Both the position numbers and the translations under genes were made by a program. Positions 1 to 50,598 of a stretch of 50,598 nt of DNA are shown one piece after another. Under the pieces are notes generated by a model. It was not told the origin of the DNA and made no database searches. It saw nothing but the letters and a program-made list of their open reading frames with translations. How positions within the stretch are numbered: position 1 is the first letter of the stretch; each line of letters begins with the position of its first letter. The DNA lies in NCBI GenBank assembly GCA_040880525.1, contig JBBDIG010000004.1, positions 1-50,598 of the forward strand, given 5' to 3'. The stretch is from Bacteroidia bacterium (GTDB lineage Bacteria; Bacteroidota; Bacteroidia; CAILMK01; JBBDIG01).

Positions 1-23
1 GAATTATAAAATCAAGCCTCATA

Positions 24-482
24 TTGTATAGATTATTTCGTTACCAGTCCTTAGTGCTATGTTTAACAATGTGCCTGATGCTGGCATCGTGCGCCAAAGA
101 CGATGACGACAACGATCCCGAACCTACGGTGGCTGATAACAAAATATCCGCAACCGTAAATGGCCAGGAATGGGAAGCCAAAATTTCCAGCGTGGCAGTA
201 TCCGGGGGCAAGCAGATTTATGCGCTCAAAACCTCTGATTCCTCCAGCTTCCAGCTTTTCATCCCAGAGGAAGGCACTGGCAATTTTGACCTGGCCACAT
301 CTGAAGCTACGCTTCTATTTGATGACGGAACCAGTCCTTACAGCGTTGGCGTCTCCGGTATGATTACGCTGGAAACCAACACCTCTGATGAAATAAAAGG
401 TACTTTCCAGGGCGAGATTGCTTCTCATTTTGCAGACGACACGCTGACGATTGATAACGGGGTTTTGCTTTATTCGCGGTAA
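24..482 (+). CDS. Small lipoprotein, DUF6252-like (5' end possibly outside window)
   Basis: Predicted small surface or periplasmic lipoprotein of unknown function. A hydrophobic stretch (residues 9-22) ends in the lipobox-like LASC, with Cys23 followed by an acidic AKDDDDNDPEP linker, as is usual for Bacteroidota lipoproteins. The rest is a beta-rich domain of about 110 residues containing NGQEWEA and a terminal GVLLYSR, resembling DUF6252-type domains. The start given here is a TTG. The frame stays open to base 3 with no stop, so the true start may lie upstream of the window. The next gene is a clear paralog with the same layout (lipobox, acidic linker, EWEA/HWEA motif, KGTF.GEI near the end). 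Family assignment is by resemblance only. Confidence 0.7.
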   Translation: MYRLFRYQSLVLCLTMCLMLASCAKDDDDNDPEPTVADNKISATVNGQEWEAKISSVAVSGGKQIYALKTSDSSSFQLFIPEEGTGNFDLATSEATLLFDDGTSPYSVGVSGMITLETNTSDEIKGTFQGEIASHFADDTLTIDNGVLLYSR

Positions 483-722
483 CGCGCTTTTGCAGGGATT
501 GTACAGTTTACCATAAAATCAGAACCGGCACCCAAGCTCATCTTAAAAATTAAGGAGTTTGACGTAGCCGGTTTTTTTATTTCCCATGATGCATGGTTGG
601 CGATCTACCGCAATTCAGCTACCTGGATTTCTTGTGTTTTTGTTGAATGAAGTAAAGTAGCCGTTGTGCGCCATATTTCCTATTATTTTATTCCTTATGG
701 ATGATTAATAGTCTTTCAACAT

Positions 723-730
723 TATGTTTG
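723..730 (+). promoter_or_regulatory. Putative Bacteroidota -7 promoter box
   Basis: TATGTTTG matches the Bacteroidota -7 consensus TAnnTTTG exactly and lies 25 bases before the ATG of the second lipoprotein gene. No convincing -33 TTTG is visible at the usual distance, so the call rests on one box. Confidence 0.4.
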
Positions 731-755
731 TAATCCAAACAATTTAAACTTAGAT

Positions 756-1217
756 ATGAAAACGATCTTTCCTTTTCGCCTGCAATGGCCGCTGGTATTG
801 TTTCTCGCCTTTTGTGTTACACTACTCTCCTGCGCTAAAGAGGAGGACGATGATCCCGAACCTAAGCGGAATAGCAATTTATCTGTAACCATAGACGGAG
901 AACATTGGGAAGCCCCGGGAGTTGTGGCAACCACGTCCGGATATAAGCAGATGTATGCTCAGAAATCATCCGATGGAACCAGTTTTCAGGTGATCTTTCC
1001 TGAAGATGGCACCGGCACTTTCGATTTGGTGGATGATGATGTTATGTTATCTTATGTTGACGGCAACGATTCTTACAGCTTCCCAATATCAGGCAGCATC
1101 ATAGTGGACGTGAACACCTCCACATCATTGAAGGGCACCTTCCATGGCGAGATCACTGATCTTTTTGACGAGGATACTGTAATCATTCAGAATGGGGTGT
1201 TTATCTATGAGAGGTAG
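756..1217 (+). CDS. Small lipoprotein, DUF6252-like, tandem paralog
   Basis: Predicted lipoprotein: positively charged start (MKTIFPFR), hydrophobic core, lipobox LLSC with Cys26, then an acidic EEDDDPEP linker. The mature domain of about 115 residues aligns along its whole length with the upstream gene: DGEHWEAP against NGQEWEAK, SSDGTSFQVIFPEDGTGTFD against the matching segment there, and the ending NGVFIYER against NGVLLYSR. The two genes are 273 bases apart in the same orientation and look like a tandem duplication. A -7 promoter box sits just upstream, so this copy may be transcribed independently. Function is unknown; DUF6252-like is a resemblance, not a verified match. Confidence 0.75.
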   Translation: MKTIFPFRLQWPLVLFLAFCVTLLSCAKEEDDDPEPKRNSNLSVTIDGEHWEAPGVVATTSGYKQMYAQKSSDGTSFQVIFPEDGTGTFDLVDDDVMLSYVDGNDSYSFPISGSIIVDVNTSTSLKGTFHGEITDLFDEDTVIIQNGVFIYER

Positions 1218-1243
1218 GGTTTAATATCCGGGAAGCAGTTCCC

Positions 1244-1277
1244 GTTGGCGCGCGTTTAGCGATAGCGTAACGCGTGC
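1244..1277 (+). repeat. Dispersed GC-rich hairpin repeat, copy 1
   Basis: 34-base intergenic element matching 44950-44983 at 30 of 34 positions and, inverted, 1651-1683. From 1247 it folds into a hairpin of about 10 bp (one G-T wobble), a 2x2 internal mismatch, 2 more bp and a GATA loop. See the first finding for covariation. Confidence 0.75.
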
Positions 1278-1438
1278 CTTGGCGCTCTTCCAAGCCCCAA
1301 TCCTATTCTACTCTATTAATTTTACCTTCAGCAAAACTTTCATACCAGCGCGCAAACTGAAGGTATGCATAGCTTTGGGCATTTATGAAAGATTACATGA
1401 ATGCCAATGAGATGGCCCGGACAGACATAATACTGTTC

Positions 1439-1558
1439 TGTCATTCCCGCGAAGGCGGGAATCTTCTGCATTGCGGAAACTTATGCAGAAAGAGCAACAG
1501 CAGGCACCCGCGCAGGAGATTCCGGACATTTCGTGAAAAACGAAATTCCGGAATGACA
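1439..1558. repeat. MITE-like palindromic element with 9-base terminal inverted repeats
   Basis: A 120-base gene-free element bounded by TGTCATTCC (1439-1447) and its reverse complement GGAATGACA (1550-1558). Inside are three hairpins: CCCGC/GCGGG (1446-1459), TCTGCAT/ATGCAGA (1465-1489) and a weaker one near 1520-1550. It is the type of intergenic repeat that yields spurious 'CHSREGGN' translations in many bacterial genomes. A 62-codon frame crossing it (1385-1573) is not considered a gene. Confidence 0.65.
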
Positions 1559-1650
1559 ATAAGCGTGAAATAATTTAATTGAATTTTGCCTTTTATTACC
1601 AGTCCAATACCTCTGCAATTTTCTTAGTCTGAAGCTTGAAATCTTGGCCC

Positions 1651-1683
1651 GCCCGCATTACGCTTCGCTAAATGCGCGCTAAC
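1651..1683 (-). repeat. Dispersed GC-rich hairpin repeat, copy 3 (inverted)
   Basis: The reverse complement of this 33-base stretch aligns with the hairpin repeats at 1244-1277 and 44950-44983. The core is GCATTTAGCGAAGCGTAATGC: it has an A-T pair where the other copies have G-C, and a 3-base loop. Copies 1 and 3 face each other around the MITE-like element, and the whole of 1218-1773 holds repeats rather than genes. Confidence 0.65.
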
Positions 1684-1773
1684 TTTTAGGATGGCCAGGG
1701 CTGATCAGCCGCTTCCTGAAAACGCACGATTCCGGTTGCATTTTATCTATTTTTACCGCTGCAAAAGCGCAGC

Positions 1774-3633
1774 ATGAAGGAATCAGCTTTTATAAATCAG
1801 AACAAGGAGAAATGGCAGAGTTTTGAGGACATCCTGGACAAAAAGGAGAAAGATCCTGACAAGCTCAGCAACCTATACATCCAGGTGACGGATGATCTTT
1901 CTTATGCCCGTACTTTCTATCCCAACCGCTCTGTGCGCTACTACCTGAATGGACTGGCACAGCGGGTATATCACTCCATTTATAAAAACAAAAAAGCCAC
2001 GCGCAGCCGCATCGTGGAGTTTTGGCAGGAGGATTTGCCGCATACCGTGTATGAATCGCGCAGAGAGCTGATCTTTTCCTTTCTGATGTTCCTGCTTTCT
2101 TTTCTCATCGGCTGGCTTTCCAGCACTAACGATCCTGATTTTGTGCGCTCTATCCTTGGCGATAATTACGTGAATATGACCCTGGAGAATATCGAAAAGG
2201 GCGACCCGATGGCCGTTTACAAAAGTCACGATATGTTCGAAATGATGCTCATGATCATTCAAAATAACCTGCAGGTTGCATTTCTCACTTTCGTAATGGG
2301 CGTTGTGTTCGCTATTGGAACTGTGGGCGTGCTGCTCACCAACGGCATTATGGTAGGCGCTTTCCAGTGTTTCTTCTTTCAGCATGCTGTGGGAATGGAG
2401 TCTGTTCTCACCATCTGGCTGCACGGCACGCTGGAAATTTCTGCAATCGTAATTGCCGGGGGTGCGGGCCTTGTACTGGGCAAAGGCCTGCTTTTCCCTG
2501 GAACGCTCTCCCGGATGCAGGCATTTCTCATCTCCGCCCGAAGAGGCATGAAGATCATGGCCGGCATTGTTCCCATCATTGTGCTGGCCGGAATAATAGA
2601 AAGTGTGCTCACTCGATTCACGGAATCACCTGCCCTTGTGCGGGGCATCTTTATCCTGATTTCCCTGGCTTTTGTGCTTGGCTATTTCGTATACTATCCC
2701 TGGAGGCGGTCGCGTAGCGGCTTTGCACAAAAAGACCATGAAGACCGCCTGCCGCCACAACAGCCCCATGTTACTGATTTCAGCGTTATCAGAAACTCCA
2801 GCGCAGCATTTACTGAAACGTTTATTTTATATGGCAAATATTTTAAACCTTTAATGTTTGCAGTTTTAATTATTTCCATTATTTATACAATTACTCATTC
2901 AATTATTTATACAGAAGGCTTCCGCCCGGTAATTTTAAATTTTTCAATTCAGAATATTATTACATTCATGGCCGTCCGGCTAAGTAATTTTTTCTTTGAT
3001 TTTTCAAACTATCCATTGCTTTTTCCGCTCAATGTACTGGCATTTTCTTTACTGGCCATTACGGTACATTGGTGTATCTCCAGAGAACATAGCAAGTGGA
3101 GCGGACAGGATCAGTCTCCTGGGTTCATTCCTTTTTTTATTCGCCACTATTGGAAAATGGTGATCATCAGTGCTCTGTTTCAGGCTTTGTTTTTCCTGCC
3201 GGTTTTTGCGTGGATGGTCATGGCCGTGCTGGCAGGTCCGGTGCTGCTTGTGTGGTTTCGGCAGGGAGTTGAAGAGCGCTTCGACCCGTGGCGCACGGTG
3301 AACATTGCATTTGGCTATGGCATTGAAACCTATGCGCTGTTCCTTGTCATCTTGTTGTTGTGCCTTATCTTTATGTCCGTTATGATCAGCCCTATATTAT
3401 TCCTCCTTATTGATATAATTAGCTGGAATCTGCCGCTTGAACCAGCGGTAATCATGAACGGTCTGCAATATTTCCTTTCTTTTCTTTATTCCCTTGTTTT
3501 CGGTCTTTTGTTGCCGCTGCTGTTTTTCAGTTTCGGAATTCAATACTACAGCATGGCTGAGGCCGATGGCGCACAAAACCTGCTGAAGCAAATTGCCCAA
3601 CTGGGAAATGATAAAAAAGCCAATGGAAAATAA
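1774..3633 (+). CDS. SpoIIM-like (DUF95) membrane protein fused to a second membrane domain
   Basis: Polytopic inner-membrane protein. Residues 1-95 are cytoplasmic and helical. From RRELIFSFLMFLLSF (about 95) to about 315 it resembles the stage II sporulation protein M family, including the conserved GTLEISAIVIAGGAGL region. Such proteins occur in non-sporulating Bacteroidota beside DUF4129 and DUF4350 genes, as here. SpoIIM-like proteins are usually about 330 residues. This one is 619, with a further hydrophobic half (about 345-600, several predicted segments) that I cannot assign to a family. The next gene starts 3 bases after its stop, so they should be co-transcribed. The MoxR ATPase, DUF58 and RDD partners often found in this cluster are absent from the window. 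Function unknown; an envelope role is inferred from context. Confidence 0.8.
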   Translation: MKESAFINQNKEKWQSFEDILDKKEKDPDKLSNLYIQVTDDLSYARTFYPNRSVRYYLNGLAQRVYHSIYKNKKATRSRIVEFWQEDLPHTVYESRRELIFSFLMFLLSFLIGWLSSTNDPDFVRSILGDNYVNMTLENIEKGDPMAVYKSHDMFEMMLMIIQNNLQVAFLTFVMGVVFAIGTVGVLLTNGIMVGAFQCFFFQHAVGMESVLTIWLHGTLEISAIVIAGGAGLVLGKGLLFPGTLSRMQAFLISARRGMKIMAGIVPIIVLAGIIESVLTRFTESPALVRGIFILISLAFVLGYFVYYPWRRSRSGFAQKDHEDRLPPQQPHVTDFSVIRNSSAAFTETFILYGKYFKPLMFAVLIISIIYTITHSIIYTEGFRPVILNFSIQNIITFMAVRLSNFFFDFSNYPLLFPLNVLAFSLLAITVHWCISREHSKWSGQDQSPGFIPFFIRHYWKMVIISALFQALFFLPVFAWMVMAVLAGPVLLVWFRQGVEERFDPWRTVNIAFGYGIETYALFLVILLLCLIFMSVMISPILFLLIDIISWNLPLEPAVIMNGLQYFLSFLYSLVFGLLLPLLFFSFGIQYYSMAEADGAQNLLKQIAQLGNDKKANGK

Positions 3634-3636
3634 AAT

Positions 3637-4428
3637 ATGAAAAATCCGTTATTTATTTTTTTCGTATTAATTATTTTAATCATAAAACCTGTTGCGGTGG
3701 CTGCACAGGAATTTATTGAAGAAGAGGAAGAATTTGAGGAGCTTGAGAATTCCGAATTTGAAGAAGTAGAATATGAAGAGGCTGAACGCGCATTGGATTT
3801 TTATGAAACAGAAACGCCCGATCCCGGCCCCGTAAAGGCATTTGATAATGCGCAGTACAGGAAAGCTACGGAGGGCCTGGAATATGGAACTGAAGAACAA
3901 CCGGATGCAGAAACCGGCACCAAGACTGTCCAGCGAACCACATCACTGCCTCAGGGAGTTGTCACTTCCTTTCAGATCCTTGTGGCCCTTTTGATTGCAG
4001 GGTTGCTTATTTTCATTCTTGTCCGCACCATTAGCCGCATTGGAGGCCCGGCAAATAAAAAGCTGCGGGCACAGGAAACAATGGGCGGCATACTGCAACC
4101 AGACAATCCGCATGAAGCACCCCTGGAAGCGATGCTGAAAAAGGCCCTCTCAGCAGGTGACACCAGGCAGGCTTTGCGTATTTATTATCTCATGCTTATT
4201 CGCCAGCTCTCCGAAAAAGGCTGGATAACCTGGAAGCGTGAAAAAACCAACTTCGACTATTTGCGGGAAACAAGCAGCCGCAACGGCAATCAGACTTTCC
4301 GGGAGCTTACGCTGATTTTTGAGCGCTACTGGTATGGAAATGCCAAGTTGCCCCTTGAAACGTATGAACGGCTCAGCGCAAAGTTCGAGGCATTTATCAG
4401 GCAGGTGAAGGAGGGGACAGCGGCATGA
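3637..4428 (+). CDS. DUF4129 domain protein
   Basis: Middle gene of the SpoIIM-like/DUF4129/DUF4350 operon. A signal peptide (residues 1-23, cleavage near AVAAQ) leads to a strikingly acidic region (about 25-60, runs of Glu). A transmembrane segment follows at about 107-132 (ILVALLIAGLLIFILV), then a C-terminal cytoplasmic helical domain with the DUF4129 pattern: ALRIYYLMLIRQLSEKGW, then FRELTLIFERYWYGN and a final FEAFIRQ. The topology puts the acidic part outside and DUF4129 inside. The next gene starts inside this one (ATGA overlap at 4425-4428), indicating translational coupling. The DUF4129 role is not established; presence beside transglutaminase-like or MoxR systems elsewhere suggests envelope assembly. 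Confidence 0.8.
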   Translation: MKNPLFIFFVLIILIIKPVAVAAQEFIEEEEEFEELENSEFEEVEYEEAERALDFYETETPDPGPVKAFDNAQYRKATEGLEYGTEEQPDAETGTKTVQRTTSLPQGVVTSFQILVALLIAGLLIFILVRTISRIGGPANKKLRAQETMGGILQPDNPHEAPLEAMLKKALSAGDTRQALRIYYLMLIRQLSEKGWITWKREKTNFDYLRETSSRNGNQTFRELTLIFERYWYGNAKLPLETYERLSAKFEAFIRQVKEGTAA

Positions 4429-5669
4429 TGAGCACCCGTAATATCATCCTGGCGGGCATTGGCCTGGTACTGCTTCTTTTGGGTGTATTTTACCTGGGAT
4501 CTGCCTCGAATCAAAAACATTCCTGGCAAATACATTTGAACCCTGAAAGCAAAGATCCGTACGGAACTCACGTGCTGGTGGAATTGCTGAAAAACTATTT
4601 TCCGCAGCATGACTTCGTAATTTCTGAAGATATGCTGGACCACCGCCTGCGCCTGGAAAAAGTATCTGTTCCGTCCACGCTCATTCTCTCTGAAAGGCAA
4701 ACCTATTTTGACAGCCTGGAAGTGGTGGCGGTGAAGGAGTTTGTTGCCGCAGGAAATACGGTCTTTATCTATGCGTTCCAGTTTCCCGTCCATTTGCTTG
4801 ACGAACTTCTGGAAGAATCCTGCAACGTCTCCGGCTATCCATTCATCACCCGAAAAAATATTTTTGCAAACTTTTCTTCTACTGAATTAAAAAATAAAGA
4901 GTCTTATTTATTTGAATTTAAAAGCCGGTATGGAAGCAGGGAATTTGGGTGGGAATACTTTGATCCTGAAGAAACTTGTTTTGATAGCGGGTATAGTGTA
5001 CTGGGCCGCTTTAATGAGAGTTACATCAATTTTTATAGTGTTCCTTACGGGAAAGGGCGGTTCCTCATCCATACCTCGCCACTCATGTTTACCAACTACC
5101 ATTTGCTGCGCAGCAGTGGGAAGGAATACGTTGAAAAGACCCTGGCATATTTTCCTGAAGGTGATATAATCTGGGACAACCGCCCGCTGAATGTGGTTCG
5201 TCCATCTGGCGGCCAGCGAATTTCAGAAAGTCCGTTGGCGTATATATTAGGTGAGGATGGTTTGCGCTGGGGATGGTATGTGCTCCTTTCGATGTTATTG
5301 CTTTATGCAATGTTCCAGGCCAGGCGCAGGCAAAAGATCATTCCGCTCCTGGAGCCGAATACCAATACCAGCCTGGAGTTCGTGGAGTCTATCGGCAATC
5401 TTTATTACCAGCAGCAAAACCATCGCAACCTGGCGCTGCAAAAAATGAAACATTTCCTACTTTATATCCGGAGGCATTACCATATTTCAACGCAACGGCT
5501 GGATAAGGATTTAATAAAAAATATTAGTATAAAGTCAAAAGTGCCAGCAGAGGAAGTGGAGATGATCTTCAGAACCTATAATTCCATTAAAACCCACAAA
5601 AGCATTGAAGATTATTTTCTCATTGATTTTCATGAGGCTATTGAAAATTTTTACAGAAAATGCAGGTAG
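4425..5669 (+). CDS. DUF4350 domain membrane protein
   Basis: Last gene of the membrane operon, overlapping the DUF4129 gene by 4 bases. A transmembrane helix at about residues 8-25 is followed by an extracytoplasmic domain with the DUF4350 pattern (DPYGTHVLVELLKNYFP; then VKEFVAAGNTVFIYA, reminiscent of GATase-like folds). A second transmembrane segment lies at about 282-299 (YVLLSMLLLYAMF), and a basic cytoplasmic tail of about 115 residues follows (LEFVESIGNLYYQQQNHRNLALQKM). These features match DUF4350 proteins of Bacteroidota SpoIIM/DUF4129/MoxR clusters. No catalytic residues can be claimed. No MoxR or DUF58 gene follows: the downstream DNA carries degenerate repeats and then a convergent operon. 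Confidence 0.8.
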   Translation: MMSTRNIILAGIGLVLLLLGVFYLGSASNQKHSWQIHLNPESKDPYGTHVLVELLKNYFPQHDFVISEDMLDHRLRLEKVSVPSTLILSERQTYFDSLEVVAVKEFVAAGNTVFIYAFQFPVHLLDELLEESCNVSGYPFITRKNIFANFSSTELKNKESYLFEFKSRYGSREFGWEYFDPEETCFDSGYSVLGRFNESYINFYSVPYGKGRFLIHTSPLMFTNYHLLRSSGKEYVEKTLAYFPEGDIIWDNRPLNVVRPSGGQRISESPLAYILGEDGLRWGWYVLLSMLLLYAMFQARRRQKIIPLLEPNTNTSLEFVESIGNLYYQQQNHRNLALQKMKHFLLYIRRHYHISTQRLDKDLIKNISIKSKVPAEEVEMIFRTYNSIKTHKSIEDYFLIDFHEAIENFYRKCR

Positions 5670-5674
5670 GGGAT

Positions 5675-5777
5675 TTTAGACACTAAGGCTCGAAGGCACT
5701 AAGCTTCACAATGACTTTTTTATTACCCGGTGCGTAGAGGTTTTTAGACACAAAGGATCAAAGGCTCAAAGATTCAC
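5675..5777 (+). repeat. Two degenerate 35-base direct repeats
   Basis: 5675-5709 and 5743-5777 match at 29 of 35 positions; both begin TTTAGACAC and end TTCAC. Each contains an 8-base periodicity (GCTCGAAG, GCACTAAG), like degenerate 'GACACGAAGGCACGAAG' tracts in other genomes. They fill the gap between two convergent operons; I see nothing else in 5670-5845. Confidence 0.55.
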
Positions 5778-5845
5778 TTAGTTTATACCTGCAATTTCTG
5801 CTGCTGTGGATTGTCCAGCTGGAAGCCAGGCTTACCCTTACCGTC

Positions 5846-5995
5846 TTAAAAAAGGGTGTAAATAAATGGGGCAGCGGCAGAACCCCCGCCAATTACTATT
5901 AAGACCCCAACGAGAAGCAGAATGACGATGATTGGCATGAGCCACCATTTCTTCCTTTCCTTCAAAAAGTCCCACATGTCGGTTAAAAACTCCAT
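5846..5995 (-). CDS. Small DUF5989 family membrane protein (49 aa)
   Basis: A 49-residue protein too short for usual ORF cut-offs. It starts MEFLTDMWDFLKERKKWW, followed by one hydrophobic segment (about residues 19-36, LMPIIVILLLVGVLIVI) and the ending GSAAAPFIYTLF. The WxFLKERKK(F/W)W start, single helix and APFIYTLF end are the hallmarks of DUF5989, so expression as a real gene is very likely. The expected topology is a short amphipathic cytoplasmic start and one membrane helix. The family is often found with polysaccharide or carbamoyltransferase genes. Here it begins 12 bases after the stop of a GT4 glycosyltransferase, as the last gene of dapD - glycosyltransferase - DUF5989. Its function is unknown. 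Confidence 0.8.
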   Translation of the reverse strand: MEFLTDMWDFLKERKKWWLMPIIVILLLVGVLIVIGGGSAAAPFIYTLF

Positions 5996-6007
5996 AAATA
6001 TTTCCCT

Positions 6008-7135
6008 CTATTTTAGACGTTCCTTTGTAATCTCCAGATAAAGTGACAGCAATTGCTTTGTGAGTTGGGAGGGTTGGAACTTCTTGGCAAAATTAAGGCT
6101 TTTTGATACGCTTTCCTTTGTGGCTGCCGAATCAGAAAATGTATTTTCTATCGCGTGGGCAAGTTCTTCCGGGTTATCCGGATCAACGTAGCGCGAATAG
6201 GGCCCGCCTACTTCAGGAAGTGAGGAACGGTTGCCGGTAATGACGGGCGTTTGACTCGCAATCGCTTCCAGCACTGGAATGCCGAAACCTTCATAAACGG
6301 AGGGATAAACAAAGGCTGCCGCCTGCTGGTACAGCGCAGGAAGATCCGAAGCCGGAACATCATGAAGAAAATATACCTGGCCCGTTAAGTTGTATTTCAG
6401 TACGAAATCCCGGACCTTTTGGAGATATTGCTTTTGTCCTCTGCCTACCACAACCAGCGGTATTTCCTGCCGGCCCTTTAGAATTTGCAGCGCCTTCACC
6501 ACGGTAAGAAGCCGCTTTCTTTCTATAACGGAACCCACATATAAAATGAAATCCGCAGGAATCCGATATTTTTTCAGAATTGAATTTCGAAACAGTTCAC
6601 TTGTTTTTTCGTAAAAAACCGGGGAACAACCCTGGTAAATCACTGTGATTTTAGCCGGATCTGTTTTATAAAATCTTACAATATCCGCCTTGGTACTTTC
6701 ACTCGTTGCGATAATCCGATCAGCAGTTTTGCAACTCAGTCGCGATTTCATGTCGTAGATATTCCGGTCCAGGGTTCCATACTGCAATGGAAAATATTTG
6801 AATATAAGGTCATGGATCGTAACGATTCCGGGAATTCCGGCACGGGGAAAAGTGAAGGGAAGTTCATTGCTCAGTCCATGATAAAGTTGCAGGCCGCTTG
6901 CCGCTAAATCCTGCCAAATTCCGAAGGATCGCCAGAAAAACCTGCCGCCCCACTGTGGCTGATGAATCTTAATATTCCCGGGAAGAGGCGCTGCCCCGGC
7001 CGGGAGAGATGGCGTAAAAAGATGATATTGATGGTCAGGATAATGGGCTGCCAGATTTTGAACCAATGTACGGCTGTAGTTTCCGAGTCCGGTCCGGTTA
7101 TGAAAAAACCGTTTGGCGTCAAATCCGATATTCAA
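6008..7135 (-). CDS. GT4-family glycosyltransferase
   Basis: Predicted GT-B retaining glycosyltransferase (family GT4), transferring a sugar from a nucleotide-sugar donor, probably to a surface glycan. The N-terminal domain starts MNIGFDAKRFFHNRTGLGNYSR, with the GxGxY(S/T)R pattern of mannosyltransferase-like GT4 enzymes. The C-terminal Rossmann domain begins near FILYVGSVIERKR and carries the donor-binding signature YEGFGIPVLEAIA (about residues 281-293) with the E-x7-E spacing, then PVITGNRSSLPEVGG. The length (375) is normal. It starts 11 bases after dapD stops and is followed 12 bases later by the DUF5989 gene, so the three form one transcription unit. Acceptor and sugar cannot be read from the sequence. 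Confidence 0.88.
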   Translation of the reverse strand: MNIGFDAKRFFHNRTGLGNYSRTLVQNLAAHYPDHQYHLFTPSLPAGAAPLPGNIKIHQPQWGGRFFWRSFGIWQDLAASGLQLYHGLSNELPFTFPRAGIPGIVTIHDLIFKYFPLQYGTLDRNIYDMKSRLSCKTADRIIATSESTKADIVRFYKTDPAKITVIYQGCSPVFYEKTSELFRNSILKKYRIPADFILYVGSVIERKRLLTVVKALQILKGRQEIPLVVVGRGQKQYLQKVRDFVLKYNLTGQVYFLHDVPASDLPALYQQAAAFVYPSVYEGFGIPVLEAIASQTPVITGNRSSLPEVGGPYSRYVDPDNPEELAHAIENTFSDSAATKESVSKSLNFAKKFQPSQLTKQLLSLYLEITKERLK

Positions 7136-7146
7136 GTAAGCTCCAT

Positions 7147-7953
7147 TTAAACTGCCAGGTTATATTCCCGCAAGGCCTGGTTGAGGCTCGTTTTGCGGTC
7201 AGTAGATTCTTTGCGCTGGCCAATGATCAATGCGCAAGGCACCTGGTATGTCCCCGCGGGAAATTCCTTGGGCATTGTTCCGGGAATTACAACAGCGCGC
7301 GGAGGCACCATACTCCGGTGCTCCACAGGTTCCTTTCCTGATACATCAATTATCCTGGTGGATGCGGTGATTACCACATTGGCTCCGAGAACGGCTTCCT
7401 TTCCGATTCTCACGCCCTCTACCAGAATGCAGCGGGAACCTATAAAACAGTTGTCCTCAATGATTACGGGCGCAGCCTGCACCGGTTCCAGCACACCTCC
7501 AAGGCCCACACCTCCGCTCAGGTGTACATCCTTTCCTACCTGCGCGCATGAGCCAACCGTAGCCCAGGTGTCTACCATCGTTCCGCTATCCACGTAAGCT
7601 CCTATGTTAATATAAGAAGGCATCATCACCACGCCTTTTGCTACATACGAGCCGTAGCGTGCAATAGCATGGGGCACCACCCTCACTCCCAGTTCCTGGT
7701 ATCCTGTCTTCAAAGGAATTTTATCATGAAACTCAAAAGGCCCAACCTCTATTTTTTCCATTTGCTGCAAAGGGAAAAACAGGATCACGGCTTTCTTCAC
7801 CCATTCATTTACCTGCCATTCTCCGCCAGCCGGTTCAGCCACCCGAAGTTTTCCTTTATCAAGTTGATTTATTACTGCCCGGATGGCTTCCTTTGTTTTT
7901 TCTTCCTTTAGCAGGTCGCGGTTTTCCCATGCATTTTCTATCAGTTCCTTCAT
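7147..7953 (-). CDS. dapD: 2,3,4,5-tetrahydropyridine-2,6-dicarboxylate N-succinyltransferase (DapD)
   Basis: Catalyses succinyl transfer from succinyl-CoA to tetrahydrodipicolinate in the succinylase branch of lysine/meso-diaminopimelate synthesis. The N-terminal helical domain (residues 1-about 95) precedes a left-handed beta-helix of hexapeptide repeats (about 100-230) with the DapD signatures VVPHAIARYGSYV, MMPSYINIGAYVDSGTMVDT, VHLSGGVGLGGVLEP and EDNCFIGSRC. Length 268 fits the family (about 270). The first gene of the operon dapD - GT4 - DUF5989. The enzyme is a trimer in characterised members. I infer that cell wall precursor supply and surface glycosylation are co-expressed here. The upstream 50 bases are very AT-rich without a clear TAnnTTTG box. 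Confidence 0.97.
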   Translation of the reverse strand: MKELIENAWENRDLLKEEKTKEAIRAVINQLDKGKLRVAEPAGGEWQVNEWVKKAVILFFPLQQMEKIEVGPFEFHDKIPLKTGYQELGVRVVPHAIARYGSYVAKGVVMMPSYINIGAYVDSGTMVDTWATVGSCAQVGKDVHLSGGVGLGGVLEPVQAAPVIIEDNCFIGSRCILVEGVRIGKEAVLGANVVITASTRIIDVSGKEPVEHRSMVPPRAVVIPGTMPKEFPAGTYQVPCALIIGQRKESTDRKTSLNQALREYNLAV

Positions 7954-8003
7954 TTCTGCTTTTTAATATTTAAGCGTATTTAATTATTTAGCTTTTTAAT
8001 TAA

Positions 8004-9401
8004 TTAAAACTTAAACCGGAGCACACCAACGGCAAGGGAAATATGAGGATTTTCATCCTCCACCAGCGTCAGCACATCTCGTGTGGAGATGCCGGCCTCC
8101 CAATTGTCTGCCACATTGAAACGGAAACCAAAGGGTACACTGCTGCCGAAACTGCCTCCGGTAGAGAACCCGGAAGAAATAATGAACCAGCTAACGGGGG
8201 CAAAATCTCCGCCTATGCTCACCCAGGGTTTTAGCTGGCTGAAAGGCACCTCATTGAACGGAAGAATAAAATCAACACCCACCTCCAGCATGTCAGAAAA
8301 CTTGTAGCTGCCGCCCACCCGGAGATGCGTGGGGAGGCTTTCCTGCACTTTTGAAATTGTATCACGGCTCCATAAACTATCCCGGCTTACGGCTTCAATG
8401 GCTTCATTAAAAATATTGGCATTGTTAAAACCATTAGAACGAATGCTCGTGAGAAAGGTATCCTGTAATTTAAACAAATCGCCTTTATAGGTCATTTGCC
8501 CGATTTCATTGACGGAGGCACCAATCGTCAGCTTTTCCTTCACTTTTATGGAAGCGCCTATATCAATGCCGAAACCGCTGCCAATGGCTTCCTCGTTGTG
8601 AAGCAACCGCAAAGCAACGTCTTCCTCCAATTCAAATGGATTGGCCAGGCCACCAAAAGCGGTGAGTTCTCCATCCCTGGCCCGCACATCTACATAGGCA
8701 TACGAGAGGACATATTTGGCGCCCACCCCGGCAAAAAGCGAAAAGTCTTCGTCCCCGAAAATCTTGCGCCCATAAGCAGCATGAAATTCCCGCGCCCAGC
8801 CAAAACTGATGCGGCTGTCATCGGCAAGTTCTGACAAACGCTTCCGGTTTCCCTGGCTTGCATAGCCGACTGTATCAAAATTCTGGCTTACCACGGAATC
8901 AAAGTAAGGTGCGTTGTAGCCTCGGAAGAATATCTCGGCCATCGTCTGGTTCAGCTTAAAATTTCCAGACAACCGCTCCCTTACACCAATCGCCAGACCA
9001 CCAAATCCTTTGGATTGAAAAGACAGGGAAATTATATTTATGTCGCCCCCTACTGCATTTAAACTGTTCCCATATTTATCAGCAAATCTTTTTTTGCTGG
9101 AATAGCTGAATACGGTATCCAGGCCCAAATTGCTTTCTTCCCGGGTGAGGTCGTAAAGCTCCTGCCGGGTAACTGCCGTGGAGAAAAGCGAAACTCCGAA
9201 CTCTGCAATGCCAAGGCTGAATCGTTTCTTAGTCTTCCAGCCCAGGTTGGAAGGATTGATGCCGAGGGACTGATAATCAGTAACAAAAGTGGTGGCTACT
9301 CCACCCCGGCCTGCGGCTGAAAATACGCTGCCTTCGGTTTGTGCCAGGGCAGGCAAACAAGCAATGACTGCCGTACAGAGAGAAAGTATCAGTTTATTCA
9401 T
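8004..9401 (-). CDS. Outer-membrane protein, DUF5723-like
   Basis: Predicted outer-membrane beta-barrel of unknown function. The signal peptide (residues 1-20, cleavage after ALA) leads to QTEGSVFSAAGRGGVATTFVTDYQSLGINPSNLGW, the start seen in DUF5723 and related PorV/FadL-like Bacteroidota proteins. Alternating hydrophobic strands (for example RISFGWAREFHAAYGRKIFG and LTIGASVNEIGQMTYKG) run to the end, and the protein finishes in an aromatic residue (LRFKF), as barrel proteins do. It stands 51 bases upstream of dapD in the same orientation and 51 bases downstream of gpsA, so read-through between units is possible. It could transport hydrophobic compounds or have an assembly role; sequence does not decide. 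Confidence 0.65.
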   Translation of the reverse strand: MNKLILSLCTAVIACLPALAQTEGSVFSAAGRGGVATTFVTDYQSLGINPSNLGWKTKKRFSLGIAEFGVSLFSTAVTRQELYDLTREESNLGLDTVFSYSSKKRFADKYGNSLNAVGGDINIISLSFQSKGFGGLAIGVRERLSGNFKLNQTMAEIFFRGYNAPYFDSVVSQNFDTVGYASQGNRKRLSELADDSRISFGWAREFHAAYGRKIFGDEDFSLFAGVGAKYVLSYAYVDVRARDGELTAFGGLANPFELEEDVALRLLHNEEAIGSGFGIDIGASIKVKEKLTIGASVNEIGQMTYKGDLFKLQDTFLTSIRSNGFNNANIFNEAIEAVSRDSLWSRDTISKVQESLPTHLRVGGSYKFSDMLEVGVDFILPFNEVPFSQLKPWVSIGGDFAPVSWFIISSGFSTGGSFGSSVPFGFRFNVADNWEAGISTRDVLTLVEDENPHISLAVGVLRFKF

Positions 9402-9451
9402 AGGGGCGAATTTGAAGAATTTGTGGCGATTCCTGCTTACTGAGGGGCTTA

Positions 9452-10471
9452 TTAATTGAATTTATCTGCCATCAGCCGGATTTCGATGGGGACGGCAATT
9501 TTCTCATACAGAATATGATATACTGCAGTGAGAATAGGCATTTCTACCTTGTAATTTTCATTTAATTCAAACAATGGTTTTACCGCATAATATCCTTCTG
9601 CCACCATATCCATCTCGATCTGTGCATGTTTTACGCTGTAGCCTTTGCCGATCATGATGCCGAAAGTTCGGTTGCGGCTGAACTGGGAATAGGCCGTTAC
9701 CAGCAAATCGCCCAGATAGGCAGAATCCAGGATATTTCTCTTGTGCGGATACACGGCATTCAGCATCGCTTCAATTTCCTTCATGGCATTTGCAATGAGC
9801 ACCGCCTGGAAATTATCGCCATAACCCAGCCCGTGGCATATCCCGCTTGCAATGGCACAAACATTCTTCAGCACGGCCGCCAGCTCTGTACCTTCAATAT
9901 CTTCGCTCACTGTACTGGTTATAAAACGGCAGTTAAACAAAGCCGCTGTTTCCTGCGCTACGGCTAAATTTTTTGACGCAAATGTGAGGTAGGAGAGTTT
10001 TTCACCGGCAACTTCTTCGGCATGGCAGGGACCGGTAATAGCCACCAGCCTGTTTTCATCCACTTTATATGATTCATTTAAATATGTGGAAATAAGCTGT
10101 TTCTTGCCCGGCACCATTCCTTTAATGGCTGATACGATGACTTTACCATCCAACTCCGCGGGTGCCAGCTTCTGAATGGTTTTGAGGAAATAAAATGATG
10201 GCACACAGAATACCACAACTTCCGCTTTTTTCACAACCTCTGAAACGTCAGTACTGATCGTTAACTGCTGTATCGGCAAATGCACTGCGCTGAGGTAATG
10301 CGGATTATGGCCGTGATCGCTGACGAACTCCGCCATTTCCTCCCGCCTGATCCACCACCTCACCTGGAGGCCTTTCAGGGTAAGTACTTTTACAATGGCG
10401 GTTGCCCACGAGCCGTTGCCTACTACTGCTACGGTTGTGCTGTTGCTATCGCGAATTCCCTTCTTTTTCAA
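9452..10471 (-). CDS. gpsA: NAD(P)-dependent glycerol-3-phosphate dehydrogenase (GpsA)
   Basis: Reduces dihydroxyacetone phosphate to sn-glycerol 3-phosphate for phospholipid synthesis in the cytoplasm. The Rossmann motif is VAVVGNGSWATAIVKVL (about residues 14-30). Family motifs are FCVPSFYF, VSAIKGMVPG, ITGPCHAEEVA and the catalytic-Lys region ELAAVLKNVCAIASGICHGLGYGDN; the C-terminal helical domain includes YLGDLLVTAYSQFSRNRTFG. Length 339 is typical. The first ATG overlaps the end of the upstream HlyD gene by 26 bases, and no later start codon lies before the Rossmann strand, so the start is secure and the gene is coupled to the efflux operon. The Gly motif reads GNGSWATA rather than the commoner GAGSWGTA. 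Confidence 0.95.
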   Translation of the reverse strand: MKKKGIRDSNSTTVAVVGNGSWATAIVKVLTLKGLQVRWWIRREEMAEFVSDHGHNPHYLSAVHLPIQQLTISTDVSEVVKKAEVVVFCVPSFYFLKTIQKLAPAELDGKVIVSAIKGMVPGKKQLISTYLNESYKVDENRLVAITGPCHAEEVAGEKLSYLTFASKNLAVAQETAALFNCRFITSTVSEDIEGTELAAVLKNVCAIASGICHGLGYGDNFQAVLIANAMKEIEAMLNAVYPHKRNILDSAYLGDLLVTAYSQFSRNRTFGIMIGKGYSVKHAQIEMDMVAEGYYAVKPLFELNENYKVEMPILTAVYHILYEKIAVPIEIRLMADKFN

Positions 10472-11786
10472 TTTCTACTTTTTGTCCGTCCTTCAATATG
10501 CGGGTTACGGTTGCATACGGCCCTGCAATAATTACATCCTTGTCAGCCAGTCCCTCTATAACCTCGATAAACTCATCATCCTGCACTCCTGTTTTGATCA
10601 TCTGCCTTTTCGCTTCTCCATCCTCAAAGCGGTAAACGATTTCTTGCCTATTCTGCCGCATCGCTACCTTTTTATCCTGGCCCTTTTCTTCAGACTCGCC
10701 ATCGTCTTTCGTCATTTCATCAGGAATATATGTGGTAACTGCCATGATGGGTACGGTGAGGATGTTCTCCTTTTTAGCTGTCTGAATGTCCACTACTGCT
10801 GACATTCCTGGCATAAATGGCGAATTTTCAGAATGTTGTGTATCCACGAGGTGTGCATAGCTCCGGGCGAGTACCAGTATTTTTACTTCAAAATTCGTTA
10901 CCTGATCCAGAGACATTCCTTCCGTCTGTGCAGAGTTTGCAATTTCTGAAACTACCCCGGTAAACTGCTCATCAGGAAAGGCATCCACCTCAATTATTGC
11001 GGTATCTCCTTTTTGTACACGGATAATATCATTTTCATTTACATCTACTTTTACTTCCATTGCGCCAAGCTGTGAAACGCGCATCATTTCCGTACCCTGC
11101 ATCTGCGTGGTTCCCACCACCCGCTCGCCTGATTCTACTGCCAATAAAGTAACTGTTCCGGATACCGGTGCATAGATAGTAGTTCTCTTCAGGTTGTCCT
11201 GCGCTTCTCTCATCCCGGCCTCAGCATTCTTCACCATGTATCCGGCAGCGCTCACGGCCTCTTTTGCAGCCTGAAGTTGAGCTTTGGAAATTTCATAATC
11301 CGCTTCGGCAGTCTCAAACTCGGACTGCGAAATGGCATTTTGCTCAATCAGTTTTTTGTTGCGGTTATAAGTAAGCTCACGATTGCGAAACTGCGCTTCC
11401 TGTTGGGCAAGCTGGGCCCGTGCGCTGGCAAGGTTTGCCAGTGCATTGTTTACGCTGGCCCTGGTCCTTTCCACATTTGACTGGTAAATATCAGGATTGA
11501 TGCGCACCAGCAATTGGCCTTTCTCTACCTGCTGGCCTTCTATTACCGGGAGTTCGATAATCTCACCGGAAACATCAGCAGAGATCTTTACCTCGGTGGC
11601 CGGCTGAAGCTTGCCACTGGCCATTACGGTTTCTATGATGGTACGAACCTGCACAGTATCCAGTTCTACTTCTACGGCATCACCATCTCCGATCACGCCA
11701 GTTCTTTTAAGAACCAGCGCCAGCACGATGAGCAGCACCAGCGGGATCAAAATTTTCCAGAGCAGACTTGAATTTTTCGTTGCCAT
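10446..11786 (-). CDS. HlyD/MacA-type periplasmic adaptor subunit
   Basis: Membrane-fusion protein linking an inner-membrane exporter to a TolC channel. An N-terminal anchor (residues 10-25, ILIPLVLLIVLALVLK) is followed by a beta-barrel/lipoyl half (GKLQPATEVKISADVSGEIIELPVIEGQQVEKGQLLVRI, about 55-95). A long coiled-coil hairpin (about 98-200, rich in Ala, Gln and Glu) comes next, then the second lipoyl half (TTIYAPVSGTVTLLAVESGERVVGT) and membrane-proximal barrels. This layout is MacA-like. Its gene starts 5 bases after tolC stops and overlaps gpsA. MacA-type operons normally continue with an ABC transporter (MacB or ATPase plus permease); here gpsA follows, and no transporter gene is in the window. 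Confidence 0.9.
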   Translation of the reverse strand: MATKNSSLLWKILIPLVLLIVLALVLKRTGVIGDGDAVEVELDTVQVRTIIETVMASGKLQPATEVKISADVSGEIIELPVIEGQQVEKGQLLVRINPDIYQSNVERTRASVNNALANLASARAQLAQQEAQFRNRELTYNRNKKLIEQNAISQSEFETAEADYEISKAQLQAAKEAVSAAGYMVKNAEAGMREAQDNLKRTTIYAPVSGTVTLLAVESGERVVGTTQMQGTEMMRVSQLGAMEVKVDVNENDIIRVQKGDTAIIEVDAFPDEQFTGVVSEIANSAQTEGMSLDQVTNFEVKILVLARSYAHLVDTQHSENSPFMPGMSAVVDIQTAKKENILTVPIMAVTTYIPDEMTKDDGESEEKGQDKKVAMRQNRQEIVYRFEDGEAKRQMIKTGVQDDEFIEVIEGLADKDVIIAGPYATVTRILKDGQKVEIEKEGNSR

Positions 11787-11791
11787 TAAAA

Positions 11792-13225
11792 TTATTGTAA
11801 TGTGATTGGCTTTCCGAGGTAAAAGTCGAATATCTTGGTTCGGAAGAGATATTCGTATTTCGCCTGGAGAAAATCTGCCTGACTGGTGACGAGATCATTT
11901 TGCATGATATTCCAGTCAAAAGAACTGAGGAGTCCTTCATCAAACCGAACCTGGGACTGGCGCATCAGTGCTTCCTGTGCCAGGTACTGGTTTCGTGCAG
12001 CCACATACTTCCTGAAAGAGAGCCGCATATCATTGTAGGCCTGGTAAATTTTATTCTTCGCATCCACCACAATCTGGTCATATTCAAGTTCCGCCTGGCG
12101 CCTGTTGATCTGGGCCATTTGCATGTTATATCGAACCTGGAGATTATTGAATATGGGCACGGAAAGGGAGAATCCCACAGATTGGCCAAAGTTATCCGCA
12201 AGCTGATTACCGAAACCTGATGTGACCAGAGCTACATCCGGTGCTTCTGTTACCACATATTCTGAGGAGCCCAGCACCTGGCCGATCGTATCGGTTCTTA
12301 CTCCGAGTATATCAATGTCCCGCGCATTAGAAGAATAGCCGGAGTTTAGCGAGAGATTGAGGAAAAGGCGCGGGTACAGCCCTGCCTGAGCCGCCTTAAA
12401 GCTGTGGAATGCCGCGATTTCCTGAAACGAGGCTGCCTGCACCTCCGGTTGCCGGGCTACCGCATTTTCCCATACTTCAGCTATATCCGCTTCCTCAAAA
12501 GGATCAAGCGAATCCGGGATCTCTGTCCGCACCAGCTCTATCTCGCGGGAGAGATCCATATTAATGTAGCGTTTCAGGCTAAGCAGGCCCTGTTCGCGAT
12601 TGGCCTGCGCCTCCACGAGGAGCGATTCATTGGTGCTTAGCGTAGCCTTTAGCTCCAGCTCACGCACCGGGTTTTCGCTGCCTGCCCTGATTCGGACCAT
12701 TGCCTGATCCAGCAGATATTGTGTGCTTTCCAGTTGTTTCGTTAGCCTGTTCTCCTGCTCGTGGCTCATTAGCACCTGAAGATACATGGAAACCACATCC
12801 AGCATAATGGTCTGCTCCAGGTCTTGCAGGGTATATTCTCCACTGATATAAGCATTCTTACTTTGCCGCAGATTATGGAGGTTGCTCAATCCATTGAACA
12901 GGATGAGATCGGAATTCAGCGAGAAAAAATTGGTTTGGATGCGCTCCGTTACATAGAGATTTGTCAGCGGGTCAATGGTTCGTCCGAAGTTGTAGTTGTG
13001 ACGGCCATTGGCATTGAGCGTAGGCCAATAGTTGGCATAGCCCCGTTTCACGTCCCACTCGTTTCGCTCCAGGTTCAACGCACCCTGCTGAAGGGTAATG
13101 TTGTTTTCCAGCGCAAAATCAATTGCCTCCTGAAGAGAAAGCCGTTCTTGCGCAACTGCCGGAGGACCAAAAACAAGGAGACAAATGAAAATGGCAGCCG
13201 TCCGCAGGAAATAAAGGTATTGCAT
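11792..13225 (-). CDS. TolC family outer-membrane efflux protein
   Basis: Outer-membrane channel of a tripartite exporter. The signal peptide ends near PPAVAQ; the mature start RLSLQEAIDFALENNITLQQ is the classic TolC N-terminal helix. Two OEP repeats follow. The first contains NFFSLNSDLILFNGLSNLHNLRQSK with the 'lFnG' turn. The second contains SVGFSLSVPIFNNLQVRYNMQMAQ with the matching 'PIFNn' turn. The predicted structure is long alpha-helical coils with short beta strands, and the length of 477 is usual. It is the first gene of an operon with the HlyD adaptor and gpsA. A well-matched promoter lies 22 bases upstream of the start. Confidence 0.93.
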   Translation of the reverse strand: MQYLYFLRTAAIFICLLVFGPPAVAQERLSLQEAIDFALENNITLQQGALNLERNEWDVKRGYANYWPTLNANGRHNYNFGRTIDPLTNLYVTERIQTNFFSLNSDLILFNGLSNLHNLRQSKNAYISGEYTLQDLEQTIMLDVVSMYLQVLMSHEQENRLTKQLESTQYLLDQAMVRIRAGSENPVRELELKATLSTNESLLVEAQANREQGLLSLKRYINMDLSREIELVRTEIPDSLDPFEEADIAEVWENAVARQPEVQAASFQEIAAFHSFKAAQAGLYPRLFLNLSLNSGYSSNARDIDILGVRTDTIGQVLGSSEYVVTEAPDVALVTSGFGNQLADNFGQSVGFSLSVPIFNNLQVRYNMQMAQINRRQAELEYDQIVVDAKNKIYQAYNDMRLSFRKYVAARNQYLAQEALMRQSQVRFDEGLLSSFDWNIMQNDLVTSQADFLQAKYEYLFRTKIFDFYLGKPITLQ

Positions 13226-13246
13226 GGTTGATTGAAAAATTGTGGG

Positions 13247-13276
13247 CGAAGTTAATACTTGTATTATTTAGCAAAA
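13247..13276 (-). promoter_or_regulatory. Putative promoter of the tolC-hlyD-gpsA operon
   Basis: Read on the minus strand: TTTTG (13276-13272), a 17-base spacer, and TAACTTCG (13254-13247), one base off TAnnTTTG. The -7 box ends 21 bases before the tolC ATG. Both boxes and spacing agree with Bacteroidota promoters. Confidence 0.5.
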
Positions 13277-13380
13277 GTTCCAAAGGCGAGGGCGGGAAGT
13301 TCTGCAATGGTTCTTTTATCAAATCTTAAAAAATGTAAAAAATCATGGAAGCGATTTTTACCCAAGGCTATTACGCACCC

Positions 13381-13388
13381 TATATTTG
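13381..13388 (+). promoter_or_regulatory. Putative -7 box immediately before a start codon
   Basis: TATATTTG is a perfect TAnnTTTG box ending only 4 bases before the ATG at 13393, so transcription from it would begin at or next to the start codon (leaderless or near-leaderless mRNA). No clear -33 box. Confidence 0.4.
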
Positions 13389-13392
13389 ACGG

Positions 13393-13737
13393 ATGAAAAT
13401 GCCTTTTGTCTTGCTGCTTCTTTTTCTGCTGTTGTCATCCTGTTCTCCTCACGGTGACCCTGTAACGAAAGAAATGTACGGCAGTGCATGGCCATTTACG
13501 GTAGAGGAAGGCCACCTGGAGTGTCTTTCATATGCCGTGCTTTTTCATGCTGACGGGAAAACTTACCTTCTCCAGGGCGACCCTGGCAGAATCAGGGAAG
13601 AAATGGCTGGTGAACCACTACACGACCTGGGCGAGATTTGGCGAAGACAAGATGCAATCGGTGATACCTGGTCAGCCAATATGCCACTGGATACATTGAT
13701 CGCTTCTTGTAGTGAAACAGTGAGCAGTGAGCAGTGA
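13393..13737 (+). CDS. Small lipoprotein, DUF2511 (YebY)-like
   Basis: Predicted lipoprotein of 114 residues: signal peptide MKMPFVLLLLFLLLSSCS with Cys17 as lipidation site. The mature part has the pattern YGSAWPFTVEEGHLECLSY, then LFHADGKTYLLQGD and DLGEIWRRQD, which resembles DUF2511/YebY-like domains (WPFTxxEGxLxC, then a strand and xxxIW). A second Cys near the end (IASCSE) could pair with the Cys in LECLSY. The last codons (about VSSEQ) and the stop lie inside a 7-base tandem repeat, so the natural C-terminus may have been altered by repeat growth. It stands 32 bases upstream of the TonB-dependent receptor. Function unknown. Confidence 0.6.
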   Translation: MKMPFVLLLLFLLLSSCSPHGDPVTKEMYGSAWPFTVEEGHLECLSYAVLFHADGKTYLLQGDPGRIREEMAGEPLHDLGEIWRRQDAIGDTWSANMPLDTLIASCSETVSSEQ

Positions 13738-13752
13738 TTAGTGAGGGAGTGA
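13718..13752 (+). repeat. Degenerate 7-base tandem repeat
   Basis: About five units of CAGTGAG with decay (CAGTGAG, CAGTGAG, CAGTGAT, TAGTGAG, GGAGTGA), across the end of the small lipoprotein gene and the gap before the TonB-dependent receptor. Confidence 0.55.
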
Positions 13753-13769
13753 TGGAATTACTTTAATAC

Positions 13770-16331
13770 ATGAATTTGATGGATTTTGATTTTAAGGGTT
13801 TGCGCCAGGGTTTATTTTTGGTTCCGTTATTTCTGTTGGTGGCATCGGCTATTCAGGCACAGGATGCTACCTTAAAAGGAAAGGTTACTGATAAAGAAAC
13901 AGCGGAAGCCCTGATTGGAGCCAACGTTTATTTTAAGGGTACCACAAAAGGTGAGATCACTGATATTGACGGCAAATATGAGATCCGGGATATTTCATCC
14001 GGAACGTATGATCTTGTATTCAGCTATATGGGTTACGAGCAGTTGGTGATGACCGGCCTCAGGTTTGAGCCTGGCGAACAAAAAACCATCAATGTGCAGA
14101 TGAAGATGAGCGCCCTCACATTTGGGGAAGAGGTCGTAATTATTGGCAAAAAACCGTTGATTGACGTAGAGCAGGGACAAACTGAGCGCACCATAAGCAC
14201 CGAAAATATTGAAGCTGCCCCTGCAAGAAATATTGAGCAGATCCTCAATACGCAGGCAGGCGTGCAGAATTCTCCTACAGGTTTGCACATCAGAGGGGGC
14301 AGAACTTATGAAACCGGGTTTTTTATTGATGGCGTTTCAGCCAAAGATCCTTTGTCAGGCAATGGTATCGGGCTGGATCTCGGTTCCAATTCCATCAGTC
14401 AACTGGAGATTACAACGGGCGGCTCCGGAGTTGAATATGGCAACAATACCGCTGGCGTGGTAAATACGCGAACCCGTGCCGGTGGCGATAAGCTCTCGGC
14501 CAATTTTCTTTACAAAAGGGATAATTTTAATTTTAACAGGGACTGGGAATCCGTATTTAATCAGCAGGTTTTTGAAGCGAATATTGGCGGCCCTGTCAAA
14601 GTCCTGAATTCCGTTTTGAAGAACCGGCTGCGTTTCCATACTTCTCTGCGTTTCGACCTTAATGACACCTACCTGCCCAATCCTGCCAGCCAACTTACTT
14701 CGTCCCTTTATCCTGACGTGAATGTGGCCCCTTATCAGGATAATTCCTGGTCTGCGCTGGTAAAGATGAACTACGACATTACTCCGAAAAAGCGCATTAC
14801 GGCTACGTACATGAAATCGCTTACCATCAATCAAGACCTGAACATGCTGCGGATCACCGGCAATGATCTCCCCTATAATCCCGGATTCCAGTTCCCTTTT
14901 ATGTTGCAACCCGATAATGCCAGCACCTTTACCCATGATGCGAATATGCAGATCGTGAATTGGGCCCATACTATTAATAGCAAATTCTCCTACCAGGCCA
15001 CGCTTTCCCGCTTTTTTGTACACCTGCGCGGTGATGCCAACGGCAGGCCCTGGCGCCCTGAGGTGGTGAACACTGAATTCGATCCGCAATCCATCGTCAC
15101 GTTTCCTGTAGAATATTTCAACCCGGATGATTCTGTGGCTTTTGTGATGGCTGCGCCCGGATTATTTAATAATAACGGGATCAGTACGCTGTGGCATGAC
15201 CACCGTGTGGAAGAATACACGTTGCGTTTAAATGGTTTTCGCTACAGTGAGAATACGCTGAACAAACTTACCTTCGGAACGGAAGTCAAGCTCCAGGATT
15301 TGCGATGGGTAGACGTTACCAAGCCCTGGATTGGAGCACCTATTGAACTTGCAGACGGCAGCTTTTCGCAGACATTCCGCCTGGGCGAGATCAGCGATCT
15401 GTGGCAGGTTACGCCCGCAACAGGCGCATTTTATATTTCGGATAAAATCAAGTATCAGGGGTTAATTGCCGAAGCAGGCGCCCGCCTCGAATACTGGTTT
15501 CCCGGGCAATTTGTAGACGATGCAGTGGAAAACAGCAACTCACCCATCCGTGATGAGATACGGCAAGCTTACCGTGAGGAAACCACACGTTTTCTGGGAA
15601 AGCGTTTTAAAGCCCGGCTGCTGCCCAAAATTTCCGCATCATTTCCCATAAAGGAAAACCAGGTGATGTATTTTAATTATGGCCATTCTATGGTACTGCC
15701 CCATCCTTCGTTTGTTTATACCGGCCTCAATCCGCTATATACTGATCGCTCCACGCTCTCATTTGTGGGCAATCCAAACCTGGATCCGGAAACCGACATC
15801 AGCTATGAATTGGGATTGAAATCGCAGATCACCTCTGATGATGCCTTAACCGTAGCCGCATTCTGGAAAGATAAATACGATTTTATTACTTCTTCCTCCA
15901 TTGATATTGTGGACGTAACCGGCCGGGAGGTTTCGCGCACCATGCGCATCAATTCTGATTATGCCCGGATTCGCGGTATAGAGACTTCCTACCTGAAACG
16001 GATAGGCCAATGGTTCAGCGGCCAGCTTTCAGTGAGCTACACGATTGCCACCGGACAAAGTGCTTCCGCTTCAGAAGCACTGGGGGATATTCTCAATACC
16101 GGCAATCGCGAAGAAACGCGTGAATTTCCGCTTCCCTGGGACCGGCCCTGGGACATTAAAATGAATTCGATCTTTACTGTGGATCAGGATACCGGGCTTT
16201 TCGGTTGGGGTTTACTGAACCACTTCCGGTTTTACCTCGAAGGAAATTTCCGTTCGGGCAGGCGCTATACGCCTTATGAATTTACCGGCAATGAGCCATT
16301 CAGCGGGCGGCCTGTGTATGAAGTGAAATGA
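13770..16331 (+). CDS. TonB-dependent receptor, frameshifted before its last barrel strands
   Basis: Outer-membrane active transporter. The signal peptide ends near AIQAQ. A carboxypeptidase-regulatory-like domain (about residues 31-118, KGKVTDKETAEALIGANVYFKGT) precedes the plug (about 145-235, NIEQILNTQAGVQNSPTGLHIRGGRTYETGFFIDGV and EYGNNTAGVVNTRTR), and then a long barrel. The frame stops after GRPVYEVK at 16329-16331. The next frame immediately continues with the expected DPxxRF...LGDPW.NLDLNLQKWW barrel end (to 16647). Adding or losing one base in the AAA run at 16326-16328 restores a protein of about 958 residues with a terminal Phe. Without it the barrel cannot close. Substrate unknown; no SusD partner is adjacent, so a glycan-uptake SusC role is unlikely. 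Confidence 0.88.
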   Translation: MNLMDFDFKGLRQGLFLVPLFLLVASAIQAQDATLKGKVTDKETAEALIGANVYFKGTTKGEITDIDGKYEIRDISSGTYDLVFSYMGYEQLVMTGLRFEPGEQKTINVQMKMSALTFGEEVVIIGKKPLIDVEQGQTERTISTENIEAAPARNIEQILNTQAGVQNSPTGLHIRGGRTYETGFFIDGVSAKDPLSGNGIGLDLGSNSISQLEITTGGSGVEYGNNTAGVVNTRTRAGGDKLSANFLYKRDNFNFNRDWESVFNQQVFEANIGGPVKVLNSVLKNRLRFHTSLRFDLNDTYLPNPASQLTSSLYPDVNVAPYQDNSWSALVKMNYDITPKKRITATYMKSLTINQDLNMLRITGNDLPYNPGFQFPFMLQPDNASTFTHDANMQIVNWAHTINSKFSYQATLSRFFVHLRGDANGRPWRPEVVNTEFDPQSIVTFPVEYFNPDDSVAFVMAAPGLFNNNGISTLWHDHRVEEYTLRLNGFRYSENTLNKLTFGTEVKLQDLRWVDVTKPWIGAPIELADGSFSQTFRLGEISDLWQVTPATGAFYISDKIKYQGLIAEAGARLEYWFPGQFVDDAVENSNSPIRDEIRQAYREETTRFLGKRFKARLLPKISASFPIKENQVMYFNYGHSMVLPHPSFVYTGLNPLYTDRSTLSFVGNPNLDPETDISYELGLKSQITSDDALTVAAFWKDKYDFITSSSIDIVDVTGREVSRTMRINSDYARIRGIETSYLKRIGQWFSGQLSVSYTIATGQSASASEALGDILNTGNREETREFPLPWDRPWDIKMNSIFTVDQDTGLFGWGLLNHFRFYLEGNFRSGRRYTPYEFTGNEPFSGRPVYEVK

Positions 16332-16647
16332 TCCGGAAGCTCGGTTTTCATTGCTGGGTGATCCATGGGTCAATCTTGATCTTAACCTGCAGAAATGGTG
16401 GGAACTTAAGGGAATGCGGATTTCCTGGCTGCTGGAGATTACGAATGTGCTGAACTATCGTAATACGCAGATCGTGAATCCTGTTACGGGCAGAGCCTAT
16501 GAAGCCGGGGACAATGTTCCGCAGAACTGGCGCGATCCCCGGTTTGTGGATCCCCGTGATCCCCGTTCCTCAAATCTCCCCCCTGATGACCCCGCGCGGT
16601 ATCTTGCTCCCAGACATTTCCTCACCGGGGTTTCAATCGGTTTTTAG
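16327..16647 (+). pseudogene. C-terminal fragment of the TonB-dependent receptor (shifted frame)
   Basis: About 106 codons in the frame +1 to the receptor, reading NDPEARFSLLGDPWVNLDLN and onward through ITNVLNYRNTQIVNPVTGRAYE to RHFLTGVSIGF. These are the last beta strands of the same barrel family, ending in the Phe that BAM recognises. It has no start of its own. It is either debris of a real frameshift or evidence of a sequencing/assembly error in the short A run. Confidence 0.85.
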
Positions 16648-16806
16648 TTTATTATTAAATACTGGTTTTAATTTTTTCGAAGCAATGCCAGATGCTATAA
16701 GAATTTAAAGCAAAGCAAAATTTTTATTCCTATTAATTTTTATGTTATAAATGAGTAAAAATCCAATATTCATATTAAACGGTAATAAAGTTACAACCTA
16801 ATAAAA

Positions 16807-17136
16807 TCAGGCACACTTCACGCACCGCTTGCTTTCGGGAACCAGGGCCAGCCGCTGGATTGGGATTGAGTTTCCGCATTTTACACATTTCCCAAAATGG
16901 GACTTATCAATATCCTCAAGAGCTTCCTTCAGGGCCGCAAGCCTGTTGCGGACTTCTCTGTGGGTTGCTTCATTCACACTGCGGTTATTAATGGCATCCA
17001 TGCGCGAAACACGGCCAATAGCATTTTCAGGCGGGATGGGTTTTATCAGCTCTTCAAGTTCCACAATGTATTTTTCGGTTCTTGAAATTTTCTTCTGGAT
17101 CTTTTCTCTCAATATTTCTTTTTCATCATTGGTCAT
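16807..17136 (-). CDS. TraR/DksA-type C4 zinc-finger protein
   Basis: A 109-residue DksA/TraR-like protein that probably binds RNA polymerase through the secondary channel. It has an N-terminal coiled coil (EKEILREKIQKKISRTEKYI; later REVRNRLAALKEALEDID). The conserved ENAIGRVSRMDAINNRSVNE segment at the tip region is shared by Bacteroidota members. The C-terminal zinc finger has four cysteines (Cys84, Cys87, Cys105, Cys108: CVKC...CVKC). The reading frame is open for 53 more codons upstream, but the residues there are not family-like and MTNDEKEI is the normal start, so I place the start at 17136. A perfect 8-bp inverted repeat lies just upstream. Confidence 0.85.
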   Translation of the reverse strand: MTNDEKEILREKIQKKISRTEKYIVELEELIKPIPPENAIGRVSRMDAINNRSVNEATHREVRNRLAALKEALEDIDKSHFGKCVKCGNSIPIQRLALVPESKRCVKCA

Positions 17137-17164
17137 AGGAGTATATTGAATTCTTTGTAAAGGT

Positions 17165-17185
17165 GCTATTTCCACTTGAAATAGC
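17165..17185. promoter_or_regulatory. Perfect inverted repeat upstream of the DksA/TraR-like gene
   Basis: GCTATTTC / GAAATAGC around a CACTT loop, 28 bases upstream of the start at 17136. Perfect 8-bp arms in an untranslated leader suggest an operator or an mRNA hairpin; no regulator is identified. Confidence 0.4.
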
Positions 17186-17336
17186 CAACGCTTCATCCCG
17201 GTGCAGTTTTTAGCGGTTTGTAGCATGCCGGGCCGGGCATTCTCTTCCGCAAGGTAGGAAAGCTGTTCCCTGATACCGACAAGAAAAGCGTACAAAAGGA
17301 CGTTTCGTAAGGCTTAGCTTGTATAGTTCAAAACTA

Positions 17337-17344
17337 TATCTTTG
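17337..17344 (+). promoter_or_regulatory. Putative -7 promoter box of the YfhO-like gene
   Basis: TATCTTTG matches TAnnTTTG exactly; 26 bases to the ATG at 17371. The nearest TTG upstream (17319-17321) gives a 15-base spacer, slightly short. Confidence 0.45.
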
Positions 17345-17370
17345 CCGCCATCCATGAAGCCCGGAGACGT

Positions 17371-19824
17371 ATGAAAAAATTAAATTTCAAGAAAGACATT
17401 CTTCCCCACCTCCTTGTCGTATTGGGTTTTATCCTGCTATCGTATATTTACTTTCTTCCGGTGATTTCAGGCAAAGTGCTGAGCCAGCACGACATTAAGC
17501 AATGGAGGGGCGCCTATCATCAAATGGAGGAATTCAATAAAGAGACAGGCGAAAAGACGCTTTGGACCAACGCGATGTTCAGTGGAATGCCGGCATACCA
17601 GATATATCTTCCTTATGAGAAAGATCTGTGGGGCATAAAATACATCCAGATCGCTCTGATCAAGACTTTTCCCAGCCCGGTAAACTCGCTGTTTCTGTAC
17701 ATGCTGGGCTTTTATCTCTTGCTCCTTTCCCTCCGTGTGAATAAATGGGTGGCAGCGATTTGCGCCATTGCCTTTTGTTTTTCAAGCTATAATCTTATTA
17801 TTATTGAAGCGGGGCACATTACCAAATCGTATGCGATTGCATTTGCGCCTTTTGTTTTAGCCGGAATACTGTTTACGTTGCGTTCCCCGCATAAAATCAT
17901 TGGAGCCTCATTAACAGGAATTGCCCTTGCCATTCAAATAAAAACCAACCACATTCAGATCACGTATTATCTCTTTCTTGTTACTATGATCATAGGAATT
18001 GTGGAACTAATATATGCCTACAAACGAGAGGAGATCGTGGATTTCCTGAAGTCCGTGGGATTTCTGGTTGTAGCGGCAGGACTGGGAGCGCTCGCCAATT
18101 TTACCAACCTGGCAGTTACGGAAGAGTACGGAGCAGAAACCATTCGCGGAACGTCTGAGCTTACGCAGGAGGACAGCCGGGATGTTGCAGCATTGGATTG
18201 GGAATATGCCATGGAATACAGTTATGGCATTGCCGAGACTTTTAACCTGATCATTCCAAATTTTATGGGAGGCGCATCATCCAGCGCTCTGAGCAGGAAA
18301 TCGGCAACGTATGAATTTCTAAGGCAGCAAAACGTACCCAATGCCAATAATATCATAGAGCAGCTTCCTACTTATTGGGGACCACAAAGGATTACCTCCG
18401 GGCCTGTATATATTGGAGCTGTGATGATATTCTTCTTTGTATTGGGCCTTTTCCTGATTAAAGGACCGGTAAAATGGTGGGTGGTGATTGCGACCATCCT
18501 GGCTATTCTCCTCGCCTGGGGCAAGCATTTCGAGACTTTTAACAGCCTGATGTTCAAATATCTTCCGCTCTACAATAAATTCAGGGCGGTTTCAATGGCA
18601 TTGGTTATTGTTCAACTAACGGTTCCTTTAATGGGCGCTTTGGCTTTAAATGAATTATACTATAAAAGGCACTCAACCAAGGAATTTATTAAATACCTGA
18701 AATACAGTGTTTATATTGTAGGTGGAATAATTCTTTTCTTCGCTTTGTTGGGTGGAACATTATTGGATTTTACCACGGCCAGAGATGCACAATTACCGGA
18801 ATGGCTCGCCAAAACCATCGTAGAAGACCGCGCCTCAATGCTTAGCAGGGATGCATGGCGGGCTTTGTTTTTTGTAGTTGCGGCTGCTGCGGCTGCCTGG
18901 GCTTACATCGCAGATAAGCTCAATATGAAAATGGCTTTTGCGGCCATCGGACTGCTGGCAACCGTGGATCTGTGGATGGTAGATAAGCGATATTTCAGTG
19001 ATGATGATTTCATTACCGAAAGGAAGCAAACGCAGGAATTTACCAAAACTGCGGCTGATGAGCGCATTCTACAGGACGACAGCAAGCATTACCGTGTGCT
19101 GAATCTTACCACCAGCCCCTTCAACGATGCCGTTACTTCCTACTGGCACAACAGTGTGGGTGGATATCATGGCGCAAAATTGCTGCGGTACCAGGAGTTT
19201 ATTGAGCGGGCCATCTCTCCGGATATTCAAAAAATTAATGAATCCGGATTTCAAAATACCAGTGCGTTGAATATGCTTAACACCAAGTATATCATCACCG
19301 GCCAAACTGCCGAAGGCGTGGTTCAGAATAATAATACGCTTGGCGCAGCCTGGTACGTTGACGACTTGATTTGGGCTGAGAATGCGGATGAAGAAATAGC
19401 TGCAATTCAAACAATTGACCCTGCCAATACAGCCGTTATTGACAAGCGATTTAATAATGTGGTGGACCAGGGTTTTGATCCGGAACCGGGCCCAACCTCA
19501 AACATCAACCTTGAAACGTACCATCACAATTACATTAAGTATACAAGCAACAACACGGCTCCCCAGTTTGCGGTATTCTCGGAGGTATATTACAACAGCG
19601 ATATTGGGTGGCAGGCTTATTTAAATGGCGAAAAAGTACCGCATGCCCGTGTTAATTACATCTTGCGTGGCATGACCATTCCTGCCGGAGAGCACACCAT
19701 CGAATTTAAATTCGAGCCCCAAACTGTGGAGATAGCGGGCAACGTTGCGATGGCTTCCTCCATAGCCCTGTTGCTTTTCCTCCTGGTGGGAATCGGGATT
19801 GAATTTAAAAAAGCGAAAACATAA
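17371..19824 (+). CDS. YfhO-family polytopic membrane protein
   Basis: Large inner-membrane protein (817 residues) of the YfhO family, a GT-C-fold-like group implicated in glycosylation of envelope polymers in Firmicutes. Features seen: a first helix ILPHLLVVLGFILLSYIYFLP; a conserved loop VLSQHDIKQWRGAYHQMEEF with acidic residues and TNAMFSGMPAYQIYLPY, typical of the family; about a dozen hydrophobic segments to residue about 545; a long non-membrane region (about 550-785) including NSVGGYHGAKLLRYQEF and YIKYTSNNTAPQFAVFSEVYYN; and a final helix near 790-810. The C-terminal IEFKFEPQTVEIAGN...FLLVGIGIEF ending is normal for the family. It is a single gene with its own -7 box; substrate unknown. 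Confidence 0.85.
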   Translation: MKKLNFKKDILPHLLVVLGFILLSYIYFLPVISGKVLSQHDIKQWRGAYHQMEEFNKETGEKTLWTNAMFSGMPAYQIYLPYEKDLWGIKYIQIALIKTFPSPVNSLFLYMLGFYLLLLSLRVNKWVAAICAIAFCFSSYNLIIIEAGHITKSYAIAFAPFVLAGILFTLRSPHKIIGASLTGIALAIQIKTNHIQITYYLFLVTMIIGIVELIYAYKREEIVDFLKSVGFLVVAAGLGALANFTNLAVTEEYGAETIRGTSELTQEDSRDVAALDWEYAMEYSYGIAETFNLIIPNFMGGASSSALSRKSATYEFLRQQNVPNANNIIEQLPTYWGPQRITSGPVYIGAVMIFFFVLGLFLIKGPVKWWVVIATILAILLAWGKHFETFNSLMFKYLPLYNKFRAVSMALVIVQLTVPLMGALALNELYYKRHSTKEFIKYLKYSVYIVGGIILFFALLGGTLLDFTTARDAQLPEWLAKTIVEDRASMLSRDAWRALFFVVAAAAAAWAYIADKLNMKMAFAAIGLLATVDLWMVDKRYFSDDDFITERKQTQEFTKTAADERILQDDSKHYRVLNLTTSPFNDAVTSYWHNSVGGYHGAKLLRYQEFIERAISPDIQKINESGFQNTSALNMLNTKYIITGQTAEGVVQNNNTLGAAWYVDDLIWAENADEEIAAIQTIDPANTAVIDKRFNNVVDQGFDPEPGPTSNINLETYHHNYIKYTSNNTAPQFAVFSEVYYNSDIGWQAYLNGEKVPHARVNYILRGMTIPAGEHTIEFKFEPQTVEIAGNVAMASSIALLLFLLVGIGIEFKKAKT

Positions 19825-19952
19825 GGTCTGCAACTTCAGTATTGTAGCTCATCGGTTTTTTTACAGCCCGGGATTTTCGTTTTTTTAACTGAATATTAAA
19901 ACAATGATAGAAGATTTATTTTTATCTTAAATTAATATTCATCATTAACATA

Positions 19953-20876
19953 TTAAGAATGCTTGAAGTCCGATTTTCTAAAAATGTAAGCCAGGGAGGA
20001 GAATTTTTCGGTTTCCAGCATTCCACTCAAAGTTGAAACAGAACCGTTCAAAATAGCCCTGGCCGCACCGAGTTTTGTTCCCAGGTAGCGTTCGCTCAGC
20101 ATTGAGATATAAAAGGCATCCATTGGCATTGGCTGAATTGAAGAAAGCGAGAATCCATGTTTCTCCATCAGCTTCTGGATGGATGACGGATTAAAGTGAT
20201 AAATATGGCGGGGAACATCCAGAGCCGCCCAATAATCGCCATAAATTTTAGCGTTTGAAGAAGAAGAATTAGGAACGGCAATTAAAACAAAACCATCATT
20301 TTTTAGTAATTTATAAATATTCTCAATGGCTTCATTTACATCATGAATATGTTCCAGCACATGCCAAAGCGTAATTGCATCATATAATTGCTTTGACACT
20401 TCCGGCTGCTCCACTTCTTCGAAAACGCTGAGGCCAAAAGTATCTTTCGCATGTTTTCGTGCATCTGCCACAGGCTCTACACCAACCGTTTTCCAGCCGC
20501 TCTCCTTGCATTTGTTGAGAAACTCTCCCGTTCCACAACCAATATCCAAAATAGTGGTATTTGAAGATTGCTTATCCGCCAGGTTTGATGCGATCACTTT
20601 TTGCTTTCTCCACAGTAAAAAGACTCTTACCATTTTATAAAGATTACCGATCAATCCTCCGTCATCAGGAGAATGAGGCATATAATTCTCGGACATGTAG
20701 TACGGCCCTATCGCGTCTTTGGCGGGCCGTGGGTTGGTGAGCAGCAGGCCGCATGACAAGCACTCTTCAACAGTATAGGTTTCACCGCTCACCACATGAT
20801 CCCTGGCTTTATATTTTTGCCTGAAATCCTTCCCGTCACAAACAGGGCAGATATTCACTGTTTCCATCATCGTCAT
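19953..20876 (-). CDS. SAM-dependent methyltransferase with N-terminal zinc ribbon
   Basis: Class I methyltransferase (Methyltransf_23 type). The N-terminal treble-clef-like ribbon has two CxxC pairs (Cys10/Cys13 and Cys39/Cys42, CPVC...CLSC), followed by LLLTNPRP. The SAM-binding motif is ILDIGCGTGEF (111-119), the acidic residue VGVEP follows strand 2, and motif IV-like WHVLEHIHD and PNSSSS come next. The Pro-rich loop DVPRHIYHFNPSS is typical of methyltransferases acting on small molecules or glycan/lipid acceptors. Length 307 is normal. It is convergent with the YfhO-like gene, and no operon partner is visible. The acceptor cannot be predicted. Confidence 0.85.
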   Translation of the reverse strand: MTMMETVNICPVCDGKDFRQKYKARDHVVSGETYTVEECLSCGLLLTNPRPAKDAIGPYYMSENYMPHSPDDGGLIGNLYKMVRVFLLWRKQKVIASNLADKQSSNTTILDIGCGTGEFLNKCKESGWKTVGVEPVADARKHAKDTFGLSVFEEVEQPEVSKQLYDAITLWHVLEHIHDVNEAIENIYKLLKNDGFVLIAVPNSSSSNAKIYGDYWAALDVPRHIYHFNPSSIQKLMEKHGFSLSSIQPMPMDAFYISMLSERYLGTKLGAARAILNGSVSTLSGMLETEKFSSLAYIFRKSDFKHS

Positions 20877-21358
20877 ATTCTTTAATGTCTGGTCTTCTTA
20901 ATTTATGTGCGCATAGCTAAGAGGAAACCGGGCTGGCGGTGTTAATTGAATTTTCAAAAAACTGGCGGCTTACCACTGATTTTCTTTAAAGCTTCTTCCT
21001 CCGTTCGGTGCGCCCGGCAAAGTAGGGCAAAAGTTTCTTTATCTCAAAATTTTGGCGGCTCTCGTGTTCTTGTGCCTATCAAAAGTTTACCAGGGAAAAA
21101 AGGCCATATCACAAACTCCTGCACCAACAGAATATTTCAAATCCCGAAGAATGGGAGATATTTGCACGGCCATAGCCGCCATGGAATACCGGGATTTCGC
21201 CTGCCGCAAAGCAGCCAATTTGTTGAATCCGGCATTTCAGCGTGGATAATGATCAAAGCATTAAACCAAATTTGATTCGATTTTTTGAGAATAACTGGAA
21301 TTGAATTAAACAATGAATCCAGACCTTTCCGGTCATTTTAAAATTATTATTTAAGAAA
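20877..21358. other. 482-base intergenic region with a weak minus-strand promoter candidate
   Basis: Divergent gap between the methyltransferase and thioesterase genes. On the minus strand TTG (21047-21045), a 20-base spacer and TACTTTG (21024-21018, one base short of TAnnTTTG) could drive the methyltransferase with a leader of about 130 bases. A 109-codon plus-strand frame (20946-21275) has no recognisable domain and an Arg/Ser/Gly-rich, low-complexity look; I do not call it a gene. Nothing else recognised. Confidence 0.35.
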
Positions 21359-21892
21359 ATGAAAGTTTCTGATACACTTACCACAGTAAATGAGCTTGTT
21401 TTACCGAATGATACCAATCCGCTCGGAAACCTGATGGGCGGGCGCCTGCTGCACTGGATGGATATTGCTGCCGCCATTTCTGCCCAAAAACTGGCAAGGA
21501 ATATTTGCGTTACGGCTGCGGTCAATAATGTTTCCTTCAGCCAGCCTATTAAGCTGGGCAATGTTGTAACGCTGGAAAGCAAGGTTGTCCGCACCTTTCA
21601 TACCTCTATGGAAGTGCATATCCAGGTGTGGTCTCAGAATTTCAGTACCGGCACCAGCTATAAGTGCAATGAAGCGTACTACACTTTCGTGGCCATAAGT
21701 GATATTGGCCGGCCTTTGCCAGTACCGGAAGTGGAGCCTGAAACGGATGAAGAAAAACATCTCTATGCGCAAGCCCAGATACGAAGGCAACTAAAGCTGC
21801 TGATGGCAGGAAAAATATCGCTGGACAAAGCGCCTGAATTAAAGGCTACAATGCATCGCTGGATGGAAGAGGGCAATATGCAAATCCCTTAA
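21359..21892 (+). CDS. Acyl-CoA thioesterase (hotdog fold, YciA/BACH type)
   Basis: Hydrolyses acyl-CoA to free acid and CoA in the cytoplasm. A single hotdog domain begins VNELVLPNDTNPLGNLMGGRLLHWMDIAAA. Asn20 and Asp35 are in the positions expected for the catalytic pair (NxxGxxxGGxLLxxMD), and VTAAVNNVSFSQPIKLGNVVTLESKV is the second conserved region. The C-terminal tail (about 125-177) is charged and helical. Length 177 is typical for the family. It lies 60 bases upstream of the CoA-transferase subunit A gene in the same orientation, so all three acyl-CoA genes may be co-transcribed. Acyl specificity cannot be read. Confidence 0.88.
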   Translation: MKVSDTLTTVNELVLPNDTNPLGNLMGGRLLHWMDIAAAISAQKLARNICVTAAVNNVSFSQPIKLGNVVTLESKVVRTFHTSMEVHIQVWSQNFSTGTSYKCNEAYYTFVAISDIGRPLPVPEVEPETDEEKHLYAQAQIRRQLKLLMAGKISLDKAPELKATMHRWMEEGNMQIP

Positions 21893-21952
21893 CCGGTTTT
21901 TGCAGCCCTTTCGGAAAGCCTTAACTTGGCAGCCGAAAACGAACCTGAACTT

Positions 21953-22654
21953 ATGGATAAAATTTATGAGGATGCAGCCGCAGCCATCGAAGGTATAAAG
22001 GATGGGATGACGCTGATGCTTGGCGGTTTTGGCCTTTGCGGCATTCCTGAAAACTGCATAAACGCGCTCGTAAAAAAGGGCATTCGCGATCTTACATGTA
22101 TCAGCAATAATGCAGGAGTTGACGATTTTGGCATTGGCCTGATGTTGCAACAGCATCAGGTGCGGAAAATGATCTCCAGCTATGTGGGCGAAAACAAGGA
22201 GTTTATGCGGCAATTACTGAGCGGGGAGTTGGAAGTTGACCTGATTCCGCAAGGTTCGCTGGCCGAGCGATGCCGTGCCGGAGGAGCCGGAATTCCTGCC
22301 TTCTTTACACCCACCGGTTTTGGAACCGAGGTAGCTGAAGGAAAAGAGGTGCGGGAATATGATGGGAAACAATACATTCTGGAGCAGGCGCTCACTGCCG
22401 ATTTTGCAATTGTAAAGGCATGGAAAGGTGATGCTTACGGGAACCTTATCTATAAAGGAACCGCCCGTAATTTTAATCCATCCATGGCGATGGCAGGAAA
22501 AATTACCATCGCAGAAGTGGAAGAGCTGGTTGAACCCGGTGAGCTTGATCCCAATTTTATTCATACCCCAGGCATTTTTGTTCAGCGCATTTTCCAGGGC
22601 AAAAACTATGAGAAACGGATTGAACAAAGGACCATACGTGAATCTGGAAATTAG
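21953..22654 (+). CDS. scoA: 3-oxoacid CoA-transferase subunit A
   Basis: Alpha subunit of a succinyl-CoA:3-ketoacid CoA-transferase-type enzyme, transferring CoA between carboxylic acids (ketone-body or acetoacetate use). Signatures are the glycine-rich LMLGGFGLCGIPENCI near the start, LTCISNNAGVDDFGIGLM, the GSLAERCRAGGAGIPAFFTPTGFGT oxyanion region and GNLIYKGTARNFN. The frame opens at a TTG (21926), but ATG at 21953 gives MDKIYEDAAAAI and 233 residues, the normal length, so I use that. The beta subunit gene follows 153 bases later. Acetoacetate specificity is the family default; other 3-oxoacids are possible. Confidence 0.93.
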   Translation: MDKIYEDAAAAIEGIKDGMTLMLGGFGLCGIPENCINALVKKGIRDLTCISNNAGVDDFGIGLMLQQHQVRKMISSYVGENKEFMRQLLSGELEVDLIPQGSLAERCRAGGAGIPAFFTPTGFGTEVAEGKEVREYDGKQYILEQALTADFAIVKAWKGDAYGNLIYKGTARNFNPSMAMAGKITIAEVEELVEPGELDPNFIHTPGIFVQRIFQGKNYEKRIEQRTIRESGN

Positions 22655-22807
22655 TCCATGTAGAAATTTAGCTTTCTTTAAAAGAGGATTCAGTTTTTCA
22701 TTTTTCCAATAATCCAGAGGTGGCATTTTGAAATTGTTTAAGCATAAATGTTAAAATTTATAAATTGGTAATAATTGTCAATTTGGTAATAAAACTAAAC
22801 TAATAGT

Positions 22808-23467
22808 ATGGCACTGGATAAATATGGCATTGCAAAACGAATAGCTCAGGAGCTAAAGGATGGGTACTATGTGAATTTAGGGATCGGCATTCCGACACTT
22901 GTGGCCAACTATATTCCTGCAGGTGTAAAGGTAGTGCTGCAAAGCGAGAACGGCTTGCTGGGCATGGGGCCATTTCCTGCGGAAGATGAGGTGGATGCTG
23001 ACATGATCAATGCCGGCAAACAAACGATCACAACGCTTCCGGGTTCAGCGCTCTTCGATTCAGCAGAAAGCTTTGCCATGATCCGGGGCGCACACATGGA
23101 TCTCACCGTGCTGGGCGCGATGGAAGTCGCGGAAAACGGGGATATCGCCAACTGGAAAATTCCCGGAAAGCTCATCAAAGGCATGGGCGGGGCAATGGAT
23201 CTTGTGGCGGGAACTGAGAATATTATTGTAGCGATGATGCACACCAGCAAGGACGGCCAGAGCAAACTGCTGCCGGAATGTTCGCTGCCCCTGACAGGAA
23301 AAGGCGTTGTGCGAAGAATAGTCACGGAACTGGCGGTGCTGGATGTGGCTGATGGAGCATTTCATCTTCGTGAAAGGGCACCTGGCGTAAGCGTTGAAGA
23401 AATTAAGAAAAAAACTTCGGGAAAGCTCATAGTTGAAGGAGAAATTCCTGAAATTAATATTGGATAA
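22808..23467 (+). CDS. scoB: 3-oxoacid CoA-transferase subunit B
   Basis: Beta subunit carrying the catalytic glutamate. The motif [13 protein letters not shown] places the CoA-thioester-forming Glu at position 47. Other family blocks are [25 protein letters not shown] and [26 protein letters not shown]. Length 219 is standard. It is paired with the alpha subunit upstream. The 153-base gap between them is long for such a pair and is AT-rich, so the B gene may also have its own promoter; no clear box is seen. Downstream a nested inverted repeat (23517-23569) may end the transcript. Confidence 0.94.
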
Positions 23468-23516
23468 CCCGAGCCGGAGTTAACATTAAATTTAATCAAA
23501 AAACTAATTTTAATCT

Positions 23517-23569
23517 TTTGTAAAAAATGTATTGAGGTTTATTAATAATTGAATAAACCAAATTACAAA
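23517..23569. promoter_or_regulatory. Nested inverted repeat between scoB and mdh
   Basis: Outer arms TTTGTAA (23517-23523) / TTACAAA (23563-23569) enclose perfect inner arms GGTTTATT (23536-23543) / AATAAACC (23552-23559). It is AT-rich with no T run, 53 bases before the mdh start. Either an operator site or a transcript-end hairpin. Confidence 0.4.
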
Positions 23570-23621
23570 CAAAAAATAAATTAAGCAGAAACAAATCGTT
23601 CCATTTAATTATAAAATAATC

Positions 23622-24569
23622 ATGTCAAGAATTAAAGTGAGTGTAATTGGTGCCGGGAATGTCGGGACCACTTGTGCGGATGTACTCGCCACAAGAGAAG
23701 TCGCAACAGAGGTTGTATTGTTAGACATTAAAGAAGGGACAGCCGAAGGAAAGGCGTTGGATATCTGGGAAACGGCTCCCATAAACTCGTACGATACGCG
23801 GATAACCGGCTCCACTAACGACTACACAAGAACAGCCGGCTCAGATGTCGTAGTGATCACCTCTGGCCGGCCCCGGACTCCGGGCATGAGCCGGGATGAT
23901 CTCATTCAAACAAATGCGAAAATAGTGGAGGGCGTCACCAAAAGTGTGCTTGAGCATTCGCCTGATACCATAATAATAATAGTTTCCAATCCGCTGGATG
24001 TGATGAGTTACGCCTCCTATCTTACGGCCAAAATTGACAGTAAGCGGGTCTTCGGTATGGCTGGCGTGCTGGATACGGCTCGCTACCGTGCCTTCCTTGC
24101 AGAGGAAATTGGTACTTCGCCCAAGGATATTCAGGCTATGCTGCTTGGCGGCCACGGTGATACTATGGTGCCGTTACCCCGCTATACTTCAGTAAGCGGA
24201 ATACCTGTAACAGAGCTGATCGCGAAAGCCCGGCTGGATGCAATTGTGGAGCGCACGAAGAAAGGTGGAGGTGAAATCGTTAACCTACTTGGCACTTCGG
24301 CATGGTATGCTCCTGGTGCGGCAGCCGCACAAATGGTGGAGGCGATTGTCCGCGACCAGAAGAAAATAGTACCGGCCTGTGCCTGGCTTGATGGCCAATA
24401 CGGACTCAAAGAGATTTATCTGGGCGTACCGGTGAAACTCGGCCTCAAGGGCATAGAGCAGATCATCGAACTTGATCTCAATGATGAGGAGCAGCAGTTG
24501 TTGCAGGAATCAGCAGGGCACGTGCGGGATGTGATGCAGGTTTACGACAAAATGCGCAACAGCAATTAG
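23622..24569 (+). CDS. mdh: Malate dehydrogenase
   Basis: NAD-dependent, LDH-like malate dehydrogenase of the TCA cycle, interconverting malate and oxaloacetate. The nucleotide-binding motif is VIGAGNVGTTCA (Gly10-x-Gly-x-x-Gly15), with an acidic residue at the end of strand 2 (VVLLDI) that favours NAD. The substrate-binding loop is SGRPRTPGMSRDDL (two active-site Arg). VSNPLDVMSY and the catalytic His in LLGGHGDTMVPL (around residue 177) follow. Length 315 is typical of this short bacterial class. Preceded by a nested inverted repeat and followed by a terminator-like stem, so probably a single-gene unit. Confidence 0.96.
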   Translation: MSRIKVSVIGAGNVGTTCADVLATREVATEVVLLDIKEGTAEGKALDIWETAPINSYDTRITGSTNDYTRTAGSDVVVITSGRPRTPGMSRDDLIQTNAKIVEGVTKSVLEHSPDTIIIIVSNPLDVMSYASYLTAKIDSKRVFGMAGVLDTARYRAFLAEEIGTSPKDIQAMLLGGHGDTMVPLPRYTSVSGIPVTELIAKARLDAIVERTKKGGGEIVNLLGTSAWYAPGAAAAQMVEAIVRDQKKIVPACAWLDGQYGLKEIYLGVPVKLGLKGIEQIIELDLNDEEQQLLQESAGHVRDVMQVYDKMRNSN

Positions 24570-24596
24570 TCGCAAAATTTTTCAGCTATTAAACAG

Positions 24597-24635
24597 AAGG
24601 AGTGGGATTCTGGAAATGATCCTGCTCCTTTCTTT
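24597..24635 (+). terminator. Terminator-like stem-loop after mdh
   Basis: AAGGAGTGGGAT (24597-24608) pairs with ATCCTGCTCCTT (24619-24630) over 12 positions with two wobbles, around a 10-base loop, followed by TCTTT. It touches the ATG of the next gene (24636), so it may instead be a leader structure of that gene. Confidence 0.5.
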
Positions 24636-25076
24636 ATGAAGAGAATAAATATTCCATTAGAGCTTATAGATATTGAGAATGGCGGGTATCACTGTTTTCT
24701 GAAGGTGAATCTTCATGGAATGGAGCGGCACATGCTGCTGGACACCGGGGCCTCCCGAACCATTTTCGACCTGAGCTTATTACGGTCGCTCCTGGCCCAT
24801 GAGAGTTTTCAGGCTAATGAGGTGAAAGCAACCGGCCTCGGCTCAGCGGAAATTGAGAATTTCGTGGTAAACATTGAGCATATCAAACTGGGCAGACTGG
24901 ATTTGTATGACCTGGAGGTGGGAGCACTGGACCTGGAAATGGTGAACAAGAGCTATAAGGCGCTGGGAATGCAACCCGTATCTGGTGTGATCGGGAGTGA
25001 TCTCCTGATGAGATACCGGGCAGTAATAGATTTTGGCAAGAATAAATTGATGCTCAGGATTTCAAATAGCGAATAA
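24636..25076 (+). CDS. Retropepsin-like aspartic protease domain protein
   Basis: Small single-domain clan AA (retropepsin-like) protein. The active-site motif is MLLDTGASRTIFD with Asp36-Thr-Gly, followed by the flap-like region (VKATGLGSAEIENFVV) and a second hydrophobic-Gly block GVIGSDLLMRYRAVIDF. That is the usual layout of bacterial 'aspartyl protease family' proteins of about 140-150 residues, which act as homodimers because one DTG is present per chain. No signal peptide is seen, so it is probably cytoplasmic. The start is directly after a stem-loop; translation begins without an obvious Shine-Dalgarno sequence. Substrate unknown. Confidence 0.82.
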   Translation: MKRINIPLELIDIENGGYHCFLKVNLHGMERHMLLDTGASRTIFDLSLLRSLLAHESFQANEVKATGLGSAEIENFVVNIEHIKLGRLDLYDLEVGALDLEMVNKSYKALGMQPVSGVIGSDLLMRYRAVIDFGKNKLMLRISNSE

Positions 25077-25125
25077 AAACCGCAATTATCTGTTCTAAAG
25101 ATTTTATGCGTTAAATTTCAAGATG

Positions 25126-25133
25126 TAAATTTG
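25126..25133 (+). promoter_or_regulatory. Putative -7 box upstream of the protease-associated lipoprotein cluster
   Basis: TAAATTTG is a perfect TAnnTTTG match, 25 bases before the preferred start at 25159. No certain -33 box. Confidence 0.4.
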
Positions 25134-25158
25134 AACGGTAATGACCAATATTAATATA

Positions 25159-25608
25159 ATGAAAAAGATCAAACAAACATTTTTAACACCTCTTCTTTTC
25201 CTGTTTGCTTTAACGCTATTTGCATCCTGCAAGCGCGAAACAGGATATATTATTTCAGTAAATAACAGGGCTTCCTATGATGTCATCATGGAATATGTAA
25301 CTTCTGAATCCAAGGATACCATCACCATGATTGTCCCTCGCTGTGAACCTAATATTCCCCTTAATTGCAATTTCCTTCCAATTTATTCTGATACAGCTGA
25401 AGGTGCGCTGGGTGGGATGAGCTTCGGTGTTTTCCGGCAAAAACTGCATTATATGCACCTATACACCTTCGATACTTCCTATGTAATGATTGAGGATCTG
25501 GACCTTACGGATATTAATAAATATACCCATGGTACTACCTGGGATGGGCGTACTGAAACGCATGAATATAAGCTGTCAATTGGGGATGGCCATTTTGAGG
25601 AAAAGTAG
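25159..25608 (+). CDS. Hypothetical lipoprotein
   Basis: A 149-residue predicted lipoprotein. MKKIKQTFLTPLLFLFALTLFASC has a basic start, hydrophobic core and lipobox FASC with Cys24. An in-frame ATG 18 bases upstream (25141) would add MTNINI, which makes a worse signal peptide, so I prefer 25159. The mature domain is beta-rich and begins KRETGYIISVNNRASYDVIMEYV; I do not recognise it. It contains two cysteines (RCEPNIPLNC) that could form a disulfide. It is followed 119 bases later by the M6-prodomain lipoprotein and protease, in the same orientation; a shared job is possible but unproven. Confidence 0.65.
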   Translation: MKKIKQTFLTPLLFLFALTLFASCKRETGYIISVNNRASYDVIMEYVTSESKDTITMIVPRCEPNIPLNCNFLPIYSDTAEGALGGMSFGVFRQKLHYMHLYTFDTSYVMIEDLDLTDINKYTHGTTWDGRTETHEYKLSIGDGHFEEK

Positions 25609-25727
25609 CACTGCAGCCAGTGTAATCAGCTACTATGTGCAGGCAGGTGCCATTTCGTTGTGGTAAAATTATTGCCAAACCTATCCGTAAAACCAGTCTC
25701 TCTTCTTTAAGGCTGCTCCGGGAATAC

Positions 25728-26159
25728 ATGAAAATCTTACTTTTAACTTTACTATCTGCCATTATTTGCTCAGGGTGCGGAAGCACACAAAAGGGTAATA
25801 ATGGTGCTGCGACATCTCAAACCGAACCGGGGCAAACGGTGCCGGCAAGTGAGGATGTCGTAGTCGTTCAGCAGATGAACGGAACCAGAATACAGGTAGT
25901 GGGGAGCGGCAATATGTGGGTTTCTTATACTGAAACTATAGACGGCTATACGATTCTGCCCAACGAGGATAACCTTTATGAATATGCGGTGCAGGGAAAA
26001 AAAGGAGACCTGAAACCGGGCGGCAGGCTGGCACATGATCCGGATAAACGGGACGCTAAAGAAGAGAAATACATTAAAAGACTCACTCCTCATTTAAGAT
26101 ATAAATCACCTAAACTTGATGAATTACTCGAACGGAAAAATGAATTTGAAAATGACTAA
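25728..26159 (+). CDS. Stand-alone M6-protease prodomain lipoprotein
   Basis: A 143-residue lipoprotein: MKILLLTLLSAIICSGC with Cys17 in lipobox ICSGC, a low-complexity linker, then one domain. That domain matches the propeptide of the protease encoded next: GTRIQVVGSGNMWVSYTETIDGYTI here against GTVLTVIGKGNMALPYTETVDGYTV there, then Y.YA, G.L.P.G..A.D...R and EKYIKRLTPHLR against EKFLTSQTKNLR. The protein ends where the propeptide region would end and has no catalytic domain. The frame is open 31 codons further upstream (to 25635) but without signal-peptide features. Its end overlaps the protease start. I infer a role as chaperone or inhibitor of the protease in trans; no function is known to me. 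Confidence 0.75.
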   Translation: MKILLLTLLSAIICSGCGSTQKGNNGAATSQTEPGQTVPASEDVVVVQQMNGTRIQVVGSGNMWVSYTETIDGYTILPNEDNLYEYAVQGKKGDLKPGGRLAHDPDKRDAKEEKYIKRLTPHLRYKSPKLDELLERKNEFEND

Positions 26160-28500
26160 ATTTTTTACGCTCTTTCTCGCCATAGTTGCATTTACGATAA
26201 ATGCAAAAGCTCAGCATGTTTCCAATTGTGCGGCTTCTCCATACCCTGTAGAGGTTAAGCAACCGGATGGTACAGTCCTCACGGTAATCGGGAAAGGCAA
26301 CATGGCATTGCCCTATACAGAAACGGTGGATGGCTATACCGTGGTAAAGGCGCAAAACGGCTTTTATCATTATGCGGAAAGAAATGAAGACGGCATGTTG
26401 GAGCCTTCAGGCATTGCAGCGACTGACGCTCCGGCAAGAAATATCGAAGCCGAAAAATTCCTTACTTCCCAGACAAAAAACCTACGCCTGAGCAGTGAAA
26501 AAGCAGCAGAAGTATGGCAACAGGAAGAGGGACCTTCGATGGCTCCTCACGATCATGACCATGAGGATGAGCCGGATAATTCGTTTCCTTCAACTGGATC
26601 CAGGAAAATTCTCCTTCTTCTTATTGAATATCCTGATTTACCGGCTACGTATGATGCTTCAGGCTTTGATGACTTAATGAACAAGGAAAACTTTAACGGC
26701 ACTGGCAGTTTCCGGGATTATTATCTTCAGATCAGTCAGAATGAGCTGGATCTCAGCGTGGATGTCATGGGCTGGTACATGGCTAAGAATGATCATTCGC
26801 ACTATGCACGCAACAATCCTGACTACAATAATAATGTACGCGCGCTGGTTGCCGAGGCAGTAGATTCAGCCGAAGCTGAAGGGGTTGATTTTTCTGAATA
26901 TGATAATGATGGGGATGGGGAAGTTGATGGCGTTTTTATCGTTCATTCCGGCCAGGGTGCCGAAGAAGGTTCGCAGCTTGATTATGTATGGTCTCACCGC
27001 TGGTCATTGAATGGCAGTAACAGGCGTACCTATGACGGAGTGAAGATCAGGGACTATGTGATCAATCCTGAAACCCGCGTATCAGGTGGAAAAAGGATGA
27101 CCGGCATCGGTGTTTTCTGCCATGAATTTGGCCACCTGCTCCAGTTACCGGATCTCTATGATACAGATAATAGTTCTAAGGGCATTGGGCGCTGGTGCCT
27201 TATGGCAGGAGGAAGCTGGCTCAACAAGGAGAAAACCCCGGCAATGATGTCAGCATGGTGCCGGGAAAGATTGGGATGGATAGAACCGGAAGTGATCTCC
27301 GCAAATGGTGCATACATGCTTGATCCTGCAAGCTCAAGCCACACCAGCTATAAGATACTGACAAGCGATCCGGATGAATATTTCCTTCTGGAAAACAGGC
27401 AAAAAAGGGATTATGATGGTGCATTGCCAGGAAGCGGCCTCGCAATCTGGCACATTAATAATGTCAAAGCATCTTTGTATCCCGGATCAAATACTGTTAA
27501 TACGGATGAAAATTTTAAGGGAATTGATCTTGAAGAAGCGGATGGAGGCGATGACCTGGACAATGACAGAAACAGCGGAGATGCTGGTGACCTCTTTCCC
27601 GGAACATCTGGCAATACCTCATTTACCACTACCACTTTCCCGAATTCAAATTTTTATAGTGGAGAAAGCAGTGGAGTTACGATCGTGAATATTGAAGAAT
27701 TGACTGACAGTACCATAATATTCTTCGTAGGCCAAAAGCCCAATGCTAATTTTACAATTCCTGCTAATAACTATTGTACGGGTGAAGAGGTGACGTTTAC
27801 AAACCTGTCCCAGTTCTCTGACGGATTTATCTGGGATTTTGGGGATGGTAATACCGATACAGCCAGGGACCTGAGTTATACATTCACGCAAGGAGGGAGT
27901 TATTACATAAAACTTAAAGCTTTTAATGCTGAAGGATTTGAAAACACTGACTCTGTGCTTGTCCATATTTATGATATTCCTGTTGCCGAATTTAGTGCAA
28001 GTGCTAATGGACTTGCCATAACGGTAGAATATACGGGGGATCACGGAACTGACTTTACCTGGGACTTTGGGGATGGTACCTCACCGCGCGTTACCAATCT
28101 TAAAAAATATACTTATACTTATGACAGCACCGGATTTTATACTATTCAACTAACAGTCAGAAATCAGGGCGGTTGCTCGGCCAACGGTGGTAAAGGTATC
28201 TCCGCATTTCACGTAGGCATAGATGAATTCACGGATGTTACTGATATTACTACTGCCTGGCCGAACCCGGTGAGTGAGACACTCAACGTCAGGTACAATA
28301 TGGGTGTAGCTGGAAATGTAAAGCTGGAACTGATTAACATGACAGGCCAGGTAGTTTATAGCCGGAATACCTCCAGGGCTTCCGGGCAGCATACTGAGAG
28401 CTTACATCTCAATTCTCAGCAAGTACAGCCTGGAATTTACTTGCTGCGCATTGAGGCCAATGGCGAACGGAAGATGCTCAAAATAAACAAGAGAAACTGA
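26140..28500 (+). CDS. Secreted M6-family metalloprotease with PKD domains and T9SS sorting domain
   Basis: Zinc endopeptidase of the immune-inhibitor-A-like M6 group, predicted to be exported by the type IX system. Order: signal peptide (MNLKMTKFFTLFLAIVAF, cleavage near AKA); propeptide (about 30-125); acidic/His linker (HDHDHEDEPD); catalytic domain with DNDGDGEVDGVFIVHSGQGAEEG and the zinc motif HEFGHLLQLPDLYD (His328, Glu329, His332); two PKD domains (about 534-615 and 616-684, each with WDFGDG); and a C-terminal type A sorting domain (about 706-786, WPNPVSETLNVRY ... GIYLLRIEANGERKMLKI). Starts at 26116 and 26152 are also possible; all overlap the end of the prodomain lipoprotein gene, implying coupling. 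A strong terminator follows. Confidence 0.92.
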   Translation: MNLKMTKFFTLFLAIVAFTINAKAQHVSNCAASPYPVEVKQPDGTVLTVIGKGNMALPYTETVDGYTVVKAQNGFYHYAERNEDGMLEPSGIAATDAPARNIEAEKFLTSQTKNLRLSSEKAAEVWQQEEGPSMAPHDHDHEDEPDNSFPSTGSRKILLLLIEYPDLPATYDASGFDDLMNKENFNGTGSFRDYYLQISQNELDLSVDVMGWYMAKNDHSHYARNNPDYNNNVRALVAEAVDSAEAEGVDFSEYDNDGDGEVDGVFIVHSGQGAEEGSQLDYVWSHRWSLNGSNRRTYDGVKIRDYVINPETRVSGGKRMTGIGVFCHEFGHLLQLPDLYDTDNSSKGIGRWCLMAGGSWLNKEKTPAMMSAWCRERLGWIEPEVISANGAYMLDPASSSHTSYKILTSDPDEYFLLENRQKRDYDGALPGSGLAIWHINNVKASLYPGSNTVNTDENFKGIDLEEADGGDDLDNDRNSGDAGDLFPGTSGNTSFTTTTFPNSNFYSGESSGVTIVNIEELTDSTIIFFVGQKPNANFTIPANNYCTGEEVTFTNLSQFSDGFIWDFGDGNTDTARDLSYTFTQGGSYYIKLKAFNAEGFENTDSVLVHIYDIPVAEFSASANGLAITVEYTGDHGTDFTWDFGDGTSPRVTNLKKYTYTYDSTGFYTIQLTVRNQGGCSANGGKGISAFHVGIDEFTDVTDITTAWPNPVSETLNVRYNMGVAGNVKLELINMTGQVVYSRNTSRASGQHTESLHLNSQQVQPGIYLLRIEANGERKMLKINKRN

Positions 28501-28525
28501 ACGCTGTAGAAATTTAACAAGCATT

Positions 28526-28552
28526 AAAAACCCCTCCCTCAGAGGGGTTTTT
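28526..28552 (+). terminator. Rho-independent terminator after the M6 protease gene
   Basis: AAAAACCCCTC / GAGGGGTTTTT, a perfect 11-bp stem with a CCTCA loop ending in T5. It lies 26 bases after the protease stop and ends 14 bases before the next start. Its symmetry would allow function on both strands. Confidence 0.88.
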
Positions 28553-28566
28553 GCTTAAATCAGTTT

Positions 28567-29295
28567 ATGGGAGCAAACACAAAGAAAATAACCATTATAG
28601 GGGATCCACATGGATGCTTCGATACCTTTCAGGCCCTTTTAGATCAAATTGAAAAAAAGCATAACCGGATCGTGGTGATTGGAGATATCGTGGATCGTGG
28701 GCCAGATAGTTATAGTCTGTTTGAGTTTATGGAAAACAGCGATACGGAGATGATATTAGGCAACCATGAGTTTATGTTTCTAAACAGAAACGAGAATGAA
28801 AGATTCAATGACCTCTGGATAAAAAATGGTGGCGAGATCACCCTGGATTCTTTTGAAAACCATTTAGATAGCAAATCCCTCATACGGAAAAGGCTTGCCG
28901 ATATGGAAGAATGGGTGCAAAAGCTGCCGCTCTTTATCGAGGTCAGCAATGAGGAGCAGCGGTTGCTCATCTCCCATGCAGGTATAAGCAAGATGAACTA
29001 TGATCTTCATGCCGGGGATCTTTCCATGTGTTTTCAGTTGCCCTACTGGCATGAAGAAAGTTGCCTGTGGACCCGTAAAGAGCTGGCTGAGATTTCTGAC
29101 GTTACGCAGGTGGTAGGTCATACGCCAATAGAAGATGGGCCGGTAAAGAAAGGCAGCAACTGGTATATCGATACGGGCTGTGCCAAAGGTCCAAAGGGCC
29201 TCGCATATATGTCAGCTATCCAGTTTGAGATCAATGATCTGAAGAAAGAACCCAGAATATTCAGGCAGAAAAAACTGGAGCAACTAATGAATTAG
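28567..29295 (+). CDS. PPP-type metallophosphatase (PrpA/ApaH-like)
   Basis: Calcineurin-like phosphoesterase of the serine/threonine-phosphatase (PPP) group. The metal-binding motifs are in order: GDPHG (Asp13, His15), GDIVDRGPD (Asp40, Asp43-Arg), GNHE (Asn66, His67), SHAG and GHTP near residue 190. The three PPP signatures GDxHG-GDxVDRG-GNHE are complete, so activity is expected; the usual Val/Ile in GDxHG is Pro here. Length 242 matches bacterial PrpA/PrpB or diadenosine-tetraphosphatase-like enzymes; protein phosphatase and nucleotide hydrolase roles cannot be separated. It sits behind a strong terminator and abuts purL tail to tail with no bases between their stops. Confidence 0.88.
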   Translation: MGANTKKITIIGDPHGCFDTFQALLDQIEKKHNRIVVIGDIVDRGPDSYSLFEFMENSDTEMILGNHEFMFLNRNENERFNDLWIKNGGEITLDSFENHLDSKSLIRKRLADMEEWVQKLPLFIEVSNEEQRLLISHAGISKMNYDLHAGDLSMCFQLPYWHEESCLWTRKELAEISDVTQVVGHTPIEDGPVKKGSNWYIDTGCAKGPKGLAYMSAIQFEINDLKKEPRIFRQKKLEQLMN

Positions 29296-31515
29296 TTAGC
29301 TTTCAAGTTTAAGGCGCAGGGCTTCGTTGTAAAGTGTAAAGTATTCCATGATTCTTCCGAATTCGGTTTCATCCACGGATATATTTGCTTCGGTAACCGT
29401 TCCAATTTTTCTGAAAGGAATATTAAGGTTTCCCATTAAATTCTCCAGTGAATTTTCCTGTGCCTCTGATGTACTTACCACAATGCGGCCCTGAGCCTCT
29501 CCAAACAGACAGGCATCTTTCCGCATATTCTCTGCAGAACTAATTTGAAATCCCAGTTTGCGGGGGAAACCGGATTCAGCCAGGCACGTAAAAAGCCCAC
29601 CTTCAGAGACATCATGGGCTGAGATGATAAGGCCTTGCCGGATCAATTCACGCACCGCTTCATGCAGATTGAATTCTTCCTCAAGATTGAAGCTGGGAGC
29701 AGGCGATAGCCGCACATTATGAAATTGAATAAGATATTGTGAAGAAGCAATGTCTTCAGGTTCCCTGCCCAATAAGTATATAGCGTCTCCTGCGGACTGG
29801 AAGGAGAGGCCCATTCTCATATCCTGGCTTGGGAGCGTTCCGATCATTCCTATGGTAGGCGTAGGCAGCACTGCCCCTCCATCGGCCGACTGGTTGTAAA
29901 AACTCACATTGCCACCTGTAACAGGCGTTCCAAATTTTCTGCAAGCTGCGCCCATTCCTTTTATGGCACCTACAAATTGCCAGTATACTTCCGGGTTCAT
30001 AGGATTGCCGAAGTTGAGGCAGTTGGTAATGGCCAGGGGAGTACCTCCTGAACATGTGATATTTCTGGCGGCTTCTGCCACGGCTATCGCGGTTCCCTGT
30101 TCCGGGTCTGCATGGATATAATAAGAATTGCAATCCACCGTCATGGCTAAAGAGCGTTCGGTACCTTTTATACGTACCAGGGCAGCATCAGAAGGCGCGT
30201 TGGTGTTCTGCGAATTGGTGCGCACCATGCTGTCATACTGTTCAAACACCCAACTTTTTGATGCAATATTTTGATGACCGATCAGAAACCGGGCGACTGC
30301 TTTCAAATCTTCAGGAACCGGTATTTCATCTTTAGAAAAGGACCGGATATCTTTCTGATATGTCGGCTCCCTGTACGCTCTTTCATAAACCGGGGTGTTC
30401 CCTCCAAGAGCAAGATGATCGGGATCTATTTCCGCAACCATTTCTCCGTGCATAAAGTAACGAAGGCGGGGCTCATCGGTTACTTCACCGATGATCGCAC
30501 AATTCAGATCCCACTTCTCGAAAATATCTTCAATGCGGTTCTCACAACCTTTTTTCACGATTACCAGCATCCGTTCCTGGGATTCTGAAAGAAGGATTTC
30601 AAAAGGCTGCAAGTCCTCCTGGCGCGTGGGTACTTTGTCAAGGTATATGTTCATTCCTGCACGGCCTTTGGCAGACATTTCTGCTGTGGAGCACGTAATG
30701 CCGGCAGCTCCCATGTCCTGCATTCCTACCACACATCCGGTATTTATCGCCTCCAAGGTAGCTTCCAGCAACAGTTTTTCCTGAAAAGGGTCACCCACCT
30801 GTACAGAAGGAAGTTTTTCCGATGATGAAGCTGAAATATCTTCTGAAGCGAAAGTTGCCCCGTGTATCCCATCTTTGCCTGTGGAGGAGCCCACGATGTA
30901 AACAGGGTTTCCCGCACCTGTGGCAATTGCAGATACAGTATTGCCCAATTCCACAATTCCTACAGACATTGCATTGACGAGCGGATTTATATTATATGAT
31001 TTGTCAAAATAAACCTCCCCGCCAACAGTGGCAACCCCAAAGGAATTGCCGTAGTCTCCAATGCCCTTGACAATGCCTTTCACCAATGCTTTGGTTTTTT
31101 CCAGTTGGATCTCGCCAAACCGAAGAGAATTTAGTGCAGCAATAGGCCGGGCGCCCATCGTAAATATGTCTCTGTGAATTCCTCCTACTCCCGTTGCGGC
31201 ACCCTGGTAAGGCTCAATGGCTGACGGGTGATTGTGTGACTCAATTTTGAACGCACAAGCGAGACCATCTCTAATATCCACCAGTCCAGCATTTTCCTCA
31301 CCCGCAGCGGCTAAAATATGTGCTCCCTCCTTCGGCAGGGTTTTCAGCCATAGAAGGGAGTTCTTATAACAACAGTGCTCAGACCACATGACCGAAAACA
31401 TACTGAGCTCAGTAAAATTAGGGATACGGCCAAGGAGATGTACGATTTGATCAAATTCTTCAGGGAGTAATCCTAATTTCTGGGCTGTCTCCCGTATGCT
31501 TTCTTTGGTTTCCAA
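29296..31515 (-). CDS. purL: Phosphoribosylformylglycinamidine synthase subunit PurL
   Basis: ATP-dependent amidation of FGAR to FGAM in purine synthesis. This is the small (standalone) PurL, which works with PurQ and PurS, neither of which is in the window. Blocks seen: the N-terminal FTELSMFSVMWSEHCCYKNS with the catalytic His region; FKIESHNHPSAIEPYQGAATGVGGIHRDIFTMGA; the first AIRS-like half with GMQDMGAAGITCSTAEMS; the second half with NCLNFGNPMNPEVYWQF, TPVTGGNVSFYN and AHDVSEGGLF. Length 739 is standard. Its single-gene unit has a -7 box about 58 bases upstream of the start. The gene ends exactly where the convergent phosphatase gene ends. Confidence 0.97.
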   Translation of the reverse strand: METKESIRETAQKLGLLPEEFDQIVHLLGRIPNFTELSMFSVMWSEHCCYKNSLLWLKTLPKEGAHILAAAGEENAGLVDIRDGLACAFKIESHNHPSAIEPYQGAATGVGGIHRDIFTMGARPIAALNSLRFGEIQLEKTKALVKGIVKGIGDYGNSFGVATVGGEVYFDKSYNINPLVNAMSVGIVELGNTVSAIATGAGNPVYIVGSSTGKDGIHGATFASEDISASSSEKLPSVQVGDPFQEKLLLEATLEAINTGCVVGMQDMGAAGITCSTAEMSAKGRAGMNIYLDKVPTRQEDLQPFEILLSESQERMLVIVKKGCENRIEDIFEKWDLNCAIIGEVTDEPRLRYFMHGEMVAEIDPDHLALGGNTPVYERAYREPTYQKDIRSFSKDEIPVPEDLKAVARFLIGHQNIASKSWVFEQYDSMVRTNSQNTNAPSDAALVRIKGTERSLAMTVDCNSYYIHADPEQGTAIAVAEAARNITCSGGTPLAITNCLNFGNPMNPEVYWQFVGAIKGMGAACRKFGTPVTGGNVSFYNQSADGGAVLPTPTIGMIGTLPSQDMRMGLSFQSAGDAIYLLGREPEDIASSQYLIQFHNVRLSPAPSFNLEEEFNLHEAVRELIRQGLIISAHDVSEGGLFTCLAESGFPRKLGFQISSAENMRKDACLFGEAQGRIVVSTSEAQENSLENLMGNLNIPFRKIGTVTEANISVDETEFGRIMEYFTLYNEALRLKLES

Positions 31516-31572
31516 GAATAATTAATTTTTTATGAAAAAGATACGCCTTCACATTTACAGCTTTGACGACCG

Positions 31573-31580
31573 CAAAATTA
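31573..31580 (-). promoter_or_regulatory. Putative -7 box of purL
   Basis: Minus strand TAATTTTG, a perfect TAnnTTTG match; the box ends 57 bases before the purL ATG at 31515. No certain -33 element. The purL/LuxR-type regulator gap (31516-31692) otherwise shows nothing. Confidence 0.4.
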
Positions 31581-31692
31581 CCATATAACAGGACTATAGA
31601 CTGTGAAGGGTAAAACAGTTTACAGGTTTCAAATACAGTACTTGAAGGGCATATCATTAAATTCGGACAAGAAATCAAAAGATGAAAAGAAA

Positions 31693-32328
31693 ATGAGGAC
31701 ACTATGCCTTGCCGACAGCCATAGACTTTTTATAGATGGACTTAAGGAAATCTTGAGGCAGCGCAAAGATTGGCAGGTACTGGGAAGCGCTGTAACGAGG
31801 TTGGAGTTGAACACCCTACTTCGACACAAATCTCCGGATATGCTTATTGTGGATTATTTGGTGTCAGGCCAAAATCCGGTAGAATTTATTGCTTCAATCC
31901 GTTCACTCTATCCTGACATGAGAATACTTGTCCTTACTTCAGATCAGGGAACTAAGTTCTTCGGAAGAATGCTGGCCCTGGGTATTCATGGATATTTAAT
32001 GAAAAATGTTACCAGTCAGGAGTTACTGAGGTCTATTACCAAAATATTGGAAGGAGAGTTAGAAATAACAACACAGCTTTTCAACTTTTCTGACGAAACA
32101 GGTGTTTATAATCCAAAACTCAGGCAGCAGAACCATAATCTTACAGCACGGGAATTACAGGTGTTGCAATACATTGCACAGGAGTTCAGCAATCAGGAGA
32201 TAGGCAAGTTGCTTCATTTAAGTACAGGAACTATTGATACACACAGGAAAAATATAATATCTAAACTAGGAGTGAAAAATACTGTAGGACTAATAAAATA
32301 TGCAATCTATAATAATTTGATAGACTAA
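31693..32328 (+). CDS. LuxR/NarL-type response regulator, orphan
   Basis: Two-domain transcription regulator, 211 residues. The receiver domain (1-about 118) has the phospho-acceptor Asp54 (MLIVDYL), Thr82 (VLTSD) and Lys104 (GYLMKN). The acidic pair near the start is reduced to one residue (LADSHRL, Asp8) and the usual MPxxxG loop after Asp54 is lost (LVSGQNP). The LuxR helix-turn-helix is about 145-195: LTARELQVLQYIAQEFSNQEIGKLLHLSTGTIDTHRKNI. The frame opens 30 codons earlier (31603), but MRTLCLADSH is the natural start. No histidine kinase is nearby. Target genes unknown; the secreted FG-GAP gene is next downstream. Confidence 0.9.
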   Translation: MRTLCLADSHRLFIDGLKEILRQRKDWQVLGSAVTRLELNTLLRHKSPDMLIVDYLVSGQNPVEFIASIRSLYPDMRILVLTSDQGTKFFGRMLALGIHGYLMKNVTSQELLRSITKILEGELEITTQLFNFSDETGVYNPKLRQQNHNLTARELQVLQYIAQEFSNQEIGKLLHLSTGTIDTHRKNIISKLGVKNTVGLIKYAIYNNLID

Positions 32329-32366
32329 ATAGGCTTTAAGCCTTATACCGTAAACAGGTATTTTTT
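32329..32366 (+). terminator. Weak hairpin(s) with T6 after the LuxR-type gene
   Basis: AGGCTT/AAGCCT (32331-32343, 1-base centre) followed by ATACC/GGTAT with a 7-base loop and TTTTTT (ending about 32366). Stems are short, so termination is only plausible. The rest of the gap to 32613 is AT-rich without a consensus promoter. Confidence 0.35.
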
Positions 32367-32613
32367 GCAACTACCGTTTTACAGTATTGCCTGATAAGTT
32401 TTTCTTCCTGAGATTTGAAAACAGTTTTAAACCAGTCGTTCACGCTCCTTTGTAAGCTTCTCTCAATAATCACTTAAAATCCCAAAATGCCTCTCGCAGC
32501 ACTGTTTTCAAGTTCTATCAAAATAGTTTAAAGAAATATTTATTTCACTATTGTAGATATAAATCATCAAACCAAAGCTTTAAAATTTTTTCACAATTTA
32601 ATTAATTTCATCT

Positions 32614-35415
32614 ATGAAAAATGCAGTACGTTCTGTTCGGGTGATGAGGATAGGAAACATCTTCACACCCAATTGGTCGGCTGGTTCGCATAAAAAGCGA
32701 TCGGCCTTTTTACCATTTCTCCTCATGCTTTTGGGCATGGGAATGTTTTCTGTTCAGGCTAATGCCGCGCACAAATTCTGGTCATCTGATATACAAAATG
32801 GTGATCGTTTCGGCTTTGCCGTAGCCCAGGATGGTTCTGATGCTATCGTGGGGGCACATGGCGAGGATGCTGATGGTAGCAACGCTGGTGCTGCTTACGT
32901 CTTCTCCTTTGACGGAACCAGCTATGTACAAGAAGACAAACTAACAGCAGGAGCCGATGGCGCTCCTAATGACAAGTTTGGTTGGGCGGTAGACATTAGT
33001 GGCGATTATGCTATTGTTGGTGCCCCTTATGAAAACGACAAAGGTTTCGGAACCGGGGTCGCTTACATTTTCGAGCGTGTTGGTGGCGTCTGGAGCAAAG
33101 TGGCAACACTTCGCCCTGGAGACTTAAAGAAAGGCCACTTCTTTGGCTATAGTGTAGCCATTTCAGGTGACTATGCAATTGTCGGAGCATTAGGGGATGA
33201 TGACATGGGTGATCAGTCAGGTACAGCCTATGTTTATGAATTAAGCGGAGGCTCCTGGACTTTTTTAGAAAAAATCTATGCAGACGATGCCGGACCAAAT
33301 GACTACTTCGGATTTTCAGTTGACATTGACGGTGATTACGCTGTAGTAGGCGCACACCGGAATGATGATGATGGCTTGAATTCGGGTTCTGCGTATGTCT
33401 ATCACCTTATGAGTGGTTCTTTTACTCAACAGGCTGAGCTGACTGCTTCTGATGCAATGCCACTTGATTCCTTTGGATATCAGGTTGCTATTTCAGGAGA
33501 AAGAGTAATAGTAGGTGCTCCTGGTGTTGATGACGTTGCTTCTAATGCAGGCGCAGCTTATGTATTTCACAGAAGCGGATCTAGCTGGGGAGAAGAAGAC
33601 AAATTGACTGCTTCAGATGGTGAAGCAGACGATTATTTCGGCTGGTCAGTAGCCATCTCCGGTCCTTCAGCAATGATAGGTGCCTGGGGAGATGATGATG
33701 CCGGACACCTGCAAGGTGCGGCTTATAGCTTTGCCCGTTCTGGTGCAAGCTGGCTGGAGCAGGATAAATTTGTTGAAGGCGGGGCAGGCATTTCTATGCA
33801 AAATCTCGGATTTGATGTCTCCATTGCAGGTGATTATGCAATGGCTGGTGCTAAGGGTGATGACGAAATGGGTCCCAACTCTGGCGCTGCATTCTTCTAC
33901 AAAGTCAATGAAGGCGTTACTTGTCTCATCGCCAGTAACGGTGATTCTTTTGACCGTTTAGGACATTCCGTTGACATTAACGGAGATTGGGCTATTGCAG
34001 GGGCACATACAGATGAAACTTCTGCTACTATTCCCACAGCAGGTTCTGCTTACATTTATATGAGAAGCGGGTTAACCTGGAGCGAAGATGCGAACATTAC
34101 TCCTTCTGATCCTGCAACCGGAGACCGTTTTGGCTGGTCAGTTGGCATTGATGGCGACTACGCTGTAGTTGGCGCGCCCAACAAGACCGTATCAGGTTTG
34201 ACAATAGCCGGTGCTGTTTATGTTTTCCGGAATGATGGCGGCTCCTGGACACAAATTCAGAAGCTGACTGCACCAACTCCTAAAGGTGGTGACTTCTATG
34301 GTTACAATGTGAAAATTCATGGGGATTATATCATCGTTGGCGCGTTGGGAGATGATGACGAAGGAACGCAAGCCGGTGCAGCATATATTTATGTACTGGA
34401 TGATCCTACCACCTTTGTATTGCAGCAGAAAATAGTTGCTGCTGATGCTGTTGAAAACGATTATTTCGGCCAATCAGTAGATATCTATGGCTCTGACGTT
34501 GTAGTTGGTGCTCCGAAAAAGGATTCTGATGAAGGTGCTGCTTATGTTTTTACCCGCTCTGGTACTACCTGGACGCAGGAAGAAAAGCTCGTTGCATCTG
34601 ACGGTGCTGCTGGCGATTCTCTCGCATGGTCTGTAGCTATTGCTCCTGACTATGTAAATCTTGGTGCACCGGGTGAAGAAGCCGCCTATGTGTATCACAG
34701 AAGTGCTGGTTCATGGGGAACTGAGCAGGAAAAACTTACTGCCTCCGATGCTGCTCCAAACGATCAATTCGGATGGGCTGTAGGAATTACCACCAGCATT
34801 GCTGTGGTTGGCGCATTCCGTGATGATGATTCTCATACAAATACAGGTTCGGCCTATATTTATAGAAGAAGCCTCTCAACATGGTCAGAGGATGTGAAAT
34901 TGGTTGATATGTCGCCAAACGAAAACGAGCAATTCGGACGTGCCGTTTCAATTAGCGAAAGCACTGCTATGATCGGAATTCCTTTCGACATCAATGCAAA
35001 TGGTGCTGAAGCCGGTGGTGTTTGCTTTTACCGCCTGCCTACAGGTTCTCCAATGTTAGTTCCTAACAAGGAGCTTACTGCCCTGGAATCAATTGAAGGA
35101 AATGATGTTCAGCAGGCTCCAACAGAAACGATTCAAATTCAAGAATCAAATGCTGTTCAGCCTTTAGATGCTGTACTCTATCCGAATCCTTCCAATGGTA
35201 TTGTAACTGTTGAATTCACCATGTCTTCTGTAACGCCTGCTAATCTCCAGGTGTTGAATATGGCCGGACAAGTGGTTTATTCTTCCAGCAACATTCAGGT
35301 TGAAGGTTTTGCGACAGAGCGCATTAATCTCTCACACCTGACCAATGGTGTTTACCTCGTTAACATTAACAATGGAGAAGAGCAAATCGTAAGAAAGCTC
35401 ATCCTGAATAAATAA
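32614..35415 (+). CDS. Secreted FG-GAP repeat protein with T9SS sorting domain
   Basis: Large extracellular repeat protein, 933 residues. After a long basic leader and hydrophobic signal (about 30-50, ending VQANA) come 14 FG-GAP repeats of about 50-58 residues (about residues 60-810). Each has the pattern (D)xFGxSVxIxGDYAxVGAxxDDxxxxxxGAAYVY. Acidic loops such as GDDDMGDQSG resemble integrin calcium sites. Repeats 11 and 12 have shortened loops. Fourteen repeats would fit two seven-bladed propellers. The C-terminal type A sorting domain (LYPNPSNGIVTVEF ... NGVYLVNINNGEEQIVRKLIL) predicts T9SS export and surface anchoring. A strong terminator follows. Probable adhesion or matrix role, inferred only; an alternative start exists at the Met 10 codons in. 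Confidence 0.92.
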   Translation: MKNAVRSVRVMRIGNIFTPNWSAGSHKKRSAFLPFLLMLLGMGMFSVQANAAHKFWSSDIQNGDRFGFAVAQDGSDAIVGAHGEDADGSNAGAAYVFSFDGTSYVQEDKLTAGADGAPNDKFGWAVDISGDYAIVGAPYENDKGFGTGVAYIFERVGGVWSKVATLRPGDLKKGHFFGYSVAISGDYAIVGALGDDDMGDQSGTAYVYELSGGSWTFLEKIYADDAGPNDYFGFSVDIDGDYAVVGAHRNDDDGLNSGSAYVYHLMSGSFTQQAELTASDAMPLDSFGYQVAISGERVIVGAPGVDDVASNAGAAYVFHRSGSSWGEEDKLTASDGEADDYFGWSVAISGPSAMIGAWGDDDAGHLQGAAYSFARSGASWLEQDKFVEGGAGISMQNLGFDVSIAGDYAMAGAKGDDEMGPNSGAAFFYKVNEGVTCLIASNGDSFDRLGHSVDINGDWAIAGAHTDETSATIPTAGSAYIYMRSGLTWSEDANITPSDPATGDRFGWSVGIDGDYAVVGAPNKTVSGLTIAGAVYVFRNDGGSWTQIQKLTAPTPKGGDFYGYNVKIHGDYIIVGALGDDDEGTQAGAAYIYVLDDPTTFVLQQKIVAADAVENDYFGQSVDIYGSDVVVGAPKKDSDEGAAYVFTRSGTTWTQEEKLVASDGAAGDSLAWSVAIAPDYVNLGAPGEEAAYVYHRSAGSWGTEQEKLTASDAAPNDQFGWAVGITTSIAVVGAFRDDDSHTNTGSAYIYRRSLSTWSEDVKLVDMSPNENEQFGRAVSISESTAMIGIPFDINANGAEAGGVCFYRLPTGSPMLVPNKELTALESIEGNDVQQAPTETIQIQESNAVQPLDAVLYPNPSNGIVTVEFTMSSVTPANLQVLNMAGQVVYSSSNIQVEGFATERINLSHLTNGVYLVNINNGEEQIVRKLILNK

Positions 35416-35443
35416 CAGGATTTCCTATTAACGGGATATTTTA

Positions 35444-35488
35444 AAAAGAGCGGCTGCTTCAAATTGAGGCAGCCGCTCTTTTATTTTA
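35444..35488 (+). terminator. Rho-independent terminator after the FG-GAP gene
   Basis: AAAAGAGCGGCTGC (35444-35457) pairs perfectly with GCAGCCGCTCTTTT (35469-35482); inner pairs extend the 14-bp stem toward an AAATT loop. Followed by ATTTT. 28 bases after the stop codon. Confidence 0.9.
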
Positions 35489-35662
35489 AGTGCGGGCGAA
35501 CACCAGTTTTCTTTTATGGTTCGGTTATGATCGGTGCTGCAGGATATGCATCTTCAGGAGTACTTCTGCCACAGATTTCCACACCCAGCAACTTTCCCAT
35601 CAATATCCTGATCCGGACAAACCTGGCGACAGTACCGAAGGCCATAGAACCGGCTTCCTACC

Positions 35663-35692
35663 TTTGTCAAATTCTAACCAATTCTATATTTA
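35663..35692 (+). promoter_or_regulatory. Putative promoter of rmuC
   Basis: TTTG (35663-35666), an 18-base spacer and TATATTTA (35685-35692, last base off consensus). The -7 box ends 6 bases before the rmuC ATG, implying a leaderless or nearly leaderless mRNA. A 115-codon frame at 35464-35811 overlapping this region is not a gene. Confidence 0.5.
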
Positions 35693-35698
35693 CTATTA

Positions 35699-37003
35699 AT
35701 GGAAATATTTTTCATAGCAGCAGGTGGTGCGGTAGCGGGCGCAGGTGTTATGTACATCCTCCTTATGAAAAACATTTTATTATTGCGGCAAGAGAACAGC
35801 GTTTTAGCTGAACGAGTAAGCAATAGTAGTGAAAAGGCCAGGGAGTTATCAGATCGGTTGGATCAGATAGTGCATCAAAATAGTGACCTGAATTCGCAAA
35901 ATATGCGGCTTTTGACTGAGCAAGACCATTTGAACGAGCAGCTTGCTTCGAAAACCCGGGAGATGATTCAAATTCAGGAGAAGCTGCAAAAGGATTTTGA
36001 GAACCTTAGCGGAAAAATCCTGGAACGCAACAGCGAAAAATTCAGTAACCAAAACCGGCAGTTGCTGACTGATCTGTTGAATCCATTGAAGGAGAAAATG
36101 GAAAAATACGAAGCGCGCATCCTGCGGAACCAGCAACAAAACCATGAACTTGGCGCGGCTATGCGTGAGCAATTGCTAAGCTTCAAAGATATTGGATTAC
36201 AAATGAGCCAGGAAGCTACCAACCTGGCCAGGGCGCTGAAGGGAAATAATAAGCAACAAGGCAACTGGGGCGAGATCATACTTGAGCGGGTTTTGGAGGC
36301 TTCAGGTCTGCAAAGGGAGCGGGAGTATATTTTGCAAGCCAGCCGTATGGATCTGAAAGATGATTCCGGCAAACGGCAACAGCCAGATGTGATCATTATG
36401 CTTCCTGAGAATAAGCACCTGGTGATAGACGCTAAAGTGCCATTGGTGGCTTATGAAGCTTTTTGCAATGAGGAAGATGAAACGGAAAGGCTAATTTGTC
36501 TGCAACAACATCTGGAATCGGTGCGCAGCCACATTCGCAATCTCTCCGGGAAACGCTACCACCTTAGCGAAAAACTCATCACTCCTGAGTTTGTGCTGCT
36601 GTTCATTCCCGTTGAACCATCCTTTATGTTGGCCTTGCAGCATGACCCTAATTTGTTTAACCTGGGCTGGGAGAAACGTATTGTCCTGGTAAGCCCTACC
36701 ACTTTACTGGCAACACTCAGAACGGTAGCGTCCATCTGGAAATATGAGAAGCAAAATACCAATGCGGTAGAGATCGCACGAATAGGCGGGCTGCTTTATG
36801 ATCAGTTTGTAGGATTTACAGAAGAAATGGAAAAAGTAGGACGAAGTATAGACAGCAGCCAAAAAGCCTTCGATGGTGCCATGCATAAGCTGCGCGACAG
36901 CAGGCAAAGTCTCGTAAGCCGCGCAAACCGCTTGCATAAACTGGGTGTAAAAGCGGCCAAAGATCTAAAGCCCGGCAATGCCGACCCTGAGAATGAAATT
37001 TAA
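35699..37003 (+). CDS. rmuC: DNA recombination protein RmuC
   Basis: RmuC-family protein, linked in E. coli to limiting inversions at short inverted repeats; it contains a PD-(D/E)XK-like nuclease fold. An N-terminal membrane-associated helix (residues 3-22) is followed by a long coiled coil (about 25-160, heptad-rich, many Gln/Glu/Leu). The catalytic RmuC domain (about 175-380) has KQQGNWGEIILERVLEASGL, then QPDVIIMLPENKHLVIDAKVPLVAY with the D...DAK nuclease-like motif, and LFIPVEPSFMLAL. A charged tail ends the protein. Length 434 is normal. It is convergent with lysS (31 bases between their ends). Confidence 0.93.
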   Translation: MEIFFIAAGGAVAGAGVMYILLMKNILLLRQENSVLAERVSNSSEKARELSDRLDQIVHQNSDLNSQNMRLLTEQDHLNEQLASKTREMIQIQEKLQKDFENLSGKILERNSEKFSNQNRQLLTDLLNPLKEKMEKYEARILRNQQQNHELGAAMREQLLSFKDIGLQMSQEATNLARALKGNNKQQGNWGEIILERVLEASGLQREREYILQASRMDLKDDSGKRQQPDVIIMLPENKHLVIDAKVPLVAYEAFCNEEDETERLICLQQHLESVRSHIRNLSGKRYHLSEKLITPEFVLLFIPVEPSFMLALQHDPNLFNLGWEKRIVLVSPTTLLATLRTVASIWKYEKQNTNAVEIARIGGLLYDQFVGFTEEMEKVGRSIDSSQKAFDGAMHKLRDSRQSLVSRANRLHKLGVKAAKDLKPGNADPENEI

Positions 37004-37034
37004 TACGCAAAAGCACAATTGCAAAGCTTAGTGC

Positions 37035-38588
37035 TCACGGCTGCTTTTCCTCCGTCAATATTTCATCAGACTTGGCGCTGCCTTGCTCAGGTCTCATTTG
37101 TGGGAACAACAGCACTTCTTGTATACTCTGGGAATTGGTCATGATCATGGCGAGCCGGTCAATGCCAATACCCAGGCCGGCCGTAGGCGGCATTCCATAT
37201 TCAAGCGCGCGCAGGAAATCTTCGTCCGGCACCATAGCCTCCTGGTCTCCCCGCTTTGCCAATTCCAATTGTTCCATAAAGCGTTGGCGCTGTTCAAGAG
37301 GATCGTTCAATTCAGTGAACGCGTTACAGATTTCCTTGCCAATGCAAATCGCCTCGAACCGCTCTACCAACCCCTCGTGCTCGCGGTGCTTTTTTGCGAG
37401 GGGAGACATCTCTACCGGATAATCCATGATGAAGGTGGGCTGGATCAGGTGAGGCTCGCACTTTTCCCCGAAAATTTCATCAATGATCTTTCCTTTACCC
37501 ATTGTCGAATCCACACCAACACCAAGCTTTTTGGCCGTTAGCCCCAGCTCTTTTTCATCCATCTCCGAAATGTCAATACCGGTAAATTCCGCTATTGCAC
37601 CATACATCGTATAACGTTTCCACGGACGTTTAAAATTAACTTCATGCTCTCCATATTGCAATACGGTTGTTCCATGAAGCGCCAAAGCCGCGTTCTCGAT
37701 CATTTCCTCAACAAGGTTCATCATCCAGACATAGTCCTTATACGCTACATATAATTCTACCTGTGTGAACTCCGGATTATGAAACCGGCTCATTCCTTCG
37801 TTCCTGAAATCCTTGGCAAATTCAAAGACACCGTCAAAGCCGCCAACGATCAGTCGCTTCAGGTACAATTCATTGGCAATGCGCAGAAAGAGGGTTGTTT
37901 GCAGCGTGTTATGAAATGTCTTGAACGGCCGCGCAGCCGCCCCGCCATAGATCGGTTGGAGAATGGGCGTTTCCACTTCCATGTATCCGCGTTCGTCAAG
38001 AAAGGAACGAATGGCATTCACAAGCTGCGTTCGCTGCCGGAAAACCTGGCGCGATCGCGGATTTACGATCAGGTCCACATAGCGCTGGCGATAACGGGCT
38101 TCAGGATCAGCAAAAGCATCGTATTGTTGCCCTTCCTTTTCTTTCACCACGGGTAAAGGCCGAAGTGCTTTGGACAACACCTTCAGTTCCTTAATATGCA
38201 GGGTTGTCTCCCCCATTCGGGTAACAAATACAAAACCCCTCACACCTATTATGTCTCCAATATCCAACAGCTTCTTGAACAGGGCGTTGTACAATGTTTT
38301 ATCCTCCCCGGGAGCTATGTCATCACGGCTGATGTAAAGCTGGATCTTGCCCGATTTATCCTGTAATTCCGCAAAACTGACTTTGCCCATGATGCGCTTG
38401 CTCATCAGGCGTCCTGCAAGTTGCACATCCTGATATTGCTCCGCCCCTTCCGTAAAGTTTTTCTTAATATCTGCGGCAAAGGCCGTTACTTCAAAGCCCT
38501 CAGCCGGATACGGTTCTATATGAAGCTGGCGGATCTGCTCCAGGCTCTCCCGCCTTTGCTGTTGCTGTTCGCTCAATTTTTCCTGCAT
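37035..38588 (-). CDS. lysS: Lysine--tRNA ligase (class II)
   Basis: Charges tRNA-Lys with lysine in the cytoplasm. An N-terminal OB-fold anticodon-binding domain (about residues 55-155: [32 protein letters not shown]) precedes the class II catalytic core. Motif 1 is at about [22 protein letters not shown], motif 2 at [20 protein letters not shown] and motif 3 at [11 protein letters not shown]. These are strongly LysRS-specific, and length 517 is within the family range. A clean -7 box lies 38 bases upstream, inside a short hairpin. A single-gene unit, convergent with rmuC. Confidence 0.97.
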
Positions 38589-38625
38589 TCCAGGTTAGTT
38601 TCCGTTGATTATTAAATAATTCCTG

Positions 38626-38633
38626 CAAAGATA
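38626..38633 (-). promoter_or_regulatory. Putative -7 box of lysS within a hairpin
   Basis: Minus strand TATCTTTG, a perfect TAnnTTTG, framed by CCTGC/GCAGG arms so that the box is in the loop. Its end is 37 bases before the lysS ATG at 38588. Confidence 0.45.
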
Positions 38634-38833
38634 GCAGGTAACAGGAATGGAACCTTAACCACTTTTGCCATAAATTTTTACTTTAAAATTATTTCTGATC
38701 CTTAAATAAATCCATGTACTTTTCCCTTTTTGGGTGTGCTCTATCCGGTTTAAAAAAAGGACCTGCTTAGTTATTTTATTTGTATTAAATAAAAATCCGG
38801 AATCTGCCAAATTTTAAACAAATAGATTAATTT

Positions 38834-38841
38834 TACTTTTG
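38834..38841 (+). promoter_or_regulatory. Putative -7 box of the arg operon
   Basis: TACTTTTG matches TAnnTTTG exactly, 83 bases upstream of the argB ATG at 38925. The gap 38634-38924 is very AT-rich. A tiny 10-codon frame (38888-38920, Phe-rich, no Arg codons) lies in the leader and is probably incidental. Confidence 0.35.
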
Positions 38842-38924
38842 AAGCAAATATTAAAGGCTGCTACTTTAATTTCAAATTAAAACAAAAATGCCGTTTAATT
38901 TATTTCAATTTGAAAAATAGCCTG

Positions 38925-39752
38925 ATGAATTCAAAAAATGTCCTGGTAGTAAAGTATGGCGGCAATGCCATGAGCAATGAAGATCTTAAGAAAGAGGTGC
39001 TGCAAAACCTCTGTATGCTTAATGACAAAGGCTATCATATTGTGATTGTACATGGCGGAGGGCCGTTTATTAAGCAAGCACTGGAGGAAGCTAAAATAGA
39101 ATCAGAGTTTATTGACGGCCACAGGAAAACCACACCTGAAGCGCTGAAGCACGTGGAGATGGCACTCAAAGGGCAGGTAAATAGTTCGTTGGTGGGCATC
39201 ATAAATCAACTTGGGTATAAGGCAGTGGGCCTTTCAGGAAAGGACGGAGGCCTGGTAACTGCCGCTAAAAGGCTCCACGAGAAAGTTGTGGAAGGGATTA
39301 CAGAAATCTACGATCTTGGGCAAGTGGGCGATGTGGCGCACGTGGATACCCGTCTATTGCACCTCCTGCTCGAAAACGGATATTTGCCCGTCATTACCTG
39401 CCTGGCTGCCGATTCTGCGGGCAATACCTATAATATCAATGCTGATATGTTTGCAGGGCATTTGGCAGGTGCGCTTCATGCCGGGCAATATCTTGTGCTC
39501 ACGGATGTGGACGGGCTGATGAACGACATGAATGACAGCAGCACGTTGATACCAAAGCTCCATCCCGCTGATATTGAAAGGCTGATTGCGAACAAAACGA
39601 TCCGGGGAGGAATGCTTCCGAAGGTGGAATCATGCATGATAGCGCTGGAGAATGGTGCACACGCAGCAAGAATTATCAATGGCACAAAGCCCCGGCAAAT
39701 CATTCAAGCTGTAGAAAATATTCAAACAGGAACATTGATTACGAAACAATAA
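38925..39752 (+). CDS. argB: Acetylglutamate kinase (ArgB)
   Basis: Phosphorylates N-acetylglutamate, step 2 of arginine synthesis. Amino-acid-kinase fold: N-terminal VVKYGGNAM, VIVHGGGPFIKQAL (phosphate loop), the NAG-binding FIDGHRKTTPEAL and GLSGKDGGLVTA, and the C-terminal nucleotide region LVLTDVDGLM and IRGGMLPKVESC. Length 275 is standard. The frame opens with a TTG at 38910 (MKNSL), but ATG at 38925 (MNSKNVLVVKYGG) suits the family. First gene of argB-argD-argC-argJ; argD starts one base after its stop. Confidence 0.95.
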   Translation: MNSKNVLVVKYGGNAMSNEDLKKEVLQNLCMLNDKGYHIVIVHGGGPFIKQALEEAKIESEFIDGHRKTTPEALKHVEMALKGQVNSSLVGIINQLGYKAVGLSGKDGGLVTAAKRLHEKVVEGITEIYDLGQVGDVAHVDTRLLHLLLENGYLPVITCLAADSAGNTYNINADMFAGHLAGALHAGQYLVLTDVDGLMNDMNDSSTLIPKLHPADIERLIANKTIRGGMLPKVESCMIALENGAHAARIINGTKPRQIIQAVENIQTGTLITKQ

Positions 39753-39753
39753 G

Positions 39754-40947
39754 ATGAAAAACACCAATCAAAAATTCCATGAGATTGACCAGGAATATTA
39801 TCTCCGGACTTTTAAACGATACCCGATTACCCTGGCTTCAGGAAAGGGCGCTAAGGTATGGGATGTGGAAGGAAAGGAATACATTGATGCGGTAGCCGGC
39901 ATTGCGGTAAACAGCGTGGGGCATTGCCATCCGGCAGTGGTTGAGGCTATTCAAAAACAGGCAGAAAAGCTGATCCATATTTCAAACTTTTACCTGAGCG
40001 AACCACAGGCACACCTTTCCCAAAAGCTTGCAGAAATATCGGGACTCGACCGCGTTTTCCTGACCAACAGCGGTGCAGAGGCCGTGGAGGGTGCATTGAA
40101 GATTGCACGGAAACACGCCCACAGCATAGGCCGGGGCGGAAACATAATTTCAATGCATGGATGCTTTCATGGGCGTACACTGGCCACGATCGCCACAGGG
40201 AAAAAAGAAATGCAAAACGGATTTGAGCCAATTCCTCAAGGATTTATCCAGGTGCCGTTTAATGATATAGACGCAGTAGCAGCCGCCCTGAACGAGGAAG
40301 TAGCGGCAGTAATTGTGGAACCTTTGCAGGGCGAAGGCGGAATAATAGAGGCCCAACCTGAATATCTACAACAATTGCGTCAACTCTGTGATGAAAACAA
40401 CACCGTCCTGATCTTCGATGAAATCCAATCCGGAATAGGCCGTACAGGAAAATGGTTTGCCAAGGACCATTATGGCGTGCAGCCGGATATTATGACACTG
40501 GCTAAAGGGCTTGGCGGGGGCGTTCCCATCGGGGCTGTTCTTTCCACTGAAGCGGTGAGCGCTGCTATAAATTTTGGAGATCATGGGACTACCTTTGGCG
40601 GCAACCCGCTGGTATGTGCAGCATCCCTGGCCGTGCTAAAGGTGATAGAAGACGAAAACCTGCTGAAAGCCGCAGATGAAAAAGGCAAATGGCTGCGTCA
40701 GCAAATTAATTCTTTGAATGAACCTTCTATTAAAAAAATAAAAGGTCTGGGTCTGATGCTGGGAATTGAATTTGAATTTGAAACAAAACCTTTGGTAGCA
40801 GAAATGCTGAGCAGAGGTGTACTGGCCAATTCCACAGCAGGCAACGTTTTGCGGCTTGTTCCCCCGCTCAACATCGGATACCCGGAACTGGAATTATTGG
40901 TGAGTGTTTTAATATTATCATTAAATAAATTAAAAGAAAATGCATAA
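39754..40947 (+). CDS. argD: Acetylornithine aminotransferase (ArgD)
   Basis: PLP-dependent class III aminotransferase converting N-acetylglutamate semialdehyde to N-acetylornithine. Seen: GIAVNSVGHCHPAVVEAIQKQ, FLTNSGAEAVEGALKIARKH, GCFHGRTLAT, AVIVEPLQGEGGI, the PLP Asp region LIFDEIQSGIGRTGKWF, and Schiff-base Lys251 in LAKGLGGGVPIGAV, followed by TTFGGNPLVCAA. Length 397 is normal. It follows argB by one base and overlaps argC by 8 bases, so translation is coupled. ArgD enzymes often also act as succinyldiaminopimelate aminotransferase; with dapD present in this genome that dual role is possible. Confidence 0.95.
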   Translation: MKNTNQKFHEIDQEYYLRTFKRYPITLASGKGAKVWDVEGKEYIDAVAGIAVNSVGHCHPAVVEAIQKQAEKLIHISNFYLSEPQAHLSQKLAEISGLDRVFLTNSGAEAVEGALKIARKHAHSIGRGGNIISMHGCFHGRTLATIATGKKEMQNGFEPIPQGFIQVPFNDIDAVAAALNEEVAAVIVEPLQGEGGIIEAQPEYLQQLRQLCDENNTVLIFDEIQSGIGRTGKWFAKDHYGVQPDIMTLAKGLGGGVPIGAVLSTEAVSAAINFGDHGTTFGGNPLVCAASLAVLKVIEDENLLKAADEKGKWLRQQINSLNEPSIKKIKGLGLMLGIEFEFETKPLVAEMLSRGVLANSTAGNVLRLVPPLNIGYPELELLVSVLILSLNKLKENA

Positions 40948-41977
40948 AAAAAGAGTTGCGATAATTGGCGCCACAGGATATACAGGATCGGAGCTGGTTG
41001 GGATTTTAAAAAACCATGATAAAGTAGAAATTGCCCTCATCACCTCTGAAAGCCGGGCAGGGGAAAAATTCTCGGATGTTCACCGGTCATTTCAGGGCAT
41101 AGTGGACGACCGCCTCGGCAAGGCTGAGCAGATAGATCAGGCGGAAGCTGACCTGGTTTTCCTGGCGCTGCCTCATGGTATTTCAATGGAATATGTGAGG
41201 CGGTTTGCGCAGAAAAAATTCCGCATTGTTGATCTGTCTGGCGACTTTCGACTAAGTTCGCCAGCGATGTATACGGAATGGTATCAGAAGGATCACACAT
41301 ACAAGGAAGGTTTTGAGCAGGCTGCTTACGGACTTCCGGAGCTTTTTCGCGATGAAGTGAAGAATGCCCGGCTCGTGGCCAATCCCGGATGTTATCCTAC
41401 TTCTGCAATCCTTGCACTTGCCCCGCTTTGCAAGAGTAATATGCTGAAAACCTCTACAATAATTGTGGATGCGAAATCGGGAATTACCGGAGCGGGAATT
41501 AAAGCTAAACCCGTAACGCATTATTCAAATGTAAGTGACAATTTCCAGGCGTATGGAATTAAAACCCATCGGCATACCATTGAAATACAAAATACACTTG
41601 AAGAATTAACTGGAGATATGCCGCCCATTCAATTTACGCCTCATCTGTTGCCGGTTGATCGCGGCATACTTTCCACCATTTATGCGCAACCTGCAGAAAA
41701 AACCAGTAGGGAAAAGCTGAATGCGCTGTATAAGGACTTTTACCAAAACGAACCTTTTGTGAGAATTACTGAAAATCCTCCTGCCATTAAAGAAGTAAGA
41801 GGCAGTAATTATTGTAATATTTACGTGGATTATGATGAGCGGACGAATAACATTATCCTGATCAGCGTAATTGATAATTTAGTAAAAGGTGCAGCGGGCC
41901 AGGCCGTTCAAAATATGAATATTATGCTCGGTTTCAGCGAGCACGAAGGACTGCATCAAATTCCAATGAATCCATAA
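40940..41977 (+). CDS. argC: N-acetyl-gamma-glutamyl-phosphate reductase (ArgC)
   Basis: NADPH-dependent reduction of N-acetylglutamyl phosphate to the semialdehyde. The Rossmann start is VAIIGATGYTGSELVGIL, then VFLALPHGISMEYV and VDLSGDFRL. The catalytic Cys151 sits in VANPGCYPTSAILAL, KSGITGAGIKA follows, and the dimer/active-site block THRHTIEIQN and FTPHLLPVDRGILSTIY completes the family pattern. Length 345 is normal for the long class. Overlaps argD by 8 bases and precedes argJ by 5 bases. Confidence 0.95.
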   Translation: MHKKRVAIIGATGYTGSELVGILKNHDKVEIALITSESRAGEKFSDVHRSFQGIVDDRLGKAEQIDQAEADLVFLALPHGISMEYVRRFAQKKFRIVDLSGDFRLSSPAMYTEWYQKDHTYKEGFEQAAYGLPELFRDEVKNARLVANPGCYPTSAILALAPLCKSNMLKTSTIIVDAKSGITGAGIKAKPVTHYSNVSDNFQAYGIKTHRHTIEIQNTLEELTGDMPPIQFTPHLLPVDRGILSTIYAQPAEKTSREKLNALYKDFYQNEPFVRITENPPAIKEVRGSNYCNIYVDYDERTNNIILISVIDNLVKGAAGQAVQNMNIMLGFSEHEGLHQIPMNP

Positions 41978-41982
41978 TTAAA

Positions 41983-43197
41983 ATGATGATAAAAAACCTG
42001 ACAAACGTAAGAGGTATAAAATGCTGGGGATCGCATACAGGCGTGAAATCGCTGCGCAGAGACCTGGCATTGATCTATTCGGAAGTGCCGGCAAGTGCGG
42101 CTGCCGTTTTCACCCAAAACAAGGTGCCGGCCGAACCCATTAAAATTTCGCGTGAAAATATTAAAACCGGAATTGCACAAGCCATTGTGGTAAATGCCGG
42201 AAATGCCAATGCCTGCACCGGCAAACAGGGTTACGAAGGCGCAAAAGCTATGGTAAAAACGGCAGCAGAAATGTTGAATATTAAAGAAACCTCGGTGCTT
42301 GTGGCCTCTACGGGTATTATTGGTGAGCCTTTCCCTACAGAAAATATTGTGGAGGGGATCAGGGATATTGTATTTAAATTAAGCAATAAGTCAAATGCCG
42401 GATCTTTTGCCGCCAACGCCATTTTAACAACTGACACTTTTGCAAAAGAAGGCTTCCTGGAATTTGAAGTTGATGGCCGGGAAATTAATATGGCCGGAAT
42501 TGCAAAAGGTTCCGGAATGATCCATCCAAATATGGCAACTATGCTCGCCTTTATTGTGACAGATATTGCCATTTCACCGGCTTTGCTACAGAAAGCAGTA
42601 AAGGATACTGTGGACGAAACTTTCAACATGATCACGGTAGACGGGGATACTTCTACCAGTGACATGGTGGTGGTGCTGGCAAACGGGATGGCCGAAAATG
42701 AAGTGATAGAATCGGAGGGCGATGATAATTACACGATATTTTTGCGAAAGCTGCGGGAAATGATGCAGCACCTTGCCAAGCTTATTATCTCGGATGGCGA
42801 AGGGGCTTCAAAGCTCATTACGTATCATGTGGTAAATGCTCCGGAAAAAATAATAGCCCGGAAAATTTGCCGTGCCATTTCAAGTTCAGCGCTGGTAAAA
42901 ACAGCCATGTTTGGGCGCGACCCGAATTGGGGTCGTATCGTTTGTGCCGCAGGCAATGCCGAAGTGCCTTTTGATTATGAGGAGGTAGATCTTTATATGG
43001 GCGATGAAAAAAAACTCATCCAGGTACTGGCACTGGGAACACCGCTGGACTACGACCGGAATTATATGAAAAAGCTCCTTCGCGAATCCCATATTTATGT
43101 AAAGCTGGATTTGCACAACGGAGACGCTTCAGCCACTGCCTGGGGCACAGATCTGACTACAGATTACGTTCTGTTTAATTCAGTTTATACCACCTGA
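41983..43197 (+). CDS. argJ: Glutamate N-acetyltransferase / amino-acid acetyltransferase (ArgJ)
   Basis: Transfers the acetyl group from N-acetylornithine to glutamate, closing the acetyl cycle; bifunctional members also use acetyl-CoA. Ntn-fold enzyme that self-cleaves before the nucleophilic Thr: the site is HPNMATMLAF, between Ala185 and Thr186. Other blocks are VVNAGNANACTG, ASTGIIGEPFP, AKGSGMIHPNM and the C-terminal GRDPNWGRIVCAAGNA and DLHNGDASATAWGTDLTTDYV. Length 404 is typical. Last gene of the arg operon; its presence means free ornithine is made, so argF should encode an ordinary ornithine transcarbamylase elsewhere. Confidence 0.95.
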   Translation: MMIKNLTNVRGIKCWGSHTGVKSLRRDLALIYSEVPASAAAVFTQNKVPAEPIKISRENIKTGIAQAIVVNAGNANACTGKQGYEGAKAMVKTAAEMLNIKETSVLVASTGIIGEPFPTENIVEGIRDIVFKLSNKSNAGSFAANAILTTDTFAKEGFLEFEVDGREINMAGIAKGSGMIHPNMATMLAFIVTDIAISPALLQKAVKDTVDETFNMITVDGDTSTSDMVVVLANGMAENEVIESEGDDNYTIFLRKLREMMQHLAKLIISDGEGASKLITYHVVNAPEKIIARKICRAISSSALVKTAMFGRDPNWGRIVCAAGNAEVPFDYEEVDLYMGDEKKLIQVLALGTPLDYDRNYMKKLLRESHIYVKLDLHNGDASATAWGTDLTTDYVLFNSVYTT

Positions 43198-43212
43198 TTT
43201 AATCAAAAATGT

Positions 43213-43233
43213 ATTTGAATATTAAATTCAAAT
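43213..43233. repeat. Short AT-rich inverted repeat after argJ
   Basis: ATTTGAAT / ATTCAAAT (8-bp arms) around an ATTAA loop, 16 bases after the argJ stop. It lacks a T run; possible transcript-end hairpin or chance in AT-rich DNA. Confidence 0.3.
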
Positions 43234-43277
43234 TATTTAAAACGTTGCTGAATAACCTGTTTAAAAATTACTAAAAA

Positions 43278-44876
43278 ATGAAGTGCCTTATTCAGATTAA
43301 AATTTTTTGTCTGGTTCTTTTTTCCGGTATTCTTAATGGCCAAACACTCAGTACTGACCTCGTGAATTTTGGAGAAGTGGAAACAGGAGCGCCTGATAGT
43401 TTTGAAGTAGTGCTCACCAACAATACTTCCGATGACCTTGACGTGCAGCGTCTGATCAGTTTACAACTGGAATTTCAGGTGATGGATACCGCGCTGACGA
43501 TTACTCCCTCAGATAATTATAGCTTTTGGATCCGGTTCGCCCCGCGCCATAATATCTCATACAACTCCGAGATTATACTGGACCTGGCAGGGCCGCACGG
43601 CACCTTGCCGGTGGACGTTCGCGGAGTGGGTAAATATCCCGGCACTTACTACAGCAGCACGCAGAACCTTTCAGAGGAACCATTGAAGAGTGCATTGAAA
43701 ACGCTGATTTCTGGCCATACATCCTTCAGCTACAATGTGGCGAGGGATAAGATGTATATGGAAATTGACAATCAGCGGGTAAACGGCCAGGGAGCCAGCA
43801 GTAATACGCTGGAATGCGTGTATACCGGGCGATTGGCTGTGGGCTATAACAACCGCATAGATGCCCAGAATAATTACAACTTTAATACGGAGCATACCTT
43901 TCCCCAGAGCCTTTTCAACAGCCAGGAACCGATGCGGACTGACCTGTTCCACTTATTCCCCACGGATGTTGGCGCGAATTCAGAGCGCGGCAACAAGCCC
44001 TTTGGCAACGTAAGCAATCCTTCCTGGAATGTGGGCGGATCGCAAAGCAACAGCACTGCGTTTGAACCGAGAGACGAGCAGAAAGGCGCTTCTGCACGGG
44101 CATTGTTTTATTTTGTCATTAGATACCAGGACTACAGCAATTTTGTGCAACCGCAGGAAACCGTGCTGCGCGAGTGGGCAGCCAGCTTTCCACCGGATGA
44201 AGCGGAAAAACAGCGCAACGAGGATATTTTTACTGAGCAGAAAAACCGGAATCCGTTCATAGATCATCCTGAATTTCTGAAGCGAATTCAGCGGATTTCC
44301 GGGACTTCCACCGCACCGGTTGTGATAGAAGCATTGCCAGCCGAAGACACCATTGATCTTGGGGGAGTGCTGGTGGACTCAACGGCTCCGTATCGGTTTC
44401 ACCTTTATGCCGGTGGAAACAGCGACCTCACCATCAGCAACGCGCAGTTTGATCAGCCGGGCTTTACGATGTTGTCCTCTGCAGGCTCCATTTCGCCCGG
44501 AGAGGTTGGCGTTTTCGTTTTTCACTATACTCCAACTGTAAACGGGCAAATAAACGCGACACTGACCCTTACCACCAGCGATCCCGATAATTCTGCGCTG
44601 GATATACCAGTAACCGGACTTGCCGTGATGACGGGCGTTGCAGACAAGAAACACGGGCAGCCGGCCATTTCAATTTCTCAAAGACAATTGAGTATTTCAA
44701 TGCCTGATGCTGCAGAAACGAAAATTGAGATATTTGATCTTTCAGGAAAAATAATTTTTAATTCTACATTTAATCAGTCGTCTATTAATAGTCCTTTCCC
44801 CTTTTCAAGCGGAATTTATTTTTACAGGGCCATCCGGGATCAAAGGATATTTACCGGTAAAATCATTGCGCATTAA
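43278..44876 (+). CDS. Secreted endonuclease I with anchor-D domains and T9SS sorting domain
   Basis: Predicted extracellular DNase, 532 residues. The signal peptide ends near LNGQ. An N-terminal choice-of-anchor-D/ASPM-SPD-2-like domain (about 22-112: VNFGEVETGAPDSFEVVLTNN) precedes the endonuclease I domain (about 115-335). This has NFNTEHTFPQS (Glu205, His206), DLFHLFPTDVGANSERGNKPFG and the EPRDEQKGASARALFYF block. A second anchor-D domain follows (about 350-455), then a type A sorting domain (about 466-532, SISQRQLSISM ... SSGIYFYRAI). The usual D(L/I)HHL motif reads DLFHL (Phe224), an odd change near the metal/active-site region. Probable role: DNA scavenging, inferred from family and export signal. 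Confidence 0.9.
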   Translation: MKCLIQIKIFCLVLFSGILNGQTLSTDLVNFGEVETGAPDSFEVVLTNNTSDDLDVQRLISLQLEFQVMDTALTITPSDNYSFWIRFAPRHNISYNSEIILDLAGPHGTLPVDVRGVGKYPGTYYSSTQNLSEEPLKSALKTLISGHTSFSYNVARDKMYMEIDNQRVNGQGASSNTLECVYTGRLAVGYNNRIDAQNNYNFNTEHTFPQSLFNSQEPMRTDLFHLFPTDVGANSERGNKPFGNVSNPSWNVGGSQSNSTAFEPRDEQKGASARALFYFVIRYQDYSNFVQPQETVLREWAASFPPDEAEKQRNEDIFTEQKNRNPFIDHPEFLKRIQRISGTSTAPVVIEALPAEDTIDLGGVLVDSTAPYRFHLYAGGNSDLTISNAQFDQPGFTMLSSAGSISPGEVGVFVFHYTPTVNGQINATLTLTTSDPDNSALDIPVTGLAVMTGVADKKHGQPAISISQRQLSISMPDAAETKIEIFDLSGKIIFNSTFNQSSINSPFPFSSGIYFYRAIRDQRIFTGKIIAH

Positions 44877-44949
44877 GTTTCTAGAAGCTATAAAACCATT
44901 GCCGTTGCTCCTCGCAGACAGTATTTTATGGCAGCAGGTAAGTTTCCCA

Positions 44950-44983
44950 GTTAGCGCGCGTTTAGCGACAGCCTAACGCATGC
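44950..44983 (+). repeat. Dispersed GC-rich hairpin repeat, copy 2
   Basis: Matches copy 1 (1244-1277) at 30 of 34 positions. The outermost pair from 44953 is A-T where copy 1 has G-C, and the loop is GACA. It lies between the stop of the endonuclease I gene and the 3' end of the convergent barrel protein gene. Confidence 0.75.
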
Positions 44984-45038
44984 TCCCGGTGAGCCTGCCA
45001 TTACAAATTACCAGAAACAACAAATTTCCCCTCAGCAT

Positions 45039-45704
45039 TTAAAACTGGTAATGGATGCCGGCCTTTACTCCTGCGCTTCCATTCCGGGAGGAATTGTAAT
45101 TACCGCTCAGGTTGGGGATGCGCCACTCGCCATCATTAATATCCACGAATCCATAAGTAAACCGCAATCCGATGGTGGCATACAAATTCAGGAAAAGATC
45201 GAAATCTACGCCTGTACCCAGAACGAGCGCTACATCGGTATTTTCAAAACGCGGTTTTGCATTTGGAGTGCTTCGGTCTTCACTGCCGCTGAAATAGTCT
45301 ATCCTGGCTTTATGAAGGCTGCTGAATTGCACTCCGCCCATCGCGAAAAAGCGCGTGCTGGCTTCAGGAGCTGTGTATTTTAGCATTACAGGAAACTCGA
45401 AATAACGAAGTTCCACATCTCGCGTTACACTAAGATTATCTTTTACTTCTTCATAGCTCTGCCCCTGCAATGAATAATTCGCTTCTATCTGGAATCCAAA
45501 AAAGTCAACGAAATTGTATCCTAATACAAAGCCTGCGGTATAGCCCACCGTGGGCGCGTATTCATACTCCGGATCTCCGTACGTATTTTGATTCATAATA
45601 AAGCGTAATTTACCCGCCCCTTCAGCTCCTATATGCAGGCCCTGTTGGGCATTAGCAAAAGTGTAGGAGTTCATCATCAACAGTAGCAGTGCAATTTTTT
45701 TCAT
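45039..45704 (-). CDS. Outer-membrane beta-barrel protein (PorT/OmpX-like)
   Basis: Small barrel protein of 221 residues. MKKIALLLLMMNSYTFANAQ is a clear signal peptide; the frame opens ten codons earlier (45734) but that adds no signal feature. Alternating strands follow: LHIGAEGAGKLRFIMN, YTAGFVLGYNFVDFFGFQIEANYSLQGQSYE, ELRYFEFPVMLKYTAP and LYATIGLRFTYGFVDI. The protein ends in Phe (GVKAGIHYQF) for BAM recognition. This is the common 'outer membrane beta-barrel / porin family' type of Bacteroidota. Divergent from the next gene with only 29 bases between start codons, so they must share a control region or overlap promoters. Confidence 0.82.
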   Translation of the reverse strand: MKKIALLLLMMNSYTFANAQQGLHIGAEGAGKLRFIMNQNTYGDPEYEYAPTVGYTAGFVLGYNFVDFFGFQIEANYSLQGQSYEEVKDNLSVTRDVELRYFEFPVMLKYTAPEASTRFFAMGGVQFSSLHKARIDYFSGSEDRSTPNAKPRFENTDVALVLGTGVDFDLFLNLYATIGLRFTYGFVDINDGEWRIPNLSGNYNSSRNGSAGVKAGIHYQF

Positions 45705-45733
45705 CTTAATCGAAAGTTTTTGTGAATTTTTCA

Positions 45734-47242
45734 ATGAATCTAAAACAGTATTTTCCGGTAGTGTGTTTAAAAAAAGTAAGTATTTTTACTGTACGCAGTT
45801 GCTTTCCCTTGATTGTCTTTCTGTCCGGTCATTTTGTGAGCGGAAGTCTTTGGGCACAAAATATTGAATGGTCTGAAGCCCGCAGGTTGAATAAGAACCA
45901 GATCCACACAGACATTATCGGGAGCGATGAAAACGGCATTCTGCTGAGGCGCTACAATCCGCGCAATGAGCACAAAAAAGTATTCCTGGATTTTTATAGT
46001 CCCGACCTTGATTTTGAGGAAACACGTAAAATCCGTTTCCGTAAAAACCAATATTTCCAGAAAGCCTTTTTCCTGAATAGACGGACCCTCTTGTTTTACA
46101 CCGCATATAAGAAGGAAGATCAGCAGTTGCTGCTGAAAGTAATGACGCTGAATAATGAACTGAAGGAGATAAAGAAGGAACAAACGGTGCTGACGATAGA
46201 TACTCCCGATGCACGCAGAATGCCGCTGGCCATTCGCCTTTCTGATAATGGCGATGAATTCATTATTGCTTATGATCCCTGGGAAGCGATGGAGCGGGAA
46301 GAACTCCTTTTTTTTGCAGCCGATACGGGATTTTCCAGTATCCGGGGGGTGCCCGTAAATCTCCCGCCAAATGCTTCCTCATGGCTGCAGGAATGGCTGA
46401 TCGCGAAGGACGGGATCTTCGCGATCGTACACTCCTACCCCGCCAGCGATCCTGACTACAGAAGCAAATGCACTTTATATTATCAGTCGCTCATTGACGG
46501 AACCCGGCAAAGTTATCCGCTGAATGATGATACGGCTTATGCCACGCAGGTGCTGCTTGCCCACGATCGTGTAAATAACGCTGTCGTCTTTGCAGGTTTT
46601 TTCTCTTCACGAACTTCAATGTTTGATGAAGGCAATTTATACGGAAGGCTGCAACTGGACAATGACAGTTTCTTCAGCCGTTATGAGTACTTTCCGCAAG
46701 ATCTGCTGGACAAGGCGCTGGGAAAATTTTCCGGAGACCCCGGCTTGCTTTCCTTCTATCTGGAAGACATTGCCCTGAAATCGAATGGGGATGCCATCAT
46801 ATCAGCAGAGGAAGTGGACGTGAGCCGCAGGAGCGTGGACATGGTCGTGAGCCCGGTGCCACGCGGATATATTCGCTACTATTATTATCTCAATAATATT
46901 ATCGCGCTTTCCATCAGCAACACTGGAAGACTCAGGCGATATGATGTAATTAAAAAGGAACAGGTAACGCTGAATGACGGAGCCTACTACAGCTCCTACC
47001 AAACCGTGGTGCTTCCTGAGCATATCAGGTTTTTGTTCAATGATATGACGCGCAAAAACCCGAATCTGATGAGCTACCGCTATGATGGTTCCGGCACGAT
47101 GGACGGAGAGTTGATATTGAGCGGCAACGAATATACTGGCAGACTGGTCATCCGCGAAGCCAGGCAGGTTTCAGCCAATGCTATGCTGATCCCGGGATTC
47201 CATTTAAGACAAGGATACACGCTCGTCAGATTAACCTGGTGA
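45734..47242 (+). CDS. Secreted protein of unknown function
   Basis: A 502-residue protein I do not recognise. A basic start (MNLKQYFPVVCLKKVSIF) and a hydrophobic stretch ending FVSGSLWAQ suggest a signal peptide. A GTG at 45722 or an in-frame GTG inside the leader (45760) are other possible starts. The mature part lacks low complexity and alternates strands and turns, for example IIGSDENGILLRRYNP, KVFLDFYSPDLDFEETRKI and LPLAIRLSDNGDEFIIAYDP. That repeated 'xxSDNGxxxLIAYDP' rhythm suggests a beta-propeller-like fold, a guess only. No T9SS sorting domain at the end (LRQGYTLVRLTW). Divergent from the barrel protein gene. Confidence 0.75.
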   Translation: MNLKQYFPVVCLKKVSIFTVRSCFPLIVFLSGHFVSGSLWAQNIEWSEARRLNKNQIHTDIIGSDENGILLRRYNPRNEHKKVFLDFYSPDLDFEETRKIRFRKNQYFQKAFFLNRRTLLFYTAYKKEDQQLLLKVMTLNNELKEIKKEQTVLTIDTPDARRMPLAIRLSDNGDEFIIAYDPWEAMEREELLFFAADTGFSSIRGVPVNLPPNASSWLQEWLIAKDGIFAIVHSYPASDPDYRSKCTLYYQSLIDGTRQSYPLNDDTAYATQVLLAHDRVNNAVVFAGFFSSRTSMFDEGNLYGRLQLDNDSFFSRYEYFPQDLLDKALGKFSGDPGLLSFYLEDIALKSNGDAIISAEEVDVSRRSVDMVVSPVPRGYIRYYYYLNNIIALSISNTGRLRRYDVIKKEQVTLNDGAYYSSYQTVVLPEHIRFLFNDMTRKNPNLMSYRYDGSGTMDGELILSGNEYTGRLVIREARQVSANAMLIPGFHLRQGYTLVRLTW

Positions 47243-47257
47243 TGCAGCGGGCTTCCG

Positions 47258-47650
47258 TTAATTTTTCTTCCGCCTGTAGTCGCGAATATTCAGCACCACC
47301 GAGAGGATCATTGCCAAGGCAAAAGAGCCTCCGGTAAGTATATCTGCGAACGATGAACTTACCTCAACTTTTAGCAAAGTCTCCATCAGGTATTCTGTGT
47401 AGGATGACGGCAGGCCTGTAATGCCGATTTTGCGCATTATGCTCCAGTGCCAGTCAGTGCTCACGCAATAACCAATGCCATAAAAAAGTCCGAGTACGAA
47501 CCATGAAAATGCAGTGAGCAGCAGCAAGATAAGATTGGCCACGCGCGTTTTTTTCCAAATCCAGCCAAAGAGATTGAAGATGATAATGGCGGAATGAAAG
47601 ACCAGGAAAAAATAATGGAGAAAGTGATATAACAATTGATCGGGCATCAT
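47258..47650 (-). CDS. DUF2784-like membrane protein
   Basis: Small inner-membrane protein of 130 residues with about four hydrophobic segments: LLYHFLHYFFLVFHSAIIIFNLFGW, VANLILLLLTAFSWFVLGLFYG and ADILTGGSFALAMILSVV. The pattern FHxxxxxFNLFGWIWKKTRxxNL, then WFxLGxxYGxGYCxxTDWHW, resembles the DUF2784 family as seen in Bacteroidota; the conserved Cys and the TDWHW motif are present. Function unknown. Its end is 15 bases from the convergent secreted-protein gene, and tmk lies 68 bases upstream in the same orientation, so tmk and this gene may be co-transcribed. Confidence 0.7.
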   Translation of the reverse strand: MMPDQLLYHFLHYFFLVFHSAIIIFNLFGWIWKKTRVANLILLLLTAFSWFVLGLFYGIGYCVSTDWHWSIMRKIGITGLPSSYTEYLMETLLKVEVSSSFADILTGGSFALAMILSVVLNIRDYRRKKN

Positions 47651-47718
47651 TTCCAGGTTTTACTGCAAGAAAGGAACGCGCTAAATACGTGCAGATTCTG
47701 ATGGCCGGAGAATATCAG

Positions 47719-48345
47719 TTAATCCATGTGTTGACCCGTAATCTTCCAGATCTCCTCTGCAATTGTCTGGGTGGATTGTTCCCCATCCACTACATGTATA
47801 TTCTCATCCTCCCCCCAATCCTTAAATACTTTCAGATACGCCTTATGCGTGTCCGTGATCTTTTTCAGGTTCTCATAGATCTCCTTATCAGCCCGGCCTT
47901 TATTGATCCTGCTAATGCAAACGTTGGGATCAACATTCAGATAAAAAATCAAATCCGGTTTCAGATACGTTTTGCACAAACTGTTGCAGAGTACAATCCA
48001 ATCTATAGGAACATATTCACTTTGAAAGGCATAACTTGAGAAATAATACCGGCTGCAAATAATGTTAAAACCCTCATCCAGGCGCTTCTTCATACCGTTC
48101 AAAGAATTGGTGATATGGTCGAGCCGGTCAGCCAGGAAAAGCGCAGCAGTGGTGGAGGGGTCAGCCACAATTCTGCCCGTCATGATATTCTTGAGGAGGA
48201 TCCCGACAGGCCCATCAGTTGGCTCGTGCGTCTCCAGCACCTGGCGGTTTACCTTCCGGAAGTTCGACTTCAGCAGTTCGATCTGAGTGCTTTTCCCGCT
48301 TCCATCCACACCTTCAATTACGATAAAAAGAGGCTTCTTTGACAT
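47719..48345 (-). CDS. tmk: Thymidylate kinase (dTMP kinase)
   Basis: Phosphorylates dTMP to dTDP. The P-loop is IEGVDGSGKST (residues 10-20); the LFLADRLDH motif (around 90) and the LID region RINKGRADKEIYENL (around 160) complete the family pattern. Length 208 is usual. In most dTMP kinases the motif after strand 3 is DR(Y/H)xxSxxAYQ; here it is CSRYYFSSYAFQ, with Ser in place of the acidic residue of the DR motif. This may be a lineage variant, or a special substrate form; the overall fold is clear. Upstream of the DUF2784-like gene. Confidence 0.9.
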   Translation of the reverse strand: MSKKPLFIVIEGVDGSGKSTQIELLKSNFRKVNRQVLETHEPTDGPVGILLKNIMTGRIVADPSTTAALFLADRLDHITNSLNGMKKRLDEGFNIICSRYYFSSYAFQSEYVPIDWIVLCNSLCKTYLKPDLIFYLNVDPNVCISRINKGRADKEIYENLKKITDTHKAYLKVFKDWGEDENIHVVDGEQSTQTIAEEIWKITGQHMD

Positions 48346-48489
48346 TTGGCAAACTTAACCATCAATCCCGGTTTTAGTTAAATAAATTATGCTGCACAGG
48401 ATCTCCTCAGTCCTGAATGCTCTTTCTTGATCAGTCTAAATGACAGTTGTGGATAAATTGCTATAGTGTAGGCCAAAACAAATATTACC

Positions 48490-48654
48490 CTAGTTTTTAT
48501 AAATGCCGATATCTAAGGTAATATCTCGATCAAAATACACCGTAAGATTATCTCCATGTACTATATCTAACTCATAAACATCCAGCCAATAGACCGTGGC
48601 AAAGCTTACGAAGTAAAGTCCTTCTTTGTCGTGAAACTTGTATTTCCTGCTCAT
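48490..48654 (-). pseudogene. 5' remnant of a Y1 (IS200/RAYT-like) transposase
   Basis: The first 24 codons read MSRKYKFHDKEGLYFVSFAT followed by VYWLDV, the characteristic start of Bacteroidota REP-associated/IS200-type tyrosine transposases. After that the sequence diverges into 27 unrelated codons and stops. The HUH motif and catalytic Tyr are missing, so this is a truncated, inactive fragment. An in-frame ATG 14 codons upstream is not family-like. It lies head to head with the truncated toxin tail at 48684, suggesting that transposition or recombination created the junction. Confidence 0.65.
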
Positions 48655-48683
48655 GAATCTTAATTTTGCTAAAGGTAATTTAA

Positions 48684-48953
48684 TCAAGTGAAACAATCAG
48701 GCAGGACACCAAAAAACGATCAGGACTCGCGCTAGCGTGGGGCACTGAAACAATAAAAGAATCCCGTCCTAATCAAAGGAATTATGACCATGCGGTACCT
48801 AAAGCTAGGAACGGAAATAATTCCAGTTCAAATTCAAACAATTCCTGTAGGACCTGTAACTTACAAAATAGTACTATGACAGCAGAGGAATTTGTTAATT
48901 CTTTATTACCGGAATCTTTGAGATCATCCGGGGGACAATCAACCGGACAATAA
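48684..48953 (+). pseudogene. 5'-truncated HNH-nuclease toxin tail
   Basis: Open frame of 89 codons after a stop at 48681, without an ATG before 48876. Its translation contains ETIKESRPNQRNYDHAVPKA, then RNGNNSSSNSNNSCRTCN and TAEEFVNSL. The YDHxVPKxxxGxNxxxNxxxxCRxCN pattern is the HNH metal-finger nuclease signature common at the C-terminus of RHS and other polymorphic toxins. The catalytic region (His of DH, the Asn and the CxxC) is present; the conserved upstream delivery domains are lost. The stop lies 6 bases before the DUF4265 gene. Upstream frames 48690-48740 suggest a further frameshift (GRTPKNDQDSR in a neighbouring frame). Confidence 0.65.
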
Positions 48954-48959
48954 TTTAAA

Positions 48960-49415
48960 ATGAATAATGTAGATAAAAATTTGTGTAAGGTGTATTTTTA
49001 CTTACCTGTTCATTGGCATAGTGGAGCAAGCGAGAGTGTTTGGGCGGAAAAATTAGGTGAAAAAAATACGTTTAAAATAAGAAATGTTCCTTTTTATATT
49101 AGAGGTATCGGATTAGATGATGTTGTTGCGACTGTTAAGGAAAATGAATTAAATATTTTCCACAAGGTTGTTAAACCTTCAGGTCATTCTACTTATAGAA
49201 TTTTTCTTCTGCCTGAAATTACTAATTCAGAATTTATTAAATTTTGGAGTCCGTTAGAAATATTGGGATGCACTTATGAAAAAGCAGACGAGAGGCTTTA
49301 CGCAATAGACGTTCCTCCTAATACGGATATTTTCGCGGTTTATAAGCAATTAGAAGAAGGAGAGGATAAAAAGATATGGGAATTTGAAGAAGGACATTGC
49401 GGACATCCTGTTTAG
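48960..49415 (+). CDS. DUF4265 protein, candidate immunity protein
   Basis: A 151-residue cytoplasmic protein without signal peptide. It shows the DUF4265 pattern: VYFYLPV, SESVWAEKLGEKNTFKIRNVPF, YIRGIGLDDVVATVKENEL, then VVKPSGHSTYRI, LEILGCTYE and IDVPPNTDIFAVYKQLEEGE, with an acidic end. The gene is visibly AT-richer than the housekeeping genes, suggesting recent acquisition. It starts 6 bases after an HNH-nuclease toxin tail and is followed by an orphan RHS core. Such placement directly after a toxin domain is what immunity genes show, so I infer an immunity role; the DUF itself has no established function that I know of. Confidence 0.75.
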   Translation: MNNVDKNLCKVYFYLPVHWHSGASESVWAEKLGEKNTFKIRNVPFYIRGIGLDDVVATVKENELNIFHKVVKPSGHSTYRIFLLPEITNSEFIKFWSPLEILGCTYEKADERLYAIDVPPNTDIFAVYKQLEEGEDKKIWEFEEGHCGHPV

Positions 49416-49466
49416 CCAATAATATTTTTATAGATACTTATATTTCACCTTCTGGCGCGAGCATCC

Positions 49467-50324
49467 ATGCTTAACGAACTACAAGGAATACCTGCCCATG
49501 GTATTGCAACCTTCCTGACATCGCAGCCGGTATATTCACAGTCCTCAAAAAATGTTATTGCTTTTATAGAAGGACAGATGGGTGGTGGCAATTCACTTTT
49601 CACTTATATTGATGCAGCAACTTATAACCTCAGTATTATAGTTTCCTGGATAAATTCAGCAGAGGGTAATTGCGGTATGTTTACAGACCTCCTGAATTGG
49701 GATAAAAGCGCCCTGGTTAATGCGCTTTTATCATATAATGACTTGGAGTCTTTGCTTACCCAATTGTATAACAATAACAATAGCAGCTTTCTGGGCATTG
49801 TGGTAGACCAATTGGAAGCCGTATACCGCTCCACCATTGCCTCGCTTTATGACCTGGAGGACCTATTAGACCATATTGCCACCTATTTTGACCAAGCCAC
49901 GGCCGATGCTGTTGAGGAAGCCATTACTATCAATACTGATGCTTTGACTGACTTCTTCAGATTAGGCGAACACCCGATGTATGGCAGCAGCAGGTTGGGT
50001 ATAGCACGCAGTGATCTGGCCATCTACTGGAACCATGTATCTGGTACAGAGGGAAGCGGGGAACATCAGGTGAGTACAACTGATGCTTATCGTCTGATAG
50101 GGAAGAAACATTATGAACTTTCCAACCATTTAGGTAATGTGCTCACGGTGATAACAGATAAGAAAACAGAGGTTGAGGACGCCATTAATCCAGGCGCCCT
50201 TGCTTACTATAAAGCGGATATTTTATCGGCCCCAGGACTACTATCCGTTTGGGATGGTGATGACGGGACGATCTTTTGCTACGGAGGCTTATCGTTACGG
50301 CTTCCAGGGGCAGGAAAAAGATGA
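49467..50324 (+). CDS. Orphan RHS core fragment, frameshifted
   Basis: RHS-repeat-associated protein piece lacking the N-terminal YD-repeat shell. Residues from about 165 carry Bacteroidota RHS core motifs: FRLGEHPMYGSSRLG, RLIGKKHYELSNHLGNVLTV and AYYKADILSA. In the correct frame QDYYPFGM should follow, but an extra C in the run 50230-50233 shifts the frame and this ORF ends in a meaningless tail (PGLLSVWDGDDGT ...). The first 160 residues are low-complexity and helical, not typical YD repeats. A short frame just upstream (ISPSGASIHA, about 49410-49470) may be another remnant. Best read as an orphan toxin-delivery cassette left by RHS tip exchange. Confidence 0.75.
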   Translation: MLNELQGIPAHGIATFLTSQPVYSQSSKNVIAFIEGQMGGGNSLFTYIDAATYNLSIIVSWINSAEGNCGMFTDLLNWDKSALVNALLSYNDLESLLTQLYNNNNSSFLGIVVDQLEAVYRSTIASLYDLEDLLDHIATYFDQATADAVEEAITINTDALTDFFRLGEHPMYGSSRLGIARSDLAIYWNHVSGTEGSGEHQVSTTDAYRLIGKKHYELSNHLGNVLTVITDKKTEVEDAINPGALAYYKADILSAPGLLSVWDGDDGTIFCYGGLSLRLPGAGKR

Positions 50325-50562
50325 TGAAGTTAAAGGTGAAGGGAACAGTGTCAATTTCAAGTATAGAATGCACGACCCAAGATTGGGAAGATTTTTCGCA
50401 GTAGATCCATTAATTGCTGAGTACCCCCATTATACACCCTATTCTTTTAGTGGGAATAAAGTTATACATGCCATAGAGCTAGAAGGCTTAGAAGAATGGG
50501 AAGTTAATCAATCTACAACTTCCTCTTCAGCTTCAAGTACCGCAACTGTCTTAGCCCCCTAA
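50230..50562 (+). pseudogene. RHS core C-terminal part in the shifted frame
   Basis: In the frame after the extra C the translation reads QDYYPFGMVMTGRSF, YRYGFQGQEKDDEVKGEG, then YRMHDPRLGRFFAVDPL and YPHYTPYSFSGNKVIHAIELEGLE. This is the RHS-repeat-associated core (DPRLGRFxxVDPLxxxYPxxxPYxFxxNxPxxxxDLxG-like). After ELEGLEEW only about 20 Ser/Thr-rich residues follow before the stop, so no recognisable toxin domain is attached. Removing one C joins it to the upstream fragment as one protein of about 364 residues. Confidence 0.75.
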
Positions 50563-50598
50563 TAAGCTGGAGTAAAATCACATTTTAATTTAGGTCTG

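Follow-up and report, generated by a model that had tools for sequence, protein, structure and literature searches.

A stand-alone copy of an M6 protease prodomain encoded directly upstream of a T9SS-type M6 metalloprotease in Bacteroidota

Genes at the locus

The window, that is, the whole stretch of 50,598 nucleotides analyzed here, belongs to a Bacteroidota genome of 3.80 Mb that is 98.4% complete. It carries two overlapping genes on the forward (+) strand, to which all coordinates of the pair refer. The first (25728..26159) encodes P0001, a predicted lipoprotein of 143 aa recognized by its homology to an M6 prodomain and by its membership in a family found in five genomes. Throughout this work, "orphan" denotes the stand-alone copy of the M6 prodomain, and "cis prodomain" the N-terminal domain of the protease itself. 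P0001 comprises a signal peptide with a lipobox-type cysteine, Cys17, predicted from the sequence to be lipidated (25728..25778; IICSG before and GSTQKG after the cysteine), an unstructured tether, and one domain. This domain, delimited by AlphaFold2 and alignment, has a prodomain-like fold at residues 43-137 (25854..26138) and ends in HLRY and, further on, LDELLER. The AlphaFold2 model, built from 12 sequences, predicts six beta strands and two helices, with a block pLDDT of 90-98 across most of the domain, and a disordered tether, with model residues 6-18 at pLDDT below 50.

P0001 contains no Pfam domain, its prodomain-like domain obtained no meaningful Pfam or NCBIfam score, and the same domain searches detected no T9SS C-terminal sorting domain in the orphan. 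Likewise, a profile search with the orphan found no relative among PDB sequences, and no solved structure resembling the model was identified (best Foldseek E 0.93; VIA-align 2, no Z ≥ 2). A role as a defense-system protein was also considered and rejected, as PADLOC gave no match.

The second gene (26140..28500) encodes P0002, a T9SS-type M6 metalloprotease precursor of 786 aa whose Pfam and NCBIfam domains follow the order signal peptide, N-terminal domain, M6 catalytic domain, two PKD domains, and T9SS type A tail. Its assignment to M6 is based on Peptidase_M6 (PF05547, 7.6e-28) and TIGR03296 (9.7e-74; 248.8 bits against a cut-off of 110.8), the latter profile matching the catalytic domain at 26617..27453. 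In the alignment, the catalytic residues of the zinc site HEFGHLLQLPD (residues 328-338; 27121..27153) are intact, including the HExxH motif of the family, present as HEFGH at residues 328-332. Directly after the signal peptide lies an SNCxxxP segment, as identified by alignment, with the codon of Cys30 at 26227..26229; the part of the cis prodomain homologous to the orphan was delimited by BLASTP at residues 32-129 (26233..26526). The PKD domains found with Pfam occupy residues 533-606 and 634-680 (27736..28179), and the type A sorting domain identified by Pfam and NCBIfam spans 28258..28491. The preliminary description of this DNA had regarded the protease as T9SS-exported, in agreement with this tail (Por_Secre_tail, 3e-11) and with the presence of SprA_N in the genome; SprA was found in every orphan-bearing host. 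A terminator-like hairpin at 28526..28552, with no strand assigned and recognized by consensus match only, is probably the end of the two-gene unit. The AlphaFold2 model of the M6 precursor, obtained from seven sequences of which one is truncated, reached a mean pLDDT of 52, and its catalytic domain was unusable for docking.

P0001 and the N-terminal domain of P0002 share 39% identity over 98 gap-free residues (BLASTP, E 5e-20), and the alignment spans the GNMxxxYTETxDGYT block, the Y-YA block, and the LR-containing end, all shared elements to which the preliminary description had pointed. When P0001 was compared with the whole genome, only P0001 itself and the prodomain of P0002 gave meaningful scores, which excludes chance similarity. 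The lipoprotein, having no other domain, can therefore be described, as originally proposed, as essentially the N-terminal domain of the next protein: a stand-alone propeptide-like protein in the sense of a free homologue of the protease's own prodomain. That this N-terminal domain is a propeptide removed from the mature enzyme is suggested by its position and by analogy with the M6 enzyme PrtV, which loses its N-terminal part and is secreted in forms beginning at residue 106 (PMC2613228).

Other genes in the window deserve mention in their own right. Two genes upstream of the pair, positions 24636-25076 encode a small single-domain retropepsin-like aspartyl protease (Asp_protease_2, E 2.6e-9) with no evident signal peptide. 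Adjoining, similar lipoproteins of about 150 aa with the look of a tandem duplication are encoded at 24-482 and 756-1217. A protein of 933 aa with 14 FG-GAP repeats and a T9SS tail is found at 32614-35415, and at 43278-44876 a probably secreted nuclease, whose Endonuclease I domain is placed between Ig-like domains and whose match to a T9SS tail is weak.

Gene coupling and recurrence

The overlap of the two genes, also part of the preliminary description, measures 20 nt when counted from the first ATG of the M6 gene (ORF coordinates 26140..26159), or 8 nt if the alternative in-frame ATG at 26152 is the start. The arrangement recurs. Among 12 genomes of the order, the orphan is present in the window genome and in three others, and a fifth orphan/M6 pair occurs in a genome of another order (G028). 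The search for stand-alone copies beside M6 genes in other Bacteroidota, which the preliminary description had named as a check, thus yielded four more genomes; the orphan lies upstream of the M6 gene in all five pairs, with overlaps of 20 or 8 (window), 4, 4, and 11 nt in four of them; in G028, the two genes all but touch (about 0 nt). In the latter genome, the end of a gene for a TPR-like protein overlaps the start of the orphan (L012:3-1046), and the unit there may consist of three genes. A contig search with P0001 alone as the query returned no matches, and one with the orphan alignment again detected the four known pairs, along with two M6 genes that lack an orphan.

The relative frame of the overlap varies between genomes, which indicates coupling rather than a conserved frameshift; on these grounds, a programmed frameshift fusing the orphan and the protease was rejected. 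Outside the pair, the gene neighborhood differs among the window, G001, and G004, and in G001 both neighbors lie on the opposite strand, so that the pair forms a two-gene unit. Regarding the possible target, a single M6 gene above the TIGR03296 cut-off was found in each of G000, G001, G004, and G028; the lone copy in G002, cut by a contig end, scores below that cut-off, and the window genome contains one additional sub-threshold match. With one recognizable M6 gene per paired genome, the adjoining protease is the likely target of the orphan.

Lipidation and location

A lipobox is found in the window orphan only, the other four having plain signal peptides as judged by eye. Export of lipoproteins to the surface is directed by acidic residues just after the cysteine, signals of which several kinds have been described in Capnocytophaga, Bacteroides, and Flavobacterium (PMC5080379). 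In the window orphan, the segment CGSTQKGNNGAATSQTE has no acidic residues nearby after the cysteine and so carries no such signal, as defined in those other Bacteroidota, although this may not be the signal of the present lineage. The sequence therefore suggests that the window lipoprotein probably faces the periplasm. With no surface-export signal and a lipobox unique to the window copy, the family agrees more readily with a guard in the periplasm than with an inhibitor on the surface. Hence, the earlier idea of a lipoprotein kept on the producer's envelope is not supported for the family, in which lipidation is no general feature.

Distribution and origin of free-standing copies

In 395 genomes of the class, the domain was detected in 26 and a free-standing copy in six, corresponding to the five pairs and G299. 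In two further families, it appeared without any free-standing copy: in f14, 36 of the 64 genomes have the domain, always as one match per genome and in a frame of at least 307 aa, and in f37 it occurs in 14 of 46, where the one short frame, of 278 aa, is located close to the beginning of a contig. Similarly, the M6 gene of LF-bin-98 has no orphan beside it. In a tree of the catalytic domains, the enzymes of f14 and f37 are interspersed with those accompanied by an orphan; the orphan was therefore either present in the ancestor, with later losses, or acquired repeatedly. The order's four orphans group together with support (97/90), and a single origin of the five paired orphans, G028 included, was not rejected (AU p 0.31). 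A single origin of all free-standing copies was rejected when G299 was added (AU p 0.007).

The G299 copy (L081:5226-5861) lies between ispF-like and topoisomerase-like genes, unlinked to M6, in a genome with three M6 genes elsewhere, and comes from a lineage distinct from that of the paired orphans. G638, a distantly related genome of the phylum, encodes three proteins of 163, 160, and 321 aa (L079:3094-3582, L079:5189-5668, and L077:1675-2637, respectively) in which the prodomain leads nearly straight into a T9SS-like C-terminal tail and the catalytic domain is missing. The two short ones are near-identical neighbors. These proteins may be what is left after deletions, or they may be free prodomains that are exported.

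Sequence constraint

Within the order, the core domain is 42-67% identical among orphans versus 31-41% among the cis prodomains of the same genomes, and orphans are the more similar in all six genome pairs. For instance, between G001 and G002 the orphans are 67% and the cis prodomains 37% identical (Fisher p 5e-5), with 58% identity over the first 168 catalytic residues. Likewise, orphans have lower dN values than cis prodomains in 6 of 6 pairs, which are non-independent; dN/dS is not quoted because dS is saturated. Being better conserved than the cis prodomain, the orphan is not a decaying duplicate. This bears on the view that it is a functionless remnant of duplication, for which one may cite the free copies that arise elsewhere with no M6 neighbor (G299) or as apparent deletion products (G638). 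Set against this conservation, the coupled starts, and the reading frames and signal peptides that stay intact in five genomes of two orders, we consider a remnant highly improbable.

Conservation of the C-terminal HLRY helix region is higher in orphans than in cis copies, and this part contains positions conserved specifically in orphans, including P97, P105, H122, and R124. Such positions could be explained by a regulatory or structural partner, with the orphan binding elsewhere than on the active-site face; its prodomain fold would then serve to bind, for example, the T9SS machinery, the processing protease, or another envelope protein. We judge this distinctly unlikely, as the linkage to the M6 gene in every pair and the prodomain core common to both proteins point to the protease instead.

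The cysteine of the cis prodomain

The SNCxxxP cysteine, Cys30 in P0002, is present in 19 of 19 related M6 proteins, and no second cysteine column in the prodomain and catalytic domain is common to all 19. It is not universal in the wider family, since the Bacteroidales-type M6 proteins (G299, yak, and G231) and G255 are also devoid of it. By analogy with promirolysin, in which residues of the N-terminal pro-segment position a cysteine on the zinc (PMC6949602), Cys30 is a candidate zinc-binding cysteine switch. In the alignment, none of the orphans has a cysteine at this position, and the putative latency element is thus missing from them. A copied zinc-blocking mechanism is therefore unlikely for the orphan. 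In InhA2, latency is reportedly achieved by the alpha-amino group of the propeptide N-terminus on the zinc.

The loss of the putative zinc-reaching segment, together with retention of both the folded core and the HLRY helix region at the C-terminal end, would suit a pure folding or export escort, in which the orphan acts as a periplasmic in-trans foldase for the M6 catalytic domain and inhibition is incidental; its position as the first gene of the pair also agrees with this role. After duplication, the cis copy would have kept latency through its cysteine and evolved fast, and the trans copy would have kept folding and evolved slowly. However, M6 proteins without an orphan presumably fold by means of the cis domain alone, and we know of no foldase for M6 enzymes, so we regard a pure escort as rather unlikely.

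Proposed function

We favor a propeptide-like guard or inhibitor acting in trans, mixed guard and escort action included, and put its chances at about even. We infer that the orphan would reach the periplasm, membrane-anchored in the window genome, and would bind and inhibit the protease, which would itself cross the outer membrane via the T9SS. The orphan would bind M6 molecules that are misfolded or prematurely stripped of their own prodomain, at the position the cis prodomain would take up, and would hold them inactive or export-competent until they exit the cell. Inhibition would be expected through covering of the cleft or an exosite, not through a cysteine switch: because the orphan has no candidate zinc-binding cysteine, steric covering or folding help is likelier than zinc blocking.

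Counted in favor of the guard are the homology to the neighbor's prodomain, the coupling in every pair, the sequence constraint, export without a T9SS tail, the T9SS of the hosts, and the precedents of SpeB-Spi, in which the propeptide analogue backs up the zymogen, of the potempins, and of the gingipain propeptides; the guard would act much as Spi and the potempins do. Counted against it are the protease's own cis prodomain, which should fill the same site, the invariant cysteine missing in all orphans, and the many relatives with no orphan (the f14 and f37 genomes and LF-bin-98). Accordingly, the in-trans inhibitor or chaperone of the preliminary description gains from recurrence, coupling, constraint, and a gene order also seen in Tannerella forsythia, and loses from the missing cysteine. 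To say that the orphan restrains the enzyme on the envelope as a propeptide does is too simple, since lipidation is not general and both the export signal and the cysteine are absent.

A further reading, which we put forward as speculative and rather improbable, is that the duplicated prodomain split its labor, with a fast-evolving cysteine-switch latency element in cis and a slowly evolving periplasmic foldase or guard without zinc contact in trans. If true, this would constitute a two-component prodomain for a T9SS metalloprotease. To our knowledge, the means by which Bacteroidota protect themselves from proteases crossing their periplasm are known in detail for few systems. The orphan/M6 pair represents a small, one-to-one, testable case of such self-protection, and a natural experiment in which the portion of a prodomain that serves folding or docking, retained in trans, is separated from a possible latency element present in cis only.

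Comparison with known systems

A stand-alone propeptide beside a protease is known from other families; for M6, it is apparently undescribed in the open-access literature searched, which is not a complete survey and in which we found no earlier description of a stand-alone M6 prodomain, including for InhA-type M6 enzymes and PrtV. These belong to the same catalytic family, the M6 profile matching Bacillus InhA (PDB 4yu5) with E 1.2e-36, mostly in the catalytic part. However, that profile aligns to 4yu5 only from the prodomain end onward (profile 75-349) and leaves most of the N-terminal beta domain unmatched, so that the InhA propeptide cannot be recognized as the same domain. Promirolysin of T. 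forsythia resembles the cis prodomain in its N-terminal pro-segment with a cysteine, as proposed for Cys30, but it belongs to another metalloprotease family with a solved structure, whereas the role of the M6 cysteine is proposed by analogy and the orphan has none.

Free propeptide folds also occur among the MEROPS I9 subtilisin propeptide-like inhibitors (SUB1-ProM and TgMIC5), and SUB1-ProM is encoded beside protease genes; these, however, are eukaryotic propeptides of serine proteases with a different fold. Isolated gingipain propeptides inhibit their enzymes in trans, with Ki values of 12 nM and 2 uM (PMC3677877).

In T. forsythia, a small lipoprotein gene lies directly upstream of every KLIKK protease gene (PMC4404884), and these lipoproteins, the potempins, were described, from results then unpublished, as inhibitors of the protease expressed with them (PMC7296668). 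The window shows the same order, with a small exported lipoprotein gene immediately before a T9SS protease gene; four of the five orphans have no evident lipobox. Moreover, the six T. forsythia lipoprotein ORFs have no significant mutual similarity (PMC4404884), whereas the orphan corresponds to the prodomain of the protease beside it, and the part of that literature considered here does not name M6 among the KLIKK proteases. We therefore do not assign the orphan to the potempins; the likeness is one of gene order and, in the window, lipidation.

The SpeB-Spi system of Streptococcus pyogenes differs in being Gram-positive, in its cysteine protease (C10 streptopain) of another fold and unrelated sequence, and in that inhibition by Spi has been described experimentally, whereas for the M6 pair it is proposed. 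Its organization is nevertheless similar to the one described here: a zymogen with its own cis propeptide has a propeptide analogue encoded as a free gene next to it (PMC2873492).
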